Of a stretch of DNA of 64,000 nucleotides, positions 1 to 64,000 are shown in pieces (within the stretch, counting starts at the first letter, position 1; every line of letters starts with the position of its first letter). This DNA is from Fibrobacter sp. (GTDB lineage Bacteria > Fibrobacterota > Fibrobacteria > Fibrobacterales > Fibrobacteraceae): positions 1 through 64,000 of the forward strand of contig JAFPWY010000004.1 in the NCBI GenBank assembly GCA_017412605.1, in the 5' to 3' direction. The position numbers were made by a program, and so were the translations under genes. A model generated the notes under the pieces. That model did no database searches. It saw only the letters and a program-made list of their open reading frames with translations, and was not told the origin of the DNA.

Positions 1-83
1 ATTTAGCGATTTCGCCGTAAGGCGGAACCCGAAGGGCAAAAGCTGAGTGAAACGAAGGTTTTGTCCATCTCGCTATTCTCGAT

Positions 84-108
84 AAAAAGCCTCCGCAGGG
101 GGCTTTTT
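84..108. terminator. Bidirectional rho-independent terminator
   Basis: A GCCTCC / GGGGGC stem (89-94 with 98-103, one G-U pair) has an A-run on its left and a T-run on its right. It can therefore end transcripts from both sides. It lies 55 bases past the stop of the minus-strand Rpn gene. Bases 1-80 to its left show no convincing gene; at most the last codons of an off-window gene could end near base 47. Confidence 0.65.
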
Positions 109-162
109 GTATCGGAATATCATGCGAGATGAGAACTCACGTAGAGTCAGCTTTCGTGTTTT

Positions 163-1146
163 TCAGGGCTTCAGTGCGAGAAGTTCCGCTTCTGTGATGT
201 TCATTTTCTTGGCAATGCGTTTCACGAAAAGCTTCATCTTCTTTTCGCTATTCGCCTGCTCTTGCAAAATGCCTTCTTCGCGACCTTCTTCACGACCTAT
301 TTTTCGGCCTTCTCGGCGTCCGGCTGCCTTAGCCATGCGCTTGGCGTCGGCGATGCTGACGAACCCCATCCGCTGTCCAATGCTCTTGAATGCCATAGTC
401 ATCTCCTTGACCAGGTCCTGGTCGACGTACGATTCTAAATATAACTCTATTTTCTTCACAACGGTAGCCCTTGTGTCGTTGTCGAGCTTGTCGAGTAGCG
501 AGTTCAGGATGGTTCCCGCACCGCGGAGCCCGTCGGGGTCGTAGGCGTGCTTCATCACCAGCGTGCCGATGGCGGCTACCGCATTGTCCGCGTCGTTGCA
601 GTCCGTGTCGCGTATGTCCGAGAGGTTCACCATCACGCATTCGAACGGGAGGTCACCCCCGTTGAATTCCGCAAACCGATTCTTCCTGAAGTCCGCGACG
701 GGATCCCAGTCGGTCTTCCCGTTGTAGATGATGATGGCCTTCGTGGGGAGCCACATGAAGTCGGAACGGCTCTTGTTCACCATCACCTCGAAAACGTAGC
801 GGTAGATCTGCGCGAGCACGTCATCCTTCCTGACGGACTTGTGTTCGAGTAAAATCCCCACGAACGCATCGGGGCCGCCCGTGAGCGACTTCGCCTTGAA
901 CGCGAGGTCGGCCTCGCCCTGTTCGCCCACAGAACTGAACCTGCCGGGGATGGGCTCCAGGCTTTCCATGTCGACATTCGAGAGCATCCTGCGGAGGGCC
1001 GGGGTCCTGCGCTGCGCGAGCCGCAATAGCGCGCTCGTGTTTTCTGGAATGCTGTAAATATAGCGGAAGAACGGGTCGTGCTTGCGGCGCGTTGTCTTCG
1101 CCTTGACGGTCGCTTTGACCACCTTTTTTGTTGTCTTTCTTGCCAT
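163..1146 (-). CDS. Rpn family PD-(D/E)XK nuclease / putative transposase
   Basis: The product is about 327 residues and belongs to the Rpn (recombination-promoting nuclease, Transposase_31-like) group. After a basic N-terminus comes HDPFFRYIYS, typical of the family. The nuclease core shows the acidic residue in EADLAFKAK followed by the Glu-x-Lys step in LLEHKS. The C-terminal third is helical and charged, with a REGRKIGREEGREEG stretch, as in other Rpn proteins. I start at the ATG at 1146, behind an AAAGGGC box; the open frame runs on to 1419 but that extension translates an upstream repeat. Family members are reported to act as DNA endonucleases that raise RecA-independent recombination; activity here is inferred. 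The upstream region carries the two-hairpin element shared with the Rpn gene at 41509. Confidence 0.85.
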   Translation of the reverse strand: MARKTTKKVVKATVKAKTTRRKHDPFFRYIYSIPENTSALLRLAQRRTPALRRMLSNVDMESLEPIPGRFSSVGEQGEADLAFKAKSLTGGPDAFVGILLEHKSVRKDDVLAQIYRYVFEVMVNKSRSDFMWLPTKAIIIYNGKTDWDPVADFRKNRFAEFNGGDLPFECVMVNLSDIRDTDCNDADNAVAAIGTLVMKHAYDPDGLRGAGTILNSLLDKLDNDTRATVVKKIELYLESYVDQDLVKEMTMAFKSIGQRMGFVSIADAKRMAKAAGRREGRKIGREEGREEGILQEQANSEKKMKLFVKRIAKKMNITEAELLALKP

Positions 1147-1205
1147 GTTGCCCTTTGCCCGCATGCGGGCATGCCTGGATGCGGGTACGCCCCCGTTGGC
1201 GGACA

Positions 1206-1236
1206 GGGGACAGTCCCCCGTCTGCATGTATAGACG
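1206..1236 (-). promoter_or_regulatory. Two-hairpin leader element upstream of Rpn gene (copy 1)
   Basis: Two adjacent inverted repeats lie 60-90 bases before the Rpn start: CGTCT/AGACG (1219-1223 with 1232-1236) and GGGGAC/GTCCCC (1206-1211 with 1213-1218). Read in the gene direction the order is CGTCTATA, four bases, CAGACG, then the GGGGAC palindrome. The same order stands before the Rpn gene at 41509 with different bases in the second stem, so pairing is kept. It could be an RNA leader, an operator or a recombination site; I cannot tell which. Confidence 0.55.
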
Positions 1237-1365
1237 TTTTTGCGGGGAAAATTTTCCGGGAATTTGAGGCAAAAAGATGTTTTCGCCGAGCAAAAAAAGG
1301 TTCACAGGTGGTTTTCTGTTTATACAGAAAAAGGCAACCTTAATGCAAAGGGCCGCCCGAGGTAT

Positions 1366-1396
1366 AAAAAATCGGGCCGGCTTCACCGGCCTTTTT
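1366..1396 (-). terminator. Terminator of FSU lipoprotein gene
   Basis: A GGCCGG / CCGGCC stem (1375-1380 with 1386-1391) is flanked by an A-run on the left, which is the T-run for the minus strand, and by CTTTTT on the right. It follows the lipoprotein stop at 1421 and can work in both directions. The twin copy is at 3697-3725. Confidence 0.75.
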
Positions 1397-1420
1397 GGAG
1401 GGGGCTTGGCGGTTGGCAAC

Positions 1421-2620
1421 CTAGTCCTTAAGGCAACGAACAGAGAACCCGAGGTCCTTGTAGTCGATGTTCAGGCGCGCACAGTCGTAGCCGTAGTTCA
1501 AGTACATGTAGTACGCGTCGTTGCTATAGTTCTCCGTAGAACTCCAGAAGAGCGCTTCGTAGCCCTCGCCGTAGAAAACCCCATAGTAGTCCCTGTTGCC
1601 AGCAGGCAACGCCGAGAAGGAATAGGAATCCGAGCCATTGCCGCTTGTCCCATCATCCTTATCATTCCAGCCTCTCATGGACTTGAGCATTATTCCTGCG
1701 GTTGCTTTTCCCCCTACTGCAGTGAACAGGGCGTTCCATTCCGTGATATCGGGCAGGTGCCAGCCCTCAGGGCAAATGCCGCGCACCGGATTTGTCGGCG
1801 AGCATTTTATATTATAGCCGCACCTCATGCCGTTCGTGCTCCACGTTCCCACGCTGTCCATCGCGGCAGCCCAGGTGTAGAGGCGACCGTATTTGGCACA
1901 GTTGGCAGCATCATTGTCATAGCACCAGCTAGTGGAATCGGAGGTATAGCTGCTATATTTAAAGGGAACGTCTGTGTATGCGTAGTTCAGGTTTTCCGCC
2001 ATCCACCACTGTTCACCGATTTTCACCGTCTTGTAAGTCTGTCCGTCCCTGTCGTCCGTCAGGGTGCCATATTCGCAGTTGTCCTCAGTCTCGGTTTTAC
2101 AAGGCAAAGCCACAGAACTCGATGAGCTGTTTTTTTCATCTGAACTACTAGACTTGCCATCTTTACTGCTGCTGGACGTTTTTACCGCGCTAGAACTTGA
2201 CCGTGATTTGTCGCTGCTGCTAGAGTCACTTGCCTTATTAGAACTAGACTTCGCTTTTGCGCTTGACGAAGACTTTTTCTCCGAGTCCGGCTGAATCGCC
2301 TTAGTCAACGAATCATCAACGACCCAGAGCCCCTTCTTACAGACATAGGCTGTATCCTCGTCTTCCACATAGGCTGTCTTGCCGTTGCGATCCCCTGTGC
2401 AAGCAGACAAGTCGTCGAAAGAGGGAACAACCGCATCGACTTTCTCGCCAGATTCAGCATCCTTGGCAGAGTCGGAGTCCTTGTCCAGAATCGATTCCGT
2501 CAAGGAATCATCGGCAAGTTCAGTGTCCCTGGCGGGGTCGGTTCCCTTGCTGTCGCCACCACAGGCCGCAAGCGCAAGCAACAAGGCCCACAAAGCAAGA
2601 CCTACAAAGAAACGACTCAT
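1421..2620 (-). CDS. FSU-domain lipoprotein, single domain
   Basis: A 399-residue predicted lipoprotein. Residues 1-20 are a signal peptide with lipobox LALAAC (Cys20). A segment near residue 70 contains TAYVEDEDTAYVC, then a Ser-rich linker covers about residues 110-170. The rest is one Fib_succ_major domain with GEQWWMAENLNY, GRLYTWAAAMDS, CPEGWHLPDITEWN, FWSSTE and a final SVRCLKD. The start follows an AAGGGGG ribosome-binding site. It is the shorter paralogue of the gene at 3793-5847, and codons around 1487-1600 differ from it in a striking pattern described in the findings. The job of this domain family is not known to me; surface display or ligand binding is a reasonable inference from the lipid anchor and the flexible linker. 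Confidence 0.9.
   Translation of the reverse strand: MSRFFVGLALWALLLALAACGGDSKGTDPARDTELADDSLTESILDKDSDSAKDAESGEKVDAVVPSFDDLSACTGDRNGKTAYVEDEDTAYVCKKGLWVVDDSLTKAIQPDSEKKSSSSAKAKSSSNKASDSSSSDKSRSSSSAVKTSSSSKDGKSSSSDEKNSSSSSVALPCKTETEDNCEYGTLTDDRDGQTYKTVKIGEQWWMAENLNYAYTDVPFKYSSYTSDSTSWCYDNDAANCAKYGRLYTWAAAMDSVGTWSTNGMRCGYNIKCSPTNPVRGICPEGWHLPDITEWNALFTAVGGKATAGIMLKSMRGWNDKDDGTSGNGSDSYSFSALPAGNRDYYGVFYGEGYEALFWSSTENYSNDAYYMYLNYGYDCARLNIDYKDLGFSVRCLKD
1487..1600 (-). other. Hypervariable 38-codon segment, copy A
   Basis: This C-terminal part of the FSU domain aligns without gaps to 3859-3972 and 4609-4722. Variable codons here include AAC, GAC, TAC, TAT, GTT, GGC and CTC, alternating with invariant ones such as GGG, TTC TGG AGT and GCG TAC. 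Differences sit almost only at codon positions 1 and 2, and there is no purely synonymous change among the three copies. Confidence 0.8.
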
Positions 2621-2649
2621 GATACCCCCTTGGTGACACTCATTCGGAA

Positions 2650-2677
2650 AATATACACTTTTTCAATGCATCGTCAA
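2650..2677 (-). promoter_or_regulatory. Promoter of FSU lipoprotein gene
   Basis: In gene sense, TTGACG (2677-2672), a 16-base spacer and TATATT (2655-2650) make a good sigma-70-type promoter about 30 bases before the start codon. The duplicate gene has TTGACT, 17 bases and TAGATT in the same place. Confidence 0.6.
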
Positions 2678-2684
2678 CCTGAAT

Positions 2685-2770
2685 AGATTGCTTCGGGACT
2701 GTTCGTCCCTCGCAATAACAAGGAGCGGCCTTTTTTAAAAGGAGATCCCCGGCCAAGCCGGGGATGACAG
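2685..2770. repeat. Two dispersed repeats: GATTGCTTCG and GATCCCCGG palindromes
   Basis: Left part (2685-2719): GATTGCTTCGGGAC ... GTCCCTCGCAATAAC, an imperfect palindrome (family B). Right part (2739-2770): GGAGATCCCCGG, CCAAG, CCGGGGATGACA (family A). Both recur at 5925-6066, and single copies occur inside coding genes: family A in tilS and an ABC ATPase gene, family B in sufD. Confidence 0.8.
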
Positions 2771-2834
2771 GTTGGGTGGAGGCGGGGATGACAGGGATGG
2801 GACGCGGGGATGACATACCGCTCAGGCGCCACGC

Positions 2835-3116
2835 TTATCTTTTGAACAAATCAGAGTGCGTTCCGGTATCCACGAGCGTAAGCGTCAGAATCCCCCTGTT
2901 TTTTCTGTAACACAGAAGCCAGTCGGGATGTATATGAAGCTCCCGCGTTCCCGAAAATTTTCCAGTCAATTCGTGGTCTCGGTATTTTTCGTCTAGAACC
3001 TGATCCGTCCGAAGCAACTCTACAACTGTCTTAAGTTCTTCTAATGGGAGACCTCGCTTTTTGCAAAGCTTGTACCCCTTCTTGAAACGACTCGTCCAAA
3101 TGACTTCGTAAATCAT
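2835..3116 (-). CDS. YafQ/RelE-like toxin of a type II toxin-antitoxin pair
   Basis: 93 residues that match the YafQ branch of the RelE/ParE fold: a basic helical first half (FKKGYKLCKKRGLPLEEL), then ELTGKFSGTRELHIHPDWLLCYRK and a TGTHSDLF ending. In YafQ the His residues and the C-terminal Phe region contribute to ribosome-dependent mRNA cleavage; matching residues are visible (HIHPDW, THSDLF). The gene follows the antitoxin with a 4-base ATGA overlap, so the two are translated together. Function is inferred from these family features. Confidence 0.9.
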   Translation of the reverse strand: MIYEVIWTSRFKKGYKLCKKRGLPLEELKTVVELLRTDQVLDEKYRDHELTGKFSGTRELHIHPDWLLCYRKNRGILTLTLVDTGTHSDLFKR

Positions 3117-3385
3117 TTATCCAAATCCGCCCACATCTCGTCCATGTCCGTATAGCGTTTGGTCTTCGGGTCCGCTTCAAGGCGTTTCGCCTCTTCGACA
3201 GCCTCGAGAAGTTCGCAGGAACGATCCGGGTACTTGACTTCGAAGGGGAGCCCTCGCTGCAAAACCACCTGCCGCAGGAACATGGAAATCGCCTGAGACA
3301 TCGAAAGTCCCAGCCCTTCAAGGAGGGCGTTGGCTTGATTGTTCAGTTCGGAATCAATGCGGAAATTTTTAGCTATGGTACTCAT
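3113..3385 (-). CDS. RelB/DinJ-like antitoxin
   Basis: A 90-residue antitoxin with an N-terminal ribbon-helix-helix (NFRIDSELNNQANALLEGLGLSMSQAISMFLRQVV) and an acidic tail that would cover the toxin. I start at the ATG at 3385; the frame continues to 3472 but those codons are not antitoxin-like, and the operator palindrome covers the chosen start. DinJ-type antitoxins bind DNA alone and together with YafQ to repress their own operon. The next gene, overlapping by 4 bases, is the YafQ-like toxin. Confidence 0.9.
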   Translation of the reverse strand: MSTIAKNFRIDSELNNQANALLEGLGLSMSQAISMFLRQVVLQRGLPFEVKYPDRSCELLEAVEEAKRLEADPKTKRYTDMDEMWADLDK

Positions 3386-3390
3386 AGCTA
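3370..3390. promoter_or_regulatory. Putative autoregulatory operator of the toxin-antitoxin operon
   Basis: A perfect inverted repeat, TAGCTATG (3370-3377), 5 bases, CATAGCTA (3383-3390), spans the antitoxin start codon. A second one, CAAGCA TT TGCTTG (3419-3432), lies about 35 bases upstream. Ribbon-helix-helix antitoxins bind such short palindromes, so these are the obvious candidates for autorepression. Confidence 0.55.
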
Positions 3391-3535
3391 TAAATATATA
3401 TTGTTTCGCTTGCAGATACAAGCATTTGCTTGCAAATACTTTCAGTTTTATAATGGATAGTTTCATATACATCTTACCCGAAGAGTATTCCCATATCTAT
3501 TTCCGGTTTTTGTGCGGCGGCCCCGCACGGCAAAT

Positions 3536-3737
3536 GGGGACAGTCCCCCGTCTGCATGTATAGACGTTTATGCGGGGAAATTTTTCCGAGGTTTTAAGGT
3601 AAAAAGATGTTTTCGGCGGGCAAAAAAGTTTCACAGGTGGTTTTCTGTTTATACAGAAAAAGGCAGCCTTAATGCAAAGGGCCGCCTGAAGTATAAAAAT
3701 CGGGCCGGCTTCGCCGGCCTTTTTTGGAGGGGGCTTG
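3536..3737. repeat. About 200-bp direct repeat, copy 2, without an Rpn gene
   Basis: Near-identical to 1206-1408, including the two-hairpin element (GGGGAC/GTCCCC at 3536-3548, CGTCT/AGACG at 3549-3566) and the GGCCGGC/GCCGGCC terminator of the neighbouring FSU gene (3703-3719). Unlike copy 1 it is not followed by an Rpn gene: the DNA to the left goes straight into the toxin-antitoxin region. The 408 bases between 3385 and 3793 hold only this repeat, the toxin-antitoxin upstream region and a hairpin. Confidence 0.85.
3697..3725 (-). terminator. Terminator of the two-domain FSU lipoprotein gene
   Basis: A GGCCGGC, TTC, GCCGGCC stem (3703-3709 with 3713-3719) has an A-run on the left and a T-run on the right, so it can act on both strands. 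It stands about 70 bases past the stop codon at 3793. Confidence 0.75.
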
Positions 3738-3757
3738 CGCGCACGCGCGCTAGCCCC

Positions 3758-3789
3758 GCTCGCTCTAGCGGCAAGCCGCTTAGGCGAGC
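3758..3789. other. Imperfect hairpin directly after the stop codon of the two-domain FSU gene
   Basis: Two 15-base arms (3758-3772 and 3775-3789), 12 of 15 positions paired, with a 2-base loop. The structure starts 3 bases past the stop codon and is followed by a GCGCGCACGCGCGC tract (3738-3750). The paralogue at 1421 has only a small GGTT/AACC stem here. It is not needed as a terminator, because a strong one follows. Confidence 0.5.
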
Positions 3790-3792
3790 CTG

Positions 3793-5847
3793 CTAGTCCC
3801 TAAGGCAACGAACAGAGTACCCGTAGTACTTGATGGTGCCGTACAGGTACGGAGTGTCGTTGTTGTAGCCCAAGCCCATGTGGTACGCGCCGTCGCTACC
3901 GTCCTCCGTAGAACTCCAGAAGTCCGCGTTGCTGCCCTCGTCGTAGAAATTCCCATTGATGCTCCTGTCGCCAGCAGGCAACGCCGAGAAGGAATAGGCG
4001 TCCGAGCCATTGCCATTGCTGATCCAGCCTTCCGTGGACTTTAGCATTATTCCTACGGTTCTTTTTCCCCCTACCGCATCGAACAGGGCGTTCCATTCCG
4101 TAATATCGGGCAGGTGCCAGCCTTCAGGGCAAATGCCGCGCACCGGATTTGTCGGCGAGCATACCATATAATAGCCGCAACCCATGCCGTTCGTGCTCCA
4201 CGTTCCCACACTGTCCATTGCGGCAGCCCAGGTGTAGAGGCGACCGTATTTGGCACAGTTGGCAGCATCATTGTCATAGCACCAGCTAGTGGAATCGGAG
4301 GTGATATCACCAACTTTAAAGGGAACGCCTGTGTAAGCATAGTTCAAATTCTCTGCCATCCACCACTGTTCACCGATTTTCACAGTCTTGTAAGTCTGTC
4401 CGTCCCTGTCGTCAGTCAGGGTGCCATATTCGCAGTTGTCTTCTGTATCGATTTTGCAACCTAGAGGGACCGCAGAACTCGATGAGCTGTTTTTTTCTGA
4501 ACTACTAGATTTATCGTTTGATGACATTTTCTCCGAGTCCGGTCCATAGTCCTTAAGGCACCGAACTGAGAACCCTTTGAGCTTGAAGTCGTTGAACAGG
4601 TACGCATCGTCGTCGTAGTCCAATTTCACGTAGTACGCGTAGTAGCTATCGTACTCCGTATAACTCCAGAAGTACGCGCCGTAGCCCTCGATGTAGAAAT
4701 TCCCATTGTAGTACCTGAGGCCAGCAGACAACGCCGAGAAGGAATAGGCGTCCGAGCCATTGCCGCTTGTCCCATCATCCTTATCATTCCAGCCTTCAGT
4801 GGACTTGAGCATTATTCCTGCGGTTCTTTTTCCCCCAACCGCATCGAACAGGGCGTTCCATTCCTTGATATTGGGCAGGAGCCAGCCTTCAGGGCATACA
4901 CCACGAACTTTGACGTGGTTGAGGTTGCAGTCTTTCCCAACGCCGCAACCATTGGCCGAATTACCAGGAATAATACCAGCGCTATCCATTGCAGCACTCC
5001 ACAAGTACAAGCGGCCATATTTAGCGCAATTAGCGGGGTCATCATTATAGCAATAGCTGGAAGAGTCTTCATCCGCGGTCTGCTGAATATATCTATAGTT
5101 CAAATTTTCCGCCATCCACCACTGTTTGCCGATTTTCACAGTCTTGTAAGTCTGTCCGTCCCTGTCGTCCGTCAGGGTGCCATATTCGCAGTTGTCCCCA
5201 GCCTCGGTTTTGCAAGGTGAAGCTACAGAAACTGTAGGGACCACAGAACTCGATGAGCTGTTTTTTTCACCTGAACTGCTTGACTTGCCATCTTTACTGC
5301 TACTTGATTTGGCATTGCTACCAGAATCACTTGCCTTACTAGAACTTGACTCCGCTTTTGCGCTTGACGATGACTTTTTCTCCGAGTCCGGCCGAACCGC
5401 CTTAGTCAACGAATCGTCAACGGCCCAGAGCCCCTTTTTACAGACATAGGCAGAATCCTCGTCTTCCACATAAGCAGTCTTGCCGTTGCGATCCCCTGTG
5501 CAAGCAGGCAAGTCGTCGAAAGTGGTAACAACTGTATCGACATTCTCGCCAGGTTCTGCATCCTTGGCAGAGTCGGAGTCCTTGTTCTGAATCGATTCCG
5601 TCAAGGAATCATTGGCTGTCCAGCGCTTGCTTTCGCAGACATAGGCCTTCTTCTCATCTTCCACATAAGCGGTCGAGCCTTCTCGCTTGTCCGTACAGAC
5701 GGTCAAGTCGTCGTAGGTGGAAACGACGGTGTCGACCATTTCGGCAAGTTCTGCGTCCTTGGGGTCGGTTCCCTTGCTGTCGCCACCGCAGGCCGCAAGC
5801 GCAAGCAACAAGGCCCACAAAGCAAGACCTACAAAGAAACGACTCAT
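3793..5847 (-). CDS. FSU-domain lipoprotein, two tandem domains
   Basis: 684 residues. The signal peptide is identical to that of the 1421 paralogue (lipobox LALAAC, Cys20). Two copies of a short module follow, each with TAYVEDE and AYVC, then a Ser-rich linker to about residue 205. A first Fib_succ_major domain covers about residues 215-440, a second Ser-rich spacer about 445-465, and a second FSU domain runs to the end. Each domain has the GKQWW or GEQWW motif, GRLY, CPEGW and a terminal SVRCL. The second domain is more like the single domain of the 1421 gene than like its own partner outside the variable segment, which points to domain duplication plus gene conversion. Ligand or partner unknown. 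Confidence 0.9.
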   Translation of the reverse strand: MSRFFVGLALWALLLALAACGGDSKGTDPKDAELAEMVDTVVSTYDDLTVCTDKREGSTAYVEDEKKAYVCESKRWTANDSLTESIQNKDSDSAKDAEPGENVDTVVTTFDDLPACTGDRNGKTAYVEDEDSAYVCKKGLWAVDDSLTKAVRPDSEKKSSSSAKAESSSSKASDSGSNAKSSSSKDGKSSSSGEKNSSSSSVVPTVSVASPCKTEAGDNCEYGTLTDDRDGQTYKTVKIGKQWWMAENLNYRYIQQTADEDSSSYCYNDDPANCAKYGRLYLWSAAMDSAGIIPGNSANGCGVGKDCNLNHVKVRGVCPEGWLLPNIKEWNALFDAVGGKRTAGIMLKSTEGWNDKDDGTSGNGSDAYSFSALSAGLRYYNGNFYIEGYGAYFWSYTEYDSYYAYYVKLDYDDDAYLFNDFKLKGFSVRCLKDYGPDSEKMSSNDKSSSSEKNSSSSSAVPLGCKIDTEDNCEYGTLTDDRDGQTYKTVKIGEQWWMAENLNYAYTGVPFKVGDITSDSTSWCYDNDAANCAKYGRLYTWAAAMDSVGTWSTNGMGCGYYMVCSPTNPVRGICPEGWHLPDITEWNALFDAVGGKRTVGIMLKSTEGWISNGNGSDAYSFSALPAGDRSINGNFYDEGSNADFWSSTEDGSDGAYHMGLGYNNDTPYLYGTIKYYGYSVRCLRD
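3859..3972 (-). other. Hypervariable 38-codon segment, copy B
   Basis: Located at the C-terminal end of the second FSU domain. Compared with copy A, codons such as GAC, AGC, ATC, AAT and GGC replace AAC, GAC, TAC, TAT and GGC at the same positions. Where copy A has a T-ending codon (positions 6, 8, 25 of the segment) this copy also ends in T. Confidence 0.8.
4609..4722 (-). other. Hypervariable 38-codon segment, copy C
   Basis: Located at the end of the first FSU domain of the two-domain protein. It aligns gap-free to copies A and B. Two of its codons (AAA at position 33, and GGC at position 15 against GAA in copy A) belong to the only two positions that break the conserved-third-base rule. 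Confidence 0.75.
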
Positions 5848-5876
5848 GATACCCCCTTGGCGACACTCATTCGGGA

Positions 5877-5905
5877 AATCTACACTTTTTTCAATGCATA
5901 GTCAA
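5877..5905 (-). promoter_or_regulatory. Promoter of the two-domain FSU lipoprotein gene
   Basis: TTGACT (5905-5900), a 17-base spacer and TAGATT (5882-5877) in gene sense. The position matches the promoter of the paralogue at 2650-2677, but the -10 box differs by one base (TAGATT against TATATT), so strength may differ. Confidence 0.55.
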
Positions 5906-5924
5906 CCTGAATAGATTGCTTCGG

Positions 5925-6066
5925 GACTGTTGGTCCCTCGCAATAACAAGGAGCGGCCTTTTTTAAAAGGAGATCCCCGGCCAAGCCGGGGATGACAATG
6001 TGAGTGTATCGCAGGGATGACAATGTGAATGAAAAATGAAATCCCCGACCAAGTCGGGGATGACAA
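5925..6066. repeat. Array of dispersed palindromic repeats
   Basis: It holds one family B copy (from 5925), one family A copy (5968-5998) almost identical to those at 2685-2770, and a second, diverged family A copy (6040-6065, ATCCCCGAC ... GTCGGGGATGACA). Fragments ending in GGGATGACA lie between and after them. The array fills the space before the convergent end of serA. Confidence 0.75.
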
Positions 6067-6092
6067 AGGAATGCGCCGGGGATGGCACAGCC

Positions 6093-7259
6093 TTAGAAAT
6101 GAATCACGCGGACCTTGATGACCTTGTCGAGCTTGCCGAGCTTTTCGATGATGGAGTCATCGACCTTGCTTTCGACGTCAACGAGGTTGTAGCCGATTTT
6201 GCCGTTGCTCTTGTTGCTGAACGAGGCAATGTTGATGCCTTCGGCACCGAACACCTTCGTGATTTCGGAGATCATGTTCGGGACGTCCTGGTTGATGACC
6301 ACGACGCGGCTCTTGACGCCGGCGTGCGGGTGATCAACGAGGGCCGGGAAGTTCACGGAATTGCGGACGCAACCGTATTCGATGTAGTCCTTCAATTCTT
6401 CGACGGCCATCACGGCGCAGTTTTCTTCGGCTTCTTCGGTGGAAGCGCCGAGGTGCGGGAAGCAGGTCACCTTGTCGTTCTTGATGAGGTCAGCATCCGG
6501 GAAATCGCAGAGGTAGCCCTGGAGGGAACCGGAAGCGAGCATTTCGTTGACCGGGGCCATCTCGACGATACCGCCACGGGCGAAGTTCATGATGTAGCTG
6601 CCCTTGAAGCCGGCGAGGTTCTTGCGGTTCAGGAGGTTTTCGGTCACGCCCTTGATGAACGGAACGTGAACGGTGAGGAAGTCGGACTTGGCGATGACTT
6701 CTTCGAGCGTAGCCGTTTCAACCTTGTTCGAAAGTTCGTGCATGTTGGCGGCGTTCGGATACGGTTCGTAAGCGAGAACGCGCATGTTCTTCCAACGGGC
6801 ATAGTTGGCAACGAGCACACCAATCTTGCCGAGGCCAATCACGCCGAGCGTCTTGCCAGCGAGTTCCATACCGGCAAACTTCTTCTTGCCGCTTTCGACG
6901 GTCTTGGCGAGGTCCGGATCGTTCACGTCGAGGCTCTTGACCCAAGCAGCGGCCTTATCCACGTTACGGACGGCCATGCCGAGCACGGTCATCACGAGCT
7001 CGGCAACGGCGTTGGCGTTTGCACCCGGAGTGTTGAACACGCAGATGCCCTTCGCGGAGGCCTTGTCGATGGTGATGTTGTTCACGCCAGCGCCGGCGCG
7101 GGCGACAGCCAGCAGGCCGTCGAAGTTATCGGTATCAACCTGAGCGGAACGCACCAAGATGGCATCCGGATTTTCGACAGAGTCGGAAACCTGGTAGAAC
7201 GAGCCAAACAGGCTCAAGCCTTTCTTGGAAATGTTGTTCATCGTCTTAATAGTTGCCAT
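6093..7259 (-). CDS. serA: D-3-phosphoglycerate dehydrogenase
   Basis: 388 residues; NAD-dependent oxidation of 3-phosphoglycerate, the first step of serine synthesis. A Rossmann motif is visible in VIGLGKIG. The substrate-side catalytic residues of the D-2-hydroxyacid dehydrogenase family lie in NFARGGIV (Arg) and FPHLGAS (His). A C-terminal ACT-type domain (about residues 318-388, starting at SRVVVINQDVPNMISEI) would allow serine feedback. There is no large intervening domain, so it is the short type with an ACT tail. An AGAGGAC ribosome-binding site precedes the start. It reads alone, with repeats on both sides. Confidence 0.95.
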   Translation of the reverse strand: MATIKTMNNISKKGLSLFGSFYQVSDSVENPDAILVRSAQVDTDNFDGLLAVARAGAGVNNITIDKASAKGICVFNTPGANANAVAELVMTVLGMAVRNVDKAAAWVKSLDVNDPDLAKTVESGKKKFAGMELAGKTLGVIGLGKIGVLVANYARWKNMRVLAYEPYPNAANMHELSNKVETATLEEVIAKSDFLTVHVPFIKGVTENLLNRKNLAGFKGSYIMNFARGGIVEMAPVNEMLASGSLQGYLCDFPDADLIKNDKVTCFPHLGASTEEAEENCAVMAVEELKDYIEYGCVRNSVNFPALVDHPHAGVKSRVVVINQDVPNMISEITKVFGAEGINIASFSNKSNGKIGYNLVDVESKVDDSIIEKLGKLDKVIKVRVIHF

Positions 7260-7282
7260 TGTATTGTCCTCTTATGGATGAT

Positions 7283-7388
7283 TGTTAAAATGATTGATGA
7301 TTGATAATGTATGATTGATGATTATTCAATTTGGCGGCGTAGCCGCGATTATAACAATTATTCATTATCAATTATCCATTATCAATTC
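7283..7388. repeat. AT-rich repeat block with central GC palindrome
   Basis: Repeated ATGATTGATGATT and ATTGATAATG units on the left face ATTCATTATCAATT units on the right, so the arms are loosely inverted. The middle holds GGCGGC GTA GCCGC. The block lies between the end of ispG and the start of serA. The central hairpin could help end the ispG transcript. Confidence 0.5.
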
Positions 7389-7389
7389 T

Positions 7390-9129
7390 CTAAGGTTCTT
7401 GCCATCTGCCTCTTTCTTTTATCAAATTCACGAGTTCCTCGATGGCGTCTTCTTCGGGGATATTCTTCTTGACCGCCGTCTTGCCTTCGAACAGCGTAAT
7501 GCGGCCGGGGCCACCGCCCACGTAGCCGAAGTCGGCGTCCGCCATCTCGCCCGGGCCGTTCACGATGCAGCCCATGATGCCGATGGAGATGTCCGAGAGG
7601 TGGCCGAAGCGGGCCTTGATCTTGCCCATCACCTGCTGGATGTCGTACAAGGTACGTCCGCAGCTCGGGCAGCTGATAAAGTTCGTCTTGCTGCGACGGC
7701 AGTAGGCTGCCTGCAAGATGTCGAATGCCAAAAGCACGGATTCCTTGGCGCCCTTGTAGCCGTCGATAACGACGGCATCGCCAAGACCGTCGGTCACGAG
7801 GCTTCCAATGTCGGCGGAAACGCGGAGCGTTTCGGTTTCGTTGTCATTAATCTTCGCGTAGAGCAAAATCGGGTCTTGGCGACCTGCCGCATCCAATGCG
7901 GCAGCAAGGGCGCGCACGCCGGAAACCATCTCCGGGCCGGTGTAGCAGAATACGGAACCTGCAGGAACGGCGGAAGGATTCTGGGCGAAGCCCGCGATAT
8001 CCATCGCGTCCTTGAATTCCACGATCGGCTTCTCGTTCAAGCTCGGGAGCGCGAATTCCGCGTTGCGGCGTTCGCCGGTGAGCGCAATCGCGTCGGCCTT
8101 CACGCCGACCTTCACCGGGCTGTTGCCGCCAATCTCCACGCCGGAGACCTTCACGGCCTCGGTAGCGCGGCGTTCGTAATGGTACGGGTCCTTCTCGAAG
8201 ACCGGCACGTTGTAAGCAGTCGGAGCAGCGGGAAGCGCACAGGCCTTGATGAGTTCCTGCGCCACCGGGACTTCGGCCACCGGATCCTCGGTAAGCGAAA
8301 CGCGAATCGTATCGGCAAGGCCATCGAGCAAAAGCGCACCGATGCCCGCCGCAGACTTGAGTCGCCCGTCGGCACCGGCTCCGGCCTCGGTCACGCCCAC
8401 GTGGAACGGATACGGCTTGAAGCCTTCCTGCTTGATGCGGGCGGCGAGCATGCGGTAAGCGGCAATCGCCACGCGGGGATTGCTGCTCTTCAAACTTAGA
8501 ACAACCTGGTCAAAATGTTCCGCCTCGCACACGGCCAGGTATTCCATGGCGCTTTCCACCATGCCTTCCACCGTGTCGCCGTAGCGGTAAATCATGCGGG
8601 CCGAGAGCGAACCGTGGTTCACGCCAATACGGATGGCGCGTCCCAGACGCTTGGCCTCCTGGACGAACGGCGTGAAAGCCTCGGCGACCTTCTCCTTGCC
8701 TTCGTCGAACATCTTGTCCGTCTGGTTCTCGAGCGTGAGGATGCCCGTATCCACAAAGTTACCCGGATTGATGCGGACCTTCTCGACCCACTTGAGCGCC
8801 TCGAACGCGGCCTTCGGCTGGAAATGGATGTCGGCGGAAACCGGCACCTTGCAACCCGCGGCACGGACTTGCTTCATCACTTCTTCAAGGCCCTGCGCAT
8901 CGGCAAAAGTCGGAGCGGTAATGCGAACCAGGCCACACCCCACCTTGGCGAGCGCCAAAGTCTCGGCCACCGTCTTCTCGACGTCCTTGGGCTTGGTGGT
9001 GGTCATGGACTGAACTAAAATGGGGGCGTTGCCCCCTATCAAAGCCTCGCCAACGCGGACTTGTACAGTTTCCCTGCGGACCGCATTGAAGCGGTCGGCT
9101 ACATACGGGAATTCGCTAAACTTGGTCAT
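7390..9129 (-). CDS. ispG: 4-hydroxy-3-methylbut-2-enyl diphosphate synthase (large form)
   Basis: 579 residues; makes HMBPP in the non-mevalonate isoprenoid pathway using a [4Fe-4S] cluster. The TIM-barrel half begins with GGNAPILVQSMTTTKP and contains VRINPGN. The C-terminal half has the cluster cysteines in SCPSCGRTLYD and GCIVNGPGE. At 579 residues it is much longer than the roughly 370-residue E. coli type and fits the large form with an insert between the halves, known from Bacteroidetes and Chlamydiae. It is followed on the same strand by serA, with a repeat block between them. Confidence 0.95.
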   Translation of the reverse strand: MTKFSEFPYVADRFNAVRRETVQVRVGEALIGGNAPILVQSMTTTKPKDVEKTVAETLALAKVGCGLVRITAPTFADAQGLEEVMKQVRAAGCKVPVSADIHFQPKAAFEALKWVEKVRINPGNFVDTGILTLENQTDKMFDEGKEKVAEAFTPFVQEAKRLGRAIRIGVNHGSLSARMIYRYGDTVEGMVESAMEYLAVCEAEHFDQVVLSLKSSNPRVAIAAYRMLAARIKQEGFKPYPFHVGVTEAGAGADGRLKSAAGIGALLLDGLADTIRVSLTEDPVAEVPVAQELIKACALPAAPTAYNVPVFEKDPYHYERRATEAVKVSGVEIGGNSPVKVGVKADAIALTGERRNAEFALPSLNEKPIVEFKDAMDIAGFAQNPSAVPAGSVFCYTGPEMVSGVRALAAALDAAGRQDPILLYAKINDNETETLRVSADIGSLVTDGLGDAVVIDGYKGAKESVLLAFDILQAAYCRRSKTNFISCPSCGRTLYDIQQVMGKIKARFGHLSDISIGIMGCIVNGPGEMADADFGYVGGGPGRITLFEGKTAVKKNIPEEDAIEELVNLIKERGRWQEP

Positions 9130-9184
9130 GCCCCAAATTTAGAAAAAGGCTCGTAATACGGACACCCCCACCATCAAAAAAACA

Positions 9185-9223
9185 GCAATAAAAAAGCCCT
9201 CACCGGCACATTGCCGATGAGGG
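9185..9223 (-). terminator. Terminator of rpsO-pnp
   Basis: A CCCTCACCGGC / GCCGATGAGGG stem (9197-9223 with a short loop) is followed on the minus strand by a T-run (A-run 9191-9195). It lies 35 bases after the pnp stop. Confidence 0.75.
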
Positions 9224-9257
9224 ACTTTCAATTTCTTTTAGATTAGTTTATCTAAAA

Positions 9258-11531
9258 TTACGCTTCAGCCGGGGCTTCCGGAGCAGCTTCTGCAGCAGGT
9301 GCTTCAGGAGCGGCTTCTGCCGGGGCAGCCGGTGCTTCAGCAGCCGGGGCGGCCTTCGGAGGGAGCAGAGCCTTCATGGAAAGCTTCACCTTGCCCTTCG
9401 GGTCAACACCGAGGCAGAGCACTTCGACTTCGTCACCAACGTGAACGACGTCTTCGACCTTCTCGACGCGGTGGTCGGCAAGTTCGGAGATGTGCACGAG
9501 ACCGTCACGGCCCGGGAGGATTTCGACGAAGGCGCCAAACGGCTGGATCGTCTTGACCTTGCCCTTGTACTTGCGGCCCGGTTCGGGTTCGGCAGTGAGT
9601 TCTTCGATCATGCGGCGGCAAACTGCAGCGGCCTTGCCACTCGGGGCGGCAATGTCGATGTTGCCATCGTCGTCGATGTTGATGGTGCAACCCGTCTGAG
9701 ACTGCATACCCTTGATCACGGAGCCACCGGAACCGATGACGTCGCGGATCTTGTTGGTCGGGATGCGCATCTTGATCATGGTCGGAGCCTTCTCGGAAAC
9801 CTTCGGACGCGGAGCGGCGAGGCCGAGTTCAGCCATCTTGCCGAGGATGTGCAGGCGGCCTTGGCGTGCCTGTTCCAGAGCTTCACGCATGAGTTCCGGC
9901 GTAATGCCGCGGATCTTGATATCCATCTGGAAGGCAGTGATACCTTCGGCAGTACCCGTCACCTTGAAGTCCATATCGCCGAGGTGGTCTTCCGTACCGG
10001 TGATGTCGGTCAAGATCTTGATCTTGCCACCTTCCTTCACGGAACCCTTTTCGGAGATGAGGCCCATGGCGACACCTGCGACCGGAGCCTTGATAGGAAC
10101 GCCAGCGTCCATCAAGCTGAGGCAGCCACCGCAAACAGAGGCCATGGAAGAAGAACCGTTGGATTCCTGAATTTCGGAAACCACGCGGATGGTGTACGGG
10201 AAGTCTTCCGGCAGCGGAAGAACGGCAGCGAGAGAACGTTCGGCGAGGTGGCCGTGACCGATTTCGCGGCGGCTCATGCCGAGGCGCTTGCATTCACCCA
10301 CGCAGTACGGCGGGAAGTTGTAATGCAACATGTAGCTCTTGGAGCCTTCGCCCTGCAGGCTTTCGTAGCGCTGTTCGTCGGCCTTGGAGCCGAGCGTGCA
10401 GACCACGAGACCCTGGGTTTCGCCACGCTGGAAGATCGCAGAACCGTGAGCACTCGGGAGAACGCCGAGTTCGATTTCGATCGGGCGGACTTCGGTCGTA
10501 GTACGGCCGTCGAGACGCACGTCTTCGTTCAGGATCATTTCGCGCATGGCTGTGCGTTCGTAGTCGCTGAAGATTGCCTTAGCGTCGGCAACGAGAGCAG
10601 GATCCTGTTCTTCGTCCTTGCCGATGATGGCGAGAATGCGTTCGTCTTCGAGCATCTTCGCGCAGAGGTCTGCCATAGCCGGATAGAAGTCGGTCTTCAC
10701 CATGTTGGAGTGGACGTCCTTGTTCAGTTCGTCCCACACGACTTCCTTCACCGTGGCGAGAAGCTTTTCGTGGGCTTCGCCAACGTGCTGCGGCTTGAGT
10801 TCCATCTTGGGCTTAGCGCAGCGGTCCACCAGTTCCTGTTGGGCCTTGCACATGAGCTTGATGGCTTCGTGACCGGCGAGAATTGCATTAATCATCGTGT
10901 CTTCGGACACTTCGTAGGCACCGCCTTCCACCATGCAGACGGAATCTTCGGTACCGGCGACCACCAGGTCCAGATCGGCGCAAGCCATCTGTTCGTAGGT
11001 GGGCATCACGATGTTCTGTCCATCGACCACAGCCACGCGTACGGCGGCGACCTGCTGTTCGAAGGGCAGCTCGGAAAGACCGATGGAAAGGGAGGCAGCC
11101 GAAACACCGAGCACGTCGGGTGCGAACTTGCGGTCGGCAGAGAGCACCTGGACGATCACCTGGACTTCGCGCGTGAAGTTCTCGGGGAACATCGGGCGAA
11201 TCGGGCGGTCGATGATGCGGGCGGACAGCGTCTCTTCGTCAGAGGGGCGTCCGGCTTCGCGCTTGTTGTAACCGCCCGGGAGGCGGCCGGCAGCATAGGC
11301 CTTTTCACGATATTCAACGGTCAGCGGGAAGAAGTCCCCTTCCTTTTCTTCGCCGTAGCAGACAGTAGAGAGCACGAACGCGTCGCCCATCTTGGCGACG
11401 GCAGCTCCGCGAGCCTGCTTTGCGATACGGCCCGTTTCAAACGTGATGACACGACCGTCCGGAAGCGTAACAGACACTTCCTTGGGGTCGAGCATCTTGC
11501 CGTATTTTTGATGGTATGCGTCAATAGACAT
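9258..11531 (-). CDS. pnp: Polyribonucleotide nucleotidyltransferase (PNPase)
   Basis: 757 residues; phosphorolytic 3'-to-5' RNA degradation, usually as a trimer. Two RNase PH-like domains (one with RPIRPMFP, the second with LGTLGSK-type core and HGSAIFQRGETQ), then a KH domain (KIRDVIGSGGSVIKGMQ) and an S1 domain (GAFVEILPGRDGLVHISELA). The last 35 residues are an Ala-Pro-Glu-rich tail, probably disordered. Start by a GGAGAAAA ribosome-binding site. It follows rpsO, the conserved bacterial order, in which processing and PNPase autoregulation often couple the two. Confidence 0.97.
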   Translation of the reverse strand: MSIDAYHQKYGKMLDPKEVSVTLPDGRVITFETGRIAKQARGAAVAKMGDAFVLSTVCYGEEKEGDFFPLTVEYREKAYAAGRLPGGYNKREAGRPSDEETLSARIIDRPIRPMFPENFTREVQVIVQVLSADRKFAPDVLGVSAASLSIGLSELPFEQQVAAVRVAVVDGQNIVMPTYEQMACADLDLVVAGTEDSVCMVEGGAYEVSEDTMINAILAGHEAIKLMCKAQQELVDRCAKPKMELKPQHVGEAHEKLLATVKEVVWDELNKDVHSNMVKTDFYPAMADLCAKMLEDERILAIIGKDEEQDPALVADAKAIFSDYERTAMREMILNEDVRLDGRTTTEVRPIEIELGVLPSAHGSAIFQRGETQGLVVCTLGSKADEQRYESLQGEGSKSYMLHYNFPPYCVGECKRLGMSRREIGHGHLAERSLAAVLPLPEDFPYTIRVVSEIQESNGSSSMASVCGGCLSLMDAGVPIKAPVAGVAMGLISEKGSVKEGGKIKILTDITGTEDHLGDMDFKVTGTAEGITAFQMDIKIRGITPELMREALEQARQGRLHILGKMAELGLAAPRPKVSEKAPTMIKMRIPTNKIRDVIGSGGSVIKGMQSQTGCTINIDDDGNIDIAAPSGKAAAVCRRMIEELTAEPEPGRKYKGKVKTIQPFGAFVEILPGRDGLVHISELADHRVEKVEDVVHVGDEVEVLCLGVDPKGKVKLSMKALLPPKAAPAAEAPAAPAEAAPEAPAAEAAPEAPAEA

Positions 11532-11552
11532 AGATTTTCTCCAGTCCGCAGA

Positions 11553-11825
11553 TTATCCGCGGAGACCGAGTTCCTTGATGAGAGCACGCTGAGCGAGGAT
11601 GTCCTGTTCGGCGTAGTACTTAAGAAGGTTGCGGCGCTTAGCCACCATGGCAGACAGACCGCGGAGAGAGTGGAAATCCTTCTTATGGCTCTTGATGTGT
11701 TCCGTCAGATTCTTGATCTTTTCAGTAAGGATTGCGATCTGGACGCGGACGTTTCCGGTATCCTTTTCGTTTGCACCAAACTTGGCGGTGAGTTCTGCAG
11801 CTTTTTCCTTAGTAATAGTAGCCAT
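11553..11825 (-). CDS. rpsO: 30S ribosomal protein S15
   Basis: 90 residues, the normal size. It has the typical S15 sequence: DTGNVRVQIAILTEKIKNL, HSLRGLSAMVAKRRNLL and the C-terminal LGLRG. S15 binds the 16S rRNA central domain early in assembly. The start at 11825 has an AAAGGA box 9 bases upstream; the open frame continues 31 codons further but without S15 similarity. It leads the rpsO-pnp operon. Confidence 0.97.
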   Translation of the reverse strand: MATITKEKAAELTAKFGANEKDTGNVRVQIAILTEKIKNLTEHIKSHKKDFHSLRGLSAMVAKRRNLLKYYAEQDILAQRALIKELGLRG

Positions 11826-11967
11826 TATAGCCATTCCTTTTTTTGATTGTTGTTTCATTACATGTTTTTGTCCGAGTTTCCCTGCTCTTGCACCAGTGGA
11901 ATTGGCGAATCTGGTCACAGGACCCAGTCAAAAATGCAATTTGGCGGAAAATATAGATATTAGAAGA

Positions 11968-11994
11968 GAGACTAGAGACTAGAGACTAGAGAAA
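11968..11994. repeat. CTAG-rich short tandem repeat
   Basis: Three to four AGACTAG units in a row between rpsO and the divergent membrane protein gene. Related CTAG-rich strings occur at 21944-21987, 23034-23045 and 27722-27756, always between genes. Confidence 0.6.
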
Positions 11995-12036
11995 AAGGGT
12001 GATTTTAGGGCAATATTGCTATCTTTACCTCCCGAA

Positions 12037-12831
12037 ATGCTCGAATCCCTGAACTTTCACTTTTCTTTCTACGACTGGCTCCTGATTTTCATGGTCACGG
12101 CCCTCGGTACGCTGAGCGCCTACCTGAAGGACCCCCAGCTCAAGGCCGTCACGGCGACCATCCCCATCCCCTGCGGGTTCGCCTACATCGCGGTCGGGCT
12201 CCCCATGGGCACAGCCAACGCCATCTCGGGATTCATGTGCCTGCTGTACGTGCATATCGTGCGCATCCTGCATTACAAGGTGAAGATTCCCATCGTCCCA
12301 AGCATCATCGCGGGACTCGCCTTCTTTGTCGCGCTGGGTACGTTCCTCATGCCCCGCATCCCCGAAGGGGAAGCCTACTTTATCGCCGTATGCGTCTTTG
12401 ACCTTGTCGTGGGAATCATCCTCTTCCAGAAGCAGTCCTACAAGTCCGGAACACGCTACAAGACTCCCCTCCCCGTCTACATCAAGGCCCCGGCCATCGC
12501 GGGCGTCGTCGCGGGGCTCATGCTCATCAAGCGGCTCATGGGCGGATTTTGTACAAGCTTCCCGATGATGAATTCCATCGTGAGCTACGAAAGCCGATTC
12601 TCGCTGGGCGACCAGTGCCGCCAACTCCCGCTGTTCCTCATCGCGGGGCCGTTCATGTTCGTGGAGATGCGCTACATCGAGATATTCCTGCACCTGAACC
12701 ACTGGATTGTGCTACTGTGCGGCTACGTCCTGTTCGCCGCCATCTACTGGCCCCTGAACAAGGAACTCAAGCGCAGGAACGAGGCTGCCTGCACAAAATA
12801 TAGCCATGCGGAGAACTTGCCCGTTAAATAA
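12037..12831 (+). CDS. Integral membrane protein, function unknown
   Basis: 264 residues with about seven hydrophobic segments, for example DWLLIFMVTALGTLSAY, IIAGLAFFVALGTFLM, AGVVAGLMLIKRLM and IVLLCGYVLFAAIYW, and a basic C-terminal tail. Charged loops with LKDPQLKA and YKSGTRYKTPLP lie between them. I do not recognise the family. I choose the ATG at 12037; an in-frame TTG at 12016 behind AGGGC is the alternative. It reads divergently from rpsO. Confidence 0.7.
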   Translation: MLESLNFHFSFYDWLLIFMVTALGTLSAYLKDPQLKAVTATIPIPCGFAYIAVGLPMGTANAISGFMCLLYVHIVRILHYKVKIPIVPSIIAGLAFFVALGTFLMPRIPEGEAYFIAVCVFDLVVGIILFQKQSYKSGTRYKTPLPVYIKAPAIAGVVAGLMLIKRLMGGFCTSFPMMNSIVSYESRFSLGDQCRQLPLFLIAGPFMFVEMRYIEIFLHLNHWIVLLCGYVLFAAIYWPLNKELKRRNEAACTKYSHAENLPVK

Positions 12832-12898
12832 CTTTTACTCCATAGACCATTACCCCATATTTGTATATATTAGACGAAAACAAAAAATAGAGGCTTAA

Positions 12899-13804
12899 AT
12901 GAAAAAGAGCGTTTCCTTACTCCCCATCATGGCGCTTTCCGTAGCATTCCTCGCCGCATGCTCCGACGACTCCTCCAGTGGCAGCAACCCGACAACCCCC
13001 GACCAGGCCAGTTCCTCATCCGAAATACTTTTGCCGGGAAGCAGCGACATCGCACCGGGCTCCAGCAGTGACATGGCTGCAGCAAGCAGTTCCTCCGAAG
13101 ACGTTTACCAACCTATTGACCCGTCGGCCATCACGCTTGACGAAGACGGCTTTGCCGACATCAAAGCCGTATACCGCAGTCTGCAAGCTAATGAGAAAGC
13201 CGTTTTCGTCATCCGCCATGCAGAACGTGACATGTATGTCACCAGGCAAGGCGAACTTACCGAAGACGGCGAAGAACAAGCACTGGAAGTCGGCAGGAAG
13301 CTGGTCGGTCCCGACGAATTCACATTCACGCACACCGACTACGTGAGAACCTACAAGACTTGCTACAATATCGCAGTCGGCAGAGGACAGGCGACATTCC
13401 CCAACGACACCAACGACATCTTTACGGACGGCTGGTACAAAAGCGACAGCAGCCTGTTTGTTCAATACTCGTCGGAGACGGGAGGCACACATAGTGTCAT
13501 ATCAAGATGGGCCTACAACGGAGATTTCGCAGATGCATTCTACGATTTCAACGAAAAGAATGCGGAAATGGTCAATATGCTCATAGGCGACTTCGCATCA
13601 GCAAGCCGCGTAAGGGTACTCTGCTCACACGACAACTTCGTGCTCCCATTGACCGTATACATGACAAACAAAGCCGTCAATCTCCGCGTATTCGAAAACC
13701 CGAAGAAGTGGCTAAACTTTGTGGCCGGCGTCGCCATAATCAAAAACGACGCGGGCGAGCAGCGCGCTTACGCAGTCAAGGGACTTGAATCCGGCGTCCA
13801 GTAA
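12899..13804 (+). CDS. Lipoprotein with histidine phosphatase domain
   Basis: 301 residues. Signal peptide with lipobox FLAAC (Cys21), then a Ser-rich linker to about residue 70. The rest fits the histidine phosphatase superfamily: FVIRHAERD carries the catalytic RH motif (RHAE in place of RHGE or RHGQ), and LCSHDNFV near residue 245 supplies the second His. Such enzymes transfer phosphate through phospho-His; the substrate here is unknown, and a periplasmic or surface site is inferred from the lipid anchor. An AGAGG box precedes the start. A hairpin terminator follows. Confidence 0.85.
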   Translation: MKKSVSLLPIMALSVAFLAACSDDSSSGSNPTTPDQASSSSEILLPGSSDIAPGSSSDMAAASSSSEDVYQPIDPSAITLDEDGFADIKAVYRSLQANEKAVFVIRHAERDMYVTRQGELTEDGEEQALEVGRKLVGPDEFTFTHTDYVRTYKTCYNIAVGRGQATFPNDTNDIFTDGWYKSDSSLFVQYSSETGGTHSVISRWAYNGDFADAFYDFNEKNAEMVNMLIGDFASASRVRVLCSHDNFVLPLTVYMTNKAVNLRVFENPKKWLNFVAGVAIIKNDAGEQRAYAVKGLESGVQ

Positions 13805-14016
13805 CTGCAAAGCCTTACAAAATAAGGGAAATCCCCCGCTTCGGCGAGGGATTTCTTGTGTTTAAGGGTTCTGTTATACTTTGTCTTGTCGCGGACGATT
13901 CTGGTCCGCAGGGTGGCTCCGTTCTGGGAGCCGTCGATGCGCAGCGTTCTGAGCCTTGCGCTTTCCTTGGCGATTTCGGCAACCTTGCCGAGCGCCTTCG
14001 CTTTGTTTTTAGCCAT
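13768..14016 (-). CDS. Small basic protein, function unknown
   Basis: 82 residues, strongly basic in the first 55 (MAKNKAKALGKVAEIAKES, RTRIVRDKTKYNRTLKHKK). A very good ribosome-binding site, AAGGAGG, stands 6 bases before the ATG, so the gene is likely real although I know no family. The last third translates the hairpin terminator of the convergent gene and overlaps that gene's coding end, so the original protein may have ended near the KHKK stretch and been extended. A small nucleic-acid-binding protein is a guess from charge only. Confidence 0.6.
   Translation of the reverse strand: MAKNKAKALGKVAEIAKESARLRTLRIDGSQNGATLRTRIVRDKTKYNRTLKHKKSLAEAGDFPYFVRLCSYWTPDSSPLTA
13829..13854. terminator. 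Hairpin after the histidine phosphatase gene
   Basis: AAATCCCCCGC, TTC, GGCGAGGGATTT: eleven positions with one mismatch, followed by T-rich sequence on the plus strand. The same bases lie inside the end of the small minus-strand gene 13768-14016. Confidence 0.65.
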
Positions 14017-14094
14017 AACGGCCTCCTTAAGGGGGAAATATAAAAATATATAGCGATTTTGAAATTATTATTTTTCTTATAACGGGTTACCATT

Positions 14095-15318
14095 ATGAAA
14101 AAATTTCTTGCAATCTTATTTGCGGCCACCCTCCTAGCCGCCTGCGGCGATGACAAGTCATCTTCTGCAACGGATGACATTTCATCGTCTTCTGAAGAAA
14201 CAACTCTCAGTTCTTCTGTGGAAGAAACGTCTGTTGAATCATCTTCGGACAACGAGATTAACAGTTCGTCCTCCGAAAAAAAGAATGAACAAAAATCTTC
14301 TTCTAGCCGCCAAAAAGCAAGTTCTTCAAGCAACAACACCACATCTTCGTCTTTGGAAACAAAAGAAAAATCATCTTCATCGAAAGAATTCATTTCAGAT
14401 GACAACTGGATTACTACGGTAAAAATCAATCATTTTTCTTTTTTTGATGAAAAAAACATGAGATACTATTTACTAGACGACGAATGTGATTATGATTCAT
14501 CCACAGGCAAATTCATATGGGTCACAGAAAATTACACTGGAGTATTTGACAAATACGATTCCGCCTTACTCCAATTCGAGTATAATGGTGATTCACTTAA
14601 ATACATGATTGACCATTCATACGGCTTCAAAATATCAAACGACACCCTATACGAATGTGATTATTATGGTAATGCCTGTGATACAATCAAAAACGCATAT
14701 GTATATGTAGGAACATCAAAATCTATTTTTTCTACATGGGAATTTGTTGGTCGAATTTACGAAGGAGTATACACTCCCAAACAGCCCTATTTCAAAATCA
14801 CACTTATATTAGAGCCAAACCAAAGAACAGTAAGAACTAGCTACAGGAACCTTAACGAAATCTATGAGCCATATGAATACTGCTATTTAATTTACAAATT
14901 ATTTGAAGACGAATCAAAAGAAGAAACTTGTTTTAATTACTTCAAGAAAAACCAACAACCCTCTTCAGACACATTGCTTATAGATAACGATTTACGAATT
15001 GTGCAGAAAAATCCTACCGCAGCAAATATTTTGATAGGCAACAAAAATTTTGAAGTCAATATTACATACACAATAGATACGCAACCAACAACCTACATTG
15101 TACAAACAAAAAACATATCATACCAAGGAACGACCTGTACCTCTTGGTATAAGGGCCTTGATATTACACAACAGTATTGCGAAGACAACAACCCTGATTT
15201 AGATTTTATTCAAAAAGATTACAGCACGATTCTCGGAACATACGTTGATAAGCTAGTCGGCTACAGTGACAATAACGACGAATTCGAAGAATGTATAAAA
15301 CAATTTAATTTAAAATAA
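14095..15318 (+). CDS. Ser-rich lipoprotein, function unknown
   Basis: 407 residues. The signal peptide has lipobox LLAAC (Cys16), followed by a Ser-rich linker to about residue 100. The remaining 300 residues have no motif I recognise; they are rich in Tyr, Asn and Lys. Base composition is clearly more AT-rich than in neighbouring genes, with A/T-ending codons, suggesting recent acquisition or fast evolution. The lipobox and linker style match the FSU lipoproteins but there is no FSU domain. tilS starts 9 bases after its stop. Confidence 0.75.
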   Translation: MKKFLAILFAATLLAACGDDKSSSATDDISSSSEETTLSSSVEETSVESSSDNEINSSSSEKKNEQKSSSSRQKASSSSNNTTSSSLETKEKSSSSKEFISDDNWITTVKINHFSFFDEKNMRYYLLDDECDYDSSTGKFIWVTENYTGVFDKYDSALLQFEYNGDSLKYMIDHSYGFKISNDTLYECDYYGNACDTIKNAYVYVGTSKSIFSTWEFVGRIYEGVYTPKQPYFKITLILEPNQRTVRTSYRNLNEIYEPYEYCYLIYKLFEDESKEETCFNYFKKNQQPSSDTLLIDNDLRIVQKNPTAANILIGNKNFEVNITYTIDTQPTTYIVQTKNISYQGTTCTSWYKGLDITQQYCEDNNPDLDFIQKDYSTILGTYVDKLVGYSDNNDEFEECIKQFNLK

Positions 15319-15327
15319 AGGCTTCTT

Positions 15328-16806
15328 TTGAAAAGTTCCATTGCGCAAAATATTCGCCATTATGGTTTTAAGCGCCTGCTGCTTGCGGTTTCGGGCGGGT
15401 TAGATTCTATTTGCTTGGCGCATTATTTTATTGAGAACAAAGAGGCTTTGGGCATTGAATGGCTGGGCATTGCGCATGTGCATCACGGGCTGCGCGAAGG
15501 CACTGCCGACCGCGACGCCCAATTTGTCGAGGCGTTTGCGAAGTCGCACAATGTCCCATTTTTCTTGAAAAAGTTGGACGGCGAAGCGCTCAAGGCCGCC
15601 GAAGGCTCGCTCGAAGAAAATGCACGAGACGCAAGGTACAATGCACTAGTCGAAATAGCTCATAGCTGTGAGCAATCAGCAGTGAGCAATGAGGAAAAGG
15701 AGATCCCCGCCTCCGCGGGGATGACAGAAAAGAATGTCGAACCTCGAGCCTCGTGCCTCGTGTCTCGTACCTCCATCGTCACGGCACACCATGCTGGAGA
15801 CCAGGCAGAGACGATGTTCATGCGCCTCCACCGCGGCACAACGCTTGCGGGATTGCGGGGAATCCAACCACTGCGAGCGATGAGTGATGAGCTATCAGCG
15901 ATGAGCTGTGAGCAGTCAGCTATGAGCAATGAGGAAAAGGAGATCCCCGCCTCCGCGGGGATGACAGAAAAGAATGTCGCGCCTCGTGCCTCGAGCCCCG
16001 AACCTCGCGTCTCATACCTCTTCCGTCCCTTCCTTTCCGTCTCTCGCGCAGACCTCCTCGCCTACGCCCGCGAGCACAACCTCACCTGGTGCGAAGACGA
16101 AAGCAATTCCGACGTAAAATTCGCACGCAACAAGGTAAGGCACGAACTTCTTCCCCAGCTGGAGAATTTCTGCCCGGGAGCGACAGCTCAGCTCTGCCGC
16201 ATTGCAAGCCTTGCCGACCGAGCCTACAAGAAAGTCCTGGACGCTGCGGACAAGCTATACGCCCCCGCCATCGTCCCACCCGACGCCTGGCCATTCGAAC
16301 CGTCGTGTGCCAAATACGGCAAGGTCCTCGCACTCGATGCTAGCGCACTCGTCTCCATTCCGCCATACCCTGAACTTCTGAGGCTGTGGCTAGATTCCCG
16401 GGGATTCCGCTTCCCCATCGACACGTTTACCAAGCCCAATCCCATCTACACGGACAATTCCCAAGCGTCGCGCACGCTCTCGTTCCGCACGCGCTTTATC
16501 GAGAAATGCCGCCATATCGTCTGGATTTACGATTCCAGCACCATCTTAGCTCCGTCAAATTTGTATTTTTCCAACGAAAAACAAAGATTTTCCGGAATCT
16601 CCGGGCAATGGCGTCACCCACAACAGGGCGACATCCTTAGCCCGATGGATATGAAGATCTCCCCCCGCAAACTTGCCGAATGGTTGCAAGAAAAAGGCAT
16701 TCCCCGTTGGGAACGCGACTCGCTCCAGGTATTTGCGCAGGAAACAAGGGTTTTATTCGTATCCGGAATCCGAACAGAGAATTCGAAAAGAAAAGGATTG
16801 AAATGA
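15328..16806 (+). CDS. tilS: tRNA(Ile)-lysidine synthase with two repeat-derived inserts
   Basis: 492 residues; converts C34 of the AUA-reading tRNA-Ile to lysidine with ATP. The PP-loop is clear (LLAVSGGLDS), followed by HVHHGLRE and TAHHAGDQAETMFMRLHRG. Two inserts of about 39 and 47 codons (residues about 110-148 and 183-229) carry the same peptide, EEKEIPASAGMTEKNV, and derive from dispersed intergenic repeats; without them the protein is about 406 residues, normal for TilS. They sit before the TAHHAGDQ strand and after GLRGIQPL, that is, between core elements. The frame is kept and the C-terminal domain is intact, so the gene is presumably functional; tilS is normally essential. The start codon is TTG. 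ftsH overlaps its end by 4 bases. Confidence 0.93.
   Translation: MKSSIAQNIRHYGFKRLLLAVSGGLDSICLAHYFIENKEALGIEWLGIAHVHHGLREGTADRDAQFVEAFAKSHNVPFFLKKLDGEALKAAEGSLEENARDARYNALVEIAHSCEQSAVSNEEKEIPASAGMTEKNVEPRASCLVSRTSIVTAHHAGDQAETMFMRLHRGTTLAGLRGIQPLRAMSDELSAMSCEQSAMSNEEKEIPASAGMTEKNVAPRASSPEPRVSYLFRPFLSVSRADLLAYAREHNLTWCEDESNSDVKFARNKVRHELLPQLENFCPGATAQLCRIASLADRAYKKVLDAADKLYAPAIVPPDAWPFEPSCAKYGKVLALDASALVSIPPYPELLRLWLDSRGFRFPIDTFTKPNPIYTDNSQASRTLSFRTRFIEKCRHIVWIYDSSTILAPSNLYFSNEKQRFSGISGQWRHPQQGDILSPMDMKISPRKLAEWLQEKGIPRWERDSLQVFAQETRVLFVSGIRTENSKRKGLK
15656..15771 (+). repeat. Composite repeat insert 1 inside tilS
   Basis: Three parts in order: a CTGTGAGC/GTGAGCAATGAG string, a family A palindrome (GGAGATCCCCGCC TCC GCGGGGATGACA, 15699-15726), and a CCTCGAGCCTCGTGCCTCG string. 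The outer parts occur together, without the palindrome, at 22022-22075. Length keeps the reading frame. Confidence 0.85.
15873..16015 (+). repeat. Composite repeat insert 2 inside tilS
   Basis: Same three parts as insert 1; the palindromic core (15939-15966) lies exactly 240 bases after the first one, in the same reading frame. The left string is longer here (extra GCGATGAGTGATGAG units). Confidence 0.85.
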
Positions 16807-18923
16807 GCCAAATGCAGGGAAAGCCCACCTCCCCCTTCAAGAACAGGAACTTCATCGTCCTGATTATCATGATTTTGCTCCTCTTCGTCATGTTCCCGCT
16901 CGCGACGAACGACAACAACGAAGAAATGACGCGCACGGAATTCCTCGCCATGATGGGCGACTCCAACAAGGTCATCACCGAGCTCACGTTGCAAAGGACT
17001 CCCGACGGAGTTATTGTCGAGGGCACCCGCCTGATGAGCGACAAGGAAATCGCCGAGGCCAAGCAGCAACAGAGCGCCATCGCCCGCTTTACCAAAGCCG
17101 GTAGCGAGGTTTCGAACAAGAAGCACTTCAAGACGCACATGCTCGATGTCACGAACGAGATGGCTTCGGCATGGGAAACCTACAAGGGAGTCAAGGTCAA
17201 GGTCATCCACGAATCCACAACATGGATCGACACGCTGGTCGCATTCCTCCCGGTTCTCCTCCTCATTGCCTTCTTCTGGATCATGACAAGCAGGCAGATG
17301 GGCGGTGGCGGCAAGAACCCGTTCAGCTTTGGCAAGAGCCAGGTGAAGCAACTCAACGGCAGCAAGAAGAAAACCATGTTCAGCGATGTCGCCGGTTGCG
17401 ACGAAGCAAAGCAGGACTTGCAGGAACTCGTTGAATTTTTGAAGGATCCGAAAAAATACGACGAACTCGGCGGACGCATTCCGAAGGGTGCGCTGCTTGT
17501 CGGCCCTCCGGGTACCGGTAAGACGCTGCTTGCCCGTGCCGTCGCAGGCGAAGCCGGTGTGCCGTTCTTCAGCATGTCGGGTTCGGACTTTGTGGAAATG
17601 TTCGTTGGCGTGGGCGCAAGCCGCGTGCGCGACCTCTTCGAGACAGGCAAGAAGAACGCGCCCTGTATCTTATTCATCGACGAAATTGACGCCGTGGGTC
17701 GTCAGCGTGGCGCAGGCCTCGGTGGCGGGCACGACGAACGCGAACAGACGCTGAACCAGTTGCTCGTGGAAATGGACGGCTTTGCGGCAAACGAAGGCGT
17801 CATCCTGATTGCCGCCACCAACCGCCCCGACGTGCTCGACAAGGCATTGCTGCGCCCGGGGCGTTTCGACAGGCAAATCGTGGTCGGGCTGCCCGACCTG
17901 AAGGGCCGAGAAGAGATATTGAAGGTTCACCTGAAAAAGAGAAAGGTCCCGCTCGACAAGGACGTGGACATTTCGGCTATCGCGAAGGGAACGCCGGGAC
18001 TCGCCGGTGCCGACCTCGAGAACCTCGTGAACGAAGCGGCCCTCCTCGCCGCCCGGTTCAACAACAAGAAGGTCACGATGCTCGACTTCGAGGAAGCTCG
18101 TGACAAGCTCAGCATGGGTGCCGAACGCCGCACGCTCCTGATGACCGACGAGGAAAAGCGCCACACGGCCTACCACGAAGCAGGCCACGCCCTCATGACA
18201 CTTTTGTGCAAGCACAGCGACCCACTCCACAAGATTACGATTATCCCGCGCGGCCGCGCCCTCGGCGTGACCATGAGCCTGCCCGAACGCGACCAGGTGA
18301 GCTACAGCCGCGAATACGCCGAAGAGCGCATCATGATCATGATGTCGGGCCGTCTCGCCGAGCTCATCTTCTTCAACCACCAGAGCACGGGAGCTTCCAA
18401 CGACATCCAGCGCGCCACAGAACTTGCCCGCAAGATGGTCACCGAATGGGGTTTCGACGACAACATCGGCCCGGTATGCTACAGCCGTAACGACGGCGAA
18501 ATCTTCCTCGGTCGCGAAATCTCTAAGCCCAAGGAAATGTCGGAGAAGATGGCCGAGATGATCGACGACGCCATCAACAGCCTCATCAAGCGCATGGACC
18601 AGGCAGCCCGCAAGCTCCTCGAAGAGAACAAGGACAAGCTCATCGACCTCGCCGAAGCGCTGTTCGAATTCGAAGTGCTTGACCGCGAAGAAATCGACAA
18701 GGTCATGGCGGGCGAAAAGCTTACCGGCACCAAGAAGAGCCGCCAGTACCAGGCCATGGAGGAACTCGCCGAGAAGAAAAAGCGCGAGGAAACTCCCCCG
18801 CCCGACCCGGGAAAGCAACCGCCCGTGGCACCCGTAGCCGACGCGCCCGTCAGCGAAGTGCAGCCCAAGCCCGCGACCGGAAACGAGACGGCCACCAATT
18901 CGATCAACAATACCGAGCACTAA
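16803..18923 (+). CDS. ftsH: ATP-dependent zinc metalloprotease FtsH
   Basis: 706 residues; a membrane-bound AAA+ protease that degrades membrane and regulatory proteins. Transmembrane segment near residues 18-36 ([18 protein letters not shown]), periplasmic part, second segment ([16 protein letters not shown]). The AAA domain has GPPGTGKT and FIDEIDAVG; the protease zinc site is HEAGH. A Pro-rich C-terminal tail follows. The ATG at 16803 overlaps the tilS stop (ATGA), so I reject the longer frame starting at 16680. The tilS-ftsH-folP order is common in bacteria. Confidence 0.97.
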
Positions 18924-18939
18924 CAAGTTTTTCGTTCCC

Positions 18940-19854
18940 ATGCTTTTTCCTGTCCTTGACAAATCACGCGCCATCGCCTGGCAGATCGGAAACGAAGTGC
19001 TCCCCTGCCGCCCGTCCCCGCTCATCATGGGGATTGTCAACGTCACGCCCGACAGCTTTTTTGACGGAGGCAAGCACAACACGCCGGAACAGGCATACGA
19101 GCATGCCGTGGGATTGTTGCAGCACGGGGCCGACATCCTCGATATCGGCGGCGAGAGCAGCCGCCCGGGAAGCGAGCCCGTCAGCGAACAGGAAGAACTG
19201 GACCGCGTATGCCCCGTCGTCGAGGCGCTCGCACAGCTTTCGAACATCTCCGAAGACCTGGACAATCCGGGAAACCGCAAGTTCTACATTTCCGTTGACA
19301 CGGTGAAAGCCAAGGTTGCAAGGGAATGCATGCGGCTTGGCGCGCATATCATCAACGACATCAGCGCCTGCACGATGGACCCCGACATGCCCGCCGCCGT
19401 CGCCGACACGGGAGCCTCCGTCGTTCTGAACCACATGCGCGGAAGCTTCGGCAAGATGCAGCAAGACTTCAAACCCTACAATAACGTGGTGCAGGAAGTC
19501 CGCGAAGAACTGCTCGTCCAGGCCGAGAAACTGATGGCGCTGGGCGTGAAAAAGGAAAAAATCTGCCTCGATCCGGGCATCGGATTCGGAAAAACGGTTC
19601 AGGACAACATTGACCTGATGAAATCCGTGGAAAAATTTCTCAATGACGGCTATCCCGTACTGGTCGGCACATCTCGAAAATCTTATATTGGTAAAATGAG
19701 TGGCCTCGAAAAGAGCGACCGTCTGATCCCGACCGTCACGGCGGGAATCGTCGCCGCCCTGGGCGGAGCGAGCATCATACGTGTGCACGACGTGCTCGAG
19801 GCCAAGGAGTCCATGCTCTACCTGGAGGCGCTGCAAAGCGATGGTTCTATTTAA
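18940..19854 (+). CDS. folP: Dihydropteroate synthase
   Basis: 304 residues; joins 6-hydroxymethyl-dihydropterin pyrophosphate with p-aminobenzoate in folate synthesis, the sulfonamide target. Pterin-site motifs are present: MGIVNVTPDSFFDGG, DIGGESSRPGS, INDISAC, LDPGIGFGK and VGTSRKSYIG. It follows ftsH by 16 bases and overlaps the start of cdaA by 14 bases, the frequent folP-cdaA pairing. Confidence 0.95.
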   Translation: MLFPVLDKSRAIAWQIGNEVLPCRPSPLIMGIVNVTPDSFFDGGKHNTPEQAYEHAVGLLQHGADILDIGGESSRPGSEPVSEQEELDRVCPVVEALAQLSNISEDLDNPGNRKFYISVDTVKAKVARECMRLGAHIINDISACTMDPDMPAAVADTGASVVLNHMRGSFGKMQQDFKPYNNVVQEVREELLVQAEKLMALGVKKEKICLDPGIGFGKTVQDNIDLMKSVEKFLNDGYPVLVGTSRKSYIGKMSGLEKSDRLIPTVTAGIVAALGGASIIRVHDVLEAKESMLYLEALQSDGSI

Positions 19855-20662
19855 GCTGTTCGACATCATCGACGTTCGCATGGCGGATATCCTGGATATC
19901 CTCCTCATTACCATCATTTTGTATTACGTATTCCTCCTGTTCCGCGGGACTCGCGCCGTACAGATGATTTTCGGCGGCCTCCTGCTCATCCTCGCCTGGC
20001 TTTTGGCCCAGTGGTGGGAGCTCAACACCTTGGTATGGTTGCTGAGTAACCTCGCGACCATGGGTATCGTCGCTGTCGTCATCCTGTTCCAGCCCGAAAT
20101 CCGAAGCGCCCTCACGCGAATCGGCCAGTCCGTGAGCCAAGCGAACCTCCGCAGCATCTTTTTCCACAGCAGTGGCCTTGACGGCGTGACCGAAGCCATC
20201 TGCAGCGCCGTCCAGGATTTGGCCAAGAACAAGTTCGGTGCCCTGATCGTCCTTGAAAAGCGAGTCGGCCTCCGCAACTACGAAGAGACCGGCGAAATCC
20301 TCAACGCCAAAATCAGTTCCAGACTGTTGCGCTCGCTATTCTTCCCCAATTCCGCCTTGCACGACGGTGCCGTCATCTTGAACAGCGAATGCATCGTCGC
20401 AGCCGGATGTATCCTCCCTATGCCCACAGGCAACGCCGAGGGCGATGCCGGTTACGGTATGCGTCACCGCGCAGCGAAGGCTCTTGCCGCAGAATGCGAC
20501 GCCATTGTCATCGTCGTATCCGAAGAAACCGGTGGCATCTCCATCGCCTACCGCAACACTCTGCGCCGCAAGCTTTCCATCAAGGAAGTGGAAGCCGAAA
20601 TCAAGCGTCACTGGAAAGACTTGTTCGACGCCAACAAGATTTCCAACCTCGAAGACAACTAA
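19841..20662 (+). CDS. cdaA: Diadenylate cyclase CdaA
   Basis: 273 residues; makes cyclic di-AMP from two ATP. Three N-terminal hydrophobic stretches (ILLITIILYYVFLLF, MIFGGLLLILAWLLA, ATMGIVAVVILF) anchor it. The DAC domain follows with FFPNSALHDGAVIL (DGA motif) and GMRHRAAKAL (RHR motif), both needed for catalysis. The start at 19841 lies within folP, in another frame. No CdaR-type gene follows; the next gene is an anchored sulfatase-modifying-factor-like protein. Confidence 0.95.
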   Translation: MVLFKLFDIIDVRMADILDILLITIILYYVFLLFRGTRAVQMIFGGLLLILAWLLAQWWELNTLVWLLSNLATMGIVAVVILFQPEIRSALTRIGQSVSQANLRSIFFHSSGLDGVTEAICSAVQDLAKNKFGALIVLEKRVGLRNYEETGEILNAKISSRLLRSLFFPNSALHDGAVILNSECIVAAGCILPMPTGNAEGDAGYGMRHRAAKALAAECDAIVIVVSEETGGISIAYRNTLRRKLSIKEVEAEIKRHWKDLFDANKISNLEDN

Positions 20663-20685
20663 ACTTTTAACATGGAACCCGTATT

Positions 20686-21942
20686 GTGAAGAACGAAGAG
20701 CATTCCGACATTAACGAACAGCAGAAAAAAAGCCGCAAGAAGAAGAACCTTGTCATTCTCGCATTGATGTTCCTTTTGCTGCTCTGCCTTTTTATTGTGC
20801 AATGCCACTTGGAAAAGATGAAGCAGGACGCACTGCGTAGGCAGCAGGAAACCGAGGAAGAAGCACGCCAGAAGTTCATTCTGGACAGCCTCCGCGCTCT
20901 AGAAATGTATAACGACAGCGTGCTCAACGCCAAGCGCATCGCCGACAGCATCGCCCAGGCCGAAGCCGCCCGTATCGCGGACAGCATCCGCATCGCCGAC
21001 TCCCTCGCCGCGCTCAAGGGAAATTCCAACTGGGACAGCCTGCGCCATGTGCGCGACAGCCTCAAGCATATCCAGGACTCTCTCGCCGCTCTTGAAAAGG
21101 CCCGCGCCGATAGCCTCGCCCGTATAGCCGACTCGCTTGCCGCCCTCGAAAAAGCCCGTCAGGACTCCCTCGAGAAAAAGCGCATCCAGGACAGCATCCG
21201 CGCCGCCGACCAGATTCCACCGAACGCAGAAATCGTACCGCCCGCCGGTAGGTACTACGACCCCATCAAGCTGAAGGTCAAGTGCGACGAAATCAAGTGC
21301 AAGACATACCTCTCCGTCGGTGACACGCTGCACCCCGTCGATGCAAGCAAGGCCGTGGACTACAACAAGACCGGCAGCGTATTCTTCCAGGCCGAGGACT
21401 CCGTCGGCAACCGCACCAAGTGGGAAGAAGCCAAGTACGACATGGCCTCGGACAACATCTGCGGCAAGAACGCCTACCCCGTGCCCGTCGGCGGCAAGAC
21501 CGTCTGCGTAGACGCCTACGAATACCCGAACGTCGCTGACGAGAACCCGAAGGACATGGTCAGCCGCGAAGAGGCCGCCGCCCTGTGCGAAAAGGAAGGC
21601 AAGCACCTCTGCTCGCTGGACGAATGGCAGGCCGCCTGCCGCGGCAAGGACAAAACGCGCTATTCCTACGGCGATACCTACAAGCCGAGCAAGTGCAACA
21701 CCAACACGAACGCAGCCAAGCGCAGCGGTCGCAAGGATCAGTGCCGCAGCTGGTGGGGCATGTACGACATGAACGGCAACCTCTGGGAATGGACCTCCAC
21801 CACGCACAAGCAGCACCCGGACAAGTACCTGGTGGCCGGTGGTGCATGGAACACGAACAATGGAAGTCACTGCGGCGAAAGCAAGTTCAGCTTCTACCCG
21901 CAGAACCAGTACCCGAGTGTCGGGTTCCGCTGCTGTAAATAA
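20686..21942 (+). CDS. Membrane-anchored protein with SUMF1/FGE-sulfatase-like domain
   Basis: 418 residues from a GTG start. A basic N-terminus and one transmembrane segment (LVILALMFLLLLCLFIV) are followed by about 140 residues of helical repeats rich in Asp-Ser (IADSIA, IADSIR, ADSLAAL, QDSL). Then comes a short beta domain (PPNAEIVPPAGRYYDPIKL) and a C-terminal formylglycine-generating-enzyme-like domain with CVDAYEYPN, MVSREEAAALCEKEGKHLCSL, MNGNLWEWT and a VGFRCC end. The FGE fold occurs in many non-enzymatic proteins; enzymatic function is not shown. It follows cdaA by 23 bases and may be in its operon. Confidence 0.8.
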   Translation: MKNEEHSDINEQQKKSRKKKNLVILALMFLLLLCLFIVQCHLEKMKQDALRRQQETEEEARQKFILDSLRALEMYNDSVLNAKRIADSIAQAEAARIADSIRIADSLAALKGNSNWDSLRHVRDSLKHIQDSLAALEKARADSLARIADSLAALEKARQDSLEKKRIQDSIRAADQIPPNAEIVPPAGRYYDPIKLKVKCDEIKCKTYLSVGDTLHPVDASKAVDYNKTGSVFFQAEDSVGNRTKWEEAKYDMASDNICGKNAYPVPVGGKTVCVDAYEYPNVADENPKDMVSREEAAALCEKEGKHLCSLDEWQAACRGKDKTRYSYGDTYKPSKCNTNTNAAKRSGRKDQCRSWWGMYDMNGNLWEWTSTTHKQHPDKYLVAGGAWNTNNGSHCGESKFSFYPQNQYPSVGFRCCK

Positions 21943-21943
21943 G

Positions 21944-22075
21944 AGATTAGGATCTAGAGATTAGGATCTAGAGGCTAGAATCTAGGGGCTGTGAGGTAAG
22001 AGGTCGCAGCCTTCGGCTGCTTTGAGGTATGAGGCACGAGGAACTCATTGCTCACCGCTCATAGCTCACGGCTCT
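21944..22075. repeat. CTAG-rich repeat and GCTCATAGCTC/CACGAGG composite repeat
   Basis: 21944-21987 holds ATTAGGATCTAGAG units. After a small GCAGCCTTCGGCTGC palindrome, 22022-22075 holds GAGGTATGAGGCACGAGG followed by ACTCATTGCTCACCGCTCATAGCTCACGGCTC-like units. Its reverse complement has the same two outer parts, in the same order, as the inserts in tilS but lacks the GATCCCCG palindrome between them. Confidence 0.7.
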
Positions 22076-22590
22076 AACAGTTCCACATGCAGGTGCTCCG
22101 TGGGGCCTTTTTCCCAGATGACGCGGGCACGGCCTTCGAGTTTTTTTGTCGCCTGCTCGACGATGCTCTTTTTTTCCTCTTGCATCAGGAACTTTATCCT
22201 AAAGTCGATGGCCTTGTTCTCGTAATGCTTCGACTTCCGCGCATGGTAAGGCCAGTCGTTCCCGCTGGTGATGACCGGGACATAGTCGAACCCCATCACC
22301 GAATGATATACATTGACAATTTCGAGACCGATCGTATCCAAGGCCGGTTCCAGACTTTCAAGATAGACCCCCACCTTCTGACGGGTTCGTTTCAACAGCA
22401 GTTGATGTACCCCGCTCGAATCTAAGGGTTTGTGTTGCCTTTTGAGCTGACGCAAATATTCCTCGGCGTCGAAGACAAATTCCTCCGGTTCGTAGTGCGG
22501 AATCGGCCGACGATTCGTTTGTATAAGAAAATATACAGCGAGAACTGCAAAAAAAGCAAGAATCGGGGCCAACAGGTATAAATATTTCAT
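22066..22590 (-). CDS. Membrane-anchored DD-peptidase-like (M15 fold) protein
   Basis: 174 residues. One N-terminal hydrophobic segment (YLLAPILAFFAVLAVYFLI) acts as anchor. The second half has VITSGND, SKHYENKAIDFRI (His and Asp spaced as in zinc peptidases of the M15/hedgehog fold) and HLHVELLEP (a further His-x-Glu). These residues match the metal-binding set of D-Ala-D-Ala carboxypeptidase-like proteins, so a cell-wall role is likely. Its 3' end runs into the composite repeat at 22022-22075, so the last residues may be repeat-derived. Confidence 0.7.
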   Translation of the reverse strand: MKYLYLLAPILAFFAVLAVYFLIQTNRRPIPHYEPEEFVFDAEEYLRQLKRQHKPLDSSGVHQLLLKRTRQKVGVYLESLEPALDTIGLEIVNVYHSVMGFDYVPVITSGNDWPYHARKSKHYENKAIDFRIKFLMQEEKKSIVEQATKKLEGRARVIWEKGPTEHLHVELLEP

Positions 22591-22621
22591 TTTCGATTTG
22601 AAAAATAACTATTTTATGGGC

Positions 22622-22981
22622 ATGAAACAGAAACTCATTATTCTCGCACTTCTTCTTTTGTCCGTCATGTTCTTCGCCTGCAGCAAGGAAACCCCGAATT
22701 TCATCGGTTACTGGCAGGGTGAAGCCAACATGGTATTCGAAGTCCTCACCGAAAACGGCATGGACTACACCATCCGCAACATCAACGGTGACTTGCACGC
22801 CAACGTCATCGATGATACCCTCCGCGGCAAGAACTCGCTGGATATGGAATACAAGATGGCCGTCAAAGGCGACTCCGCCTACTACACCTTCAGCGGCATC
22901 GTCACCGGCTACGCCCGCATCTCCAAGCAGAAGTACGACGAAATTCTCGCTGGCCAGCAGGGCGCTGCAGCCAACGAATAA
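22622..22981 (+). CDS. Small lipoprotein, function unknown
   Basis: 119 residues from the ATG at 22622 (an in-frame start 8 codons upstream, at 22598, is possible). Signal peptide with lipobox-like MFFAC (Cys20). The mature part reads as a beta-rich domain: GYWQGEANMVFEVL, DYTIRNINGDLHANV, MAVKGDSAYYTFSG. No family recognised. It reads divergently from the M15-like gene and ends at a bidirectional terminator. Confidence 0.7.
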   Translation: MKQKLIILALLLLSVMFFACSKETPNFIGYWQGEANMVFEVLTENGMDYTIRNINGDLHANVIDDTLRGKNSLDMEYKMAVKGDSAYYTFSGIVTGYARISKQKYDEILAGQQGAAANE

Positions 22982-22995
22982 TCAAGTACGTTTTT

Positions 22996-23027
22996 AAAAA
23001 GGCTCCGGACCAACCCCCGGGCCTTTT
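22996..23027. terminator. Bidirectional terminator
   Basis: A GGCTCCGG / CCCGGGCC stem (23001-23008 with 23015-23022) has an A-run on the left and a T-run on the right. It serves the convergent genes ending at 22981 and 23045. Confidence 0.65.
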
Positions 23028-23044
23028 TTGGTATCTAGAGATTA

Positions 23045-23818
23045 TTAGGGATTTTCGTTCAGGATTTCCAGAACGAGCTTTTCCACCATCGCTTCGCTCG
23101 GGACTCCGCTCCAGACGCGCTTGATATAGCCGTCGCCGTCCAGCAACATCAGAGTGGGCACCGCACTAATCCCGTACCTCCGCCACAGGCTTTGGTCGGC
23201 ATCACGATAAAGCGGATAAGGGGACGCATGCTGCGTATTGTAGAACTGGTTCAGCACGCTCACCGATTCATTGGCAACACCGATAACTTCAAGCCCCTTC
23301 GAAGCATATTTGTTGTACACACTGGCTAGCACCGGAAGCGTCTTGCGGCACGGACCACACCACGTAGCCCAGAAGTCCAACAATGTGGCCTTGGGTTTGG
23401 CCTGTCTTTTTTCCCCGTTCTGGTAGAAGTTCTTTCCGAACTCGGCAATCTTGCTGCCGATAGCCGAGCCCGTCAGGCTGCTGATGTCATCGGGCCTTTC
23501 GGTCAGTTTTGCATCCTTGGTCAGGCGTTTTCCCTCGTGGATGTACTCGACGGACATCTTCTGTCCGGCCTTGCCCTTGGAAACCAGTTCCTGCAATTGA
23601 GCGACTGATTCCAGTTTTTTCCCGTTCAGGCCAATAATCGTATCCCCGGCGACAATGCCAACAGAGAAGCACCCTGAATTCGGATGCACACCCTTCACCG
23701 CTAGAGCCAGATGGTTTTCGTACTGAGCCTTCTTAAAAGTAACGCCGAGCCACGGCGCCGCAAGGCCAGCCCCCGCAAGGGCTAGCGTCACAGCAGAAAT
23801 CTTAAACAAACTATTCAT
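23045..23818 (-). CDS. Periplasmic PDZ-thioredoxin (TlpA-like) protein
   Basis: 257 residues. Signal peptide (VTLALAGAGLAA). Residues about 25-105 form a PDZ-like domain (GVHPNSGCFSVGIVAGDTIIGLNGKKL). Residues about 115-257 form a TlpA/ResA-type thioredoxin with the active site FWATWCGPCRK and the cis-proline loop ISAVPTLMLL. Such proteins reduce or isomerise disulfides of secreted proteins; the PDZ part may select the partner. It is the last gene of a pyrD-barrel-tlpA run on the minus strand, with 10 bases to the gene before it. Confidence 0.88.
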   Translation of the reverse strand: MNSLFKISAVTLALAGAGLAAPWLGVTFKKAQYENHLALAVKGVHPNSGCFSVGIVAGDTIIGLNGKKLESVAQLQELVSKGKAGQKMSVEYIHEGKRLTKDAKLTERPDDISSLTGSAIGSKIAEFGKNFYQNGEKRQAKPKATLLDFWATWCGPCRKTLPVLASVYNKYASKGLEVIGVANESVSVLNQFYNTQHASPYPLYRDADQSLWRRYGISAVPTLMLLDGDGYIKRVWSGVPSEAMVEKLVLEILNENP

Positions 23819-23828
23819 TCAGCAAAAC

Positions 23829-24446
23829 CTAGAAGAAAAAGATGGAAAAATCAAAATACAAGACAAAGTTCGCCTTCCTCGTCGTCAGTTTCGCATCGGC
23901 CTCCGGTATGGATTCGCCAAAGATGCAGGACAACCGAACTGCGAGGCGGCAGAGAAAATTCGCCCTATCGAAAAAGATCATGTCGCGCCCGTAACCCACG
24001 GACGCCCGAGGCGGATAATAATACTCATACTCGCGTTCTATCTCAAAGCCTTCTTCCTCATCAAAACGGTAATAGTCCCTAAAGCTTTCGAAAGCCACCA
24101 TCGAAGCACCGAGCAAGAAAAAGTCCTCGTGGTGTAGCGTTTTCAAATCACCCGAAAAGAAGAATCTCCAATTCAAGCCGACCTCATAAAGCGGCTGCGT
24201 AAGGATGGACGCGGCAAAAATATCTACAGAATGCTTCTTATGCAATCGGTATTCCGCAGAAAGCGCACCACCAAAACCAAACGAGTTCAAGTAAAAGGCA
24301 GGAGAAAAAGTCGCACCGAATCGCAGCGCCGGAATATCCGGAATGGACGCAATTGCCTTATCTTCAGGATTGTCCAGAAAAAAAGACGCAAAGCTGGAAC
24401 AGGCCAGCAGCATCAAAACGGCTACTATTTTCTGGACATTCTTCAT
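23829..24446 (-). CDS. Probable outer-membrane beta-barrel protein
   Basis: 205 residues with a signal peptide (VAVLMLLACSSFASF). Alternating hydrophobic/polar strands (LRFGATFSPAFYLNSFGFGG, VDIFAASILTQPLYEVGLNW) and a final aromatic run (VLYFDFSIFFF) suit a small outer-membrane barrel. No specific family recognised. Its ATG overlaps the pyrD stop by 4 bases, so they are probably co-translated. Confidence 0.65.
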   Translation of the reverse strand: MKNVQKIVAVLMLLACSSFASFFLDNPEDKAIASIPDIPALRFGATFSPAFYLNSFGFGGALSAEYRLHKKHSVDIFAASILTQPLYEVGLNWRFFFSGDLKTLHHEDFFLLGASMVAFESFRDYYRFDEEEGFEIEREYEYYYPPRASVGYGRDMIFFDRANFLCRLAVRLSCIFGESIPEADAKLTTRKANFVLYFDFSIFFF

Positions 24447-25618
24447 TTTTTCAGATTGCGGTCATCAAATTCGGCAATGGAGCAGTAGCCTTCAGACAGC
24501 AAGGCATCTTCGAGTTCAAGGCGCATCGCGTGTGCAGCCATCCAACGGAACGCGACCACGGAATAGCACTGGACAGCATCTACACCCATCTTGAGCAGGT
24601 CGAAAATCTTGTAACCGCTGTCGATGCCGCCGCAAGCGATCACGCTCATCTGCGGGTAGTGCTCGCGGATAAACTTCACGTTCCAGACCATGTTCTCGTA
24701 AAGAGGACGGCCCGAGAGACCGCCACAATCGCCATCGGCACGCAACGGGTGCAAATCTTCGCGCTTTGTCTGGGTCCCGAGTTCACTGATCTTCGCCGTC
24801 GGGTAAGTGTTGCCGATAACGACACCGTTCACCCCGGTACGCACGAGCATGTCCATAATCGACATCAGGTGGCGTTCCGACATGTCCGGGCTCAGCTTGG
24901 CGTACACGGCCTTGCGCAGCCCCTGACCATTACGGAATTTCATGATTTCGCCGAACAATTTCTCGGAGAAGCTCATGTCCAAGTCCACACGGTTCTCGCC
25001 GGTATTGGGACAGCTGACGTTAATTTCTATATAATCGCCCGCCTTGTAGGCAATGGAGAAACTTTCGAGGATGTCCTTGAGCTTTTCCTGCTCGTCGGTA
25101 ATGCCCGGAGTCTCTGCGACAGAAATACCCACGCTGAGCCCCACCTTGTGCGCCGCCACCAGCTGGGAATCGACCCGCTTGGCAATGACCTCGACACCCT
25201 CGTTGTTCAGGCCCATGCTGTTGTAAATGGCGCGGTCGTTTTCCAGAAAACCGATTCTCGGGCGGTGCGTGTTGCCTTCGCGGAAATGACGCGTCGCCGT
25301 GCCCACGGTAATGCCGCCAAACCCGACATTCGCATAGTCCTTGATGCGATTTGCCGTCTTGTTCGCTCCGGCGGCAAGGATAATCGGAGCGCTCATGTAA
25401 ATGGAATTGCTATGGTCCGCAAACGTCACCACCTTCTTGAGCACCTTGCTCTTGGACGGCCTTCCGCCCAAAAACGGGATGAACGGAGCGAGCCGGGCGA
25501 CATGCTTGAACGAGTCATGCCTGAATTCGGGATATTTATGGAAAATCCTGCGAATCAGGGCCAGCATCTTGTCGCCAGACCGTAAATAATATTCGTGATT
25601 GATGCAATCAAAAGCCAT
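24443..25618 (-). CDS. pyrD: Dihydroorotate dehydrogenase
   Basis: 391 residues; oxidises dihydroorotate to orotate in pyrimidine synthesis, FMN-dependent. The N-terminal helical extension and motifs ILAAGANKTANRI, GGITVGTATRH, SMGLNNEGVEVI and CGGIDSGYKIFDLLK resemble class 2 (quinone-linked, membrane-associated) enzymes. The active-site loop, however, reads NVSCPNTGENR: Cys stands where class 2 enzymes have Ser, as in class 1. Class and electron acceptor are therefore uncertain. It is the first gene of the run with the barrel and PDZ-thioredoxin genes. Confidence 0.88.
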   Translation of the reverse strand: MAFDCINHEYYLRSGDKMLALIRRIFHKYPEFRHDSFKHVARLAPFIPFLGGRPSKSKVLKKVVTFADHSNSIYMSAPIILAAGANKTANRIKDYANVGFGGITVGTATRHFREGNTHRPRIGFLENDRAIYNSMGLNNEGVEVIAKRVDSQLVAAHKVGLSVGISVAETPGITDEQEKLKDILESFSIAYKAGDYIEINVSCPNTGENRVDLDMSFSEKLFGEIMKFRNGQGLRKAVYAKLSPDMSERHLMSIMDMLVRTGVNGVVIGNTYPTAKISELGTQTKREDLHPLRADGDCGGLSGRPLYENMVWNVKFIREHYPQMSVIACGGIDSGYKIFDLLKMGVDAVQCYSVVAFRWMAAHAMRLELEDALLSEGYCSIAEFDDRNLKK

Positions 25619-25653
25619 AATAAGTAAATTAGATAAAAAAAAGCGACAAGACC

Positions 25654-27039
25654 ATGAAAAACGAACTAGAAAGAAATATAAACCAATCTATTCCGCGCTA
25701 CTTGGACCTGCTGAAGGCCCTGGTCAGCATTCCCTCCATCAGTTTCGACAATTTCGACCAAAAATACGTCGAAGATTCGGCGAATGCGGTCAAAAGCCTC
25801 TTTGAAAAAGCCGGGTTCCAGAACATCCAATTTTTGCGTCCGCCCAGCGGACGCGCCACCGTCTACGCCGAAAGTTTGACATCGCCGGACCAGCCGACTG
25901 TGCTGCTTTACGCGCACCACGACGTGCAGCCTCCCATGCGCACCGAGCTCTGGGACACGCCCCCCTTCGAAGCCACCATCAAAGGAGACCGCATTTTCGG
26001 GCGCGGCACCGCCGACGACAAGGCGGGAATCATTACGCACTTTGCCGCCACGGAACAAGTCCGCAACCTGCTCGGCAACAAAGGACCGAACCTCAAGTTT
26101 ATCATCGAAGGCGAAGAAGAATCCGGCAGTGCCGGTTTTGCCCAAATCCTTAAGGAAAACGCAGAACTCCTGAAATGCGACGCCGTGATTGTCGCAGACC
26201 TCGGCAACTTCGCCAAGGGAACGCCCTCCATTACCACGACGCTCCGCGGCATGAGCGCCATCTCAGTTACGCTCCGCGCCACGAAGGCCCCGCTCCATTC
26301 CGGTTCGTGGTCCGGCCCCATCCCCGACCCGGGCCAGGCGCTCTGCAAGATGATCGCAAGCCTCACGGACGCAAGCGGCAACATTCTCATCCCGCATTTC
26401 GAAGACAAACTTGTCAAGCCGACCCAAGAAGAACTGGAATCTTACAAGAGCCTCGGCATGACCGAAGCGGTATTCCGCAACGATGGTGGCGTTCTAGACA
26501 ACGTTGTCTTACATGTCCCTGAAAGCGAATTGCTGATTTCACTCTGGCGCAAGCCAAGCCTTGTCGTCACGGCGATGGAAATCGGTTCCCGCAAGAATGC
26601 AGGCAACGTGCTGCAAGACAGCGCCTACGCACGCATCGGCATACGCCTCGCGCCAGGCATGGACGCCGAAGAATGCACCGACATGCTTATCGACTTTTTG
26701 AAGGAACGCGTCCCGAACGGCATGGAATTCCAGGTCGAACGAGAAGACGGCGCGAATCCCTTCGTCACCGACACCGAGCACCCGTTCTTCAAGAAGATGA
26801 GCGAAGCCATGGGAGACGCCTACGGGACGCCCACCAAGTTCATCGGCTGTGGAGCGAGCATTCCGGGCGCGGAGCTTTTCCGCAACACGTTCGGCGACAT
26901 TCCCATTTTGCTCACCGGCCTCGAAGACCCGGAATGCAACGCCCACGGGGAAAATGAAAGCCTTTACCTGCCCGATTTCGAGCACGGAATACTTGCCGAG
27001 ACTTTATTCTTCGCATCCATCGCCAAGGAGGGAAAATGA
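25654..27039 (+). CDS. M20 family metallopeptidase (dipeptidase)
   Basis: 461 residues. Zinc-site motifs of the M20 family are visible: LLYAHHDVQPP (His, Asp), RGTADDKAG (bridging Asp) and EGEEESGSAGF (catalytic Glu pair). The dimerisation lid (ALRGMSAISVTLRA-type stretch, then HSGSWSG) and the final metal-ligand His region follow. Members hydrolyse dipeptides or N-acyl amino acids; the substrate is unknown. The start of the sirtuin gene overlaps its end by 4 bases. Confidence 0.92.
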   Translation: MKNELERNINQSIPRYLDLLKALVSIPSISFDNFDQKYVEDSANAVKSLFEKAGFQNIQFLRPPSGRATVYAESLTSPDQPTVLLYAHHDVQPPMRTELWDTPPFEATIKGDRIFGRGTADDKAGIITHFAATEQVRNLLGNKGPNLKFIIEGEEESGSAGFAQILKENAELLKCDAVIVADLGNFAKGTPSITTTLRGMSAISVTLRATKAPLHSGSWSGPIPDPGQALCKMIASLTDASGNILIPHFEDKLVKPTQEELESYKSLGMTEAVFRNDGGVLDNVVLHVPESELLISLWRKPSLVVTAMEIGSRKNAGNVLQDSAYARIGIRLAPGMDAEECTDMLIDFLKERVPNGMEFQVEREDGANPFVTDTEHPFFKKMSEAMGDAYGTPTKFIGCGASIPGAELFRNTFGDIPILLTGLEDPECNAHGENESLYLPDFEHGILAETLFFASIAKEGK

Positions 27040-27722
27040 GAAAAAGACTGGTCGTACTCACCGGTGCCGGAATCAGCGCCGAATCTGGACTCCGCACATT
27101 CCGCGGCAACGACGGCATGTGGGAACACGAAAACATCGAGGACGTCTGCACGCCAGACGCACTCCGCCGTGATCCCAAGCGTGTCAAGGATTTCTATAAC
27201 TTCTTGCGCAAGGGCCTGCCCGAGCACCAGCCGAACGCAGCGCACATCGCGCTCGCCAAACTGGAAGAACGCCTGGGCGACAAGTTCCTGCTCATCACCC
27301 AGAACGTCGACGACCTTCACGAACGCGGCGGCAGCAAGAACGTGTTGCACATGCACGGCGACCTGATGAAACTCCGCTGCACACACGCGGGCCACGAATT
27401 CGAATTCCGGAGCGAAGAAACCATGGACACGCGCTGCCCCATTTGCGGGAGCCCCGTGCGCCCCGACATCGTCTTTTTCGGGGAAGTCCCGCTCTACATG
27501 GAAGAAATCCAGGATGCCCTGCGGAACTGCGACGAGTTCGCCTATATCGGGACTAGCAGCGTCGTCTACCCTGCGGCAGGCTTCAAGAGCTTCGCCAAGA
27601 GCTGCGGCGCAAAAGTCACATGCCTGAACCTCGAGGTTCCCGATAACGACCCCTACACCGATGTCGTGATTCAAGGGAAGGCAACAGAAGTCGTCCCCAA
27701 ATGGGCGGAAAAGTTTGAGTGA
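27036..27722 (+). CDS. cobB: Sir2 family NAD-dependent protein deacylase
   Basis: 228 residues. NAD-binding motifs GAGISAESGLRTFRG and TQNVDDLHERGG, catalytic His in VLHMHGDL, and a C-terminal FGEVP and GTSSVVYPAA as in bacterial CobB. Zinc Cys: of the expected four, CT.. and CPIC are visible (LRCTHAG has one Cys; TRCPICG has two), so the site may be incomplete. The Tyr of the class III Tyr-x-x-Arg motif is present in FYNFLRK but the +3 residue is Leu and Arg comes one later, so desuccinylase activity cannot be assumed. ATGA overlap with the M20 peptidase gene. Confidence 0.9.
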   Translation: MRKRLVVLTGAGISAESGLRTFRGNDGMWEHENIEDVCTPDALRRDPKRVKDFYNFLRKGLPEHQPNAAHIALAKLEERLGDKFLLITQNVDDLHERGGSKNVLHMHGDLMKLRCTHAGHEFEFRSEETMDTRCPICGSPVRPDIVFFGEVPLYMEEIQDALRNCDEFAYIGTSSVVYPAAGFKSFAKSCGAKVTCLNLEVPDNDPYTDVVIQGKATEVVPKWAEKFE

Positions 27723-27756
27723 TTAGGGATTAGAGGCTAGAATCTAGAGGCTAGAG
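27722..27756. repeat. CTAG-rich repeat at the sirtuin/Rpn junction
   Basis: ATTAGGGATTAGAGGCTAGAATCTAGAGGCTAG, the same motif as at 21944-21987. It spans the space between two convergent stop codons and reaches the last codons of the Rpn gene. Confidence 0.6.
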
Positions 27757-28692
27757 CTGAGCGATTTCTTCCTTGGAAAGGCCGGAATAAGCGGCAATTT
27801 TCTCAACAGGGACATTATCGGCGAGCATAGCCTTCGCCATTTCGCGTTTACTTTCGCTGATTTCCTTGGAAATGCGTTCAGACACACGTTCCTCGACCTT
27901 CGCGTCAATTTCTTTCGCGAATTCCTCAAAGACGCCGTCGACCATGGCGTTATGGTCCCATTCCTTGTGGTACATTTTTTGATATGCCTCGAATTCTTCC
28001 TTACTGAAATTAGATACTTTTGAGCTTTCCGTCAAGCGTTCGAACTTATGCTCGGAAAATTCGGCAGGAAGTTCCTTGAGCCGACTCAAGAAACGGAAGA
28101 AAAAGAGCCATTTGCTCAAATCGTCGGATTTCTTATCAATGAAGAACGGAACTTTCGGAAGTTCGACAACCGTATAATTGTAGGTATCGACAAACTGCTC
28201 TCCCGTTTCCAAATCTGTAGTTGTTGCACGATGAACAATCCGGTCATCGTCGAATACGTTATGCTGTGCAAACGCGATGACGTAGGTCGGCTTCACGTCA
28301 AATTTCCACTCTTGGCCGGGCTCCGCCTGGTTTGCCACCAATTCGCTCGCATAGAAAGCGAGACGCTTACGAAAATTTCTCAACTTGCGGATCTGCACCT
28401 CTATTTCAATGAGGTTGCCCATATCGTCTTCGCAATGCAGGTCAAAAATAGCCGTGCGGGATTCCTTGCTCCCGCTCAGGTTTTTCGCCACGTTGCGAGT
28501 CCACACGTTCTTGATGGGCCGTTTGAGCTGAGGTTCCAGCAGGTCGTTCAGGAGATTCACAAGGTTTTCACGGCTTGAAGGTTTGTCCGGATCAAAAGCC
28601 TTCTTGAAAGCGAGATCCACCAGCAAATTTGCAAACGGGCTTTTCTCGCCCGGCTTCACAATACAGTCCTTAAGCGGCTTGCGCTTGGCCAT
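27751..28692 (-). CDS. Rpn-like PD-(D/E)XK nuclease family transposase
   Basis: 313 residues from the ATG at 28692, which follows an AGGGGA ribosome-binding site; a longer in-frame start at 28719 lacks one. NLLVDLAFKKAF and the core AIFDLHCEDDMGNLIEIEVQ give the Asp and Glu-x-Gln of this nuclease group (PDDEXK_2 type). The C-terminus is helical and charged (SERISKEISESKREMAKAM) and ends in a short recurring motif, IAAYSGLSKEEIAQL, also seen in the Rpn protein at 41509 (VRNTGLSEKTIREL). It lacks the two-hairpin leader found at the other two Rpn genes. Confidence 0.85.
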   Translation of the reverse strand: MAKRKPLKDCIVKPGEKSPFANLLVDLAFKKAFDPDKPSSRENLVNLLNDLLEPQLKRPIKNVWTRNVAKNLSGSKESRTAIFDLHCEDDMGNLIEIEVQIRKLRNFRKRLAFYASELVANQAEPGQEWKFDVKPTYVIAFAQHNVFDDDRIVHRATTTDLETGEQFVDTYNYTVVELPKVPFFIDKKSDDLSKWLFFFRFLSRLKELPAEFSEHKFERLTESSKVSNFSKEEFEAYQKMYHKEWDHNAMVDGVFEEFAKEIDAKVEERVSERISKEISESKREMAKAMLADNVPVEKIAAYSGLSKEEIAQL

Positions 28693-28821
28693 TGTACATT
28701 CCCCTGTCGATATTGTCAATCAATATTTCAAACACCGACAATATAAACCGGCAAGAAGCACAAGTCAAGACAAAATAATTTTGCAAAAAAAAATGGACAA
28801 AAAAATTGTTTGGAACGTCCT

Positions 28822-29553
28822 TTAAAAACGATTCCCGAGGGATTCCTCCTGCTCGCGGAGTTTCTTGTAGCCGGGACTTTCGAGCGGGAGAATGGCCGAA
28901 TCAAGAACAAAGGGATAACGGCGGTCAAATTTCTCAGTTTTCTTGCGAATTGTCAAAGAACGGACGCGCCCTGTTGCAGGTAACGAGATTTCATAAAACG
29001 GACCATCAAAATAAATATCAGCCCTCTGTTTTTCGAAATCGGCATCAAAAGAACAATCATTCTTGTTTGTTTCAGCACAAACCTTTTTATGGTTAAAAAA
29101 CAAACCAGAAACAACCTGAACACTATCACCACCATAAATAATTTGAAAAACAGAATCCTTAGCAATCCATTTATTGGACGCCCAGCCCAAAGATCTTAGG
29201 ATTAATTGCCTTACAAATCCTTCTGAATTTACGGGAGACGAAGGTCGTGCAAAACATTCTATCGAAGTTTTTCCACTTGAATCATCTAAAAAAATTCGCC
29301 CCGCGTAAAAATCATTTCCACCAAAAAGTTCCCCGCACACCTTATTGAATGAAGCCTCCGTCGGTTCAAACGAGCCATTCTTTTTTACAACCACACCATG
29401 CGCCGTTGAACGGATTATTCCCCATTCTTCGTAATAATCCGTTGTAATCGTCTCCGCACTAAAGGACGACGCATATATTCCAGACCCAGGTAAAAAAACA
29501 GCGCATCCAACTAAGAGTAGCGGAAATAAAAAAAACAATCCAATTTTTTTCAT
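28822..29553 (-). CDS. Lipoprotein of AT-rich three-gene cassette
   Basis: 243 residues from the ATG at 29553, which overlaps the previous stop by 4 bases. Signal peptide with lipobox LLVGC (Cys17). The mature part shows no motif I know; it has several Cys pairs (FNKVCGELF, SIECFARP, KKVCAETNKNDCSFD). Last gene of a three-gene overlapping cassette of exported proteins with low GC. Confidence 0.65.
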   Translation of the reverse strand: MKKIGLFFLFPLLLVGCAVFLPGSGIYASSFSAETITTDYYEEWGIIRSTAHGVVVKKNGSFEPTEASFNKVCGELFGGNDFYAGRIFLDDSSGKTSIECFARPSSPVNSEGFVRQLILRSLGWASNKWIAKDSVFQIIYGGDSVQVVSGLFFNHKKVCAETNKNDCSFDADFEKQRADIYFDGPFYEISLPATGRVRSLTIRKKTEKFDRRYPFVLDSAILPLESPGYKKLREQEESLGNRF

Positions 29554-30200
29554 TTGCACTCCGGGAACGCAATCTTTTTGTTTAGTTGTTCCATAACTTT
29601 AAACACATCTGCATACACGCTAAAACGCGGTCCTTTATTTTCCCAAAAACCATCATATTTAACATAATAAAAATAACGAAGAATTCCTTCATTTTGTGAA
29701 AATCCCATAATCACATGACTTTTATCGCGATTATATGAGTTTTCCGGAAGCGGTTTTATCGGATCAGGATTCACATACAAATGGGAATCTATATGCAAGG
29801 AATCTAAATCCGAAACAAGTCTTTCTTCCGACGAAATCCTACTTCTACATTTCTCAATAGGAATTCCTTTTTCCATCATTTGTTTTCTTTTTTCCATGTA
29901 TTTTTCAGGATGAATCCACGGAAGCAATTGCGTTTCTGGAAGTTGGTAAACAACCAAACCATTTTCCCGATGTTCATAGTCCATAACATACAAACGTTGT
30001 ACACCAAGATACTCATAAAAAACAAAAAGACCGTTATTTTCAAACAAAGAATCACCAAAAAATTTAGAGAAATCGAGCTTTCGATATTCATAAGTCGCTT
30101 TTGAGCATGTCATTGAATAGAAAGCATTCGATTGTTTTCCATATAAAACATTGGCCGCGAAGATAAATAAAAAAGATATGAGAATCGCAGAGAACTTCAT
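29550..30200 (-). CDS. Exported protein of AT-rich three-gene cassette
   Basis: 216 residues from the ATG at 30200 (a start four codons upstream is in the frame). Signal peptide (FSAILISFLFIFAANVLYG). The mature part is rich in Tyr and Phe, with GLFVFYEYLGVQRLYVMDYEH and a C-terminal ECK. Family not recognised. It overlaps its neighbours by 4 bases on each side (ATGA), indicating tight translational coupling. Confidence 0.65.
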   Translation of the reverse strand: MKFSAILISFLFIFAANVLYGKQSNAFYSMTCSKATYEYRKLDFSKFFGDSLFENNGLFVFYEYLGVQRLYVMDYEHRENGLVVYQLPETQLLPWIHPEKYMEKRKQMMEKGIPIEKCRSRISSEERLVSDLDSLHIDSHLYVNPDPIKPLPENSYNRDKSHVIMGFSQNEGILRYFYYVKYDGFWENKGPRFSVYADVFKVMEQLNKKIAFPECK

Positions 30201-30946
30201 AACGCAGGGCAATCCTTTTCCGTCAAGATATATCTCACATCAGCATTTTTATATTTTTCATCCGAAAACTTTTGAGGATCCGGAAGCAAGTTACGCCAAT
30301 CACATTTATCATCAAACGGCTGGACAAGTTCCTTGACAAGAGAATCAATAGTACGCCATTCCCGAACAATCGGATCCACGTCAAAGGATTCATCCAAGCA
30401 ATTTGGGCTATTGAATTCTTTTAGCCGTACACCGCCATCATCCATTATATAAATAATTGAAGTATAAATCTTTTCTTCACAGTTACAATATTGCTTTAAA
30501 CTTTCATTTTTTTCCCTCAAAAACGATGCGAACAAATCAAACACTCCGTCATGAGATATTTTATTCTCAAATAAACAGGTTTTTAGAAAATAATCCAGAT
30601 TCGCTTTCACATGCTTATCAATACAAGGCGTAAACCGATCTATTTCAGAACGCGGCAATGACGGCTCCTTGTAGACCTGTACTGTTTTTGCATTTTTCGG
30701 AATATACGCATTTATAGTAACAGCATCATGAACATGTATATAAATTCCTGGCTTAAGCTCCTCTAAAAAAGGAACCCTTACATAAACTCTGGAATAATCG
30801 ATTTTTCCTTTGAAAAAAGCCTGCGATTCTTCCGGTTTCAATTCATTCGCTTCATCTATAAAATAATTACAATAATCCGCCGCAAAAATGGATGTTACCC
30901 CAAACAACATGAAAGCCAAGAAAAATTTCTGTAGCAACCGATTCAT
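30197..30946 (-). CDS. Exported protein, first gene of AT-rich three-gene cassette
   Basis: 249 residues. Signal peptide (FFLAFMLFGVTSIFAADYC). The mature part has six or more Cys (TPCIDKH, KTCLFEN, QYCNCEEK, SPNCLDES, DKCDWRN, EKDCPAL), suggesting disulfides and an extracytoplasmic site. No family recognised. Codon use is strongly A/T-ending compared with the flanking sirtuin and ABC genes. Confidence 0.65.
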   Translation of the reverse strand: MNRLLQKFFLAFMLFGVTSIFAADYCNYFIDEANELKPEESQAFFKGKIDYSRVYVRVPFLEELKPGIYIHVHDAVTINAYIPKNAKTVQVYKEPSLPRSEIDRFTPCIDKHVKANLDYFLKTCLFENKISHDGVFDLFASFLREKNESLKQYCNCEEKIYTSIIYIMDDGGVRLKEFNSPNCLDESFDVDPIVREWRTIDSLVKELVQPFDDKCDWRNLLPDPQKFSDEKYKNADVRYILTEKDCPAL

Positions 30947-30990
30947 CTTCAGAAATCCAAGCTAATTTGACACTTCGTACTTCGTGCCCC

Positions 30991-32109
30991 CTACTCCACT
31001 AGTGCAAAGCAGTTCGTTTCGTGTTGCGTTGAATTGTCGGCAAACACTCGCGGCGGGACTTGGGCCGAACGGCACATCGCCTGCAATTCGGCATTGCCGC
31101 TGGCGCACTTTTCGCAACGGTCGGCAAACCGGCAGCCTAAAGCAAAATCTCTCGGATGCGGTACGCTCCCCGGAATGGATTTCATGGTCCGCATGTCGCC
31201 ATGGCTTTCGGGAATGGCGGCCAACAGGCCCTGCGTATAGGGATGCATCGGACTATCGATGACATCGCGGACAGGGCCCGTCTCTACGATGCGCCCCGCA
31301 TACATGACCGCAACGCGATCCGCATACTGCGAGACAATTCCCATGTTGTGCGTAATCAGAAGCACTGCCGTACCGGTCCGGCTCGCCATATCCTTGAGCA
31401 CGGCAAGCACCTGGGCCTGCACGGTCACGTCAAGGGCGGTCGTCGGTTCGTCGGCAATGATAATCTTGGGCTTGGGCAGCAGAGCCATCACGATGCACAC
31501 GCGCTGCAACATTCCGCCGGAAAGTTCGTGCGGATAAGCATCCAGAACTCGGTCGATATCTTTGAAGCCCGCCAGAACGAGCATTTCGCGGATTGCGGCT
31601 AGATTGTCAGAAGGAGATCCCCGGTCAAGCCGGGGATGACAATCAGAAGAATGCTTAGAACGGCAGTCAGAAGAGCGCTGGGAATAGCGGAAGACTTCGA
31701 GCAACTGCTTCTTGATGGTCACCACGGGATTCAGCGCCTGCATGGGTTCCTGGAAGATGCAAGCAATTTCGGAACCACGGATTTTCTGCAAATCGACCAG
31801 CGGAATTTTTGCCAAATCCAGCGAAGCATCGTTCCCCTCGGCAGCCTCCGAACGATAAAGAACGGAGCCATCGACAATGCGGGCGCTCGGCTGCGGCAAC
31901 AAGCGGAGTATTCCCATGGCCGTCACGCTTTTTCCGCAACCCGATTCCCCCACCAACGCAAAAAATTCGCCGGGATAGATGTCGAAGCTGACCTTGTCGG
32001 TCACCTGCAGCGGCGGGACGCCATCGCGCGGCGTCCCGTTTTTATCAAAACCGAACGCAACCGAGAGGGACTTCACCGAGAGAACGGGTAAACGCACAGA
32101 TTCCGACAT
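30991..32109 (-). CDS. Peptide ABC transporter ATP-binding protein (DppD/OppD type) with repeat insert
   Basis: 372 residues from the ATG at 32109. Walker A GESGCGKS, Q-loop FQEPMQALNP, signature LSGGMLQR, Walker B IIIADEPTTALD, and the C-terminal oligopeptide-transporter extension with Cys residues (LGCRFADRCEKC), typical of DppD/OppD. Between EVFRYSQ and NLAAIREML it has a 25-residue insert containing CHPRLDRGSPSD, the translation of a family A palindrome. It is the single-ATPase kind, not the fused YejF kind. Operon with the patatin (1-base gap) and the YejE-like permease. Confidence 0.9.
   Translation of the reverse strand: MSESVRLPVLSVKSLSVAFGFDKNGTPRDGVPPLQVTDKVSFDIYPGEFFALVGESGCGKSVTAMGILRLLPQPSARIVDGSVLYRSEAAEGNDASLDLAKIPLVDLQKIRGSEIACIFQEPMQALNPVVTIKKQLLEVFRYSQRSSDCRSKHSSDCHPRLDRGSPSDNLAAIREMLVLAGFKDIDRVLDAYPHELSGGMLQRVCIVMALLPKPKIIIADEPTTALDVTVQAQVLAVLKDMASRTGTAVLLITHNMGIVSQYADRVAVMYAGRIVETGPVRDVIDSPMHPYTQGLLAAIPESHGDMRTMKSIPGSVPHPRDFALGCRFADRCEKCASGNAELQAMCRSAQVPPRVFADNSTQHETNCFALVE
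31611..31641. repeat. Family A palindrome inside the ABC ATPase gene
   Basis: GGAGATCCCCGG TCAAG CCGGGGATGACA, the same element as in intergenic copies at 2739 and 5968. On the minus strand it is read as part of CHPRLDRGSPS. The reading frame is kept. Confidence 0.85.
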
Positions 32110-32110
32110 A

Positions 32111-32965
32111 TCAACCCTTCGAAAGAAAATCCCTAATCTCGTCCAGGCGACGTTCCGCAATATTCCTTCCCATGTCGTACACGCGCTGCAATTCGGAGCC
32201 TTTCTTCTCGATACGGCTGATGCCGAGCGCTGCGTCAGGGCAAATCACCAAGGCATTCCCCGCCTTTTCCTGTTCAAATATATAGCGTGTCTCGGCGTTG
32301 TACATTTCGTGACGGCTTGCCACCGCACGGACAAAGTTCGGATATTTCCTATAAACTAAGCGTATCAGCGGCATGAGGCTGTTGGGCTTTTTCACATAAT
32401 TTCTGGGTTGCGTCAATATGACCACGTTGCGGTCGTAGCCCTTTGATTGCATGAACTGCAGCGGGATGGAATCGGCAATGCCTCCGTCCATGTACTTGCC
32501 GCCATCAATCTCCACGATCTTCGCGGCCAGGGGCATCGAGGCCGAAGCGCGCATCCACTCCAAGTCCTTGTCGCACCCGTCAACAAGCTGCGGGAACGCC
32601 GCCTCGCCCGTCTCGACATCCGTCACGCCCATGTAGAATTCCATCGGATTTTTCTTGAGCGCATCGAAATCGAACGGATCCAGTTCTTGCGGGATTTTAT
32701 GGTAGCAGAAATCGGCATTGTAGATGTCGCCCGTCTTGAAAAGGGAGCGGAAACTGCAATACCGCTTGTCGCCCGCAAAGCGCAGATTGTAGCGCAAGGC
32801 ACGCCCCGGCTGGCGGGACTTGAGGTTGCATCCGAAGCAGGCCCCGGCAGAAATACCGACCGCACCGTCAAACTCAATCCCCTTTTCCATAAAAAGGTCG
32901 AGAACGCCGCAGGTAAAAAGTCCGCGCATTGCGCCCCCCTCAAGAACCAATCCCTTTTTAGACAT
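32111..32965 (-). CDS. Patatin-like phospholipase
   Basis: 284 residues from the ATG at 32965. Oxyanion motif GGAMRG, nucleophile GISAGA (Ser) and catalytic Asp in MDGGIADSIP form the Ser-Asp dyad of patatins; no signal peptide, so cytoplasmic. It resembles the YjjU-like bacterial patatin group. Its start overlaps the permease end by 8 bases and the ATPase gene follows after 1 base, so the lipase is embedded in the transporter operon. Confidence 0.9.
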   Translation of the reverse strand: MSKKGLVLEGGAMRGLFTCGVLDLFMEKGIEFDGAVGISAGACFGCNLKSRQPGRALRYNLRFAGDKRYCSFRSLFKTGDIYNADFCYHKIPQELDPFDFDALKKNPMEFYMGVTDVETGEAAFPQLVDGCDKDLEWMRASASMPLAAKIVEIDGGKYMDGGIADSIPLQFMQSKGYDRNVVILTQPRNYVKKPNSLMPLIRLVYRKYPNFVRAVASRHEMYNAETRYIFEQEKAGNALVICPDAALGISRIEKKGSELQRVYDMGRNIAERRLDEIRDFLSKG

Positions 32966-34037
32966 AACGATCTCCCGATTTGGGGTCCATGGCATCGCGC
33001 ACGCCCTCGCCCACGAAGGTGGTCAGCAAAAGCGTTACGAACAAAGCGGCAACCGTACTCACCGAAATCCACGGTGCATACAAATTATTGAGTCCCTGGC
33101 TCATGAGTTCGCCCCAACTCGGTGTGGGCGGTTGCAGGCCAAAACCAAGGAAGTCCAGCGAAGTGAGGCTCCCGATACCGCCAATAAGCGTAAACGGGAA
33201 AAGCGTCACTACGGGAGTGAGCGCATTCGGCAAAATTTCCTTGAAAAAGATGTGGCGGTGGCCCAAGCCCAGCACCTTCGCCGACTGCACGTAAGTCATG
33301 CTGCGCAACTTGAGGAATTCCGCGCGCATGTAGTAGCTGAGCGAAATCCAGTTGAACGCCGCCATGATGAGAATCAGGAGCCAAAAACTGCGACCATAAA
33401 TGCTGCCGATAAGGATGACCACGTAAAGCATCGGCAGCGACGACCAAATTTCAATCATACGCTGCATGCCCGTGTCCCAGAATTTGCCTAGGTAGCCCTG
33501 AATGCCGCCAATGACAATCCCAAGGAAAGTCCCGAGGACGGTCAACAGGAGGCTGAAGCTGATGCAAATGCGGAATCCGTGAATCAGGCGGGAAAGCACG
33601 TCGCGGCCGTTGCTGTCGGTGCCGAGCCAGTGCCTTGCACTCGGAGCAAACGGAGGCGTTCCATCTTCGCTCAAGTCCGCTTTCAAGGGGTCGTGCGCAA
33701 TGGGCGGCATAATCGCCCAGGTCTCGGGGCAACCACCGGCACGGGTAAAGCCCTCGGCGGCATCTTCCTCGCACTCGCGCACTTCGGCAAAAATCTTCGC
33801 GTAATCGGCTTCCGTCTGGTAATCTCCGCCAAAGTCCGCATCGCTGTAACGCGCAAACGCAGGGAAATAGGACTTGCCGTTGTACTTTAAATAAAGGGGT
33901 TCGTCGTTCACTGTCCAGGGGCTGGTAAGCGAGAGCAAGTACGCCACCACAAGGACGACAAGGGACCAAAACGCACGCTTGTTCTTGCGAAAGCGTTTAA
34001 GACGGTTCAAAGTCTCTGTCGAAAGGCGAAATTTCAT
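32958..34037 (-). CDS. Peptide ABC transporter permease, YejE/DppC-like
   Basis: 359 residues. N-terminal anchor (FWSLVVLVVAYLLSL), a long periplasmic loop of about 110 residues that ends in ARHWLGTDSNGRDVLSRLIHG, then five further membrane segments with the inner-membrane component loop EFLKLRSMTYVQSAKVLGLGHRHIFFKEILPNALTP. The long loop after the first segment and HWLGTD..GRDV are characteristic of YejE, which with YejABF imports microcin C and peptides. Partner permease (YejB) and binding protein (YejA) are absent here. Confidence 0.9.
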   Translation of the reverse strand: MKFRLSTETLNRLKRFRKNKRAFWSLVVLVVAYLLSLTSPWTVNDEPLYLKYNGKSYFPAFARYSDADFGGDYQTEADYAKIFAEVRECEEDAAEGFTRAGGCPETWAIMPPIAHDPLKADLSEDGTPPFAPSARHWLGTDSNGRDVLSRLIHGFRICISFSLLLTVLGTFLGIVIGGIQGYLGKFWDTGMQRMIEIWSSLPMLYVVILIGSIYGRSFWLLILIMAAFNWISLSYYMRAEFLKLRSMTYVQSAKVLGLGHRHIFFKEILPNALTPVVTLFPFTLIGGIGSLTSLDFLGFGLQPPTPSWGELMSQGLNNLYAPWISVSTVAALFVTLLLTTFVGEGVRDAMDPKSGDRYV

Positions 34038-34121
34038 CTATGGGCAATATAGTAAATCATAAGAATAACTTTATTGAAAACTTTCTATCGGCAAGCCTAA
34101 ACTTATTTTTATATTAGGAAT

Positions 34122-34289
34122 ATGGACGATAAAAATCTTGAAAAAGAAGACAAGGCAACAGGCGCCGCGGAATCAAGCCAGACGCCAACTGACGCAGCCC
34201 AAAATCTGGCCGACGATCCGATTCTGAACGCCAGTTCCATCAATAGCGAAGACTATTGGTTTTTAAAGTTAAGCGGAAACGACAAGTAA
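34122..34289 (+). CDS. Small acidic protein, 55 codons
   Basis: A short frame with an AGGA box 5 bases before its ATG and a stop 7 bases before hflX. The product begins MDDKNLEKEDKATG and ends DYWFLKLSGNDK; it is acidic, without signal or membrane segment. Position, ribosome-binding site and spacing suggest a real gene co-transcribed with hflX. Family not recognised. Confidence 0.55.
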   Translation: MDDKNLEKEDKATGAAESSQTPTDAAQNLADDPILNASSINSEDYWFLKLSGNDK

Positions 34290-34296
34290 TTTTTTA

Positions 34297-35505
34297 ATGA
34301 AGCAAATAACAGAGCACAAACCCCAAAAAGAGCGCTGCATTCTCGTTGGCATTTCGACGCCCAAGGTACGCCCGTGGCTCGCCGGAGAACAGCTCGCGGA
34401 ACTGGGAAGGCTCGCCGAGACTGCAGGCGCCGAAGTAGCGCAGAGTTTCTTGCAGCGGGTTCAAAATTTCAGCCCGGCAACGCTTATCGGCGAAGGCAAG
34501 GTGAACGAAGTCAAGCGCGCCCTCGAAGAGCAGAACGCCAAGATGGTCGTGTTCGACGACGACCTTTCAGGTTCCCAAGTGAGGAACCTGGAGCAGCGCC
34601 TGCCCGGAATCAAGGTGCTCGACCGTACGGGCCTCATCCTCGACATTTTTGCAAAGCACGCCATCACGGCAGAAAGCCGCCTGATGGTCGAAGTCGCGCA
34701 GCTGCAATACATGATGCCGCGGCTCACCGGTGCGTGGACGCACCTATGCCGCCAACACAATGGCGGCATCGGCACCAAGGGGCCGGGTGAGACGCAGCTC
34801 GAAACCGACCGCCGCATGATCCGCAAGCGCATCCAGGAGCTCAAGAAAAAACTCGAGAAAATCGAGGAGGCCCGTGAAAGCCAGGCGAACAAGCGCAACG
34901 ACATTTTCCAGGTCGGCATTGTCGGCTATACGAACGCAGGCAAATCCACGCTCACGAACCGCCTCACCGGCGCCGACGTGTACGTGGAAGACAAACTCTT
35001 TGCAACACTCGACAGCACCACGCGCAAACTCTACCTGGACGGGGAAAACATCATCCTCTCCGATACGGTAGGCTTTATCCGCAAGCTCCCGCACAATCTC
35101 ATCGAGACTTTCAAGAGCACGCTCGGAGTCGCCGCGCATGCCGACTGCATTTTGGAAGTCGTGGACGGTTCGGCTCCCGACTACCGCGAGCACCTGGAAG
35201 TGACGCACAAGACGCTCGAAGGCATCATCAGCAAGGACACTCCGCGCATCCGCGTGTTCAACAAGGCCGAAATCTGCGACGAGACGAGACGCACGGAGCT
35301 CCGCGAGAACTACCCGGAGGCCATCCAGGTGAGCGCCAAGGAAAACATCGGCATGGAAAGGCTGAAGAACGCCTTCAAGGAACAGCTGGAAAACTGGAAA
35401 AAGAAACGCGAGGCACATGAAGCTGCCGAAAAGGAGCGCGCCGAAGCACCATGGAAAGAGGTGCCGGCAGAATCAGTCGTAGACCATCCGATCTACGCGG
35501 AATAG
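34297..35505 (+). CDS. hflX: GTPase HflX
   Basis: 402 residues; a ribosome-associated GTPase that can split stalled or stressed 70S ribosomes. N-terminal HflX domain (FSPATLIGEGKVNEVK, VFDDDLSGSQVRNLE, GGIGTKGPGETQLETDRR), a coiled-coil linker (KKLEKIEEARESQ), then the G domain with GYTNAGKSTL (G1), DTVGFIRKLPH (G3) and FNKAEIC (G4, NKxE in place of NKxD). Its last 33 bases overlap the convergent lipoprotein gene. Confidence 0.95.
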   Translation: MKQITEHKPQKERCILVGISTPKVRPWLAGEQLAELGRLAETAGAEVAQSFLQRVQNFSPATLIGEGKVNEVKRALEEQNAKMVVFDDDLSGSQVRNLEQRLPGIKVLDRTGLILDIFAKHAITAESRLMVEVAQLQYMMPRLTGAWTHLCRQHNGGIGTKGPGETQLETDRRMIRKRIQELKKKLEKIEEARESQANKRNDIFQVGIVGYTNAGKSTLTNRLTGADVYVEDKLFATLDSTTRKLYLDGENIILSDTVGFIRKLPHNLIETFKSTLGVAAHADCILEVVDGSAPDYREHLEVTHKTLEGIISKDTPRIRVFNKAEICDETRRTELRENYPEAIQVSAKENIGMERLKNAFKEQLENWKKKREAHEAAEKERAEAPWKEVPAESVVDHPIYAE

Positions 35506-36729
35506 CGTCGACTTGAACGAAAAATATTTAACATCGTCATTTTCCGCATCGATAGCAAACTTATGCTCATCGAATGTGCAAATGCACCTAGACGCATTCG
35601 ACAAATCTTCATAATCTACAAATAACGTATCACCCGACCGTTTCTGCAAAACGCGGGTTTCAATCTTGCAAAAGTCCTCGACATTCGACACCGTCATGAC
35701 ATACATGCCGTTCTCGAAACCAAGAAGCGCCACAGGAAGGTCCTTGGACCCGTTCGCAAGAGTCGCCCTCGTTTCCACCACGGGGGTTTCGTCCTTTTGG
35801 CACGTTCCCCTTACATAGCCAGTCTTTTTAAGCCGTTCCTTCTCGGAAAGAGGCGACCCCGACTTCAATGCCATTGTCGTATTGCGGTCGAATGTCAAAT
35901 ATTGAGCCGTAGCATAGGCTTGCCCTTTCTCGAGTTCAAAGGAAATCCGCGTCGGGCAAATACAATCGGCCCACAGGCTGGACTCCTCGTAGGTCGGCAC
36001 CGCATAAAGAGTATCCCCCGACAAGAACGCACTCACGTCCGTGACAACCGCGCCACAAGTCAAGGATATGTTTTCCAGGACAACCTTCATCTCGCCGGAT
36101 GCGCTCATGAAATATGTCGCCGAAGGAGAGGAGTCATCCGAAATCACAAGCCGGTCAAGCTTGACGCCTTCGTCCTTCATACATTCTGAAGCGATATTCG
36201 TCGCCTGCTGGTGAGCAGTTACATTCGAAGACGATTCAACAACCCCGTCTGAGCTAGAAGAAAATGAACTGGAAGAAGGTTCCAATACGGGAGGAACCGG
36301 CACATCGTTCGAAGAAGACTCCGGTTCGGGTGTTGGCGGAATAGGTTCTACAACAGGATCTTCTTTAGAAGAAGATGATGTCTTTGTCTTGTTACTGGAC
36401 GAAGATTTCTCCACGGCAGCCGCGCTAGAAGACGCTTTCACGGAACTGGAAGATTCATCCTCTGAGTTGGAGGCTTTCTCCTTTGAGCTGGAAGATTTCT
36501 CCTTTGATGACGAGCTTGCAGAAGATTCCTTCAACGAAGATGAAGACAATCGAGTTGATTTATCGCTGGATGACTTCGCCTTCTGCGACGAGGAACTCTG
36601 AACCTTCTCGGAGGATGACGTGTCGACCTTGGACACTAATTCCTCTTGATCCAAGGACATGGTCGAATCGGCGTCACAAGCCCAAAGAACAAACACCAAC
36701 GCCGCTCCGTAGACAACCAATTTTTTCAT
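35473..36729 (-). CDS. Ser-rich lipoprotein, function unknown
   Basis: 418 residues. Signal peptide with lipobox-like FVLWAC (Cys18), then an unusually long Ser/Lys/Glu linker (about residues 35-160, with EPIPPTPEPESSS). The folded part (about 170-418) has repeated Cys positions (LTCGAVV, ADCICPT, RGTCQKD, DFCKIETR, SRCICTFD) and probably is two similar beta modules: each has a hydrophobic strand pair followed by a Cys-x-Cys (DCIC, RCIC). No family recognised. The start has a GGGAGG ribosome-binding site. Converges on hflX with coding overlap. Confidence 0.75.
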   Translation of the reverse strand: MKKLVVYGAALVFVLWACDADSTMSLDQEELVSKVDTSSSEKVQSSSSQKAKSSSDKSTRLSSSSLKESSASSSSKEKSSSSKEKASNSEDESSSSVKASSSAAAVEKSSSSNKTKTSSSSKEDPVVEPIPPTPEPESSSNDVPVPPVLEPSSSSFSSSSDGVVESSSNVTAHQQATNIASECMKDEGVKLDRLVISDDSSPSATYFMSASGEMKVVLENISLTCGAVVTDVSAFLSGDTLYAVPTYEESSLWADCICPTRISFELEKGQAYATAQYLTFDRNTTMALKSGSPLSEKERLKKTGYVRGTCQKDETPVVETRATLANGSKDLPVALLGFENGMYVMTVSNVEDFCKIETRVLQKRSGDTLFVDYEDLSNASRCICTFDEHKFAIDAENDDVKYFSFKSTLFRVDRMVYD

Positions 36730-36829
36730 AAGCACCTCCCCGGTTCTTTCTCAATATAATCTCAAGAATACAGTTTGACAAACCCCTACATTGACCGCCC
36801 ATCCCAAAAAGACTACTTTTTCGCCCAGA

Positions 36830-37420
36830 ATGAACAAAGAAGAGCTGAAAGAAAAGTACGGAAAGAAGCGCGTGCCGCACGAGTGGCGCGGTACAGACAA
36901 ATTTACCACGCTCGTCGTGACGTTTTTCGGTTCAGGAATGAGCCCGAAGGCGCCCGGCACCATGGGAAGCCTCGCCGCAGCGATTGTCGCCTACCCCATG
37001 GCTATACTAAGTTCCAGATACTGGTTCCAGTACACGCACGTCATAAACGAGCAGGCCACCGGCACCCGCACATACGGGCTATTCCTCGTCGCAGCCCTCA
37101 TTGTATTCTTTGCCTCCATTCCGTTCGTAAACAAGGCGATGAAGGACACCGGCACAGAAGACCCCGGCTGGATTGTCATTGACGAAGTCTGCGGCATCTT
37201 CATGAGTCTCGCGTTCATCCCGGCCGAAATCATCCTCGCCCACCCCTGGATTCTCGCCGTCGCGTTCGGGCTATTCCGCTTCTTCGACATCCTGAAACCG
37301 CTCGGCATACACAAGTTCGAGAAATTCCCCGGAGCATGGGGTGTGATGGCAGATGACCTGCTAGGCGGAGTCTATGCGGGAATCCTGCTGTGCGCAGGCT
37401 ATGCATTCCTGTTCATGTAA
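36830..37420 (+). CDS. pgpA: Phosphatidylglycerophosphatase A
   Basis: 196 residues from the ATG at 36830 (a TTG at 36791 is possible). PgpA motifs: GSGMSPKAPGTMGSLAA near the N-terminus, DPGWIVIDEVCG in the middle and FRFFDILKPLGIHKFEKFPGAWGVMADDLLGG near the end, with membrane segments between. It removes the phosphate from phosphatidylglycerophosphate to give phosphatidylglycerol. Stands alone, between two minus-strand secreted-protein genes. Confidence 0.92.
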   Translation: MNKEELKEKYGKKRVPHEWRGTDKFTTLVVTFFGSGMSPKAPGTMGSLAAAIVAYPMAILSSRYWFQYTHVINEQATGTRTYGLFLVAALIVFFASIPFVNKAMKDTGTEDPGWIVIDEVCGIFMSLAFIPAEIILAHPWILAVAFGLFRFFDILKPLGIHKFEKFPGAWGVMADDLLGGVYAGILLCAGYAFLFM

Positions 37421-37471
37421 TACAAGCACTCGCCGGCAAGGCTACGCAAATAGCAAACCCGGCTTGTACAG

Positions 37472-38050
37472 CTAGTAATCCTTGAGGCAGCGCACGGAAT
37501 ACATGTTGCTGCTGATATCGAAATCCATGCCGAAGTCCCCCGGAGGCGCGAGGTGCCAACCGAAGGCATCGCCGTCTTCGCTTGTGGCACTCCAGAAATG
37601 CGCGGAGACTCCCAGTTCCATGAACTCGTCGGTCGCCTTGCCCGCCGGCACGACGTCGAAACCATAGCGGTCGCTGCCGTCCCACTTGTCGCGAGACTTG
37701 AGGCTCACCCAAGCGGCTTCCTTGCCGTCGCTATCTTCGATGAAGGTGCGGAAACGTTTCCACTCGTCGTTATCGGGCAAGTGCCACCCCGAAGGGCAAG
37801 CCTTTGTCGCCATCTCGTAATTGTAGAGGCGGCCGTACTTCGCGCAATTCTCGGGCTTGTTGTCGTAACAGGCACTCCCCTTCACGTTATATGCGATATT
37901 TTCGGCCATCCACACACGGCTCCCGACGACGACCGTTTTGTAAGTATGGCCATCACGGCCATCGCGGAACGACCCCGTCTGCGGGGCAGCGGAACACACG
38001 AGCGGGAGCAGCACCAGCGCGGCCATCATTTTTCCAAAGACATTCTTCAT
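37472..38050 (-). CDS. Secreted single FSU-domain protein, minimal form
   Basis: 192 residues. A signal peptide ends near VCSAA; the residue before Cys is Val, so a normal lipobox is doubtful and signal peptidase I cleavage is more likely. There is no Ser linker: the FSU domain begins directly (DGRDGHTYKTVVVGSRVWMAEN) and runs to SVRCLKDY. CPSGWHLPDNDEW and HFWSAT are present. It is the shortest FSU protein here and may show the minimal domain. Confidence 0.85.
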   Translation of the reverse strand: MKNVFGKMMAALVLLPLVCSAAPQTGSFRDGRDGHTYKTVVVGSRVWMAENIAYNVKGSACYDNKPENCAKYGRLYNYEMATKACPSGWHLPDNDEWKRFRTFIEDSDGKEAAWVSLKSRDKWDGSDRYGFDVVPAGKATDEFMELGVSAHFWSATSEDGDAFGWHLAPPGDFGMDFDISSNMYSVRCLKDY

Positions 38051-38086
38051 AAAAATCCTTAGCGCAATCCTGTATGCGCAGATAAG

Positions 38087-39016
38087 CTAGAACTTTATCG
38101 GATACAGCAAGTACCAATGGAATTCCGGATACACTTGGATTGTCGGCGCAGGCAGCTTGAAATAGTTCAGGTACTTGATAATGGTGCGGGCCATGCGGCT
38201 CTGCGGGCGGAAAGCCTCCAAATCGTAGTCGAACGCCAGATAAACTTCACGGCGCGGATGCGGTTCCTTGGTAAAAACCTTCTCGTCGATACTCAAACCG
38301 GCTGCGAAAGCAAGCCAGCTCGGATAAAAAGCCCTAGCCCCAGACGGCAGCAAACGATATGGCTTGAACGAGAGCCAGAAAGTTTGGTTTACGTAGTCGT
38401 CGGTAAACACACCCGTGTCGCTCTGCCTGTAGTACGCCTTGGTATTGATCCAGTAGCTCCACTTGAAATCAATGTACTTGAATGCGGGAATGTAGCGTTC
38501 CGCCATCGGATAAAATCCGCCGAGCGTTCCCGAAAGCACGTCGAACACGCTGAAGCCCCATTCCGGGGAATAGCCGTCCTTCACATCAATAGCGACATGG
38601 GTCATCATCGCCGAAAGGCCGGCATACAGGTAAGCGTTGAACTCGCTCGTCCCGGCCCAGCGATAACCTTCGTAGAACGATTCCCCCAAAATGACACCAC
38701 CGAAAAAGTGGCCAAACTTGTCGAGGTTCATCGCATAGTCAAAATCGTTCTCGAAATGGAAATGGCTATGTTCGTCGTTCCACCAGCCCTTCGCAAAGAC
38801 AAGCCCGTATGCAGCACCATAAGCGAGAACCGTTAAAGAAGCTACGCCAACAGCCTTCGGGACAGAAACCTCCGCGGCAATATCCGTCGAGTCCTCGCTG
38901 CGGTAATCCCACGTGGAATCACGCCAGGTGTACGGATCGCCTGGAGCTGCCACAGCAGTTCCGGCAAGCAGCACCAACACAAAAAAAGCGATTATTTTCG
39001 AACCAGCCAATTTCAC
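38087..39016 (-). CDS. DUF2279 family (YfiM-like) exported protein
   Basis: 309 residues with a signal peptide (FFVLVLLAGTAVAAP). The family core is NLDKFGHFFGGVILGESFYEGYRWAG and KDGYSPEWGFSVFDVLSGTLGG, which fits DUF2279. Membrane-like segments near residues 55-75 and a C-terminal YPIKF suggest an envelope, possibly outer-membrane, location. Function unknown. Confidence 0.8.
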   Translation of the reverse strand: MKLAGSKIIAFFVLVLLAGTAVAAPGDPYTWRDSTWDYRSEDSTDIAAEVSVPKAVGVASLTVLAYGAAYGLVFAKGWWNDEHSHFHFENDFDYAMNLDKFGHFFGGVILGESFYEGYRWAGTSEFNAYLYAGLSAMMTHVAIDVKDGYSPEWGFSVFDVLSGTLGGFYPMAERYIPAFKYIDFKWSYWINTKAYYRQSDTGVFTDDYVNQTFWLSFKPYRLLPSGARAFYPSWLAFAAGLSIDEKVFTKEPHPRREVYLAFDYDLEAFRPQSRMARTIIKYLNYFKLPAPTIQVYPEFHWYLLYPIKF

Positions 39017-39067
39017 ACGCGTAAAGATAGATAAGTCTCGCCGAAATTTGAACTACGAGGCGATTTT

Positions 39068-39796
39068 TTAATGGATTCTATCGGAGTCCTTTACGCAGCG
39101 AACGGACAGGTCATCACTAGAACCTGCTGAATACTTCGGCTCAAAAACTTTCTTTTCATCTGTATCAAATCGTTTGTAGTGATCCACAGGTGTTTCAGTC
39201 CAAAAGTAAGCCCTATATCCGTCATATCCATATATCGTTGTTATGGCCGGTAAAACGTTGAAGCCGCAATCGTCCGAGCCATTGCCGTTGTCTCCGGGAT
39301 TCAATGGTTTCCATCCATTCTTTGATTTCAAACGTATAGATGCCAGCGAATCCCCTCCCATTACCTGAATCAATTCACTCCATTCTTCTCCATTTGGCAG
39401 ATGCCAGCTAGGTGGACAGAACTTTTTAGAATAGCCATAACTATAAATCCGTCCTTTCTCGGTACAGAGATCTTCCTCATAATGACAGTAAGATACTTCT
39501 GTCGAATAGTTTAAGACACGATCCCGGTCTTCCTTTTTTTCAATTTCCCTATACCTCAAATTTTGGGCCATCCATACCTGCTTGCCAATAGTGGTATACC
39601 GATAGCTGTTGCTATCCCTCTCGTCCACGAAAGTTCCCCGATTCGGCATGCCGTAGGCGTTTGTGCCTGATTCCGGGCAAACCACTGCGGCATCGAAATC
39701 ATCGTGAACTTTTTCATCATCTTCTTCATCCCCGCCGGAAAGGCAGGAAGAAAAAAATACAGCACACAAAAGCAGTACAATGATTTTTAATTTCAT
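39068..39796 (-). CDS. FSU-domain lipoprotein, short linker
   Basis: 242 residues. Lipobox FFSSC (Cys18), then an acidic instead of Ser-rich linker (GGDEEDDEKVHDDFD). The domain begins with CPESGTNAYGMPNRGTFVDERD and contains WMAQNLRY, CPPSWHLPNGEEW and SVRCVKD near the end. The CPE(S/T)GTNAYGMPNRGTF start is shared with the gene at 40450, so these two form a subfamily separate from the paralogues at 1421 and 3793. Confidence 0.85.
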   Translation of the reverse strand: MKLKIIVLLLCAVFFSSCLSGGDEEDDEKVHDDFDAAVVCPESGTNAYGMPNRGTFVDERDSNSYRYTTIGKQVWMAQNLRYREIEKKEDRDRVLNYSTEVSYCHYEEDLCTEKGRIYSYGYSKKFCPPSWHLPNGEEWSELIQVMGGDSLASIRLKSKNGWKPLNPGDNGNGSDDCGFNVLPAITTIYGYDGYRAYFWTETPVDHYKRFDTDEKKVFEPKYSAGSSDDLSVRCVKDSDRIH

Positions 39797-39809
39797 AACA
39801 ACGAATTAC

Positions 39810-40445
39810 CTAGAATTCAAAAAGTTTATCTGGAAACTTAGCAGAACTGCGCAATGCAAGGATTTCTGTCGTCACTTTGGTCTCAATGCCAGATACGATT
39901 ACAGAAACCTCCATCTTTTTGAGGTTGTCAGAAGCATCGTAGGTGAATGTGGTCAGTGTATTCCTTTCGGCATCATTACTTTCTATTTTCTCTATGCGTT
40001 TTTTTGCGGAATCGTAATACAACGTTCCTTTGTCACCGACAATTGAATACAGGTCGCCCGATACATGAACGGGTTCGTGCCAGTCGCCGGAATCAAGCGG
40101 ATTGAACTTCGTATAGGATTGCGCCTCCAGAGCCTCGCCATTGTATGGCAATATCTGCGACTTTTTCGTATTCAAGTCTATCACCTTCATACGCGAACCG
40201 TTCACAATACTGCGCTGGTTCAGGAGAGGGGACTTCATCTCAGTATAAGTCTTGGAGGTTCCCTTTTGCACCATGTAAATGGAAACAACCTGCTTGCCCG
40301 CAGGAGTGTCGACCGTGGTCCTGATGCTCATCTCCACGGAATCGCGGGCAAAAGCGGACTTCTTGAGCTCTGCACGGACCTGGTCAAGGGAAAGCGCGAA
40401 GGAGGATATGGAAAAGAGAAGGAGGGAAAAGATGATTGTTTTCAT
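39810..40445 (-). CDS. Periplasmic LolA-like protein
   Basis: 211 residues with a signal peptide (FSLLLFSISSFALS). The mature protein reads as a half-barrel of the LolA/LolB type: KQVVSIYMVQKGTSKTYTEM, VNGSRMKVIDLNTKKSQIL and KRIEKIESNDAERNTLTTFTYDAS, as in outer-membrane lipoprotein-sorting relatives. It lies between two FSU lipoprotein genes of the same subfamily (14 and 5 bases away), so it could help handle those lipoproteins; this is inference from position. Confidence 0.7.
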   Translation of the reverse strand: MKTIIFSLLLFSISSFALSLDQVRAELKKSAFARDSVEMSIRTTVDTPAGKQVVSIYMVQKGTSKTYTEMKSPLLNQRSIVNGSRMKVIDLNTKKSQILPYNGEALEAQSYTKFNPLDSGDWHEPVHVSGDLYSIVGDKGTLYYDSAKKRIEKIESNDAERNTLTTFTYDASDNLKKMEVSVIVSGIETKVTTEILALRSSAKFPDKLFEF

Positions 40446-40449
40446 AGTA

Positions 40450-41244
40450 CTAGTCCTTTACACAGCGGATGGGTATTTTATGTAGATTAGCATCTTCAAA
40501 GAAAGTGGCGTACATCAATTGCGCGATGTAAACATACTCAGAACTATATTGCGTACTAGTCCAATAATCTGCAGAGTGAAAGACGCTCTCAAAATTTACA
40601 ATTGGCACACAAGCATGCCCCGCTTGAACGAAAGAAAAAGCGCACACATCTGAAACGGTTTGCCACCAAGGAACCACTTTCATCAACCGTTCCATATTTC
40701 CATCCATTTGAACAAAAAGTGTCTCCCATTCATTTCTTGTGGGAACATGCCATCCTTTGGGACAAACAGAGTCTACGATATCCCAGTCTAACGGACCATG
40801 ATCATCGCCATTGACAATCAAGGAATAGTACCGTCCAAATGTCGCAACAAATTCTGCAGCAATGCAATCTGCGTCTGTACACTTGCTCTGCATCGCTTTT
40901 CCAATTTCACCGAGACCCGTAGTATCGTGGCGATAGACTGTATCCTTTTTTTGTTCATCTACATAAAAGTAATCCTCTCCGGGTGCATAACTGTATGGAT
41001 ATGGAAGCTTGTATCTCAAATTCTCCGCCATCCACACCTGATTCCCGATAGTAGTATACCTATAAACTTGTCCATCGCGTTCATCGGTAAATGTTCCACG
41101 ATTGGGCATGCCATAGGCGTTCGTACCCGTTTCCGGGCACACCTTCGCGGCATCCCAACCATCGCCATCATCGTCAGGTTCCGTCGTACACGACACTAGA
41201 AAAGCCAGCATCGGCACAATCAAGAAACTTGCAAATCTTTTCAC
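40450..41244 (-). CDS. FSU-domain lipoprotein
   Basis: 264 residues. Lipobox FLVSC (Cys19), short acidic linker (TTEPDDDGDGWD), then the FSU domain: CPETGTNAYGMPNRGTFTDERD, WMAENLRY, CPKGWHVPTRNEW, YWTSTQ and PIRCVKD. An insert of about 50 residues after LRYKLPYPYS, with CTDADCIAAEFVATFGRYYS, distinguishes it. First gene of the group with the LolA-like and the 39068 lipoprotein genes. Confidence 0.85.
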   Translation of the reverse strand: MKRFASFLIVPMLAFLVSCTTEPDDDGDGWDAAKVCPETGTNAYGMPNRGTFTDERDGQVYRYTTIGNQVWMAENLRYKLPYPYSYAPGEDYFYVDEQKKDTVYRHDTTGLGEIGKAMQSKCTDADCIAAEFVATFGRYYSLIVNGDDHGPLDWDIVDSVCPKGWHVPTRNEWETLFVQMDGNMERLMKVVPWWQTVSDVCAFSFVQAGHACVPIVNFESVFHSADYWTSTQYSSEYVYIAQLMYATFFEDANLHKIPIRCVKD

Positions 41245-41442
41245 GAACCCATTCCCCCTATTTCAAAGCCACCAGATATTCCCATCGAAATTTTAGAACT
41301 AAGTTGTTCTACACAAACGAAACATAGTAAAGGTTACCGCCAGCGGCTACCTTCGAAGGTATCGCAGAGGCAGATTGACGTCATCTGCAACGCAGACAAA
41401 TAAAATTCCTCATTTTCCATCGGACAAAAACCGTCGTAAAAA

Positions 41443-41476
41443 CGTCTATAGTAACAGACGGACAAGTGCCCGTCCG
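41443..41476 (+). promoter_or_regulatory. Two-hairpin leader element upstream of Rpn gene (copy 3)
   Basis: CGTCT (41443-41447) pairs with AGACG (41456-41460), and CGGAC (41459-41463) with GTCCG (41472-41476). The first stem-loop matches the copies at 1219-1236 and 3549-3566 (CGTCTATA, four bases, CAGACG); the second stem differs in sequence but keeps pairing. Distance to the Rpn ATG is 32 bases. Confidence 0.55.
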
Positions 41477-41508
41477 CGAACCGGCGCGTTCCGGAATGGA
41501 AAAGACAT

Positions 41509-42420
41509 ATGATTCGAGAAGAATTCGCGCAGTTCCTCGGGAAACTGAGGGAAACGAGCAACAACGGCGGGGATATTGACGCATACGTCAAGGAGTACGA
41601 ACACAAAAACGTGTACTTCTACAACGACGGATGCATCAAGAAAATTCTCGCAAGCGAAAAGAACATCATGCTCACGACGGATCTCGTGAACGCGGCCCTG
41701 GGCCTCATCGGCTCCGACCGCATCATGAACCCGAAACTCGTAAACCCGTTCATCCCCGGGGAACTCGGCTACCGAAACGCAGAGCCGGACATTCTCCTGA
41801 CGAACAACCGCGATGGCGATACGCCTCGGGACCGAATATCTATCGAGGTTCAGCACGAAGACAAGAGAGTGTTTAGAGATCGCTTAGTCCTCTACGTGGC
41901 TCGTCTTACAAGCAACATGGCAAGGAAAGGGAAAGAGCCTCAACTCGAAAACCTGAACGTGATCGGATTCCAGTTCTTCAATGCGTTCCCCGAATCTGCA
42001 AACTACCGCCATACAGTACAGCTGCGCAATCAGGAACTGCAGGTCTATTTTGACCGGCAGACAGTAACACTGATTGAGGTGGAGAAATTCTTCAAGGATG
42101 CCGAACGTTTTGCGGACGACAGCAGCCGCCTTGCACAATGGCTCCGCGCCATCGATACCTTGAATCGAGAAGCCGATTTCAGCGAATTTGCAAACGACCC
42201 CATTTTCAGGCTATTGCAAAACGAGGTGAAATTATGTAATTTCAGTTCGAGGTATCTTATGACAGTAGACATGAGCGACTATGACAAAGCCATGGAACGC
42301 TATGAAGGAGCCATGGATAAAGCGGAAGAAATCGCAAAAGGGTTGCTGAAAGACGGTGTACCCATAGAAATTATCGTTCGAAATACCGGACTTTCGGAAA
42401 AGACAATTCGCGAGTTGTAA
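41509..42420 (+). CDS. Rpn-like PD-(D/E)XK nuclease family transposase
   Basis: 303 residues. Core motif EPDILLTNN (Asp) and RISIEVQHED (Glu-x-Gln) of the PD-(D/E)XK transposase-like group, in front of LTSNMARKGKEPQLENLNVIGF. The C-terminal helical part ends with LLKDGVPIEIIVRNTGLSEKTIREL-like sequence (last half conserved), found again in the pseudogene near 59227 and in the Rpn gene at 27751. A GGAAAAG box precedes the start. A two-hairpin element stands upstream and a clear terminator follows. Confidence 0.87.
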   Translation: MIREEFAQFLGKLRETSNNGGDIDAYVKEYEHKNVYFYNDGCIKKILASEKNIMLTTDLVNAALGLIGSDRIMNPKLVNPFIPGELGYRNAEPDILLTNNRDGDTPRDRISIEVQHEDKRVFRDRLVLYVARLTSNMARKGKEPQLENLNVIGFQFFNAFPESANYRHTVQLRNQELQVYFDRQTVTLIEVEKFFKDAERFADDSSRLAQWLRAIDTLNREADFSEFANDPIFRLLQNEVKLCNFSSRYLMTVDMSDYDKAMERYEGAMDKAEEIAKGLLKDGVPIEIIVRNTGLSEKTIREL

Positions 42421-42435
42421 TTTGTATATTCACGT

Positions 42436-42461
42436 CCCTGTTCCAAAGACAGGGCTTTTTT
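42436..42461 (+). terminator. Terminator of Rpn gene
   Basis: CCCTGT, 7-base loop, ACAGGG (42436-42441 with 42449-42454) followed by C and six T. Confidence 0.8.
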
Positions 42462-42517
42462 CTGCTCGTTCTTTGAATGCTAAAATCTTTCAAAGATGAT
42501 TGCTCATACTTTATAAA

Positions 42518-42549
42518 CAAAAAGCCCCGCCGGGATTTTCCGGCGAGGC
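42518..42549 (-). terminator. Terminator of fabF
   Basis: GCCCCGCCGG / CCGGCGAGGC stem (one mismatch), with an A-run on the left serving as the minus-strand T-run. Confidence 0.75.
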
Positions 42550-42560
42550 GAGTTTCTTAG

Positions 42561-42582
42561 TGGAGATCCCCGCGGGGATGAC
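42561..42582. repeat. Shortened family A palindrome
   Basis: TGGAGATCCCC GCGGGGATGACT: the loop region of the usual element is missing, so the arms meet directly. It lies between the fabF stop and its terminator. Confidence 0.7.
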
Positions 42583-42592
42583 TCATTACTGA

Positions 42593-43825
42593 TTAGTCGC
42601 GGGCGAGCAGGAGCACGCTGTTCTGTCCGCCGAAGCCGAAGCTGTCGGAGAGAGCGTACTTGAACGAATGGTTCACGTTGCCGTTCGCGCAGACATCCAG
42701 GTGGATGCGTTCGTCCTGTTCGAAGACGTTCCTTGTCGCATGGATGGTCTGGTTCACCAGGGACTTCACGGTGATGATGGCTTCCAGGGCACCGGCAGCA
42801 CCGAGGGCGTGGCCGATCATGCACTTGGAGGAGTTCACCTTGAGGCTGTCCAGGGAGCCGGCAAAGACCTTCTCGAGGGCGGAGCATTCGGCGACGTCGC
42901 CCAGCGGAGTGGAGGTTCCGTGCGTATTGACGTATCCAACGTCCTTCGGGGAGATACCGGCTTCGCGGAGGGCCATCTCGATAGCGAGGCGGACGCCTTC
43001 ACCGTCTTCGCGGGGGGCGGACATGTGGTGAGCATCGGCACTGACACCGACACCCGCAATGCGAGCGAGAATCTTGGCACCGCGCTTTTCGGCGTGTGTG
43101 CGGCTTTCGAGCACGAGAATGCCGGAACCTTCGCCGATGACGAAGCCGTCGCGGCCCTTGTCGAACGGGCGGGATGCGGTAGCCGGATCGTCGTTGCGCT
43201 TGCTCAGGGCGTGCATGGAGGTAAAGCCAGCGAGGGCGAGCGGGTTGACCGTTTCATCGGCACCGCCAGCCAGCATGATATCGGCGCGGCCGAGACGAAT
43301 CTGGTCGTAGGCGGCGGCGATGGAATGGTTAGAAGTGGCACATGCGGAAACGACCGCATAGCAGGGGCCCATCCACTTGGTGCGGTTGGAAACTTCGCCA
43401 GCCGGCATATTGGTGATGGACATCGGGATGAAGAACGGGGAGACGCGGCTCGGACCACGGTTGGCGAGCGTGACGGCGTTTTCCATGTAGGGGTTCATGC
43501 CGCCGATACCGGCACCGATAATCACGCCGGAACGGGTAGGATCCTCGTTTTCGGGATTAATGCCCGCATCTTTCAAAGCCTGGAAGGCAGAGAATACCGC
43601 ATACTGGATGCACTTGGAGTACCTGGACTGGTCGCGGTTGCTGAAATACTCGGACGCATCGAATTCCTTGACTGCAGCGGCAATCTTGATCGGGAAAGCG
43701 GACACGTCGAACCTGTCGATGATTTCGACTCCCGACTTCCCTTGCAGGAGGCTGTTCCAGAGTAAATCAGGGGAGTTGCCGAGGGTTGACACGCAGCCCA
43801 TGCCGGTAATGACTACTTCTTCCAT
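42593..43825 (-). CDS. fabF: 3-oxoacyl-ACP synthase II (KAS II)
   Basis: 410 residues; elongating beta-ketoacyl-ACP synthase of fatty acid synthesis. Catalytic Cys in VSACATSNHS, His in VNTHGTSTPLGD and His in SSKCMIGHALGAAGA, and the FGFGGQN glycine loop at the C-terminus. Full length for the family. Ribosome-binding site AAGGAT before the ATG. No acyl-carrier-protein gene adjoins it. Confidence 0.95.
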   Translation of the reverse strand: MEEVVITGMGCVSTLGNSPDLLWNSLLQGKSGVEIIDRFDVSAFPIKIAAAVKEFDASEYFSNRDQSRYSKCIQYAVFSAFQALKDAGINPENEDPTRSGVIIGAGIGGMNPYMENAVTLANRGPSRVSPFFIPMSITNMPAGEVSNRTKWMGPCYAVVSACATSNHSIAAAYDQIRLGRADIMLAGGADETVNPLALAGFTSMHALSKRNDDPATASRPFDKGRDGFVIGEGSGILVLESRTHAEKRGAKILARIAGVGVSADAHHMSAPREDGEGVRLAIEMALREAGISPKDVGYVNTHGTSTPLGDVAECSALEKVFAGSLDSLKVNSSKCMIGHALGAAGALEAIITVKSLVNQTIHATRNVFEQDERIHLDVCANGNVNHSFKYALSDSFGFGGQNSVLLLARD

Positions 43826-44138
43826 ATATATCCTTCTTTAACAAATTAATGGTGCCAATATAGAAAAATGAGAGAAAAACCAAGTCTTTTTAAGGCCCTT
43901 TAAAAAAAAAAAGTGACAAAATGACATAAAAACGCCCCAAATAAGGCAAAAATAAAGGTAAGCGGGCAAAAAAAGCCCTTTGTGGGCGACAAACCAACCA
44001 GGGCAGTCCTCCATACCTATTATAAAAAAAGGTTCCGAAATGCTTACACATGGCAAAAGTTCCCCCTCCATTTTTTTACAGAAGGAACCCCGCAAAACGG
44101 CAATCTCCAATCAGCAAAATATTAAATTTGCATTCATC
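43826..44138. other. AT-rich divergent promoter region between fabF and orn
   Basis: About 313 bases with no credible gene. On the fabF side a TATATT box (43862-43857 in gene sense) follows TTGGTT by 15 bases. A run of A and short pyrimidine tracts follow. A hairpin-like GCGGGC ... GCCC stretch lies near 43958-43990. The orn reading frame is open through much of it but codon use is not coding-like. Confidence 0.5.
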
Positions 44139-44684
44139 ATGTCGAAAAAGAAAAGTTCCCACAACCTAGTCTGGATGGACCTGGAAATGTCCGGGCTCTA
44201 CCCCGAAAAAGACGTCATCCTGGAAATCGCGACAATCGTCACCAACGCCGAGCTGGAAATCCTGGCCGAAGGTCCCGTCATCGCGATTCACCAGCCGGAG
44301 AACGTATTCGAAGGCATGGACGAGTGGAACACCCGTCACCATAACCAGAGCGGACTCGTGGACCGCTGCCGGCATTCGCAATATTCCCTCGCCGATGCCG
44401 AACTGGAGACGCTCCGGTTCATCAAGCCGTTCACCGAAAAGGGAAAAAACGTGCTCTGCGGCAATTCCATCACCCAGGACAGGCGGTTCCTATATAAATA
44501 TATGCCCGAAATTTCCGAGTGGCTGTGCTACAGGAACATCGACGTGAGCTCCATAAAGGAACTCACCTACCGCTGGTACCCGAAACTGGAGGAATTCCAG
44601 AAGGAAAAGCGCCACGAAGCCCTGAACGACATCCGCGAAAGCATCGCCGAACTCGCCTACTACCGCAAAACCATTTTCAAGTAG
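44139..44684 (+). CDS. orn: Oligoribonuclease
   Basis: 181 residues, the usual length; degrades very short RNAs and pGpG in a 3'-to-5' direction. DEDDh exonuclease motifs: LVWMDLEMSGLYPEKD (ExoI), NSITQDRRFLYKYMP (ExoII) and RHEALNDIRESIAEL (ExoIII, His and Asp). The frame is open to 43980 but similarity starts at the ATG at 44139. The penicillin-binding protein gene follows after 3 bases. Confidence 0.95.
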   Translation: MSKKKSSHNLVWMDLEMSGLYPEKDVILEIATIVTNAELEILAEGPVIAIHQPENVFEGMDEWNTRHHNQSGLVDRCRHSQYSLADAELETLRFIKPFTEKGKNVLCGNSITQDRRFLYKYMPEISEWLCYRNIDVSSIKELTYRWYPKLEEFQKEKRHEALNDIRESIAELAYYRKTIFK

Positions 44685-44687
44685 CCA

Positions 44688-46013
44688 ATGAAACATTATT
44701 ATAGCACGACAAATCGCCTCCCCTATAGAAAGAGACTCCGAAACCGCGTAATAGCCATAGCCATCCTTGTCCTCATCGCCTTCGGAATCGGCGCCGCATT
44801 CCTCCACAAAGACACCCGGCCCCAGGACACCCCCAAAAAGGAGACGGCAACGCAGGAATCGCAGGAACTCCAGCAGAAAATCGCCGAACTCAAGAAAGCC
44901 GATTCCATCGAAAGGGAGCAGGAGCACCAGGAAGACCTGAGCAACACGCAGGCCACCCTCGTCGCCGAAATCGTCCCCGAAAACGCCCCCGAGCCCGAAA
45001 TTATCGACAGCGTGCACATCAAGTCCCAGAAAAACGTGTTCCTCGCCGAGAAAATCGACCAGATGCTGCGCCGCTACAAGCCCGACTACGGCGTTGTCCT
45101 CGTCGTGAACGCCAAGACGAACGAAATCATCGCCTGGGGCGAACGCCGCGACGACAAAGTGCAGAACCAGCCGGACTATTTCGTCAAGAATTCCTTCCCC
45201 GCCGCCTCGCTCGCCAAGACGGTCACCATTGCGGCGGCCATGGAATCCGGACGCTACTCGCTCGACACGCCCATTCCCATGCGCGGGGCGAGCCACACGC
45301 TCTACAAGAGCCAGCTCCGCGTGCCCGAGGACTACACCGGCACGACCATCGAGCTGCAGGACGCCTACGCCAAGTCGAGCAATGCCCCGCTCGGCATCAT
45401 CGGCATGAACGTCGGCGCGAACAAGCTCCGCAGCAGCGCGAAAAACCTGGGCTACAACATGAACTTCCCGGGAGGAATCCCCGGACGCGCCACCTACAAC
45501 CCGCCCGACACCGGCTACGGGCTCGCCGAAACAAGTTGCGGCTTCACCGAAGACATCACGCTCCCGCCACTCCTCGCCGCCGCCCAGGTTCGCGCCATCC
45601 TCATGAAGCAGCCTCTCGAAATCCCGTGGGCCGACAACCTCGCCCCCTACGCCCCTTCTAGCCGCATCGCGCTCGACGTGGGCAAGTTCAGCGACAACAC
45701 CTACTACGGGCTCCGCCAGGCCATGATCCGCGCCGTCGAAAAGGGCACCGCCCGCAAGCACATGTCGCGCAAGAACATCGCCCGCAAAAACTTCGAAGCG
45801 CTCAACCTCGGCGGAAAGACCGGCTCGCTCGACGGAAAGGACCCGGCCGGACGCTACGACTGGTTCATGGGCTTCGCCCAGGCCAAGGACGACCCGAGCA
45901 AGGCTATCGTGGTCGTCGTGATGCAGGTCCACAAGGAAATCCGTTCGCAGCCGGCAACGCAAGTGGCCGCCGTCATCATCAACCACTGGGCGCACCAGAA
46001 TTTAGAGAAGTGA
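44688..46013 (+). CDS. Membrane-anchored penicillin-binding protein, transpeptidase domain
   Basis: 441 residues. Cytoplasmic basic start, one transmembrane segment (VIAIAILVLIAFGIGAAFL), a coiled-coil or flexible stretch (about 45-110), then a transpeptidase domain with all three motifs: FPAASLAKT (Ser-x-x-Lys), KSSNAPL (Ser-x-Asn) and LGGKTGSLDG (Lys-Thr-Gly). There is no glycosyltransferase domain and no dimerisation domain of the FtsI type, so a stand-alone D,D-transpeptidase or carboxypeptidase. Between orn (3 bases) and lgt (7 bases). Confidence 0.9.
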   Translation: MKHYYSTTNRLPYRKRLRNRVIAIAILVLIAFGIGAAFLHKDTRPQDTPKKETATQESQELQQKIAELKKADSIEREQEHQEDLSNTQATLVAEIVPENAPEPEIIDSVHIKSQKNVFLAEKIDQMLRRYKPDYGVVLVVNAKTNEIIAWGERRDDKVQNQPDYFVKNSFPAASLAKTVTIAAAMESGRYSLDTPIPMRGASHTLYKSQLRVPEDYTGTTIELQDAYAKSSNAPLGIIGMNVGANKLRSSAKNLGYNMNFPGGIPGRATYNPPDTGYGLAETSCGFTEDITLPPLLAAAQVRAILMKQPLEIPWADNLAPYAPSSRIALDVGKFSDNTYYGLRQAMIRAVEKGTARKHMSRKNIARKNFEALNLGGKTGSLDGKDPAGRYDWFMGFAQAKDDPSKAIVVVVMQVHKEIRSQPATQVAAVIINHWAHQNLEK

Positions 46014-46020
46014 GGACAAC

Positions 46021-46911
46021 ATGACTCAAAACGTAACCGATCCTTCCTGGTGGAACCTCATCCCGAGCTACTTCGACGGGATTGCCATCACCATCGGCAG
46101 TTTCCCCGTCCACTGGTACGGCGTGATGTACATCTTCGCGTTTGTCACGGCCTACCTCGTCATGACAAAAATCAACAAGAAAGAGAACCTGGGTTATACC
46201 AAGGAACAGTTCGACAGCCTGTTCACCTGGGCCATCGCCGGCATCCTCATCGGCGCGCGCCTCGGCTACGTGTTCTTCTACAAGCCCGGCTACTATCTTG
46301 CGAACCCGACCGAAATCATTTTGCCGCTCTCGCATGATGCGCTCGGCTACCACTTCACCGGCATTTCGGGCATGAGCTACCACGGGGGCATGATCCTCGG
46401 TACCATTTTTGCCGTCATCGGGATGAAACGCAACAAGATGGACGTGTGGAAAACGCTCAACCTGAGTTTTTTGGCGGCACCGCTCGCCTACACCTGGGGA
46501 CGTTTCGGCAACTTCATCAACGGCGAACTCTTTGGCGAAGTGACGACGAGCCCCATCGGCATGTGGTTCCCGCTCGCCCACGACAGCCCCATCGAAGCCC
46601 CGATTCTGCACCACCCGAGCCAGCTCTACGAAATGTGCTTCGAAGGAATTATCTTGTTCGTACTGCTGTGGAACTTGCGCAAGATACCTTTCCTACGCGA
46701 CAAGATGCCGTGCCTGTACCTGATGGGCTACGGGCTGTTCCGCTTCTTCATCGAATTCTTCCGCAGGCCCGATGCGCACCTCGGTCGTGTGGACCTGTTC
46801 GGCATGAGCCGCGGGCAGACGCTCTGCAGCCTGATGATCCTGGCCGGAGTGATTTGGCTGCTCGTGATTGTTTATAGGAACAAGAAGAAGAAAGAGAAAG
46901 CAAACGCCTAG
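46021..46911 (+). CDS. lgt: Prolipoprotein diacylglyceryl transferase
   Basis: 296 residues; transfers diacylglycerol from phosphatidylglycerol to the lipobox Cys. The signature AYTWGRFGNFINGELFG, the preceding SYHGGMILG and the C-terminal GLFRFFIEFFRRPD are present, with seven or so membrane segments. It would modify the many lipoproteins encoded here. Its stop shares a CTAG with the stop of the convergent pmbA. Confidence 0.95.
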   Translation: MTQNVTDPSWWNLIPSYFDGIAITIGSFPVHWYGVMYIFAFVTAYLVMTKINKKENLGYTKEQFDSLFTWAIAGILIGARLGYVFFYKPGYYLANPTEIILPLSHDALGYHFTGISGMSYHGGMILGTIFAVIGMKRNKMDVWKTLNLSFLAAPLAYTWGRFGNFINGELFGEVTTSPIGMWFPLAHDSPIEAPILHHPSQLYEMCFEGIILFVLLWNLRKIPFLRDKMPCLYLMGYGLFRFFIEFFRRPDAHLGRVDLFGMSRGQTLCSLMILAGVIWLLVIVYRNKKKKEKANA

Positions 46912-48236
46912 CAGCTCACCGCGAGTTCGCTTATGGCGAGGGCGGGGACTTTGTAGCTTGCGAACGGATTGTAGTATTCGTTGCCGACTCCGACGATATT
47001 CTTGATGATATCGAAGAAGTTTCCAGACAAGGTAACACCATCGACGGGGTGTTGAATCACGCCGTTTTCGCACCAGAACCCGTGAGCGCCAATGCTGAGT
47101 TCACCCGAGACGGCATTGCAGCCGGAGTTGCCTTCCAGCCGGACGACTAGCAGACACTTGGGGAAAAGCTTGAGGAGTTCCGAGGTCGACATCGTTCCGG
47201 GAGGCACGCAAAGATTGTAGAACGAGGTTCCCATCTTGCCGCCGAAATCGCGGGCCCCGTTGCCAGTTGTCTTGCGACCAGCCTTCGAAGCACTTTCCAG
47301 ATTGTACAGGGCCTCGTTGAACACGCCCCCGTCCACCACTTTCACGCGGCGGGTCAGGCAGCCCTCAGAATCAAAGTAAAAACGGTGCTGGAACAGATCA
47401 CCCGTCGGGTCGTTCCACAGCGAAAATTCCTTGGACGCGATGGTCTCCCCTTCCTTGCCTGCCAAGCGGGACATACCCTTTTGCATGGCCTCGGCAATGA
47501 ACGGCTGGGTGTACATCCCGACAAGGCGCGAAGAGATGCGCTCCGAGAACACCACCGGAACGACACCGCCATCAATCTTTTTTGCACCGAAAAGTTCCAC
47601 CGCATAGCCGGCAGCCTTCGTCGCAATCTCGTTGACATCGAATTCGTCCCAACGGCGGCCGTTCTTGACAAAGTGCCCGAGTTTCTTGGTCTCGCCACGA
47701 ACAGCCACGGCTCCCACGCCCGCCGAAACGGAATTCGACTTCGCGGAATACATCAGCCCCGTATGGTTCGCCACGATGGAAAGGCTCGATTCGATATCGC
47801 CTCCGAGATAAGGGATATTCACGATTTCGTTGCACTTCGCAAAAGTTTCCTTTTCCAGTTCGATGCAGAAATCCCTCATTTGGGCCAAGTCAAGCGATTC
47901 CAGGGAAGCATCGTAATTCGGCTCGTCCGTGGGAATCTGCGCAGCGCTGGGCAATTCAATGTCTATTTTCTCGGTCCACTGGGTATGACAAAGCGCATCC
48001 TTCAGCGTCTGCTCCAGAGCATCCTTCGTGAGCCGTTCCGTATGCGCATAGCCCGGGCGGCCGTCCTTGATGACGCGGATTCCCAGCCCGACAGGATCCG
48101 ATATTTCCGTATTCTGGACCTGCCCCTGGAAAACGGAAAGGCCTTCGGAGTGATCGGTGGAAGCAATGATGTCGAACTGTTCCGCCTCGCCCTTCGCGAG
48201 GTCACACATGCAAGAAACGGCGTCAGAAATATTCAT
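46908..48236 (-). CDS. pmbA: TldD/PmbA family protein (PmbA-like)
   Basis: 442 residues. PmbA-type features: an N-terminal half with GLGIRVIKDGRPGYAHTERL, and a C-terminal half with GVVPVVFSERISSRLVG and NSGCNAVSGELSIGAHGFWCENG. TldD-PmbA (TldE) pairs form a protease that processes microcin B17 and other peptides; PmbA is the non-metal subunit. No tldD is in the window. Third gene of a run with the AlgX-like and HigA-like genes (2-base gap to the latter). Confidence 0.88.
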   Translation of the reverse strand: MNISDAVSCMCDLAKGEAEQFDIIASTDHSEGLSVFQGQVQNTEISDPVGLGIRVIKDGRPGYAHTERLTKDALEQTLKDALCHTQWTEKIDIELPSAAQIPTDEPNYDASLESLDLAQMRDFCIELEKETFAKCNEIVNIPYLGGDIESSLSIVANHTGLMYSAKSNSVSAGVGAVAVRGETKKLGHFVKNGRRWDEFDVNEIATKAAGYAVELFGAKKIDGGVVPVVFSERISSRLVGMYTQPFIAEAMQKGMSRLAGKEGETIASKEFSLWNDPTGDLFQHRFYFDSEGCLTRRVKVVDGGVFNEALYNLESASKAGRKTTGNGARDFGGKMGTSFYNLCVPPGTMSTSELLKLFPKCLLVVRLEGNSGCNAVSGELSIGAHGFWCENGVIQHPVDGVTLSGNFFDIIKNIVGVGNEYYNPFASYKVPALAISELAVSC

Positions 48237-48238
48237 AA

Positions 48239-48478
48239 TTAAGGCTCACTCCTCTTTGCTTTATTAGCGAGCATGCGCCAGTAGGCGGCGGGGCTGCCGG
48301 TCACGGATTCAAGCGATTCAGCAAGTTCACGAGTGATTTCAACGGAACCATCAATCAAGCCTTCGAGCGTTTCCATCGGGACACCGATACGGCGGGCAAA
48401 TTCAACCTTGTCCATCTTGAGCCATTCGATCCCTTCGAGAATCGCCTGTCCCGGCGTAGGAGTTCCATGACGAGCCAT
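48239..48478 (-). CDS. HigA-like XRE family antitoxin/regulator, no toxin partner
   Basis: 79 residues resembling HigA: PGQAILEGIEWLKMDKVEFARRIGVPMETLEGLIDGSVEITRELAESLESVTG is a helix-turn-helix in the family pattern, followed by SPAAYWRML as in the HigA dimer tail. No HigB-type toxin lies beside it. Its start overlaps the last base of the AlgX-like stop (TAATG), and pmbA follows after 2 bases. Confidence 0.8.
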   Translation of the reverse strand: MARHGTPTPGQAILEGIEWLKMDKVEFARRIGVPMETLEGLIDGSVEITRELAESLESVTGSPAAYWRMLANKAKRSEP

Positions 48479-50094
48479 TAAAAATCAACCTCCTTCCAGC
48501 CTTCGGCGCCGAAGCGGAGGTCGCGTTCAACAAATTCCCAGATCAAAAGCTTCTTGCCCTTGAGCACGCCAGCCTTGCGGGCAAGCTTCTCGCGCACCAG
48601 CGTAGAGGCACCGCCATCGCTCACGATGGACGATACCGGACGGCCAATATTCTTGGCAAAATGGGCAATCCAACCCGCGTTCACCGGAGCATCCGTCTGG
48701 TAAATTCGGCTGAAGCTATCGCCGAGAATCAAAATTTTAGACTTGCGGAAATCGTCCTTGAACGGAGTCCTTGTCGTATCGTAGACGACAACCGAATCCG
48801 AAAGGGAATCTGCAGGCGGTTCAACACTCTTCGAAACGCTCTGCTGCGACACGACATGTCCCGTCACCTTCTGCACCTTGAATGCGCCAAACTTGTTGAG
48901 TCCGCTCATTTCGCCCACGTCGCCCATGCGGTCGGCCAAGGAATCCGAAGCGACGAATTCCACCTCGTCTTCACCGATATCTATTACACCGGCATCCGCC
49001 AACAGGCGCACGTTCAGCGCAATTACAGCAGCGGCCAGTTCCGCACCGCGCGGGGTCCAGTGCGTATCGTCATTGAGGTACAGCGGTCCGAGGTCAGCAT
49101 CGCCGACCTTCGCGGCCAGCAAGGGCGTGTACAGGTCGACAGTATGGAGCCCCAGTTTCGAAAGGGAATCAAGAATTACTTTGCCGTGCGAACGGATGGA
49201 AGCGCCAGCACCCGATGTAGAACCAGTCAAGCGCTCGGGATAGATGCTCGGCTTGCCGGGAACGACGACCACGAGCAATTCAACGCCCTTCGCCTTGAGT
49301 TGATCGCGGAACTTGAGAATTGCCTGCACCGGGTTGTCGAGCTTTGCCGAACGCACATCCAGCGGGGACGGCTGCACCAGGAATTCCACGTCCTGCCTGT
49401 AGTAGAGCCAACGGTCGGAAGATACAGAGGTATCGCGTCCACACGACTTGCCGATGCAATCGCCCGCGGCACCCAACACGACCTTTTCACCCGGGTCACT
49501 AAAGATATTCCATACAGCAAGCTGGTACTGCGGCCTTACGGCGAGCACGAGCGCATTTTCGTCTTCCACCTTATTTTCAAAGGCTCTCAGATAGCGGCTC
49601 GTCCACACACCATAATGCTTGACCCCGAGGAACGCACGCCACAGCGAGAAATTCCCGAACTCGGCGACCACCGCCTTGAGCGTAGAATCGACCGCCTTGA
49701 AGTTCTCGGGTTCGTCCTCAAGTGTCGCAAGCAGCGTATCGGCCCGCTTGAGCAACTTGTAATCAGCCTCGCCCGTATCGAGCGCGGCATAGGCATTGAC
49801 TGTAAGGACGATCGATTCCAAATCGGAAAGCGCACCGACAACCGGTTCAAGCGCATCGGAGGTCTCCGCTCCGCCCGCAATGGACTCCCGTGCTTTACGC
49901 CAGGCACTATCCAATTTAGCCGCCCCGGCCGACATGTTTGACTCGCGTACGAACGGAGTATAGACAACGTCCTTGAATATATCAAGTGATACGAAGCGCT
50001 TTTCGCCACGAATATCGTCAATCGCCTGCACGCCAAAAGGCGTCAAAAGCAAAATACCAAAAAAAACAACTAAAATGATATACTTTTTCTGCAC
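48478..50094 (-). CDS. AlgX/AlgJ-like SGNH acetyltransferase family protein
   Basis: 538 residues from a GTG at 50094; the open frame reaches 50826 but that part is the antisense of rfbD. One N-terminal membrane segment (IILVVFFGILLLTPFGV). The core matches polysaccharide O-acetyltransferase proteins of the AlgX/AlgJ/DltD kind: VVVVPGKPSIYPERL, the Asp-x-x-His-like TH in NDDTHWTPRGAELAA, and SKILILGDSFSRIYQ. The order of the two motifs is circularly arranged as in AlgX. Such proteins act in the periplasm with an MBOAT partner, not seen here. Substrate unknown. Confidence 0.78.
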   Translation of the reverse strand: MQKKYIILVVFFGILLLTPFGVQAIDDIRGEKRFVSLDIFKDVVYTPFVRESNMSAGAAKLDSAWRKARESIAGGAETSDALEPVVGALSDLESIVLTVNAYAALDTGEADYKLLKRADTLLATLEDEPENFKAVDSTLKAVVAEFGNFSLWRAFLGVKHYGVWTSRYLRAFENKVEDENALVLAVRPQYQLAVWNIFSDPGEKVVLGAAGDCIGKSCGRDTSVSSDRWLYYRQDVEFLVQPSPLDVRSAKLDNPVQAILKFRDQLKAKGVELLVVVVPGKPSIYPERLTGSTSGAGASIRSHGKVILDSLSKLGLHTVDLYTPLLAAKVGDADLGPLYLNDDTHWTPRGAELAAAVIALNVRLLADAGVIDIGEDEVEFVASDSLADRMGDVGEMSGLNKFGAFKVQKVTGHVVSQQSVSKSVEPPADSLSDSVVVYDTTRTPFKDDFRKSKILILGDSFSRIYQTDAPVNAGWIAHFAKNIGRPVSSIVSDGGASTLVREKLARKAGVLKGKKLLIWEFVERDLRFGAEGWKEVDF

Positions 50095-50145
50095 ATCGGA
50101 AAGATAGAATATTATTATTTTTGGCAACAAGAAAGGCAGTATATC

Positions 50146-51066
50146 ATGAAGGTTTTTGTGACAGGAGTCGGAGGGCAGCTGGGCCATGACGTGATGAACG
50201 AGCTCTCGAAACGCGGATACGAGGGAATCGGCAGCGATATTGCACCGAGCTATTCCGGTATCGCCGATGGGAGCGCCGTGACAACGATGCCCTACAAGCC
50301 CATGGACATCACCGATGCGGCACAGGTCGAATTGACCATTACCGCAGAAAAACCTGACATCGTCATTCACTGCGCCGCCTGGACGGCCGTTGACCTCGCC
50401 GAAGACGAGGACAAGCGCGAAAAGGTATTCGCCATCAACGCCAAGGGCACCGAAAACATTGCGAAGGTCTGCAAGAAGCTCAATTGCAAGATGGTCTACA
50501 TCAGCACGGACTACGTGTTCGACGGCCAGGGCACAGAACCCTGGAAACCAGACTGCAAGGACTACAAGCCCCTGAACGTTTACGGGCAGACCAAACTCGA
50601 AGGGGAACTCGCCGTCAGCGGCAACCTGGAAAAATTTTTCATTGTCCGCATCGCCTGGGTGTTCGGCCTGAACGGCAAGAACTTCATCAAGACGATGCTG
50701 AACGTGGGCAAGACGCACGATACCGTCCGCGTGGTCAACGACCAGATAGGCACGCCGACCTACACGCTCGACCTTTCGCGTCTGCTCGTCGACATGGTGG
50801 AAACCGAGAAGTACGGCTACTACCACGCAACAAACGAGGGCGGGTTCATCAGCTGGTACGACTTCACCAAGGAAATCTACCGGCAGGCTGGCCTCAAGAC
50901 GAACGTAATCCCGGTAACCACCGCCGAATACGGACTCAGCAAGGCCGCGCGCCCGTTCAACAGTCGACTGGACAAATCAAAGCTTCAGGAATCCGGCTTC
51001 ACGCCGCTCCCCACATGGCAGGACGCGCTCTCCCGCTACCTGAAAGAAATCGGAGAGATTCAGTAA
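50146..51066 (+). CDS. rfbD: dTDP-4-dehydrorhamnose reductase
   Basis: 306 residues; last step of dTDP-L-rhamnose synthesis. Rossmann motif VTGVGGQLGHDV, STDYVFDGQG (catalytic Thr/Asp region), VYGQTKLEGE (Tyr-x-x-x-Lys), RIAWVFG and DQIGTPTYTLDL. The sister genes rfbA, rfbB and rfbC are not in the window. nadE follows after 28 bases. Confidence 0.94.
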   Translation: MKVFVTGVGGQLGHDVMNELSKRGYEGIGSDIAPSYSGIADGSAVTTMPYKPMDITDAAQVELTITAEKPDIVIHCAAWTAVDLAEDEDKREKVFAINAKGTENIAKVCKKLNCKMVYISTDYVFDGQGTEPWKPDCKDYKPLNVYGQTKLEGELAVSGNLEKFFIVRIAWVFGLNGKNFIKTMLNVGKTHDTVRVVNDQIGTPTYTLDLSRLLVDMVETEKYGYYHATNEGGFISWYDFTKEIYRQAGLKTNVIPVTTAEYGLSKAARPFNSRLDKSKLQESGFTPLPTWQDALSRYLKEIGEIQ

Positions 51067-51094
51067 AGTTAATAGACAAAATCGAGCAGCCCGT

Positions 51095-52654
51095 ATGAAA
51101 ATATTCCTCTGCCAAATGAACGTCGTTCCAGGAAAACCGGAAACCAACTTCGAAACCATCAAGGCCTCCGTTGCCGAAGCCGTAGCCGCACACGCCGAAC
51201 TCGTCGTATTCCCGTCGTTCTGCCTTTCCGGTTCCATGGCCGGCGACCTCTTTTTGCAGCAGTCCTTCCGCGACAAGTGCAACAAGTTCGGGGAAAAGGT
51301 CATCGCGCTTTCGAAGAACATCGACATCATCTTCGGCAACATCGACCGCGAAAACCGCAACAAGGTCATCCATGCCAGTGCGGGCAAGCTCGCCGAGAAA
51401 CCCCTGACCCAGTGCATTATCCACATTGACTGCAGCCCGTTCGCCATGGGAGTTTCCGAGACGCGCATGTCGACGTTCGGTGCCGAGGCAAAGCGCCTGG
51501 GCAAGCCGCTCCTTTTCTTGAACGCGGTCGGCACAGAAAACACGGGCAAGCGCATTTTCGCCTTTGACGGCAGCAGCGCGGCATTCAACGCAGACGGCTC
51601 CGTAGCCTACCCCTTCCCCGCCTTCGAGGCGGCTTCCGTTCTCGTCGATGTCCAGGCGAACAAGGTCACCGTCGAAACGGATTTCGGCATCGCCGTCGGC
51701 ATACCGCAACAGCTTTCGGGCATCGCCAAGATCCACACGGCACTGGTCTACATGATCCGCGAGAACCTGAAGCGCATGGGAATCAAGCGCATGGTCATCG
51801 GCGCCAGCGGCGGCATCGACAGCGCCGTTTCCGCGGCACTCTATACCGAAGCCCTCGGCAGCGAGAATGTGTTCCTGGTGAACATGCCGACAAAGTTCAA
51901 TTCGGACACGACAAAGAATGCGGCACGCGACCTGGCCGAGAACCTGGGAACCCCCTACATGGTCGTCCCCATATCCGACATGCTCGATTCCGTCCGCGAA
52001 AGCCTCGGCAAATGTTCCTTTGTCCGTAACAACACCCCGATGAAGGTGGAAGGCATCAACTACGAGAACCTGCAGGCCCGTACGCGGTCTTCTTCCGTGC
52101 TCTCGACGGTCGCCTCTATCCTTGGCGCTGGAGTCACCTGCAACGGGAACAAGAGCGAGGCCATGGTCGGCTACTGCACGCTCTACGGCGATACCTGCGG
52201 TGTGATGTGCGCCCTGGGCGACCTCTGGAAAACGCAGGTGTACGCCCTCGCCCACGAGATCAACAAGGACAAGGAAATCATCCCGAGGGCAAGCATTGAA
52301 ATCCCCGCGAGTGCCGAACTGAGCGAAGCCATGAACGTGGACGAGGGCAAAGGCGACCCGATTATCTACCCCTACCACGACAGGCTCTTCGCCTACTGGG
52401 TGGAACGCAACAAGTCCCTGGAAGATTCCCTCGAACTCCTCGACCGCGGAGCAACGCAATTCTGTAACGAACTCGGTGTCGACGAGGCACTTTTCCGCAA
52501 GCATTTCCCGACAGACGGGGCCGCCTCCGAAGACATGGCCGCATGGCACCGCCGCTACAGGGGAATCGCGCTCGCCAAGCGCCTGCAGTTCCCGCCCACA
52601 CTCACCATTTCGAGCCATCCGTTCGGCGGCGAGTACTACGAAGCCCAAGCGTAA
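51095..52654 (+). CDS. nadE: NAD synthetase with degenerate glutamine amidohydrolase domain
   Basis: 519 residues. The C-terminal synthetase part is intact: ASGGIDSAVSAAL (PP-loop), QARTRSSSVLSTVAS, GNKSEAMVGYCTLYGDTCG, and IPASAELSE. The N-terminal nitrilase-like part is kept as a fold (MKIFLCQMNVVPG, LVVFPSFCLSG, SPFAMGVSETRMSTFGAEAK, PLLFLNAVG) but the catalytic Glu position (FPELxLTG in active enzymes) is Ser, and the stretch with catalytic Lys and the ICEDxW Cys is missing or unrecognisable, shortening the domain. I infer that it cannot use glutamine by itself and relies on ammonia or another partner. Confidence 0.93.
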   Translation: MKIFLCQMNVVPGKPETNFETIKASVAEAVAAHAELVVFPSFCLSGSMAGDLFLQQSFRDKCNKFGEKVIALSKNIDIIFGNIDRENRNKVIHASAGKLAEKPLTQCIIHIDCSPFAMGVSETRMSTFGAEAKRLGKPLLFLNAVGTENTGKRIFAFDGSSAAFNADGSVAYPFPAFEAASVLVDVQANKVTVETDFGIAVGIPQQLSGIAKIHTALVYMIRENLKRMGIKRMVIGASGGIDSAVSAALYTEALGSENVFLVNMPTKFNSDTTKNAARDLAENLGTPYMVVPISDMLDSVRESLGKCSFVRNNTPMKVEGINYENLQARTRSSSVLSTVASILGAGVTCNGNKSEAMVGYCTLYGDTCGVMCALGDLWKTQVYALAHEINKDKEIIPRASIEIPASAELSEAMNVDEGKGDPIIYPYHDRLFAYWVERNKSLEDSLELLDRGATQFCNELGVDEALFRKHFPTDGAASEDMAAWHRRYRGIALAKRLQFPPTLTISSHPFGGEYYEAQA

Positions 52655-52744
52655 GTTCTACAAGCGAATCGCTAAAATTCTATATTTAGGCTCCAACCCC
52701 CATTCTCATGCGGGCCATTCCCGCATGCAAAAAAAAGGATTCAT

Positions 52745-53347
52745 ATGAAAATAGCCGACAAGACCGTCGTCCAGATGCACTACACCCTCACCTCCGACGA
52801 AGGAAAGGTCATCGATTCATCCGAAGGACGCGAGCCCCTACAGTACATCCAAGGAGCCCACATGATCGTGGTCGGCCTCGAAAAGGCCATGGTCGGTCAT
52901 GAAGTCGGCGACAAGTTCGACGTGAAAGTCATCCCCGCCGAAGGCTACGGGGAATACGACGAGCGCATGACCCAGGAAGTTCCGCTGGATGTTTTCCAGG
53001 GAGTCCAGAATGTCGAAGCCGGCATGATGTTCTACGCCCAGACGCCCATGGGCCCGATGCCCATCCGCGTGAAGTCCGTCTCGGGCGACAAGGCCGTGAT
53101 TGACGCGAACCACGAGCTGGCCGGCCAGAACCTGAACTTCGCCATCGAAGTCGTGGACGTCCGCGAAGCGACCGAAGAAGAACTGAACCCGCAGGGTCAC
53201 TGCTGCTGTGGCGGCAATGGCGACGGCGAATGTAAGTGCGGAGAAGAAGGCCACGAATGCGAATGTGGCGGCGAAGGTAAAAAGGAAAACTGCGACGGTC
53301 AGGGCGGCTGCGGCTGCCCCAACCACGACAAGCACCACAACGCATAA
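52745..53347 (+). CDS. slyD: SlyD-like FKBP-type peptidyl-prolyl isomerase with Cys/His-rich tail
   Basis: 200 residues. FKBP core at 1-70 (VVQMHYTLTSDEGKVIDSS, IVVGLEKAMVGHEVGDKF) with the insert-in-flap (IF) domain (GYGEYDERMTQEVP, through HELAGQNLNFAIEVVDVR). The last 45 residues hold about 12 Cys and several His (GHCCCGGNG, CKCGEEGHECEC, GGCGCPNHDKHH), as in metal-binding SlyD tails that deliver nickel to hydrogenases. Hydrogenase genes are not present here. Six bases before dnaG. Confidence 0.93.
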   Translation: MKIADKTVVQMHYTLTSDEGKVIDSSEGREPLQYIQGAHMIVVGLEKAMVGHEVGDKFDVKVIPAEGYGEYDERMTQEVPLDVFQGVQNVEAGMMFYAQTPMGPMPIRVKSVSGDKAVIDANHELAGQNLNFAIEVVDVREATEEELNPQGHCCCGGNGDGECKCGEEGHECECGGEGKKENCDGQGGCGCPNHDKHHNA

Positions 53348-53353
53348 AAAACT

Positions 53354-55297
53354 ATGCCGTTCTACCCTAACGAAGTCATCCAACAGCTGAAGGCGCAAGC
53401 GGACATCTCGCTTGTCATCCAGCAGTTTATCCCGCTCAAGAAAAGCGGGAACGGACGCTTCGTGGGGATGTGCCCCTTCCACGACGACCACTCGCCCAGC
53501 ATGAGCGTAAACCCGACGCTCGGAATTTACAAGTGCTTTGCCTGTGGTGCCGGCGGGGATGTGTTCAAGTTTGTCCAAGAACACGAGAAAATCGACTTCA
53601 ACGGAGCCGTGGAGTGGGTCGCCAATTTTGTAGGGTTCCCTCTCCCGAACTTTGCTAGCAAAGAAAGCGCCGAAGTCACTGAAGAACGCGCCATGGTCCG
53701 CAAGCTCAACGAGCTCGCCTGCGAATGGTTCGAGCAGCAGCTCGCCCTGAGCCCCAAGGCGCTGGAATACCTGGCCAAGCGCAACATCAGCGAGAGCACG
53801 CGACGGGAATTTCACATCGGCTATGCGCCCGACGGACGCGAAGGCTTTATCGGGTATGCCGCGCGCAACGGGTTCTCGCCCAGGGACTGCGTCAAGGCGG
53901 GCCTCGCCACCGAAAAGAAGAACGGGGGCATCGCAGACAAGTTCCGCGACCGCCTCATGATTGCCATCCAGAACCAGTCGGGAATCGTCGTCGCGTTCGG
54001 CGGGCGCGACTTGGCCCCCAAGCAGGAAGGCTTCGAGCGTCCCAAGTACATGAACAGCCCGGACACGGCGCTCTACAACAAGAGCGACATCCTGTTCGGC
54101 CTGAACCACAGCCGTTCTTCCATCGCCAAGGAAAACGCGGTCATCATCGTCGAAGGGTACTTCGACCTCATCAGCCTTTACCAGGGAGGCGTCACGAACG
54201 TCGTGGCGGCATCGGGCACGGCCCTCACCGAGACGCACGCAAGCATCCTTTCGCGCTACGCCAAGACGGCCTACCTTGTGTTCGACGGCGACGCCGCCGG
54301 CCGAAAAGCCACGCTCCGCAGCCTCGAAATCGTGCTCCCCAAGGGAATCGCCCCGCGCATCTTCGCACTTTCCCGCCCCGACGGCACCAAGATTGACCCG
54401 GACAACTTCGTGAACGAACGCGGCGCCGACGCCTTCCGAACCGAACTTTCCAAGGCCGAGGACTGGCTCAGCTACCTGAGCCACGAGATGCCCACGACGA
54501 GCCTGGAAGACCGCGCGAACTTCATCACCTACGCGAAATCCATCATCAAGAGCATCAACAATCCCGAGCTCAGGAACGAATACCTCAAGCTCGTCTCGGA
54601 AAGGTTCAACACGAGCCGTTCACTTGACCAAATCAAGAGCATCCAGCCCAAGCACAGGGTACAGCCGAAGGCGCCAGCACCGCAGCAGCCTGCCGAAATG
54701 GGAGACGCACCGCTGACTGACGGCGACCCGATGGCAGGCGCAGAACAAGCCGCTCCCGAAGTCAGCATTCCCTGGTATGCGCTCCCGCCCATCGAGGTGC
54801 GCTTCGCCAACCTGCTTTTCAGGAACCCCACCCTGCTCGACCGCGCCAGCGAATACTTCGACATGGAATACGCCGCGAGCGGCATCAGGCTCCTCGAATC
54901 CTCCATCGTAGACGAATTTGTCGGTACGATACTTTCTCAGTATGCCGAAACCGGGTACTTTTCGCCGCAGGTCCTCTACGACAGCGTCTCGCCCGAGCTC
55001 AAGCTGTTCATCGAAGGGCTTCCCGAAGAAAAGTGGACTCCGCCCAACGAGATTTACGAATTCTACGATTCCATGATGTTTTTCACGCTCAGCCTGTGCA
55101 ACCGCTACAAGAAGGCGATTTCGCTGGACAGCGACGAAGGCGTACAGCAGCGCCTGAAACTGAACGAATTTACAAACGAGATGGAAAAAATCAACCGCGA
55201 TTACAAATCGGGGTTCATCACCATCGACACGTTTGCGGACCAAATCATCCGCAGCAAATCAAGTTTAATCCAATTGCAGGCATCCATGCCCATGTAA
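53354..55297 (+). CDS. dnaG: DNA primase
   Basis: 647 residues; makes RNA primers at the fork. Zinc-binding domain at about 36-65 (MCPFHDDHSPSM, YKCFACGAGGDVFKFV), RNA polymerase domain with TOPRIM region (VIIVEGYFDLISLYQGGVTNVVAASG, AYLVFDGDAAGRKA), then a Pro/Ala-rich hinge near residues 433-475 and a C-terminal helicase-binding-type domain. The 4-gene group slyD-dnaG-sufC-sufD has gaps of 2-12 bases. Confidence 0.95.
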   Translation: MPFYPNEVIQQLKAQADISLVIQQFIPLKKSGNGRFVGMCPFHDDHSPSMSVNPTLGIYKCFACGAGGDVFKFVQEHEKIDFNGAVEWVANFVGFPLPNFASKESAEVTEERAMVRKLNELACEWFEQQLALSPKALEYLAKRNISESTRREFHIGYAPDGREGFIGYAARNGFSPRDCVKAGLATEKKNGGIADKFRDRLMIAIQNQSGIVVAFGGRDLAPKQEGFERPKYMNSPDTALYNKSDILFGLNHSRSSIAKENAVIIVEGYFDLISLYQGGVTNVVAASGTALTETHASILSRYAKTAYLVFDGDAAGRKATLRSLEIVLPKGIAPRIFALSRPDGTKIDPDNFVNERGADAFRTELSKAEDWLSYLSHEMPTTSLEDRANFITYAKSIIKSINNPELRNEYLKLVSERFNTSRSLDQIKSIQPKHRVQPKAPAPQQPAEMGDAPLTDGDPMAGAEQAAPEVSIPWYALPPIEVRFANLLFRNPTLLDRASEYFDMEYAASGIRLLESSIVDEFVGTILSQYAETGYFSPQVLYDSVSPELKLFIEGLPEEKWTPPNEIYEFYDSMMFFTLSLCNRYKKAISLDSDEGVQQRLKLNEFTNEMEKINRDYKSGFITIDTFADQIIRSKSSLIQLQASMPM

Positions 55298-55309
55298 GGG
55301 AGAAACCTT

Positions 55310-56053
55310 ATGCTATCCATTAAAGACCTAAAAGCAAGCATCGAAGACGGGACCCAAATCCTCAAAGGCATCAACCTGGAAGTCAAACCGGGCGAAGTCC
55401 ACGCCATCATGGGCCCGAACGGGTCGGGCAAAAGCACCCTTTCCAAGGTCATCGCCGGGCACCCCGCCTACAAGGTGGACGGAGGCTCCGTCGAACTCGA
55501 CGGCAAGAACCTGCTCGAAATGGAAATCAACGAACGTGCCAACTCGGGCCTGTTCATCAGCACACAATACCCCACCGAAATTCCGGGCGTGAACAACGTG
55601 GAATTCCTGAAGATGGCGCTCAACAGCAAGCGCGCCTACCTCGGCCTCCCCGAAATCGGCGATGAAGAGTTCAAGAAGTTCTGCGAAGAAAAAATGCAGC
55701 TGCTCGAAATGGACGAACGTTACCGCGAGCGCGGCGTGAACGACGGCATGAGCGGCGGCGAAAAGAAGCGCAACGAAATCCTCCAGATGGCCATCCTCGA
55801 CCCGAAAGTGAGTTTCCTCGACGAGACGGACTCCGGCCTGGATATTGACGCGCTCCGCATCGTCGCCAACGGCATCAACCACATCATGAGCCCCGAAAAG
55901 GCGGTCATCCTCGTGACGCATTACCAGCGTCTGCTGGACTACATCAAGCCCACCTACGTGCACGTGCTGCGCCACGGCAAGATTATCCTGAGCGGTGGCC
56001 CGGAACTGGCGCTGAAACTGGAAGAACAGGGCTACGACTGGATCGAGGAATAA
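55310..56053 (+). CDS. sufC: Fe-S cluster assembly ATPase SufC
   Basis: 247 residues; ABC-type ATPase of the SufBCD scaffold. Walker A GPNGSGKSTL, signature MSGGEKKRNEI, Walker B VSFLDETDSGLDIDAL and the H-loop LVTHYQRLLDYI are present. GGAG-type ribosome-binding site (AAGGGAGAAACC). sufD starts 2 bases after its stop. Confidence 0.95.
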   Translation: MLSIKDLKASIEDGTQILKGINLEVKPGEVHAIMGPNGSGKSTLSKVIAGHPAYKVDGGSVELDGKNLLEMEINERANSGLFISTQYPTEIPGVNNVEFLKMALNSKRAYLGLPEIGDEEFKKFCEEKMQLLEMDERYRERGVNDGMSGGEKKRNEILQMAILDPKVSFLDETDSGLDIDALRIVANGINHIMSPEKAVILVTHYQRLLDYIKPTYVHVLRHGKIILSGGPELALKLEEQGYDWIEE

Positions 56054-56055
56054 AG

Positions 56056-57069
56056 ATGGACGCAGTCACCCGCATACAGCAAATAGGCATGCCCCGCCGC
56101 AACAACGAGTTGTGGACATTCTTCCCCGTGGCAAAGATTCCGAACGTACTGAGCGCTGATGGAGATTGCCGCGTCGCTAACGCTCCTCGCAATGACAAAC
56201 AGGAATCATTAGACTTTTCAAAAGAAAACGACTTTGCGGCACTTCTCCCGCTCGCAAAGAACGCGCGCACCATGGTGAAGGCAATTCCCGAAGGCGCAAA
56301 CGAGATGGCCATGCTCAAGTGCAACGACGACTTCGGGCACACGGTACTGGACATCGGGAAAGGCGCACACGTCAGCCTGGAAATCCTCGACAACAAGGTC
56401 CAGCACGAAATTGTCGCCGAGCGATTCGACATCAGCGTGGGCGAAGGCGCCGACGTGGAAATCTTCTTCGCGAACCCGGCCAGCGCCCTGCCGCTCCGCT
56501 TCCGCCATTTTCGCATCACACAGGCAGCAAACAGCACGGTACGCTTCTCGAACATCCTGACGGATTCGGGCATCGGGCGCATCAGCATGGACTGCGACCT
56601 GAACGGAGAAGGCGCATCATTTGACTACAGAAGCCTTTCGATACTGGACAACACAGCCAGCATGCACCAGCGCCTCACGATACGGCACAACGCCCCGAAC
56701 ACGGTAAGCACGCAGCTCGCGCGCAACCTGCTCTCCGGCAGTGCCTACGCCAGCTACGACGGCATGGTCATCGTCGGGGAAAAATGCACCAAGGTGAATT
56801 CCGGCCAGCTCGTAAACACGATTCTCCTTTCGGAAAATGCAAGCGTTTCGGTAAAGCCCGTGCTCAAGATCTACCACGACGACGTGGAGTGCACGCACGG
56901 CAACACCGTGGGCGAACTCGACGCGGAACAGATGTTCTACCTCGTGAGCCGCGGCATCCCGAAAGAGGCCGCGAAAAAGATGCTCATGGCAAGCTTCGCG
57001 AAAGAGACCTTCTACCCGCTGCCCGAAACTCCGGCCAAGAAGCGTCTGTTGCAGACACTTTCTGTTTAA
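56056..57069 (+). CDS. sufD: Fe-S cluster assembly protein SufD with repeat-derived insert
   Basis: 337 residues, shorter than E. coli SufD. N-terminal helices (MPRRNNELWTFFPVAKI), then the right-handed beta-helix with HGNTVGELDAEQMFYLVSRGIPKEAAKKMLMASFAKE, the shared SufB/SufD C-terminal signature. Residues about 34-48 (DGDCRVANAPRNDKQ) are the translation of a family B repeat and have no counterpart in the family as I know it. SufB and SufS are absent from the window. Confidence 0.92.
   Translation: MDAVTRIQQIGMPRRNNELWTFFPVAKIPNVLSADGDCRVANAPRNDKQESLDFSKENDFAALLPLAKNARTMVKAIPEGANEMAMLKCNDDFGHTVLDIGKGAHVSLEILDNKVQHEIVAERFDISVGEGADVEIFFANPASALPLRFRHFRITQAANSTVRFSNILTDSGIGRISMDCDLNGEGASFDYRSLSILDNTASMHQRLTIRHNAPNTVSTQLARNLLSGSAYASYDGMVIVGEKCTKVNSGQLVNTILLSENASVSVKPVLKIYHDDVECTHGNTVGELDAEQMFYLVSRGIPKEAAKKMLMASFAKETFYPLPETPAKKRLLQTLSV
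56163..56197. repeat. Family B repeat inside sufD
   Basis: GAGATTGCCGCGTCGCTAACG CTCCTCGCAATGACAAA-type element (first and last 9 bases equal to the ends of the copies at 2685 and 5925). In frame, read as DCRVANAPRND. Confidence 0.75.
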
Positions 57070-57074
57070 AAAGG

Positions 57075-57293
57075 TTAGTTTATTTCCGTATCAACAAGGA
57101 TCTGCACCAAGACCTTGTAATCCAGATACTGGATGCCATCTTTTCCCTGGTGGACCTTGTCTGCCAACTTGCTGCGATAATACAAGTCCATTGCCTGTTC
57201 CAGCGAACAATTCTTCACCTGCGCAAGGTGCGCTATAATGCGCTCTTCCAGGCGTTCCTGATAGACTTTTTCCAAGACATCTTCGTCTACCAT
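57075..57293 (-). CDS. Third small gene of the DUF3791/DUF3990 module
   Basis: 72 residues from the ATG at 57293, two bases after the DUF3990 gene's stop, with GAGGTG as ribosome-binding site. All-helical and charged (MVDEDVLEKVYQERLEERIIAHLAQVKNCSLEQAMDLYYRSKLADKVHQG-type). I know no firm family; position suggests it belongs with the two upstream genes as antitoxin or accessory. Confidence 0.65.
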   Translation of the reverse strand: MVDEDVLEKVYQERLEERIIAHLAQVKNCSLEQAMDLYYRSKLADKVHQGKDGIQYLDYKVLVQILVDTEIN

Positions 57294-57294
57294 T

Positions 57295-57774
57295 TTACAC
57301 CTCTTCACAACCCTTGTATTTCAGGACGGCATCAATAGACTTTTGCGTGATAAAGGCGATCTGGTCGTAAGTCGGATAAGCCTTTATTTCTTTCAACGTC
57401 CGCGGCATATCCCAGATACCGGAATGATACATGTCAACGACACGGAAAACCTTGTCATTTGCGACCTTGCCCATAACAATGTCGTATTTGGCATATTCTA
57501 TGGAACCATCTCGGCATTCACAGACGAAATTTATCCATTCTTCCAAATCATCTGGAAATGTTTTTGTAGAAAGCGAAACCGGAATTTCAGCCATGTCATA
57601 GATATTCAGTATCGGTTTTGCCCCCTCAAGAACGTCGGCCTTCCTGTGAGCCCAGCGAACCGCCTGTTCCCGCACGGTCGTCACATAAAAACCTTTGCCA
57701 AAATCCAGCGGACGGAACGAATGCTCCACATCCGGTTTATCAACGACAATTGTTGATCCATGATAGACAATCAT
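57295..57774 (-). CDS. DUF3990 domain protein, ADP-ribosyltransferase-like
   Basis: 159 residues. MIVYHGSTIVVDKPDVEHSFRPLDFGKGFYVTTVREQAVRWA is the DUF3990 start: a Tyr-His-Gly step and a later FGKGFYVT, similar to the NAD-binding part of ADP-ribosyltransferase-fold toxins. An acidic residue pair near the C-terminus (EIKAYPTYDQIAFITQ) follows. It overlaps the DUF3791 gene by 4 bases. Likely the toxin or modifying enzyme of the module; activity is inferred. Confidence 0.75.
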   Translation of the reverse strand: MIVYHGSTIVVDKPDVEHSFRPLDFGKGFYVTTVREQAVRWAHRKADVLEGAKPILNIYDMAEIPVSLSTKTFPDDLEEWINFVCECRDGSIEYAKYDIVMGKVANDKVFRVVDMYHSGIWDMPRTLKEIKAYPTYDQIAFITQKSIDAVLKYKGCEEV

Positions 57775-57986
57775 ATTGCCACCTTGCGTACTTTCAGGTA
57801 TTCTTCAATGTCGTTGACAACAAAATCAGTGCTTTGCGTATGCAGAATCTCGTAATTGGGCACAAGGAACTTTTGAATGCAGCCGGAAGCAGCCAGCTTT
57901 TGATAGACAAAAGATGGGAAACGGTTCCACTTGTTCGCGCAAGCGTGAATCATATACACTACAAATTCAAAAGATTCTTGAATCAT
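57771..57986 (-). CDS. DUF3791 domain protein
   Basis: 71 residues, matching DUF3791: an N-terminal helix (FEFVVYMIHACANKW), then LAASGCIQKFLVPNYEILHTQSTDFVVNDIEEYL. DUF3791 genes commonly precede DUF3990 genes; here the overlap is ATGA. It may serve as antitoxin or targeting factor. Confidence 0.75.
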   Translation of the reverse strand: MIQESFEFVVYMIHACANKWNRFPSFVYQKLAASGCIQKFLVPNYEILHTQSTDFVVNDIEEYLKVRKVAI

Positions 57987-58036
57987 TGCCTATAATATAT
58001 AAAAAACAGTTTGTAACTACACTCAAATAATAAGAC

Positions 58037-59083
58037 TTAGTCCTTGAGGCAACGAACCGAGAAAGCGTCATTCTTGCTGAAATTGTTCAAGTTTCCATCG
58101 TCGTAACCGTTGCGCAGGTACATGCCGAACGCATACACGCTGAACGCGTAGTTAGAAGTTACCTCCGTAGAACTCCAGAAGCATGCACTAAAGGCCAGAG
58201 CGGAGTAGTTTCCATCGTTGAACCCAGAACCTGCAGGCAACGCCGAAAAACCGAAGTCATCCGAGCCATTGCCACTAGTCCCATCATCCTTATCTTCCCA
58301 ACCTTCCGTGGACTTTAGCATTGTTCCTGCGAGAGCTTGTCGCCCTACTGCAAAGAACAGGGTTTCCCATTCAAACATGCTGGGCAGGTGCCAACCTGCA
58401 GGGCACACGCCTCGAACATTGCCTTCACCGAGGTCGCAATATCGTTTTCCAAAGCCGCATTCGTTTTCGGGCTTACCCACGGCGGTGGCCCAAGTGTAGA
58501 GTCTGCCATATTTTTTGCAATACTCGGCGCTATCACCATAGCAATAGCTACCTACATCCGTCTCGTAGTTCAGATTTTCCGCCATCCAAATCTGCTCACC
58601 AATAGTCACGGTTTTATAAACTTGATTGTCGCGCAAATCGGTTAAGGTATTGTTTTCTGCATCATATATGCTATTCATAGACGATGAGCTTAAAACACTA
58701 GATGAACTTTCCTCAACAATTACACTACTAGATAATTCTATGGTTATTCCTGAACTTGAAGAGGCCCCTGTCTTTAGTGAACTTGACGACTCATTGACAA
58801 TCTCAGAACTAGAAGACTCCTCCGTCTTTGCAGAACTGGATGAACCCCCGTTCTTCATTGAACTAGACGACTTGTCAGATACTGTTGGACTTGAAAATTC
58901 CTCTATCTTTGCAGAACCGGAAGAACCCCTGCTTTTCACAGAACTAGACGATTCCACCTCCTGTTCCAGGGAGAAATTTGATTCCACAAATTCCGGCTGG
59001 GTGGAAGCGTTGCTGGAGCATTCATCCCCACAAGACACCAACAGGCAAACCGCACTCAATGGAATCAACAACCGCTTCAACAT
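58037..59083 (-). CDS. FSU-domain lipoprotein with long Ser-rich linker
   Basis: 348 residues from the ATG at 59083, 9 bases after AAGGGAG (a start at 59089 is too close to that box). Lipobox LLVSC (Cys18). The linker (about 20-145) repeats Ser runs with SS(M/V/L)K(N/T)G. The FSU domain has YKTVTIGEQIWMAENLNY, GRLYTWATAV, CPAGWHLPSMFEWE and SVRCLKD. Some segments are near-identical in DNA to the paralogues at 1421 and 3793 (FWSSTE codons; the TCCGAGCCATTGCC region), while the C-terminal variable part is unlike them. Upstream AAAGTGTATAT also occurs in their promoters. Confidence 0.87.
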   Translation of the reverse strand: MLKRLLIPLSAVCLLVSCGDECSSNASTQPEFVESNFSLEQEVESSSSVKSRGSSGSAKIEEFSSPTVSDKSSSSMKNGGSSSSAKTEESSSSEIVNESSSSLKTGASSSSGITIELSSSVIVEESSSSVLSSSSMNSIYDAENNTLTDLRDNQVYKTVTIGEQIWMAENLNYETDVGSYCYGDSAEYCKKYGRLYTWATAVGKPENECGFGKRYCDLGEGNVRGVCPAGWHLPSMFEWETLFFAVGRQALAGTMLKSTEGWEDKDDGTSGNGSDDFGFSALPAGSGFNDGNYSALAFSACFWSSTEVTSNYAFSVYAFGMYLRNGYDDGNLNNFSKNDAFSVRCLKD

Positions 59084-59180
59084 GGACATTCGCTCCCTTC
59101 TTCAAGTTTTCATTGACCAATATATACACTTTCTCAGTTTTTTTCACCCCGCCTCGGACAAAAATGCCGTCCAAAGGCGC

Positions 59181-59202
59181 AAAAAAACGGCCATTAAGGC
59201 CG
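59181..59202 (-). terminator. Terminator of the Rpn remnant
   Basis: CGGCC, 5 bases, GGCCG (59188-59192 with 59198-59202); the A-run at 59181-59187 gives T in the minus direction. It indicates that the pseudogene's 3' end is original. Confidence 0.65.
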
Positions 59203-59226
59203 CTCAAATTCACTCAGATATACAAA

Positions 59227-59430
59227 CTACAATTCACGGATCGTTTTCTCAGAAAGGCCCGTAAACTGGATGATTTCTTCGATAGGCTTGTTCGCGTCGC
59301 GCATTTTCTTCGCGATTTCTTCCGCTTTTTCATGCCTTGCTACGGCCCTATCGAAATCGCTCATGTCTACTGTCATAAGATACCTCGAACTGAATCTAGA
59401 TAATTTCACCTCGTTTTGCAATAGCCGCCT
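59227..59430 (-). pseudogene. C-terminal remnant of an Rpn-family gene
   Basis: The frame encodes LLQNEVKLSRFSSRYLMTVD, DFDRAVARHE and TGLSEKTIREL, matching the last 70 or so residues of the Rpn protein at 41509 (LLQNEVKLCNFSSRYLMTVD). Everything upstream is missing. The frame runs on into a family A palindrome (59444-59474) and beyond as an unrelated N-terminus without ribosome-binding site. It is therefore a truncated gene. Confidence 0.8.
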
Positions 59431-59443
59431 TGGGGCGATCTGT

Positions 59444-59474
59444 AAGGAGATCCCCGCCTCCGCGGGGATGACAA
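59444..59474. repeat. Family A palindrome at the break point of the Rpn remnant
   Basis: GGAGATCCCCGCC TCC GCGGGGATGACA, the same sub-type as the two in tilS. It sits about 15-20 bases from the last residue of recognisable Rpn similarity. Confidence 0.8.
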
Positions 59475-59489
59475 GGGTGCGTGCGGTAC

Positions 59490-59526
59490 AAAAAAAAATC
59501 GGCATAGGCGTTGCCGCCTATGCCGA
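59490..59526 (-). terminator. Strong terminator of the 34-codon gene
   Basis: TCGGCATAGGCG, TTGC, CGCCTATGCCGA: a perfect 12-base-pair stem (59499-59510 with 59515-59526) followed in the minus direction by nine T. Confidence 0.85.
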
Positions 59527-59557
59527 ACCTCCCCATAAAGAAAGCCAATGCTTCTCT

Positions 59558-59662
59558 TTAGGATATCGTGGCCAAGAGGAACAAAGTAACCCCGGAACAG
59601 ACAACGATGAACTTCGCCAAGAAGTAATCCGACACATACACCATTTCTTCGTGAAGTTTCAT
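59558..59662 (-). CDS. 34-residue small membrane protein
   Basis: MKLHEEMVYVSDYF, then a hydrophobic stretch (FIVVCSGVTLFLLATIS) reaching the end. A full GGAGG box is 9 bases before the ATG. Upstream is a promoter with a perfect TATAAT (59700-59705 in plus coordinates) and downstream a strong terminator, so this is a complete mono-gene unit. The pattern is that of a small single-span inner-membrane protein. No homologue comes to mind. Whether the RNA also acts as an sRNA is open. Confidence 0.75.
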   Translation of the reverse strand: MKLHEEMVYVSDYFLAKFIVVCSGVTLFLLATIS

Positions 59663-59699
59663 AGTTGTGTTCCTCCGACCTTTACGTTTCCTAAGATAG

Positions 59700-59729
59700 A
59701 TTATAGCGAACAACATTGCCAGTGGGCAA
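59700..59729 (-). promoter_or_regulatory. Promoter of the 34-codon gene
   Basis: In gene sense TTGCCC (59729-59724), an 18-base spacer, TATAAT (59705-59700). The predicted start lies near 59693, about 30 bases before the ATG. Confidence 0.65.
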
Positions 59730-59765
59730 AATCACACTGAGATTCAGGTCACACGAGAAGCTTAC

Positions 59766-59794
59766 AAAAAGGAGACGCCGAGCGTCTCCTTTGA
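59766..59794. terminator. Terminator of the SulP gene
   Basis: GGAGACGC, CGA, GCGTCTCC (59771-59778 with 59782-59789) with AAAAA on the left and TTT on the right. It follows the minus-strand stop at 59833. Confidence 0.75.
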
Positions 59795-59832
59795 AAATTA
59801 TCACACAATCGTCGGGAAAAATTTGACCCGTG

Positions 59833-61740
59833 TCACTTCTTCTCTTCTTCTATTTTTCTTACAGGCTCGTCAGCCATGCGTTCAGCGATAACTTCAGGCG
59901 TTTCCTCGGCAATCGCAGCGTTCGATTCTTCGGGCATCCAAGGTTTGTCGAGGCTCTTTTCCCAAGAAACTGTGGGTGCAGCAACCGGTTCATGCGAGGT
60001 GTCGACGATGGGTAAGCCAAGCAGTTCGCGTGCGCGGTTCAGCGCAGCATCGATGTTACCGAGAGCATTCTCTTCGCCAAGCAGCTTGAGCACGCCAGCA
60101 CGAGTCAGCGCCACCACAGGCTGTGCATGCACGCCGGAAAGCAGCAACTGCGTGCCTTCGCGGTTACAACGGTTGAGCAAGTCTTCGATCATCTGGATAC
60201 CGGCAGCATCGATACTCGAGACGCTGCGCATGCGCAAGATGAGAATCTTCGGCTTGTCGGAAATGCGCGCCATCGTATCCTTGAACTTGTCGACCGCACC
60301 GAAGAACAGCGAACCGGCGAGTTCGTAGACCACCACGCCCTTCGGCACCTGGCGGCTGAGCTCGTTGTGGGCGGCCTCCTCGTCGTCTTCCTTGAGGGCG
60401 GAAGTGACGGACTCCACTTCGGCGACATCGCTCATGCGCTTGATGAACAGCACGGCGGCCAGCAGCACGCCGACTTCGATGGCGACCGTGAGGTCGATAA
60501 TCACGGTGAGGAGGAACGCCACCAACATCACGATGACGTCGCTCTTCGGAGCCTTGAACATCTTGATGAAGCTACGGTAGCCACACATGTTGAACGCCAC
60601 CTGGAACAGCACAGCGGCAAGAGCGGCCATCGGAATCATCTCGGCGTACTTGCCAAGCACAAGCATAATCAGCAGGAGCACCACCGCATGCACGAGGCCG
60701 GAGACCGGGCTCACGGCGCCGTTACGGATATTGGTCGCGGTACGGGCAATGGCGCCCGTCGCGGGGATACCGCCAAAAATCGGGGAAAGGATATTCGCGA
60801 CGCCCTGACCGAAAAGTTCGGTATTGGAGCGGTGCTTGGTAGAGGTCATACCGTCGGCCACCACGGCCGAAAGCAGAGATTCAATAGCGCCAAGGATGGC
60901 AATCGTGAGTGCCGGCTGGAACACCTTCTGCATCATCTCGATGCTGATGTTCGGCAGGTGCGGCATCGGGAAACCGCTCGGGATGTGGTTCTTCATGCCG
61001 ATGGTCACCACGCCGTGACCGGTGACCGGGTCGTCCCAACCGAGGACCTTCACCATCACGGTCGCGACGATAATTGCGATGAGGGAGCCGGGCACCTTGG
61101 TGGTGACCTTCGGCCACAAGATGCAGACAGCAAGCGCCACAAGCCCCACGATTACGGCGTAAATATTCACGGTGTCAAAGGACGAGGCGTAGAGCTTGAT
61201 CTTGCCGATGGCATCGGCCGGGTCCTTCGCCAAAAAGCGGAGTCCGAAAAAGTTCGGGACCTGGCCGAGAGCGATGATGATTGCGATACCGGCGGTAAAG
61301 CCCACCGTCACCGGATACGGGATGAACTTGATGATGGCGCCGAACTTGGCGAGACCGAAGATGATCAGAAGGAGGCCGGCGAGAAGCGTCGCAGAGGCGA
61401 GACCGTCGTAGCCGTACTGGCTCACGATGCCGTAGACAATCACGATGAAGGCGCCCGTGGGGCCGCCAATCTGGAAGCGGCTACCGCCCAGGAAGGAGAT
61501 AGCGAAGCCCGCGATAATCGCCGTGTAGAGGCCCTGTTCCGGACCCACGCCCGAGGCAATAGCGAAAGCGATGGCGAGCGGGAGCGCAAGGATACCCACG
61601 ATAAGACCCGACATGAGGTCGCTTACAAGATTTTTCTTGGTATAGCCCCGGCGGACCGTGCGGAACAGTTCCGGGGTAACAGTCGCCTTTACGCCAGAAA
61701 GGAAACTCTTAACCGATTCCTTGGCATGGATATTCTGCAT
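59833..61740 (-). CDS. SulP family anion transporter with STAS domain
   Basis: 635 residues. The transport domain has ten or more membrane segments, starting with the family's SDLMSGLIVGILALPLAIAFAIASG, then GPTGAFIVIVYGIV and NILSPIFGGIPATGAIARTATNIRNGA. A cytoplasmic STAS domain (about 465-575) includes ILRMRSVSSIDAAGIQMIEDL. SulP proteins carry sulfate, bicarbonate or other anions, often with sodium or protons; the substrate cannot be read from the sequence. A GGAGTG box precedes the start. Confidence 0.93.
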   Translation of the reverse strand: MQNIHAKESVKSFLSGVKATVTPELFRTVRRGYTKKNLVSDLMSGLIVGILALPLAIAFAIASGVGPEQGLYTAIIAGFAISFLGGSRFQIGGPTGAFIVIVYGIVSQYGYDGLASATLLAGLLLIIFGLAKFGAIIKFIPYPVTVGFTAGIAIIIALGQVPNFFGLRFLAKDPADAIGKIKLYASSFDTVNIYAVIVGLVALAVCILWPKVTTKVPGSLIAIIVATVMVKVLGWDDPVTGHGVVTIGMKNHIPSGFPMPHLPNISIEMMQKVFQPALTIAILGAIESLLSAVVADGMTSTKHRSNTELFGQGVANILSPIFGGIPATGAIARTATNIRNGAVSPVSGLVHAVVLLLIMLVLGKYAEMIPMAALAAVLFQVAFNMCGYRSFIKMFKAPKSDVIVMLVAFLLTVIIDLTVAIEVGVLLAAVLFIKRMSDVAEVESVTSALKEDDEEAAHNELSRQVPKGVVVYELAGSLFFGAVDKFKDTMARISDKPKILILRMRSVSSIDAAGIQMIEDLLNRCNREGTQLLLSGVHAQPVVALTRAGVLKLLGEENALGNIDAALNRARELLGLPIVDTSHEPVAAPTVSWEKSLDKPWMPEESNAAIAEETPEVIAERMADEPVRKIEEEKK

Positions 61741-61823
61741 TTAGACACTCCTTCAATCAAGCGCGCCCAAATTTAGAAAACTTTACAAACCCCGTTAAGG
61801 GGGAGGAAGAAAAAAGTAAGGTG

Positions 61824-62174
61824 CTACAACAAGCCTTTCTTGGCGGAGCGCATCAGGTTCTTCACCTGCTTGTTGCTGAGCTGCGGGACCTCGGCATCCT
61901 TCTCGCGGCGCGACTTGGGAGCGCAATCCTCGCAAAGGTGCTTGATAACCACGCCAAAGCTCGCTGCGCCGTCAACGACATCGGTCTGGCGGGAACGGTA
62001 AGACCTGAGCAGAGCTTCCTTATGGCACTTGTCGCAAATGCCCATCTTCGGAGCCGCCGGTTCGTGCCGACGCTGGGACGTAGAATTGTCGCGAGCCCTT
62101 TCTTCGGAATTCATCGCCCAGGCACGGGCCTGTGCTGCGTTCTTGGATGCAAATCGGTTGTCAAATAAGCTCAT
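61824..62174 (-). CDS. Small protein with CxxC pairs (putative zinc ribbon)
   Basis: 116 residues. Two Cys pairs, GICDKCHKE and HLCEDCAPK, about 35 residues apart, could bind zinc. The N-terminus (NRFASKNAAQARAWAMNSEERARDN) and C-terminus (LSNKQVKNLMRSAKKG) are basic helices. Function unknown. Five bases after the previous gene on the same strand (62179), with AGAGGA as ribosome-binding site. Confidence 0.75.
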   Translation of the reverse strand: MSLFDNRFASKNAAQARAWAMNSEERARDNSTSQRRHEPAAPKMGICDKCHKEALLRSYRSRQTDVVDGAASFGVVIKHLCEDCAPKSRREKDAEVPQLSNKQVKNLMRSAKKGLL

Positions 62175-62178
62175 GGGG

Positions 62179-62769
62179 TTATCCTCTTTTTACTTCTCTT
62201 AATATACATTCTTGCAGGAACAATGCCATCAACATATTGCCCAGAGAGGTCGAAGAACCGTCCTCGTTGTAGAGGGAACGGGCAAACTTGCCCCTTTCGG
62301 CCTGTTTTTCCTTGAATTCGGCGGCATGCTGGGCAAAATCCCAGACCGAGACCTTCTGTGGCGAAAGCCCGGCGAACCCCCGTACGGCATCGTTCAGGTA
62401 GGCGACCTCGAAACGGGCTTCCGGGAACATGTCCTCGGGGATGGTCAAAAAATTCAGGCGTCCCTGCGTCTTGTTCACAAGCCGCTCCACGAGAGCCCCG
62501 TAGGTCTTGGCCACGGCTTCCCCATTGCCGCCAGCACGGCGGAGTTCGCGAAGCCCTAGCCCCATGACGAGGCGGCCTGCCTTCTTGCCAATGATATCAG
62601 AAGCAATACGCGCAAGGAACAGCGGGATCGACTGCGGTGCGGGAGCGTTGATGTAGAACTGTATGGGGAGATTCGCCTCGCGGCACAGGATCAGCTCGGC
62701 AGCGTGGTTGGCCGCTTCGCCCTGTTCGCCCATCAGTTCGTCACCTATGATTAAAATTCTGTTTTCCAC
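62179..62769 (-). CDS. Unknown protein with an ILIIGDEL start
   Basis: 196 residues from a GTG. The N-terminus MENRILIIGDELMGEQGEAANHAA resembles the first block of SGNH hydrolases (GDS) but with Glu in place of the nucleophile Ser, so hydrolase activity is unlikely if that is the origin. It contains ARIASDIIGKKAGRLVMGLGLRELRRAG and a helical C-terminus. Between the TusA-like gene (12 bases) and the Cys-pair gene. Confidence 0.65.
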   Translation of the reverse strand: MENRILIIGDELMGEQGEAANHAAELILCREANLPIQFYINAPAPQSIPLFLARIASDIIGKKAGRLVMGLGLRELRRAGGNGEAVAKTYGALVERLVNKTQGRLNFLTIPEDMFPEARFEVAYLNDAVRGFAGLSPQKVSVWDFAQHAAEFKEKQAERGKFARSLYNEDGSSTSLGNMLMALFLQECILREVKRG

Positions 62770-62781
62770 ACTGAAAATCTA

Positions 62782-63294
62782 CTACATGGAACCGCGTTTG
62801 ACCACCGTAATTTCCCAAAAATTTGCTTTTTTTTCACGAAAAACGACATTATGCCCATCCGCGACAAGCGCCTGCGGCACATTTTCTATCGGGGAGCCCT
62901 CGTCGAGCGCAATCTTGATGCGGAACCCTTCCGGCAGGCCGGCAAGGGCGAGGCGCGCACGCACCGCATTCCCCGGGCAAACCACACCCCTCAGGTCCAG
63001 ATAATCCGGGTAGTCCACGGAAATGGACTCAGGCAGGGGCAATTCCTTCGATTTTTCGCAAAAATCGGCAATTTCTTCAGCATGGTCTTCGGGATGGGTC
63101 ACCCACTCCCCCACGTCGTAGCCGCAGCGGGACGACAAAAAAATGTAAAAGGCGGCCTCCTTGGGCAGCACACGCCCCCGGCAACGGCGCAGCCATTCGG
63201 CACAGGCGAAGCCCAAAAGGTCGACCAAGGACTCGGCAAAACCCTTTTTTCCTCGATTTGCATCTATCCAACTTTGTAACGGCGTTTTCGACAT
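62782..63294 (-). CDS. TusA-like domain protein
   Basis: 170 residues. The first 90 residues are helical with four Cys (FACAEW, RRCRGR, SSRCGY, DFCEKS). The C-terminal 75 residues are a TusA/SirA fold: YLDLRGVVCPGNAVRARLALAGL with the Cys-Pro motif, then LDEGSPIENVPQAL and REKKANFWEITV. TusA proteins relay sulfur to tRNA modification or other paths. First of three genes on the minus strand. Confidence 0.8.
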   Translation of the reverse strand: MSKTPLQSWIDANRGKKGFAESLVDLLGFACAEWLRRCRGRVLPKEAAFYIFLSSRCGYDVGEWVTHPEDHAEEIADFCEKSKELPLPESISVDYPDYLDLRGVVCPGNAVRARLALAGLPEGFRIKIALDEGSPIENVPQALVADGHNVVFREKKANFWEITVVKRGSM

Positions 63295-63386
63295 AATTTT
63301 CCCGTTTTGTCAAGGGTTTAATTTGTAAAAAAATGACGGCAGTTTGAGCATTTTTCTTGCATCATTATTATTTGTATAAAAATTAT

Positions 63387-63411
63387 GCTACGAATGTAGC
63401 AAAGTTTGCTA
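63387..63411. promoter_or_regulatory. Overlapping palindromes before the glycosyltransferase gene
   Basis: GCTAC GAAT GTAGC (63387-63400) overlaps TAGCAAA G TTTGCTA (63397-63411), both perfect. The GT2 start codon is 54 bases further on. Two overlapping dyads suggest competing binding or an operator of a transcription factor. Confidence 0.45.
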
Positions 63412-63464
63412 ATGGTTTCTATATTTGGCCCCAAGCATACAAATGTGCAAAGGTTTTTTATAGA

Positions 63465-64000
63465 ATGAGTACTGTTCTTCTATACGCAATGTTTGTCGTC
63501 TACGTTATCGCAGGCGTAGGCTTGGTCATATACGGGTTCAGCTGTTACTACAGCATTTATCTCTTCCTGAAAAACAGCCGCCACACCCGTCTCAGCGACA
63601 AGAAAGCGATTCTTAAGTTCTACCGCGAACACTCCATTTCCGAACTCCCGCAAGTTACTACGCAGCTGCCCGTCTTCAACGAAGCCAACTGCGTCGAACG
63701 CCTCCTCGAGGCCGTGTGCGCCATTGACTACCCCAAGGACAAGCACGAAATCCAGGTGCTGGACGACTCTACCGACGAATGCTACGAAGTCGCGAAGAAG
63801 AAAGTCGCCGAACTGGCAGCCAAGGGCTACGACATCAAGCTCATCCACCGCACGAACCGTTCCGAATACAAGGCCGGCGCCCTCAAGGAAGCCATGGCCG
63901 TCGCGAAGGGCGATTTCCTCGCTATTTTCGATGCGGACTTCGTCCCCGAGAAGGACTTCCTCCTCAAGACCATCCCCTACCTGGTGATGGACGAACAGAT
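63465..64000 (+). CDS. Family 2 glycosyltransferase, truncated by window end
   Basis: The first 178 residues of an open frame without stop. An N-terminal membrane segment (MFVVYVIAGVGLVIYGFSCYYS) is followed by a GT2 domain: TTQLPVFNEANCVERLLEAVCAIDYPKDKHEIQVLDDSTDE, EYKAGALKEAM and FLAIFDADFVPEKDFL (Asp-x-Asp). This is the pattern of membrane-bound processive beta-glycan synthases (cellulose-synthase-like). The acceptor and product cannot be read. The nearby dyads may regulate it. Confidence 0.88.
   Translation, partial: MSTVLLYAMFVVYVIAGVGLVIYGFSCYYSIYLFLKNSRHTRLSDKKAILKFYREHSISELPQVTTQLPVFNEANCVERLLEAVCAIDYPKDKHEIQVLDDSTDECYEVAKKKVAELAAKGYDIKLIHRTNRSEYKAGALKEAMAVAKGDFLAIFDADFVPEKDFLLKTIPYLVMDEQ

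Follow-up and report, generated by a model that had tools for sequence, protein, structure and literature searches.

The window, which here means the whole analysed stretch of 64,000 nucleotides from a Fibrobacter sp., contains two genes of the FISUMP (Fib_succ_major) family. Fibrobacter is a major fibre-degrading rumen bacterium, and FISUMP is among its largest paralogous families, with 115 matches in the window genome; to our knowledge it has no established function. The three FISUMP domains encoded here (d1, d2 and d3) each end in a variable region (VR). The features are as follows:

163..1170, minus strand: Transposase_31 (YhgA/Rpn-like) gene, downstream of d1 (PF04754, E 7.3e-11)
1421..2620, minus strand: d1 gene, FISUMP protein (PF09603, E 1.2e-32; TIGR02145, E 9e-60)
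1433..1618, minus strand: VR of d1 (FSALPAG...SVRC), with adenine-type variable codons (codon alignment)
2835-3116, minus strand: YafQ toxin, between the FISUMP genes (PF04221/PF15738 matches for the RelB-YafQ pair)
3113-3472, minus strand: RelB-like antitoxin, between the FISUMP genes (same PF04221/PF15738 matches)
3793..5847, minus strand: paralogue with tandem FISUMP domains, reading order d3 then d2 (two PF09603/TIGR02145 stretches)
3805..3990, minus strand: VR of d2 (codon alignment)
4558..4740, minus strand: VR of d3, shorter by one codon (codon alignment)

The d1 gene product has a lipoprotein-type N-terminus (LALAACGG), a Ser-rich linker and a single C-terminal FISUMP domain. Both FISUMP proteins scored above the curated cut-offs, with 114 and 213 bits for PF09603 (cut-off 33.9) and 202 and 386 bits for TIGR02145 (cut-off 41.65). 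The RelB-like/YafQ pair (2835..3472) is a neighbour outside the FISUMP VR system. The Transposase_31 gene is also a neighbour only; it occupies the place where a diversity-generating retroelement (DGR) would have its Avd gene, template repeat (TR) and reverse transcriptase (RT). No Rfam family matched within positions 1-8000 of the window. An AlphaFold model of the FISUMP domain had a mean pLDDT of 95.9. Sequence searches against the PDB gave no match, and the best structure match, weak by score, was the C-terminal domain of Legionella Lcl (E 0.022, probability 0.97, TM 0.30/0.48). The VRs are C-terminal in the FISUMP domain, a known DGR target domain (PMC4159848).

Codon pattern of the variable regions

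A sequence-only reading had proposed DGR-like, adenine-patterned variation in three minus-strand segments (1487-1600, 3859-3972 and 4609-4722), whose 38 codons align without gaps. Our alignment reproduced its counts: 20 of the 38 codons are variable and none differs purely synonymously, 18 of these 20 have the same third base in all copies, and A occurs in at least one copy at 31 of the 35 variable sites. The T-ending variable codons described at positions 6, 8 and 25 were recovered as well, and position 21 (TCT/TCT/TAT) is a fourth. The pattern proved to be wider than the 38-codon segment, extending over about 1433-1618, 3805-3990 and 4558-4740 (~186 bp per domain), and across this wider region the third base is kept in 25 variable codons and not in four, with two synonymous differences. 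Upstream, the same paralogues do diverge synonymously, as had been claimed, by 15 to 27 codons per pair. C is scarce among the bases at the variable sites of the window (8, as against 54 A, 33 T and 31 G), and Y, N, D, G and S are frequent among the residues at the variable positions. Positions 15 and 33, the two reported exceptions to the third-base rule, are indeed exceptions, although they are not the only departures, as the C to A change at codon 21 is also off the adenine pattern. None of the three can be put down to adenine mutagenesis, and ordinary mutation has to be assumed for them. A is also found in several invariant codons, where selection against change is then required. Compared among themselves, and with two codons excepted, the window VRs vary only at adenine-type positions with fixed third bases, as do the products of a DGR.

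The fraction of codons with an unchanged third base was calculated for all 4445 FISUMP domain pairs in the window genome. The median was 0.29, while the three window pairs, at 0.98, 0.93 and 0.91, ranked first to third. Fisher tests of the VR against the upstream part of the same pairs gave p = 2e-7, 1e-9 and 8e-7. When amino-acid change at the variable codons was simulated as free, the runs gave a mean of 19 synonymous changes, never fewer than 10, and no more than 16 codons with a conserved third base, as against 0 and 27 of 28, respectively, for d1/d2; mutation with selection was therefore rejected as the cause. Codon bias was likewise rejected, since the preference for C-ending codons in the long ORFs surrounding the FISUMP genes is weak (52-67%). 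The absence of the usual third-position excess, which the sequence-only reading had expected of DGR products, thus holds for the window paralogue group. It does not extend to all FISUMP domains, as the 86 or so others carry no clear mark. At their variable columns, these 86 older paralogues are slightly enriched in Y-ending codons (0.65 vs 0.55) and in Y/N/D/G/S residues (0.46 vs 0.36), which is suggestive of the mark at most. Across genomes, a count over VR cores found C at 26 of 636 bases in the first and second positions of variable codons; the third-base counts at VR codons 1, 2, 3, 5, 8 and 11 come from a pattern search allowing at most three mismatches and hence were partly selected for.

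DGRs of the genus and of the window genome

It had been suggested that related genomes be searched for a DGR-type RT, an Avd-like gene and a TR, and this search revealed complete DGRs in sister Fibrobacter species. The genus therefore has genuine FISUMP DGRs, and the first finding that would have refuted the sequence-only reading, a lack of DGR-type RTs and templates in all relatives, did not occur. Intact loci have the order FISUMP-VR, Avd-like gene, TR and RT, and their RTs carry a GLPIGNLTSQ motif. Between a TR and its cognate VR, 0.99-1.00 of the non-A sites are identical, but only about 0.53-0.75 of the A sites (in round terms about 58%), and the TR to VR changes summed over the listed pairs amount to about 170 A to G, 127 A to T and 33 A to C. 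The window VRs show the same C-poor spectrum. When VRs within the intact DGR of genome G029 are compared, 35 codons are the same, 4 differ synonymously, 26 differ nonsynonymously with the third base conserved and 1 differs otherwise; the window VRs are similar, at 32/0/26/1 in the same order. The sister templates have many non-A bases in common with the window VRs, including AAT at two T-ending variable codons, and the non-A-site similarity to existing templates is moderate (0.57-0.80). Decaying DGRs were also found: the RTs of G003 and G024 are broken, G031 has an Avd gene with a stop and no RT, and in G037, which again has no RT, Avd is followed by half a template fused to a FISUMP end of the ordinary kind. 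Among the 31 genomes with the window VR type, 23 have no DGR RT.

The FISUMP-targeting DGRs of the sister species (G011, G029, G037, G040, G070 and others) thus share with the window the target domain, the C-terminal VR, the AAY-to-NNY variation and the C-poor spectrum. They possess an Avd-like gene, a TR and a DGR-type RT, whereas the window genome (15 contigs, 99.5% complete) has none of these. The DGR RT profile matched it only weakly, at a DRT8 gene that encodes its sole RT (PADLOC Drt8, E 3.8e-150). This enzyme was rejected as the writer of the VRs, as it is a defence DRT8 with a PD-(D/E)XK partner. A profile of the Avd-like proteins of the genus had no match in the genome, no TR pattern was found there within three mismatches, and DNA searches showed no separate template copy. 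A lone FISUMP C-terminal fragment on contig C8 was considered as a template remnant and rejected, being a short pseudogene end. The end of contig C7, which was searched too, is identical over 57 bases to the start of contig C3, the contig end that lies beside d1. Nor was a fitting template found in 111 genomes of the family, in GTDB species contigs or in viral contigs; the writer of the window copies is therefore inferred rather than seen.

Origin and exchange of the variable regions

We consider it very probable that all three segments are VRs, orphaned and by now dormant, of a Fibrobacter-type DGR whose targets are FISUMP lipoproteins with a putative C-type-lectin-like domain. Adenine-directed hypervariation of FISUMP domains, as first proposed from the sequence, is thus supported, for the DGRs of the genus leave the same mark. 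An operating DGR in this organism is not: RT, Avd and template are absent, and one of the VR cassettes recurs with little change in another species. In an intact system such as those of the sister species, cDNA is made from the TR beside the RT, with errors wherever the template has an adenine, and this cDNA takes the place of the corresponding 3' part of a FISUMP gene, turning AAC/AAT codons into NNC/NNT and resetting all other bases, third positions included, to the template. Such retrohoming probably wrote the window copies, either while they were being duplicated or afterwards, with a single template lineage as the source; the template of the writer would read GGCAACAGGAACAACAATGGGAATTTC...GCGAACTTCTGGAGTTCTACGGAGAACAATAGCAACAACGCG. 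Either the lineage would later have lost its RT, Avd and template, or it never had them and the written cassettes arrived by recombination. The cassettes would now be fixed variants that are inherited, duplicated and exchanged and slowly gather ordinary synonymous changes, and they may give the cell a range of surface proteins for ligand binding.

That the cassettes were made by DGRs of other strains or species and imported by homologous recombination into a lineage that never had this DGR is nearly as likely to be right as wrong; it is a version of the orphan-VR explanation and not an alternative to a DGR origin. Three cross-species pairs speak for it, with a block of 240-330 bp around the VR at 98-100% identity and flanks that are about 85% identical or unalignable, as do six VR cores that are each identical in two species, but the pairs were picked for identical VR cores and hence give no rate. 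Moreover, the G062/G078 pair is about 98% alike along its whole length, and loss of an own DGR fits equally well. The d1 cassette differs from that of G051 at few positions over about 330 bp, while the upstream gene is about 85% identical; being nearly unchanged inside a diverged gene, it has probably escaped rewriting after the transfer.

An active DGR working in trans, from a plasmid, prophage or gap missing from the assembly, is improbable. The division into 15 contigs leaves room for one, in other bacteria DGR RTs related to those of Fibrobacter are carried by phages and plasmids, and the d1/d2 VRs are almost free of synonymous change since writing. However, a genome of this completeness holds no remnant of RT, Avd or TR, the contig end beside d1 appears to join the searched C7, the d1 VR is nearly identical in another species, and most genomes with this VR type lack the RT. 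Gene conversion among the roughly 115 FISUMP domains has in its favor a large paralogous family and blocks shared between genes, and it may spread cassettes, but it is very unlikely to have created the pattern, as it moves whole tracts, cannot yield changes of 1-2 bases with fixed third bases, and most paralogues differ at third positions as well. Least probable of all is that codon bias and ordinary diversifying selection acting on binding residues produced the pattern with no special mutator: the Y/N/D/G/S-rich residues, as in binding sites, and the exceptions at codons 15 and 33 would fit it, but the codon bias is too weak, synonymous changes are missing where the simulation gave at least 10, T is kept in T-ending variable codons, and further upstream these copies show normal divergence.

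On the orphan-VR reading, we tentatively suggest that the Fibrobacter DGR is the generator of a genus-wide pool. A minority of strains, those with the machine, would write FISUMP variants, whose cassettes of 250-330 bp would recombine across species and stay frozen in genomes without a DGR RT, so that the FISUMP family would in part be a library of faded DGR products.

Comparison with known systems

DGRs with Fib_succ_major or DUF1566 targets have been described from the human microbiome (PMC4159848, 2014). They resemble the window in the Pfam target domain, the lipoprotein signal and the adenine substitutions; they differ in that a TR is present and in their source, human metagenomes, as compared with about 115 domains in one Fibrobacter genome. 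A DGR origin for part of the FISUMP family suggests that ligand recognition at the Fibrobacter cell surface is variable. A global survey reported DGRs of the FCB group, including Fibrobacteres, with VRs enriched, as here, in nonsynonymous changes (PMC8144416, 2021). Its detection was limited to repeats with an RT no more than 20 kb away, and VRs without an RT, such as those of the window, would be missed. Since DGR products can outlast the machine, be duplicated and cross species, surveys that require a nearby RT underestimate how far DGRs reach; such relics can be detected without a template by the codon-pattern test.

Orphan VRs are already known from Treponema denticola, where target genes in isolates lacking the core DGR were read as remnants (PMC4891356, 2016), and the window adds another case. 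In both, the VRs differ at adenine-type sites in genomes without RT and TR, and many of the T. denticola targets are lipoproteins too. The target and the phylum are different, and the T. denticola VRs matched templates of other isolates of the species (PMC4891356), whereas no fitting template was found for the window VRs, and here cassettes occur in more than one species.

Codon pattern in the variable regions

The sequence-only reading had described adenine-patterned variation in three aligned 38-codon segments of the minus strand, and a codon-by-codon recomputation reproduced all of its codon counts. The pattern itself extends beyond those limits to about 186 bp, from FSALPAG to SVRC, in three FISUMP (Fib_succ_major, PF09603) domains, d1 to d3, whose variable regions (VR) were located by codon alignment:

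1433-1618, minus strand, VR of d1
3805-3990, minus strand, VR of d2
4558-4740, minus strand, VR of d3

Domain d1 belongs to one FISUMP protein, and a second carries d3 and d2 in tandem; a lipoprotein-type signal, LALAACGG, was read directly at the start of both. Among the 52 ungapped codons of the wider stretch, 25 are variable with the third base kept, four are variable with the third base changed, two are synonymous and 21 are identical. At least one copy has A at 36 of the 42 variable first and second sites (0.86), the expected share being 0.93 under the spectrum of a diversity-generating retroelement (DGR) and 0.60 under uniform bases. C occupies 8 of 126 bases at the variable sites, which are as C-poor as the changes between template repeat (TR) and VR in DGRs of the genus.

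The genome contains 115 Fib_succ_major matches. The fetched FISUMP regions were aligned at codon level, and comparing the 95 domains whose C-terminal part is complete gave 4445 pairs. In the C-terminal segment the median share of codons that kept their third base was 0.29, and the three window pairs ranked first to third (0.98, 0.93 and 0.91). Upstream in the same domains these pairs showed 15-27 synonymous codons (Fisher tests of VR vs upstream: 2e-7, 1e-9 and 8e-7). Simulations of mutation with free amino-acid change at the variable codons never came near the observed data. Preference for C-ending codons was weak (52-67% for Y, N, D, F and H) in the long ORFs surrounding the window FISUMP genes. 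A second group carries the third-base mark at 0.78-0.86 (two domains on contig C8 and two on C1, of which one is at the contig end and the other at C1:187309); the domains at C1:154558 and C10:278192 group with the window domains at 0.72-0.84 and look as if they had been written earlier and had then drifted.

Among solved structures, the high-confidence model of d1 (mean pLDDT 95.9) came closest to the C-terminal domain of Legionella Lcl; next were a domain from Bdellovibrio and a fimbrial protein of Bacteroides, and the Thermus DGR variable protein ranked lower, all with weak scores. Despite these scores, the matches to the model point to C-type-lectin-like folds; a ligand-binding role of the window VRs is something we infer.

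Genes for YhgA/Rpn-like (Transposase_31) and PD-(D/E)XK (PDDEXK_2) nucleases adjoin FISUMP genes (window 163-1170 and 41509-42420). A RelB/YafQ-type toxin-antitoxin pair (2835-3472) lies between the d1 gene and the gene of d3 and d2.

Search for the machinery in this genome

The absence of a DGR reverse transcriptase (RT) and template, noted earlier for the window, holds for the whole genome by RT and Avd profile searches and a template pattern search. The sole RT, at C15:18926, is a DRT8 defence RT with a PD-(D/E)XK partner; the pair occupies L001:1108-3410, or C15:18.5-20.8 kb (PADLOC Drt8 E 3.8e-150, RTasPDDEXK E 2e-53). Seven DGR RTs from Fibrobacter were built into a profile, which matched nothing in the genome beyond the DRT8 gene, and neither the Avd profile nor the template pattern (≤3 mismatches) had any.

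Base 1 of contig C3 is also the first base of the window. It lies 1.4 kb downstream of d1, on the side where the rest of a DGR would be expected. Since the first 57 bases of C3 (window 1-57) are identical to the last 57 of C7 (C7:276374-276430), C7 is the most likely neighbour of this end; a small inverted repeat marks their probable junction, and C7 was included in the search for DGR parts. FISUMP genes are also cut, in complementary parts, at the contig ends C8:17-298 and C1:364889-365206, which suggests an assembly break inside one gene.

Retroelements and shared cassettes in the genus

A PF00078 search identified RTs in 18 of 80 congeneric genomes, many with the DGR motif GLPIGNLTSQ and, directly upstream, an AAC-rich, FISUMP-like template. 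The gene order is a FISUMP lipoprotein with VR, a protein of 207-294 aa, the TR and the RT; the second of these has no Pfam match and is taken as Avd-like from its position between VR and TR. Cognate TR/VR pairs are identical at 0.99-1.00 of non-A sites and about 0.53-0.75 of A sites, and A-to-G or A-to-T changes are about nine times as frequent as A-to-C. Codon classes from a VR-VR comparison in an intact DGR (genome G029) matched those of the window.

At L063, L064, L067, L068 and L154 of sister genomes the TR is in frame with the downstream RT, which gives a predicted TR-RT fusion ORF, of 487 aa in G011 for example. At L071, L075, L076 and L077 (G061, G054, G067 and G020) VGGAIGFLxWQ replaces the SQ motif, and the AAC-rich template upstream differs in sequence (e.g. 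RNNNNNAWNFNNNGNFNNNNFNN); this second RT type is possibly another DGR lineage.

The window-type VR core occurs in 31 of the 80 genomes, 23 of them without a DGR-type RT, and 12 of those 23 are at least 95% complete. No template fitting this VR type was found in 111 family genomes, GTDB species contigs or viral contigs. Decay was observed elsewhere: the DGR RTs of G003 and G024 are broken, G031 lacks an RT and has an Avd interrupted by an in-frame stop, and a ghost DGR in G037 (contig C1, L243:6220-6480) consists of an Avd-like gene and half a template, again with no RT, the first half being intact (GNYNSNNKKFNNLGNNANFWSST) and the second an ordinary FISUMP C-terminus.

G051 carries the d1 cassette as well, in a gene whose neighbours differ. 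Over roughly the final 330 bp the two genes are distinct at a few sites only, one of these being an A-type change; upstream of the cassette they are about 85% identical and unalignable in places. The block structure recurs in two more cross-species pairs, and six VR cores each occur in identical form in two species. Since hypervariable codons are near-identical in two species, no rewriting has occurred since the cassette became shared. A gene of the YhgA/Rpn-like or PDDEXK_2 nuclease type also lies beside the G051 gene (L163:8331-9320); such neighbours might have a link to recombination.

Proposed origin and relation to known systems

We infer an act of writing in the past, most likely adenine-mutagenic retrohoming from a template rich in AAC/AAT codons, which would have reset every other VR base to the template. 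The DGR machine would afterwards have been lost, in an order that is likewise conjectural, or was perhaps never resident in the lineage, and the written cassettes would now behave as ordinary genes, through duplication and recombination. The observed steps are the codon pattern, the machinery in relatives, its absence from this genome, its decay in others and the sharing of cassettes.

Fib_succ_major has been reported as a DGR target from human metagenomes (PMC4159848), and the window VRs share this target domain. They also resemble the orphan VR genes of Treponema denticola, which occur in genomes without RT and TR (PMC4891356). The window VRs thus belong to an already known kind, since both such targets and orphan VRs have been reported before. 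The global DGR survey was an RT-first search (PMC8144416), and a literature search of incomplete coverage found no paper on DGRs of Fibrobacter FISUMP genes. The sharing of cassettes between species may be the new part.
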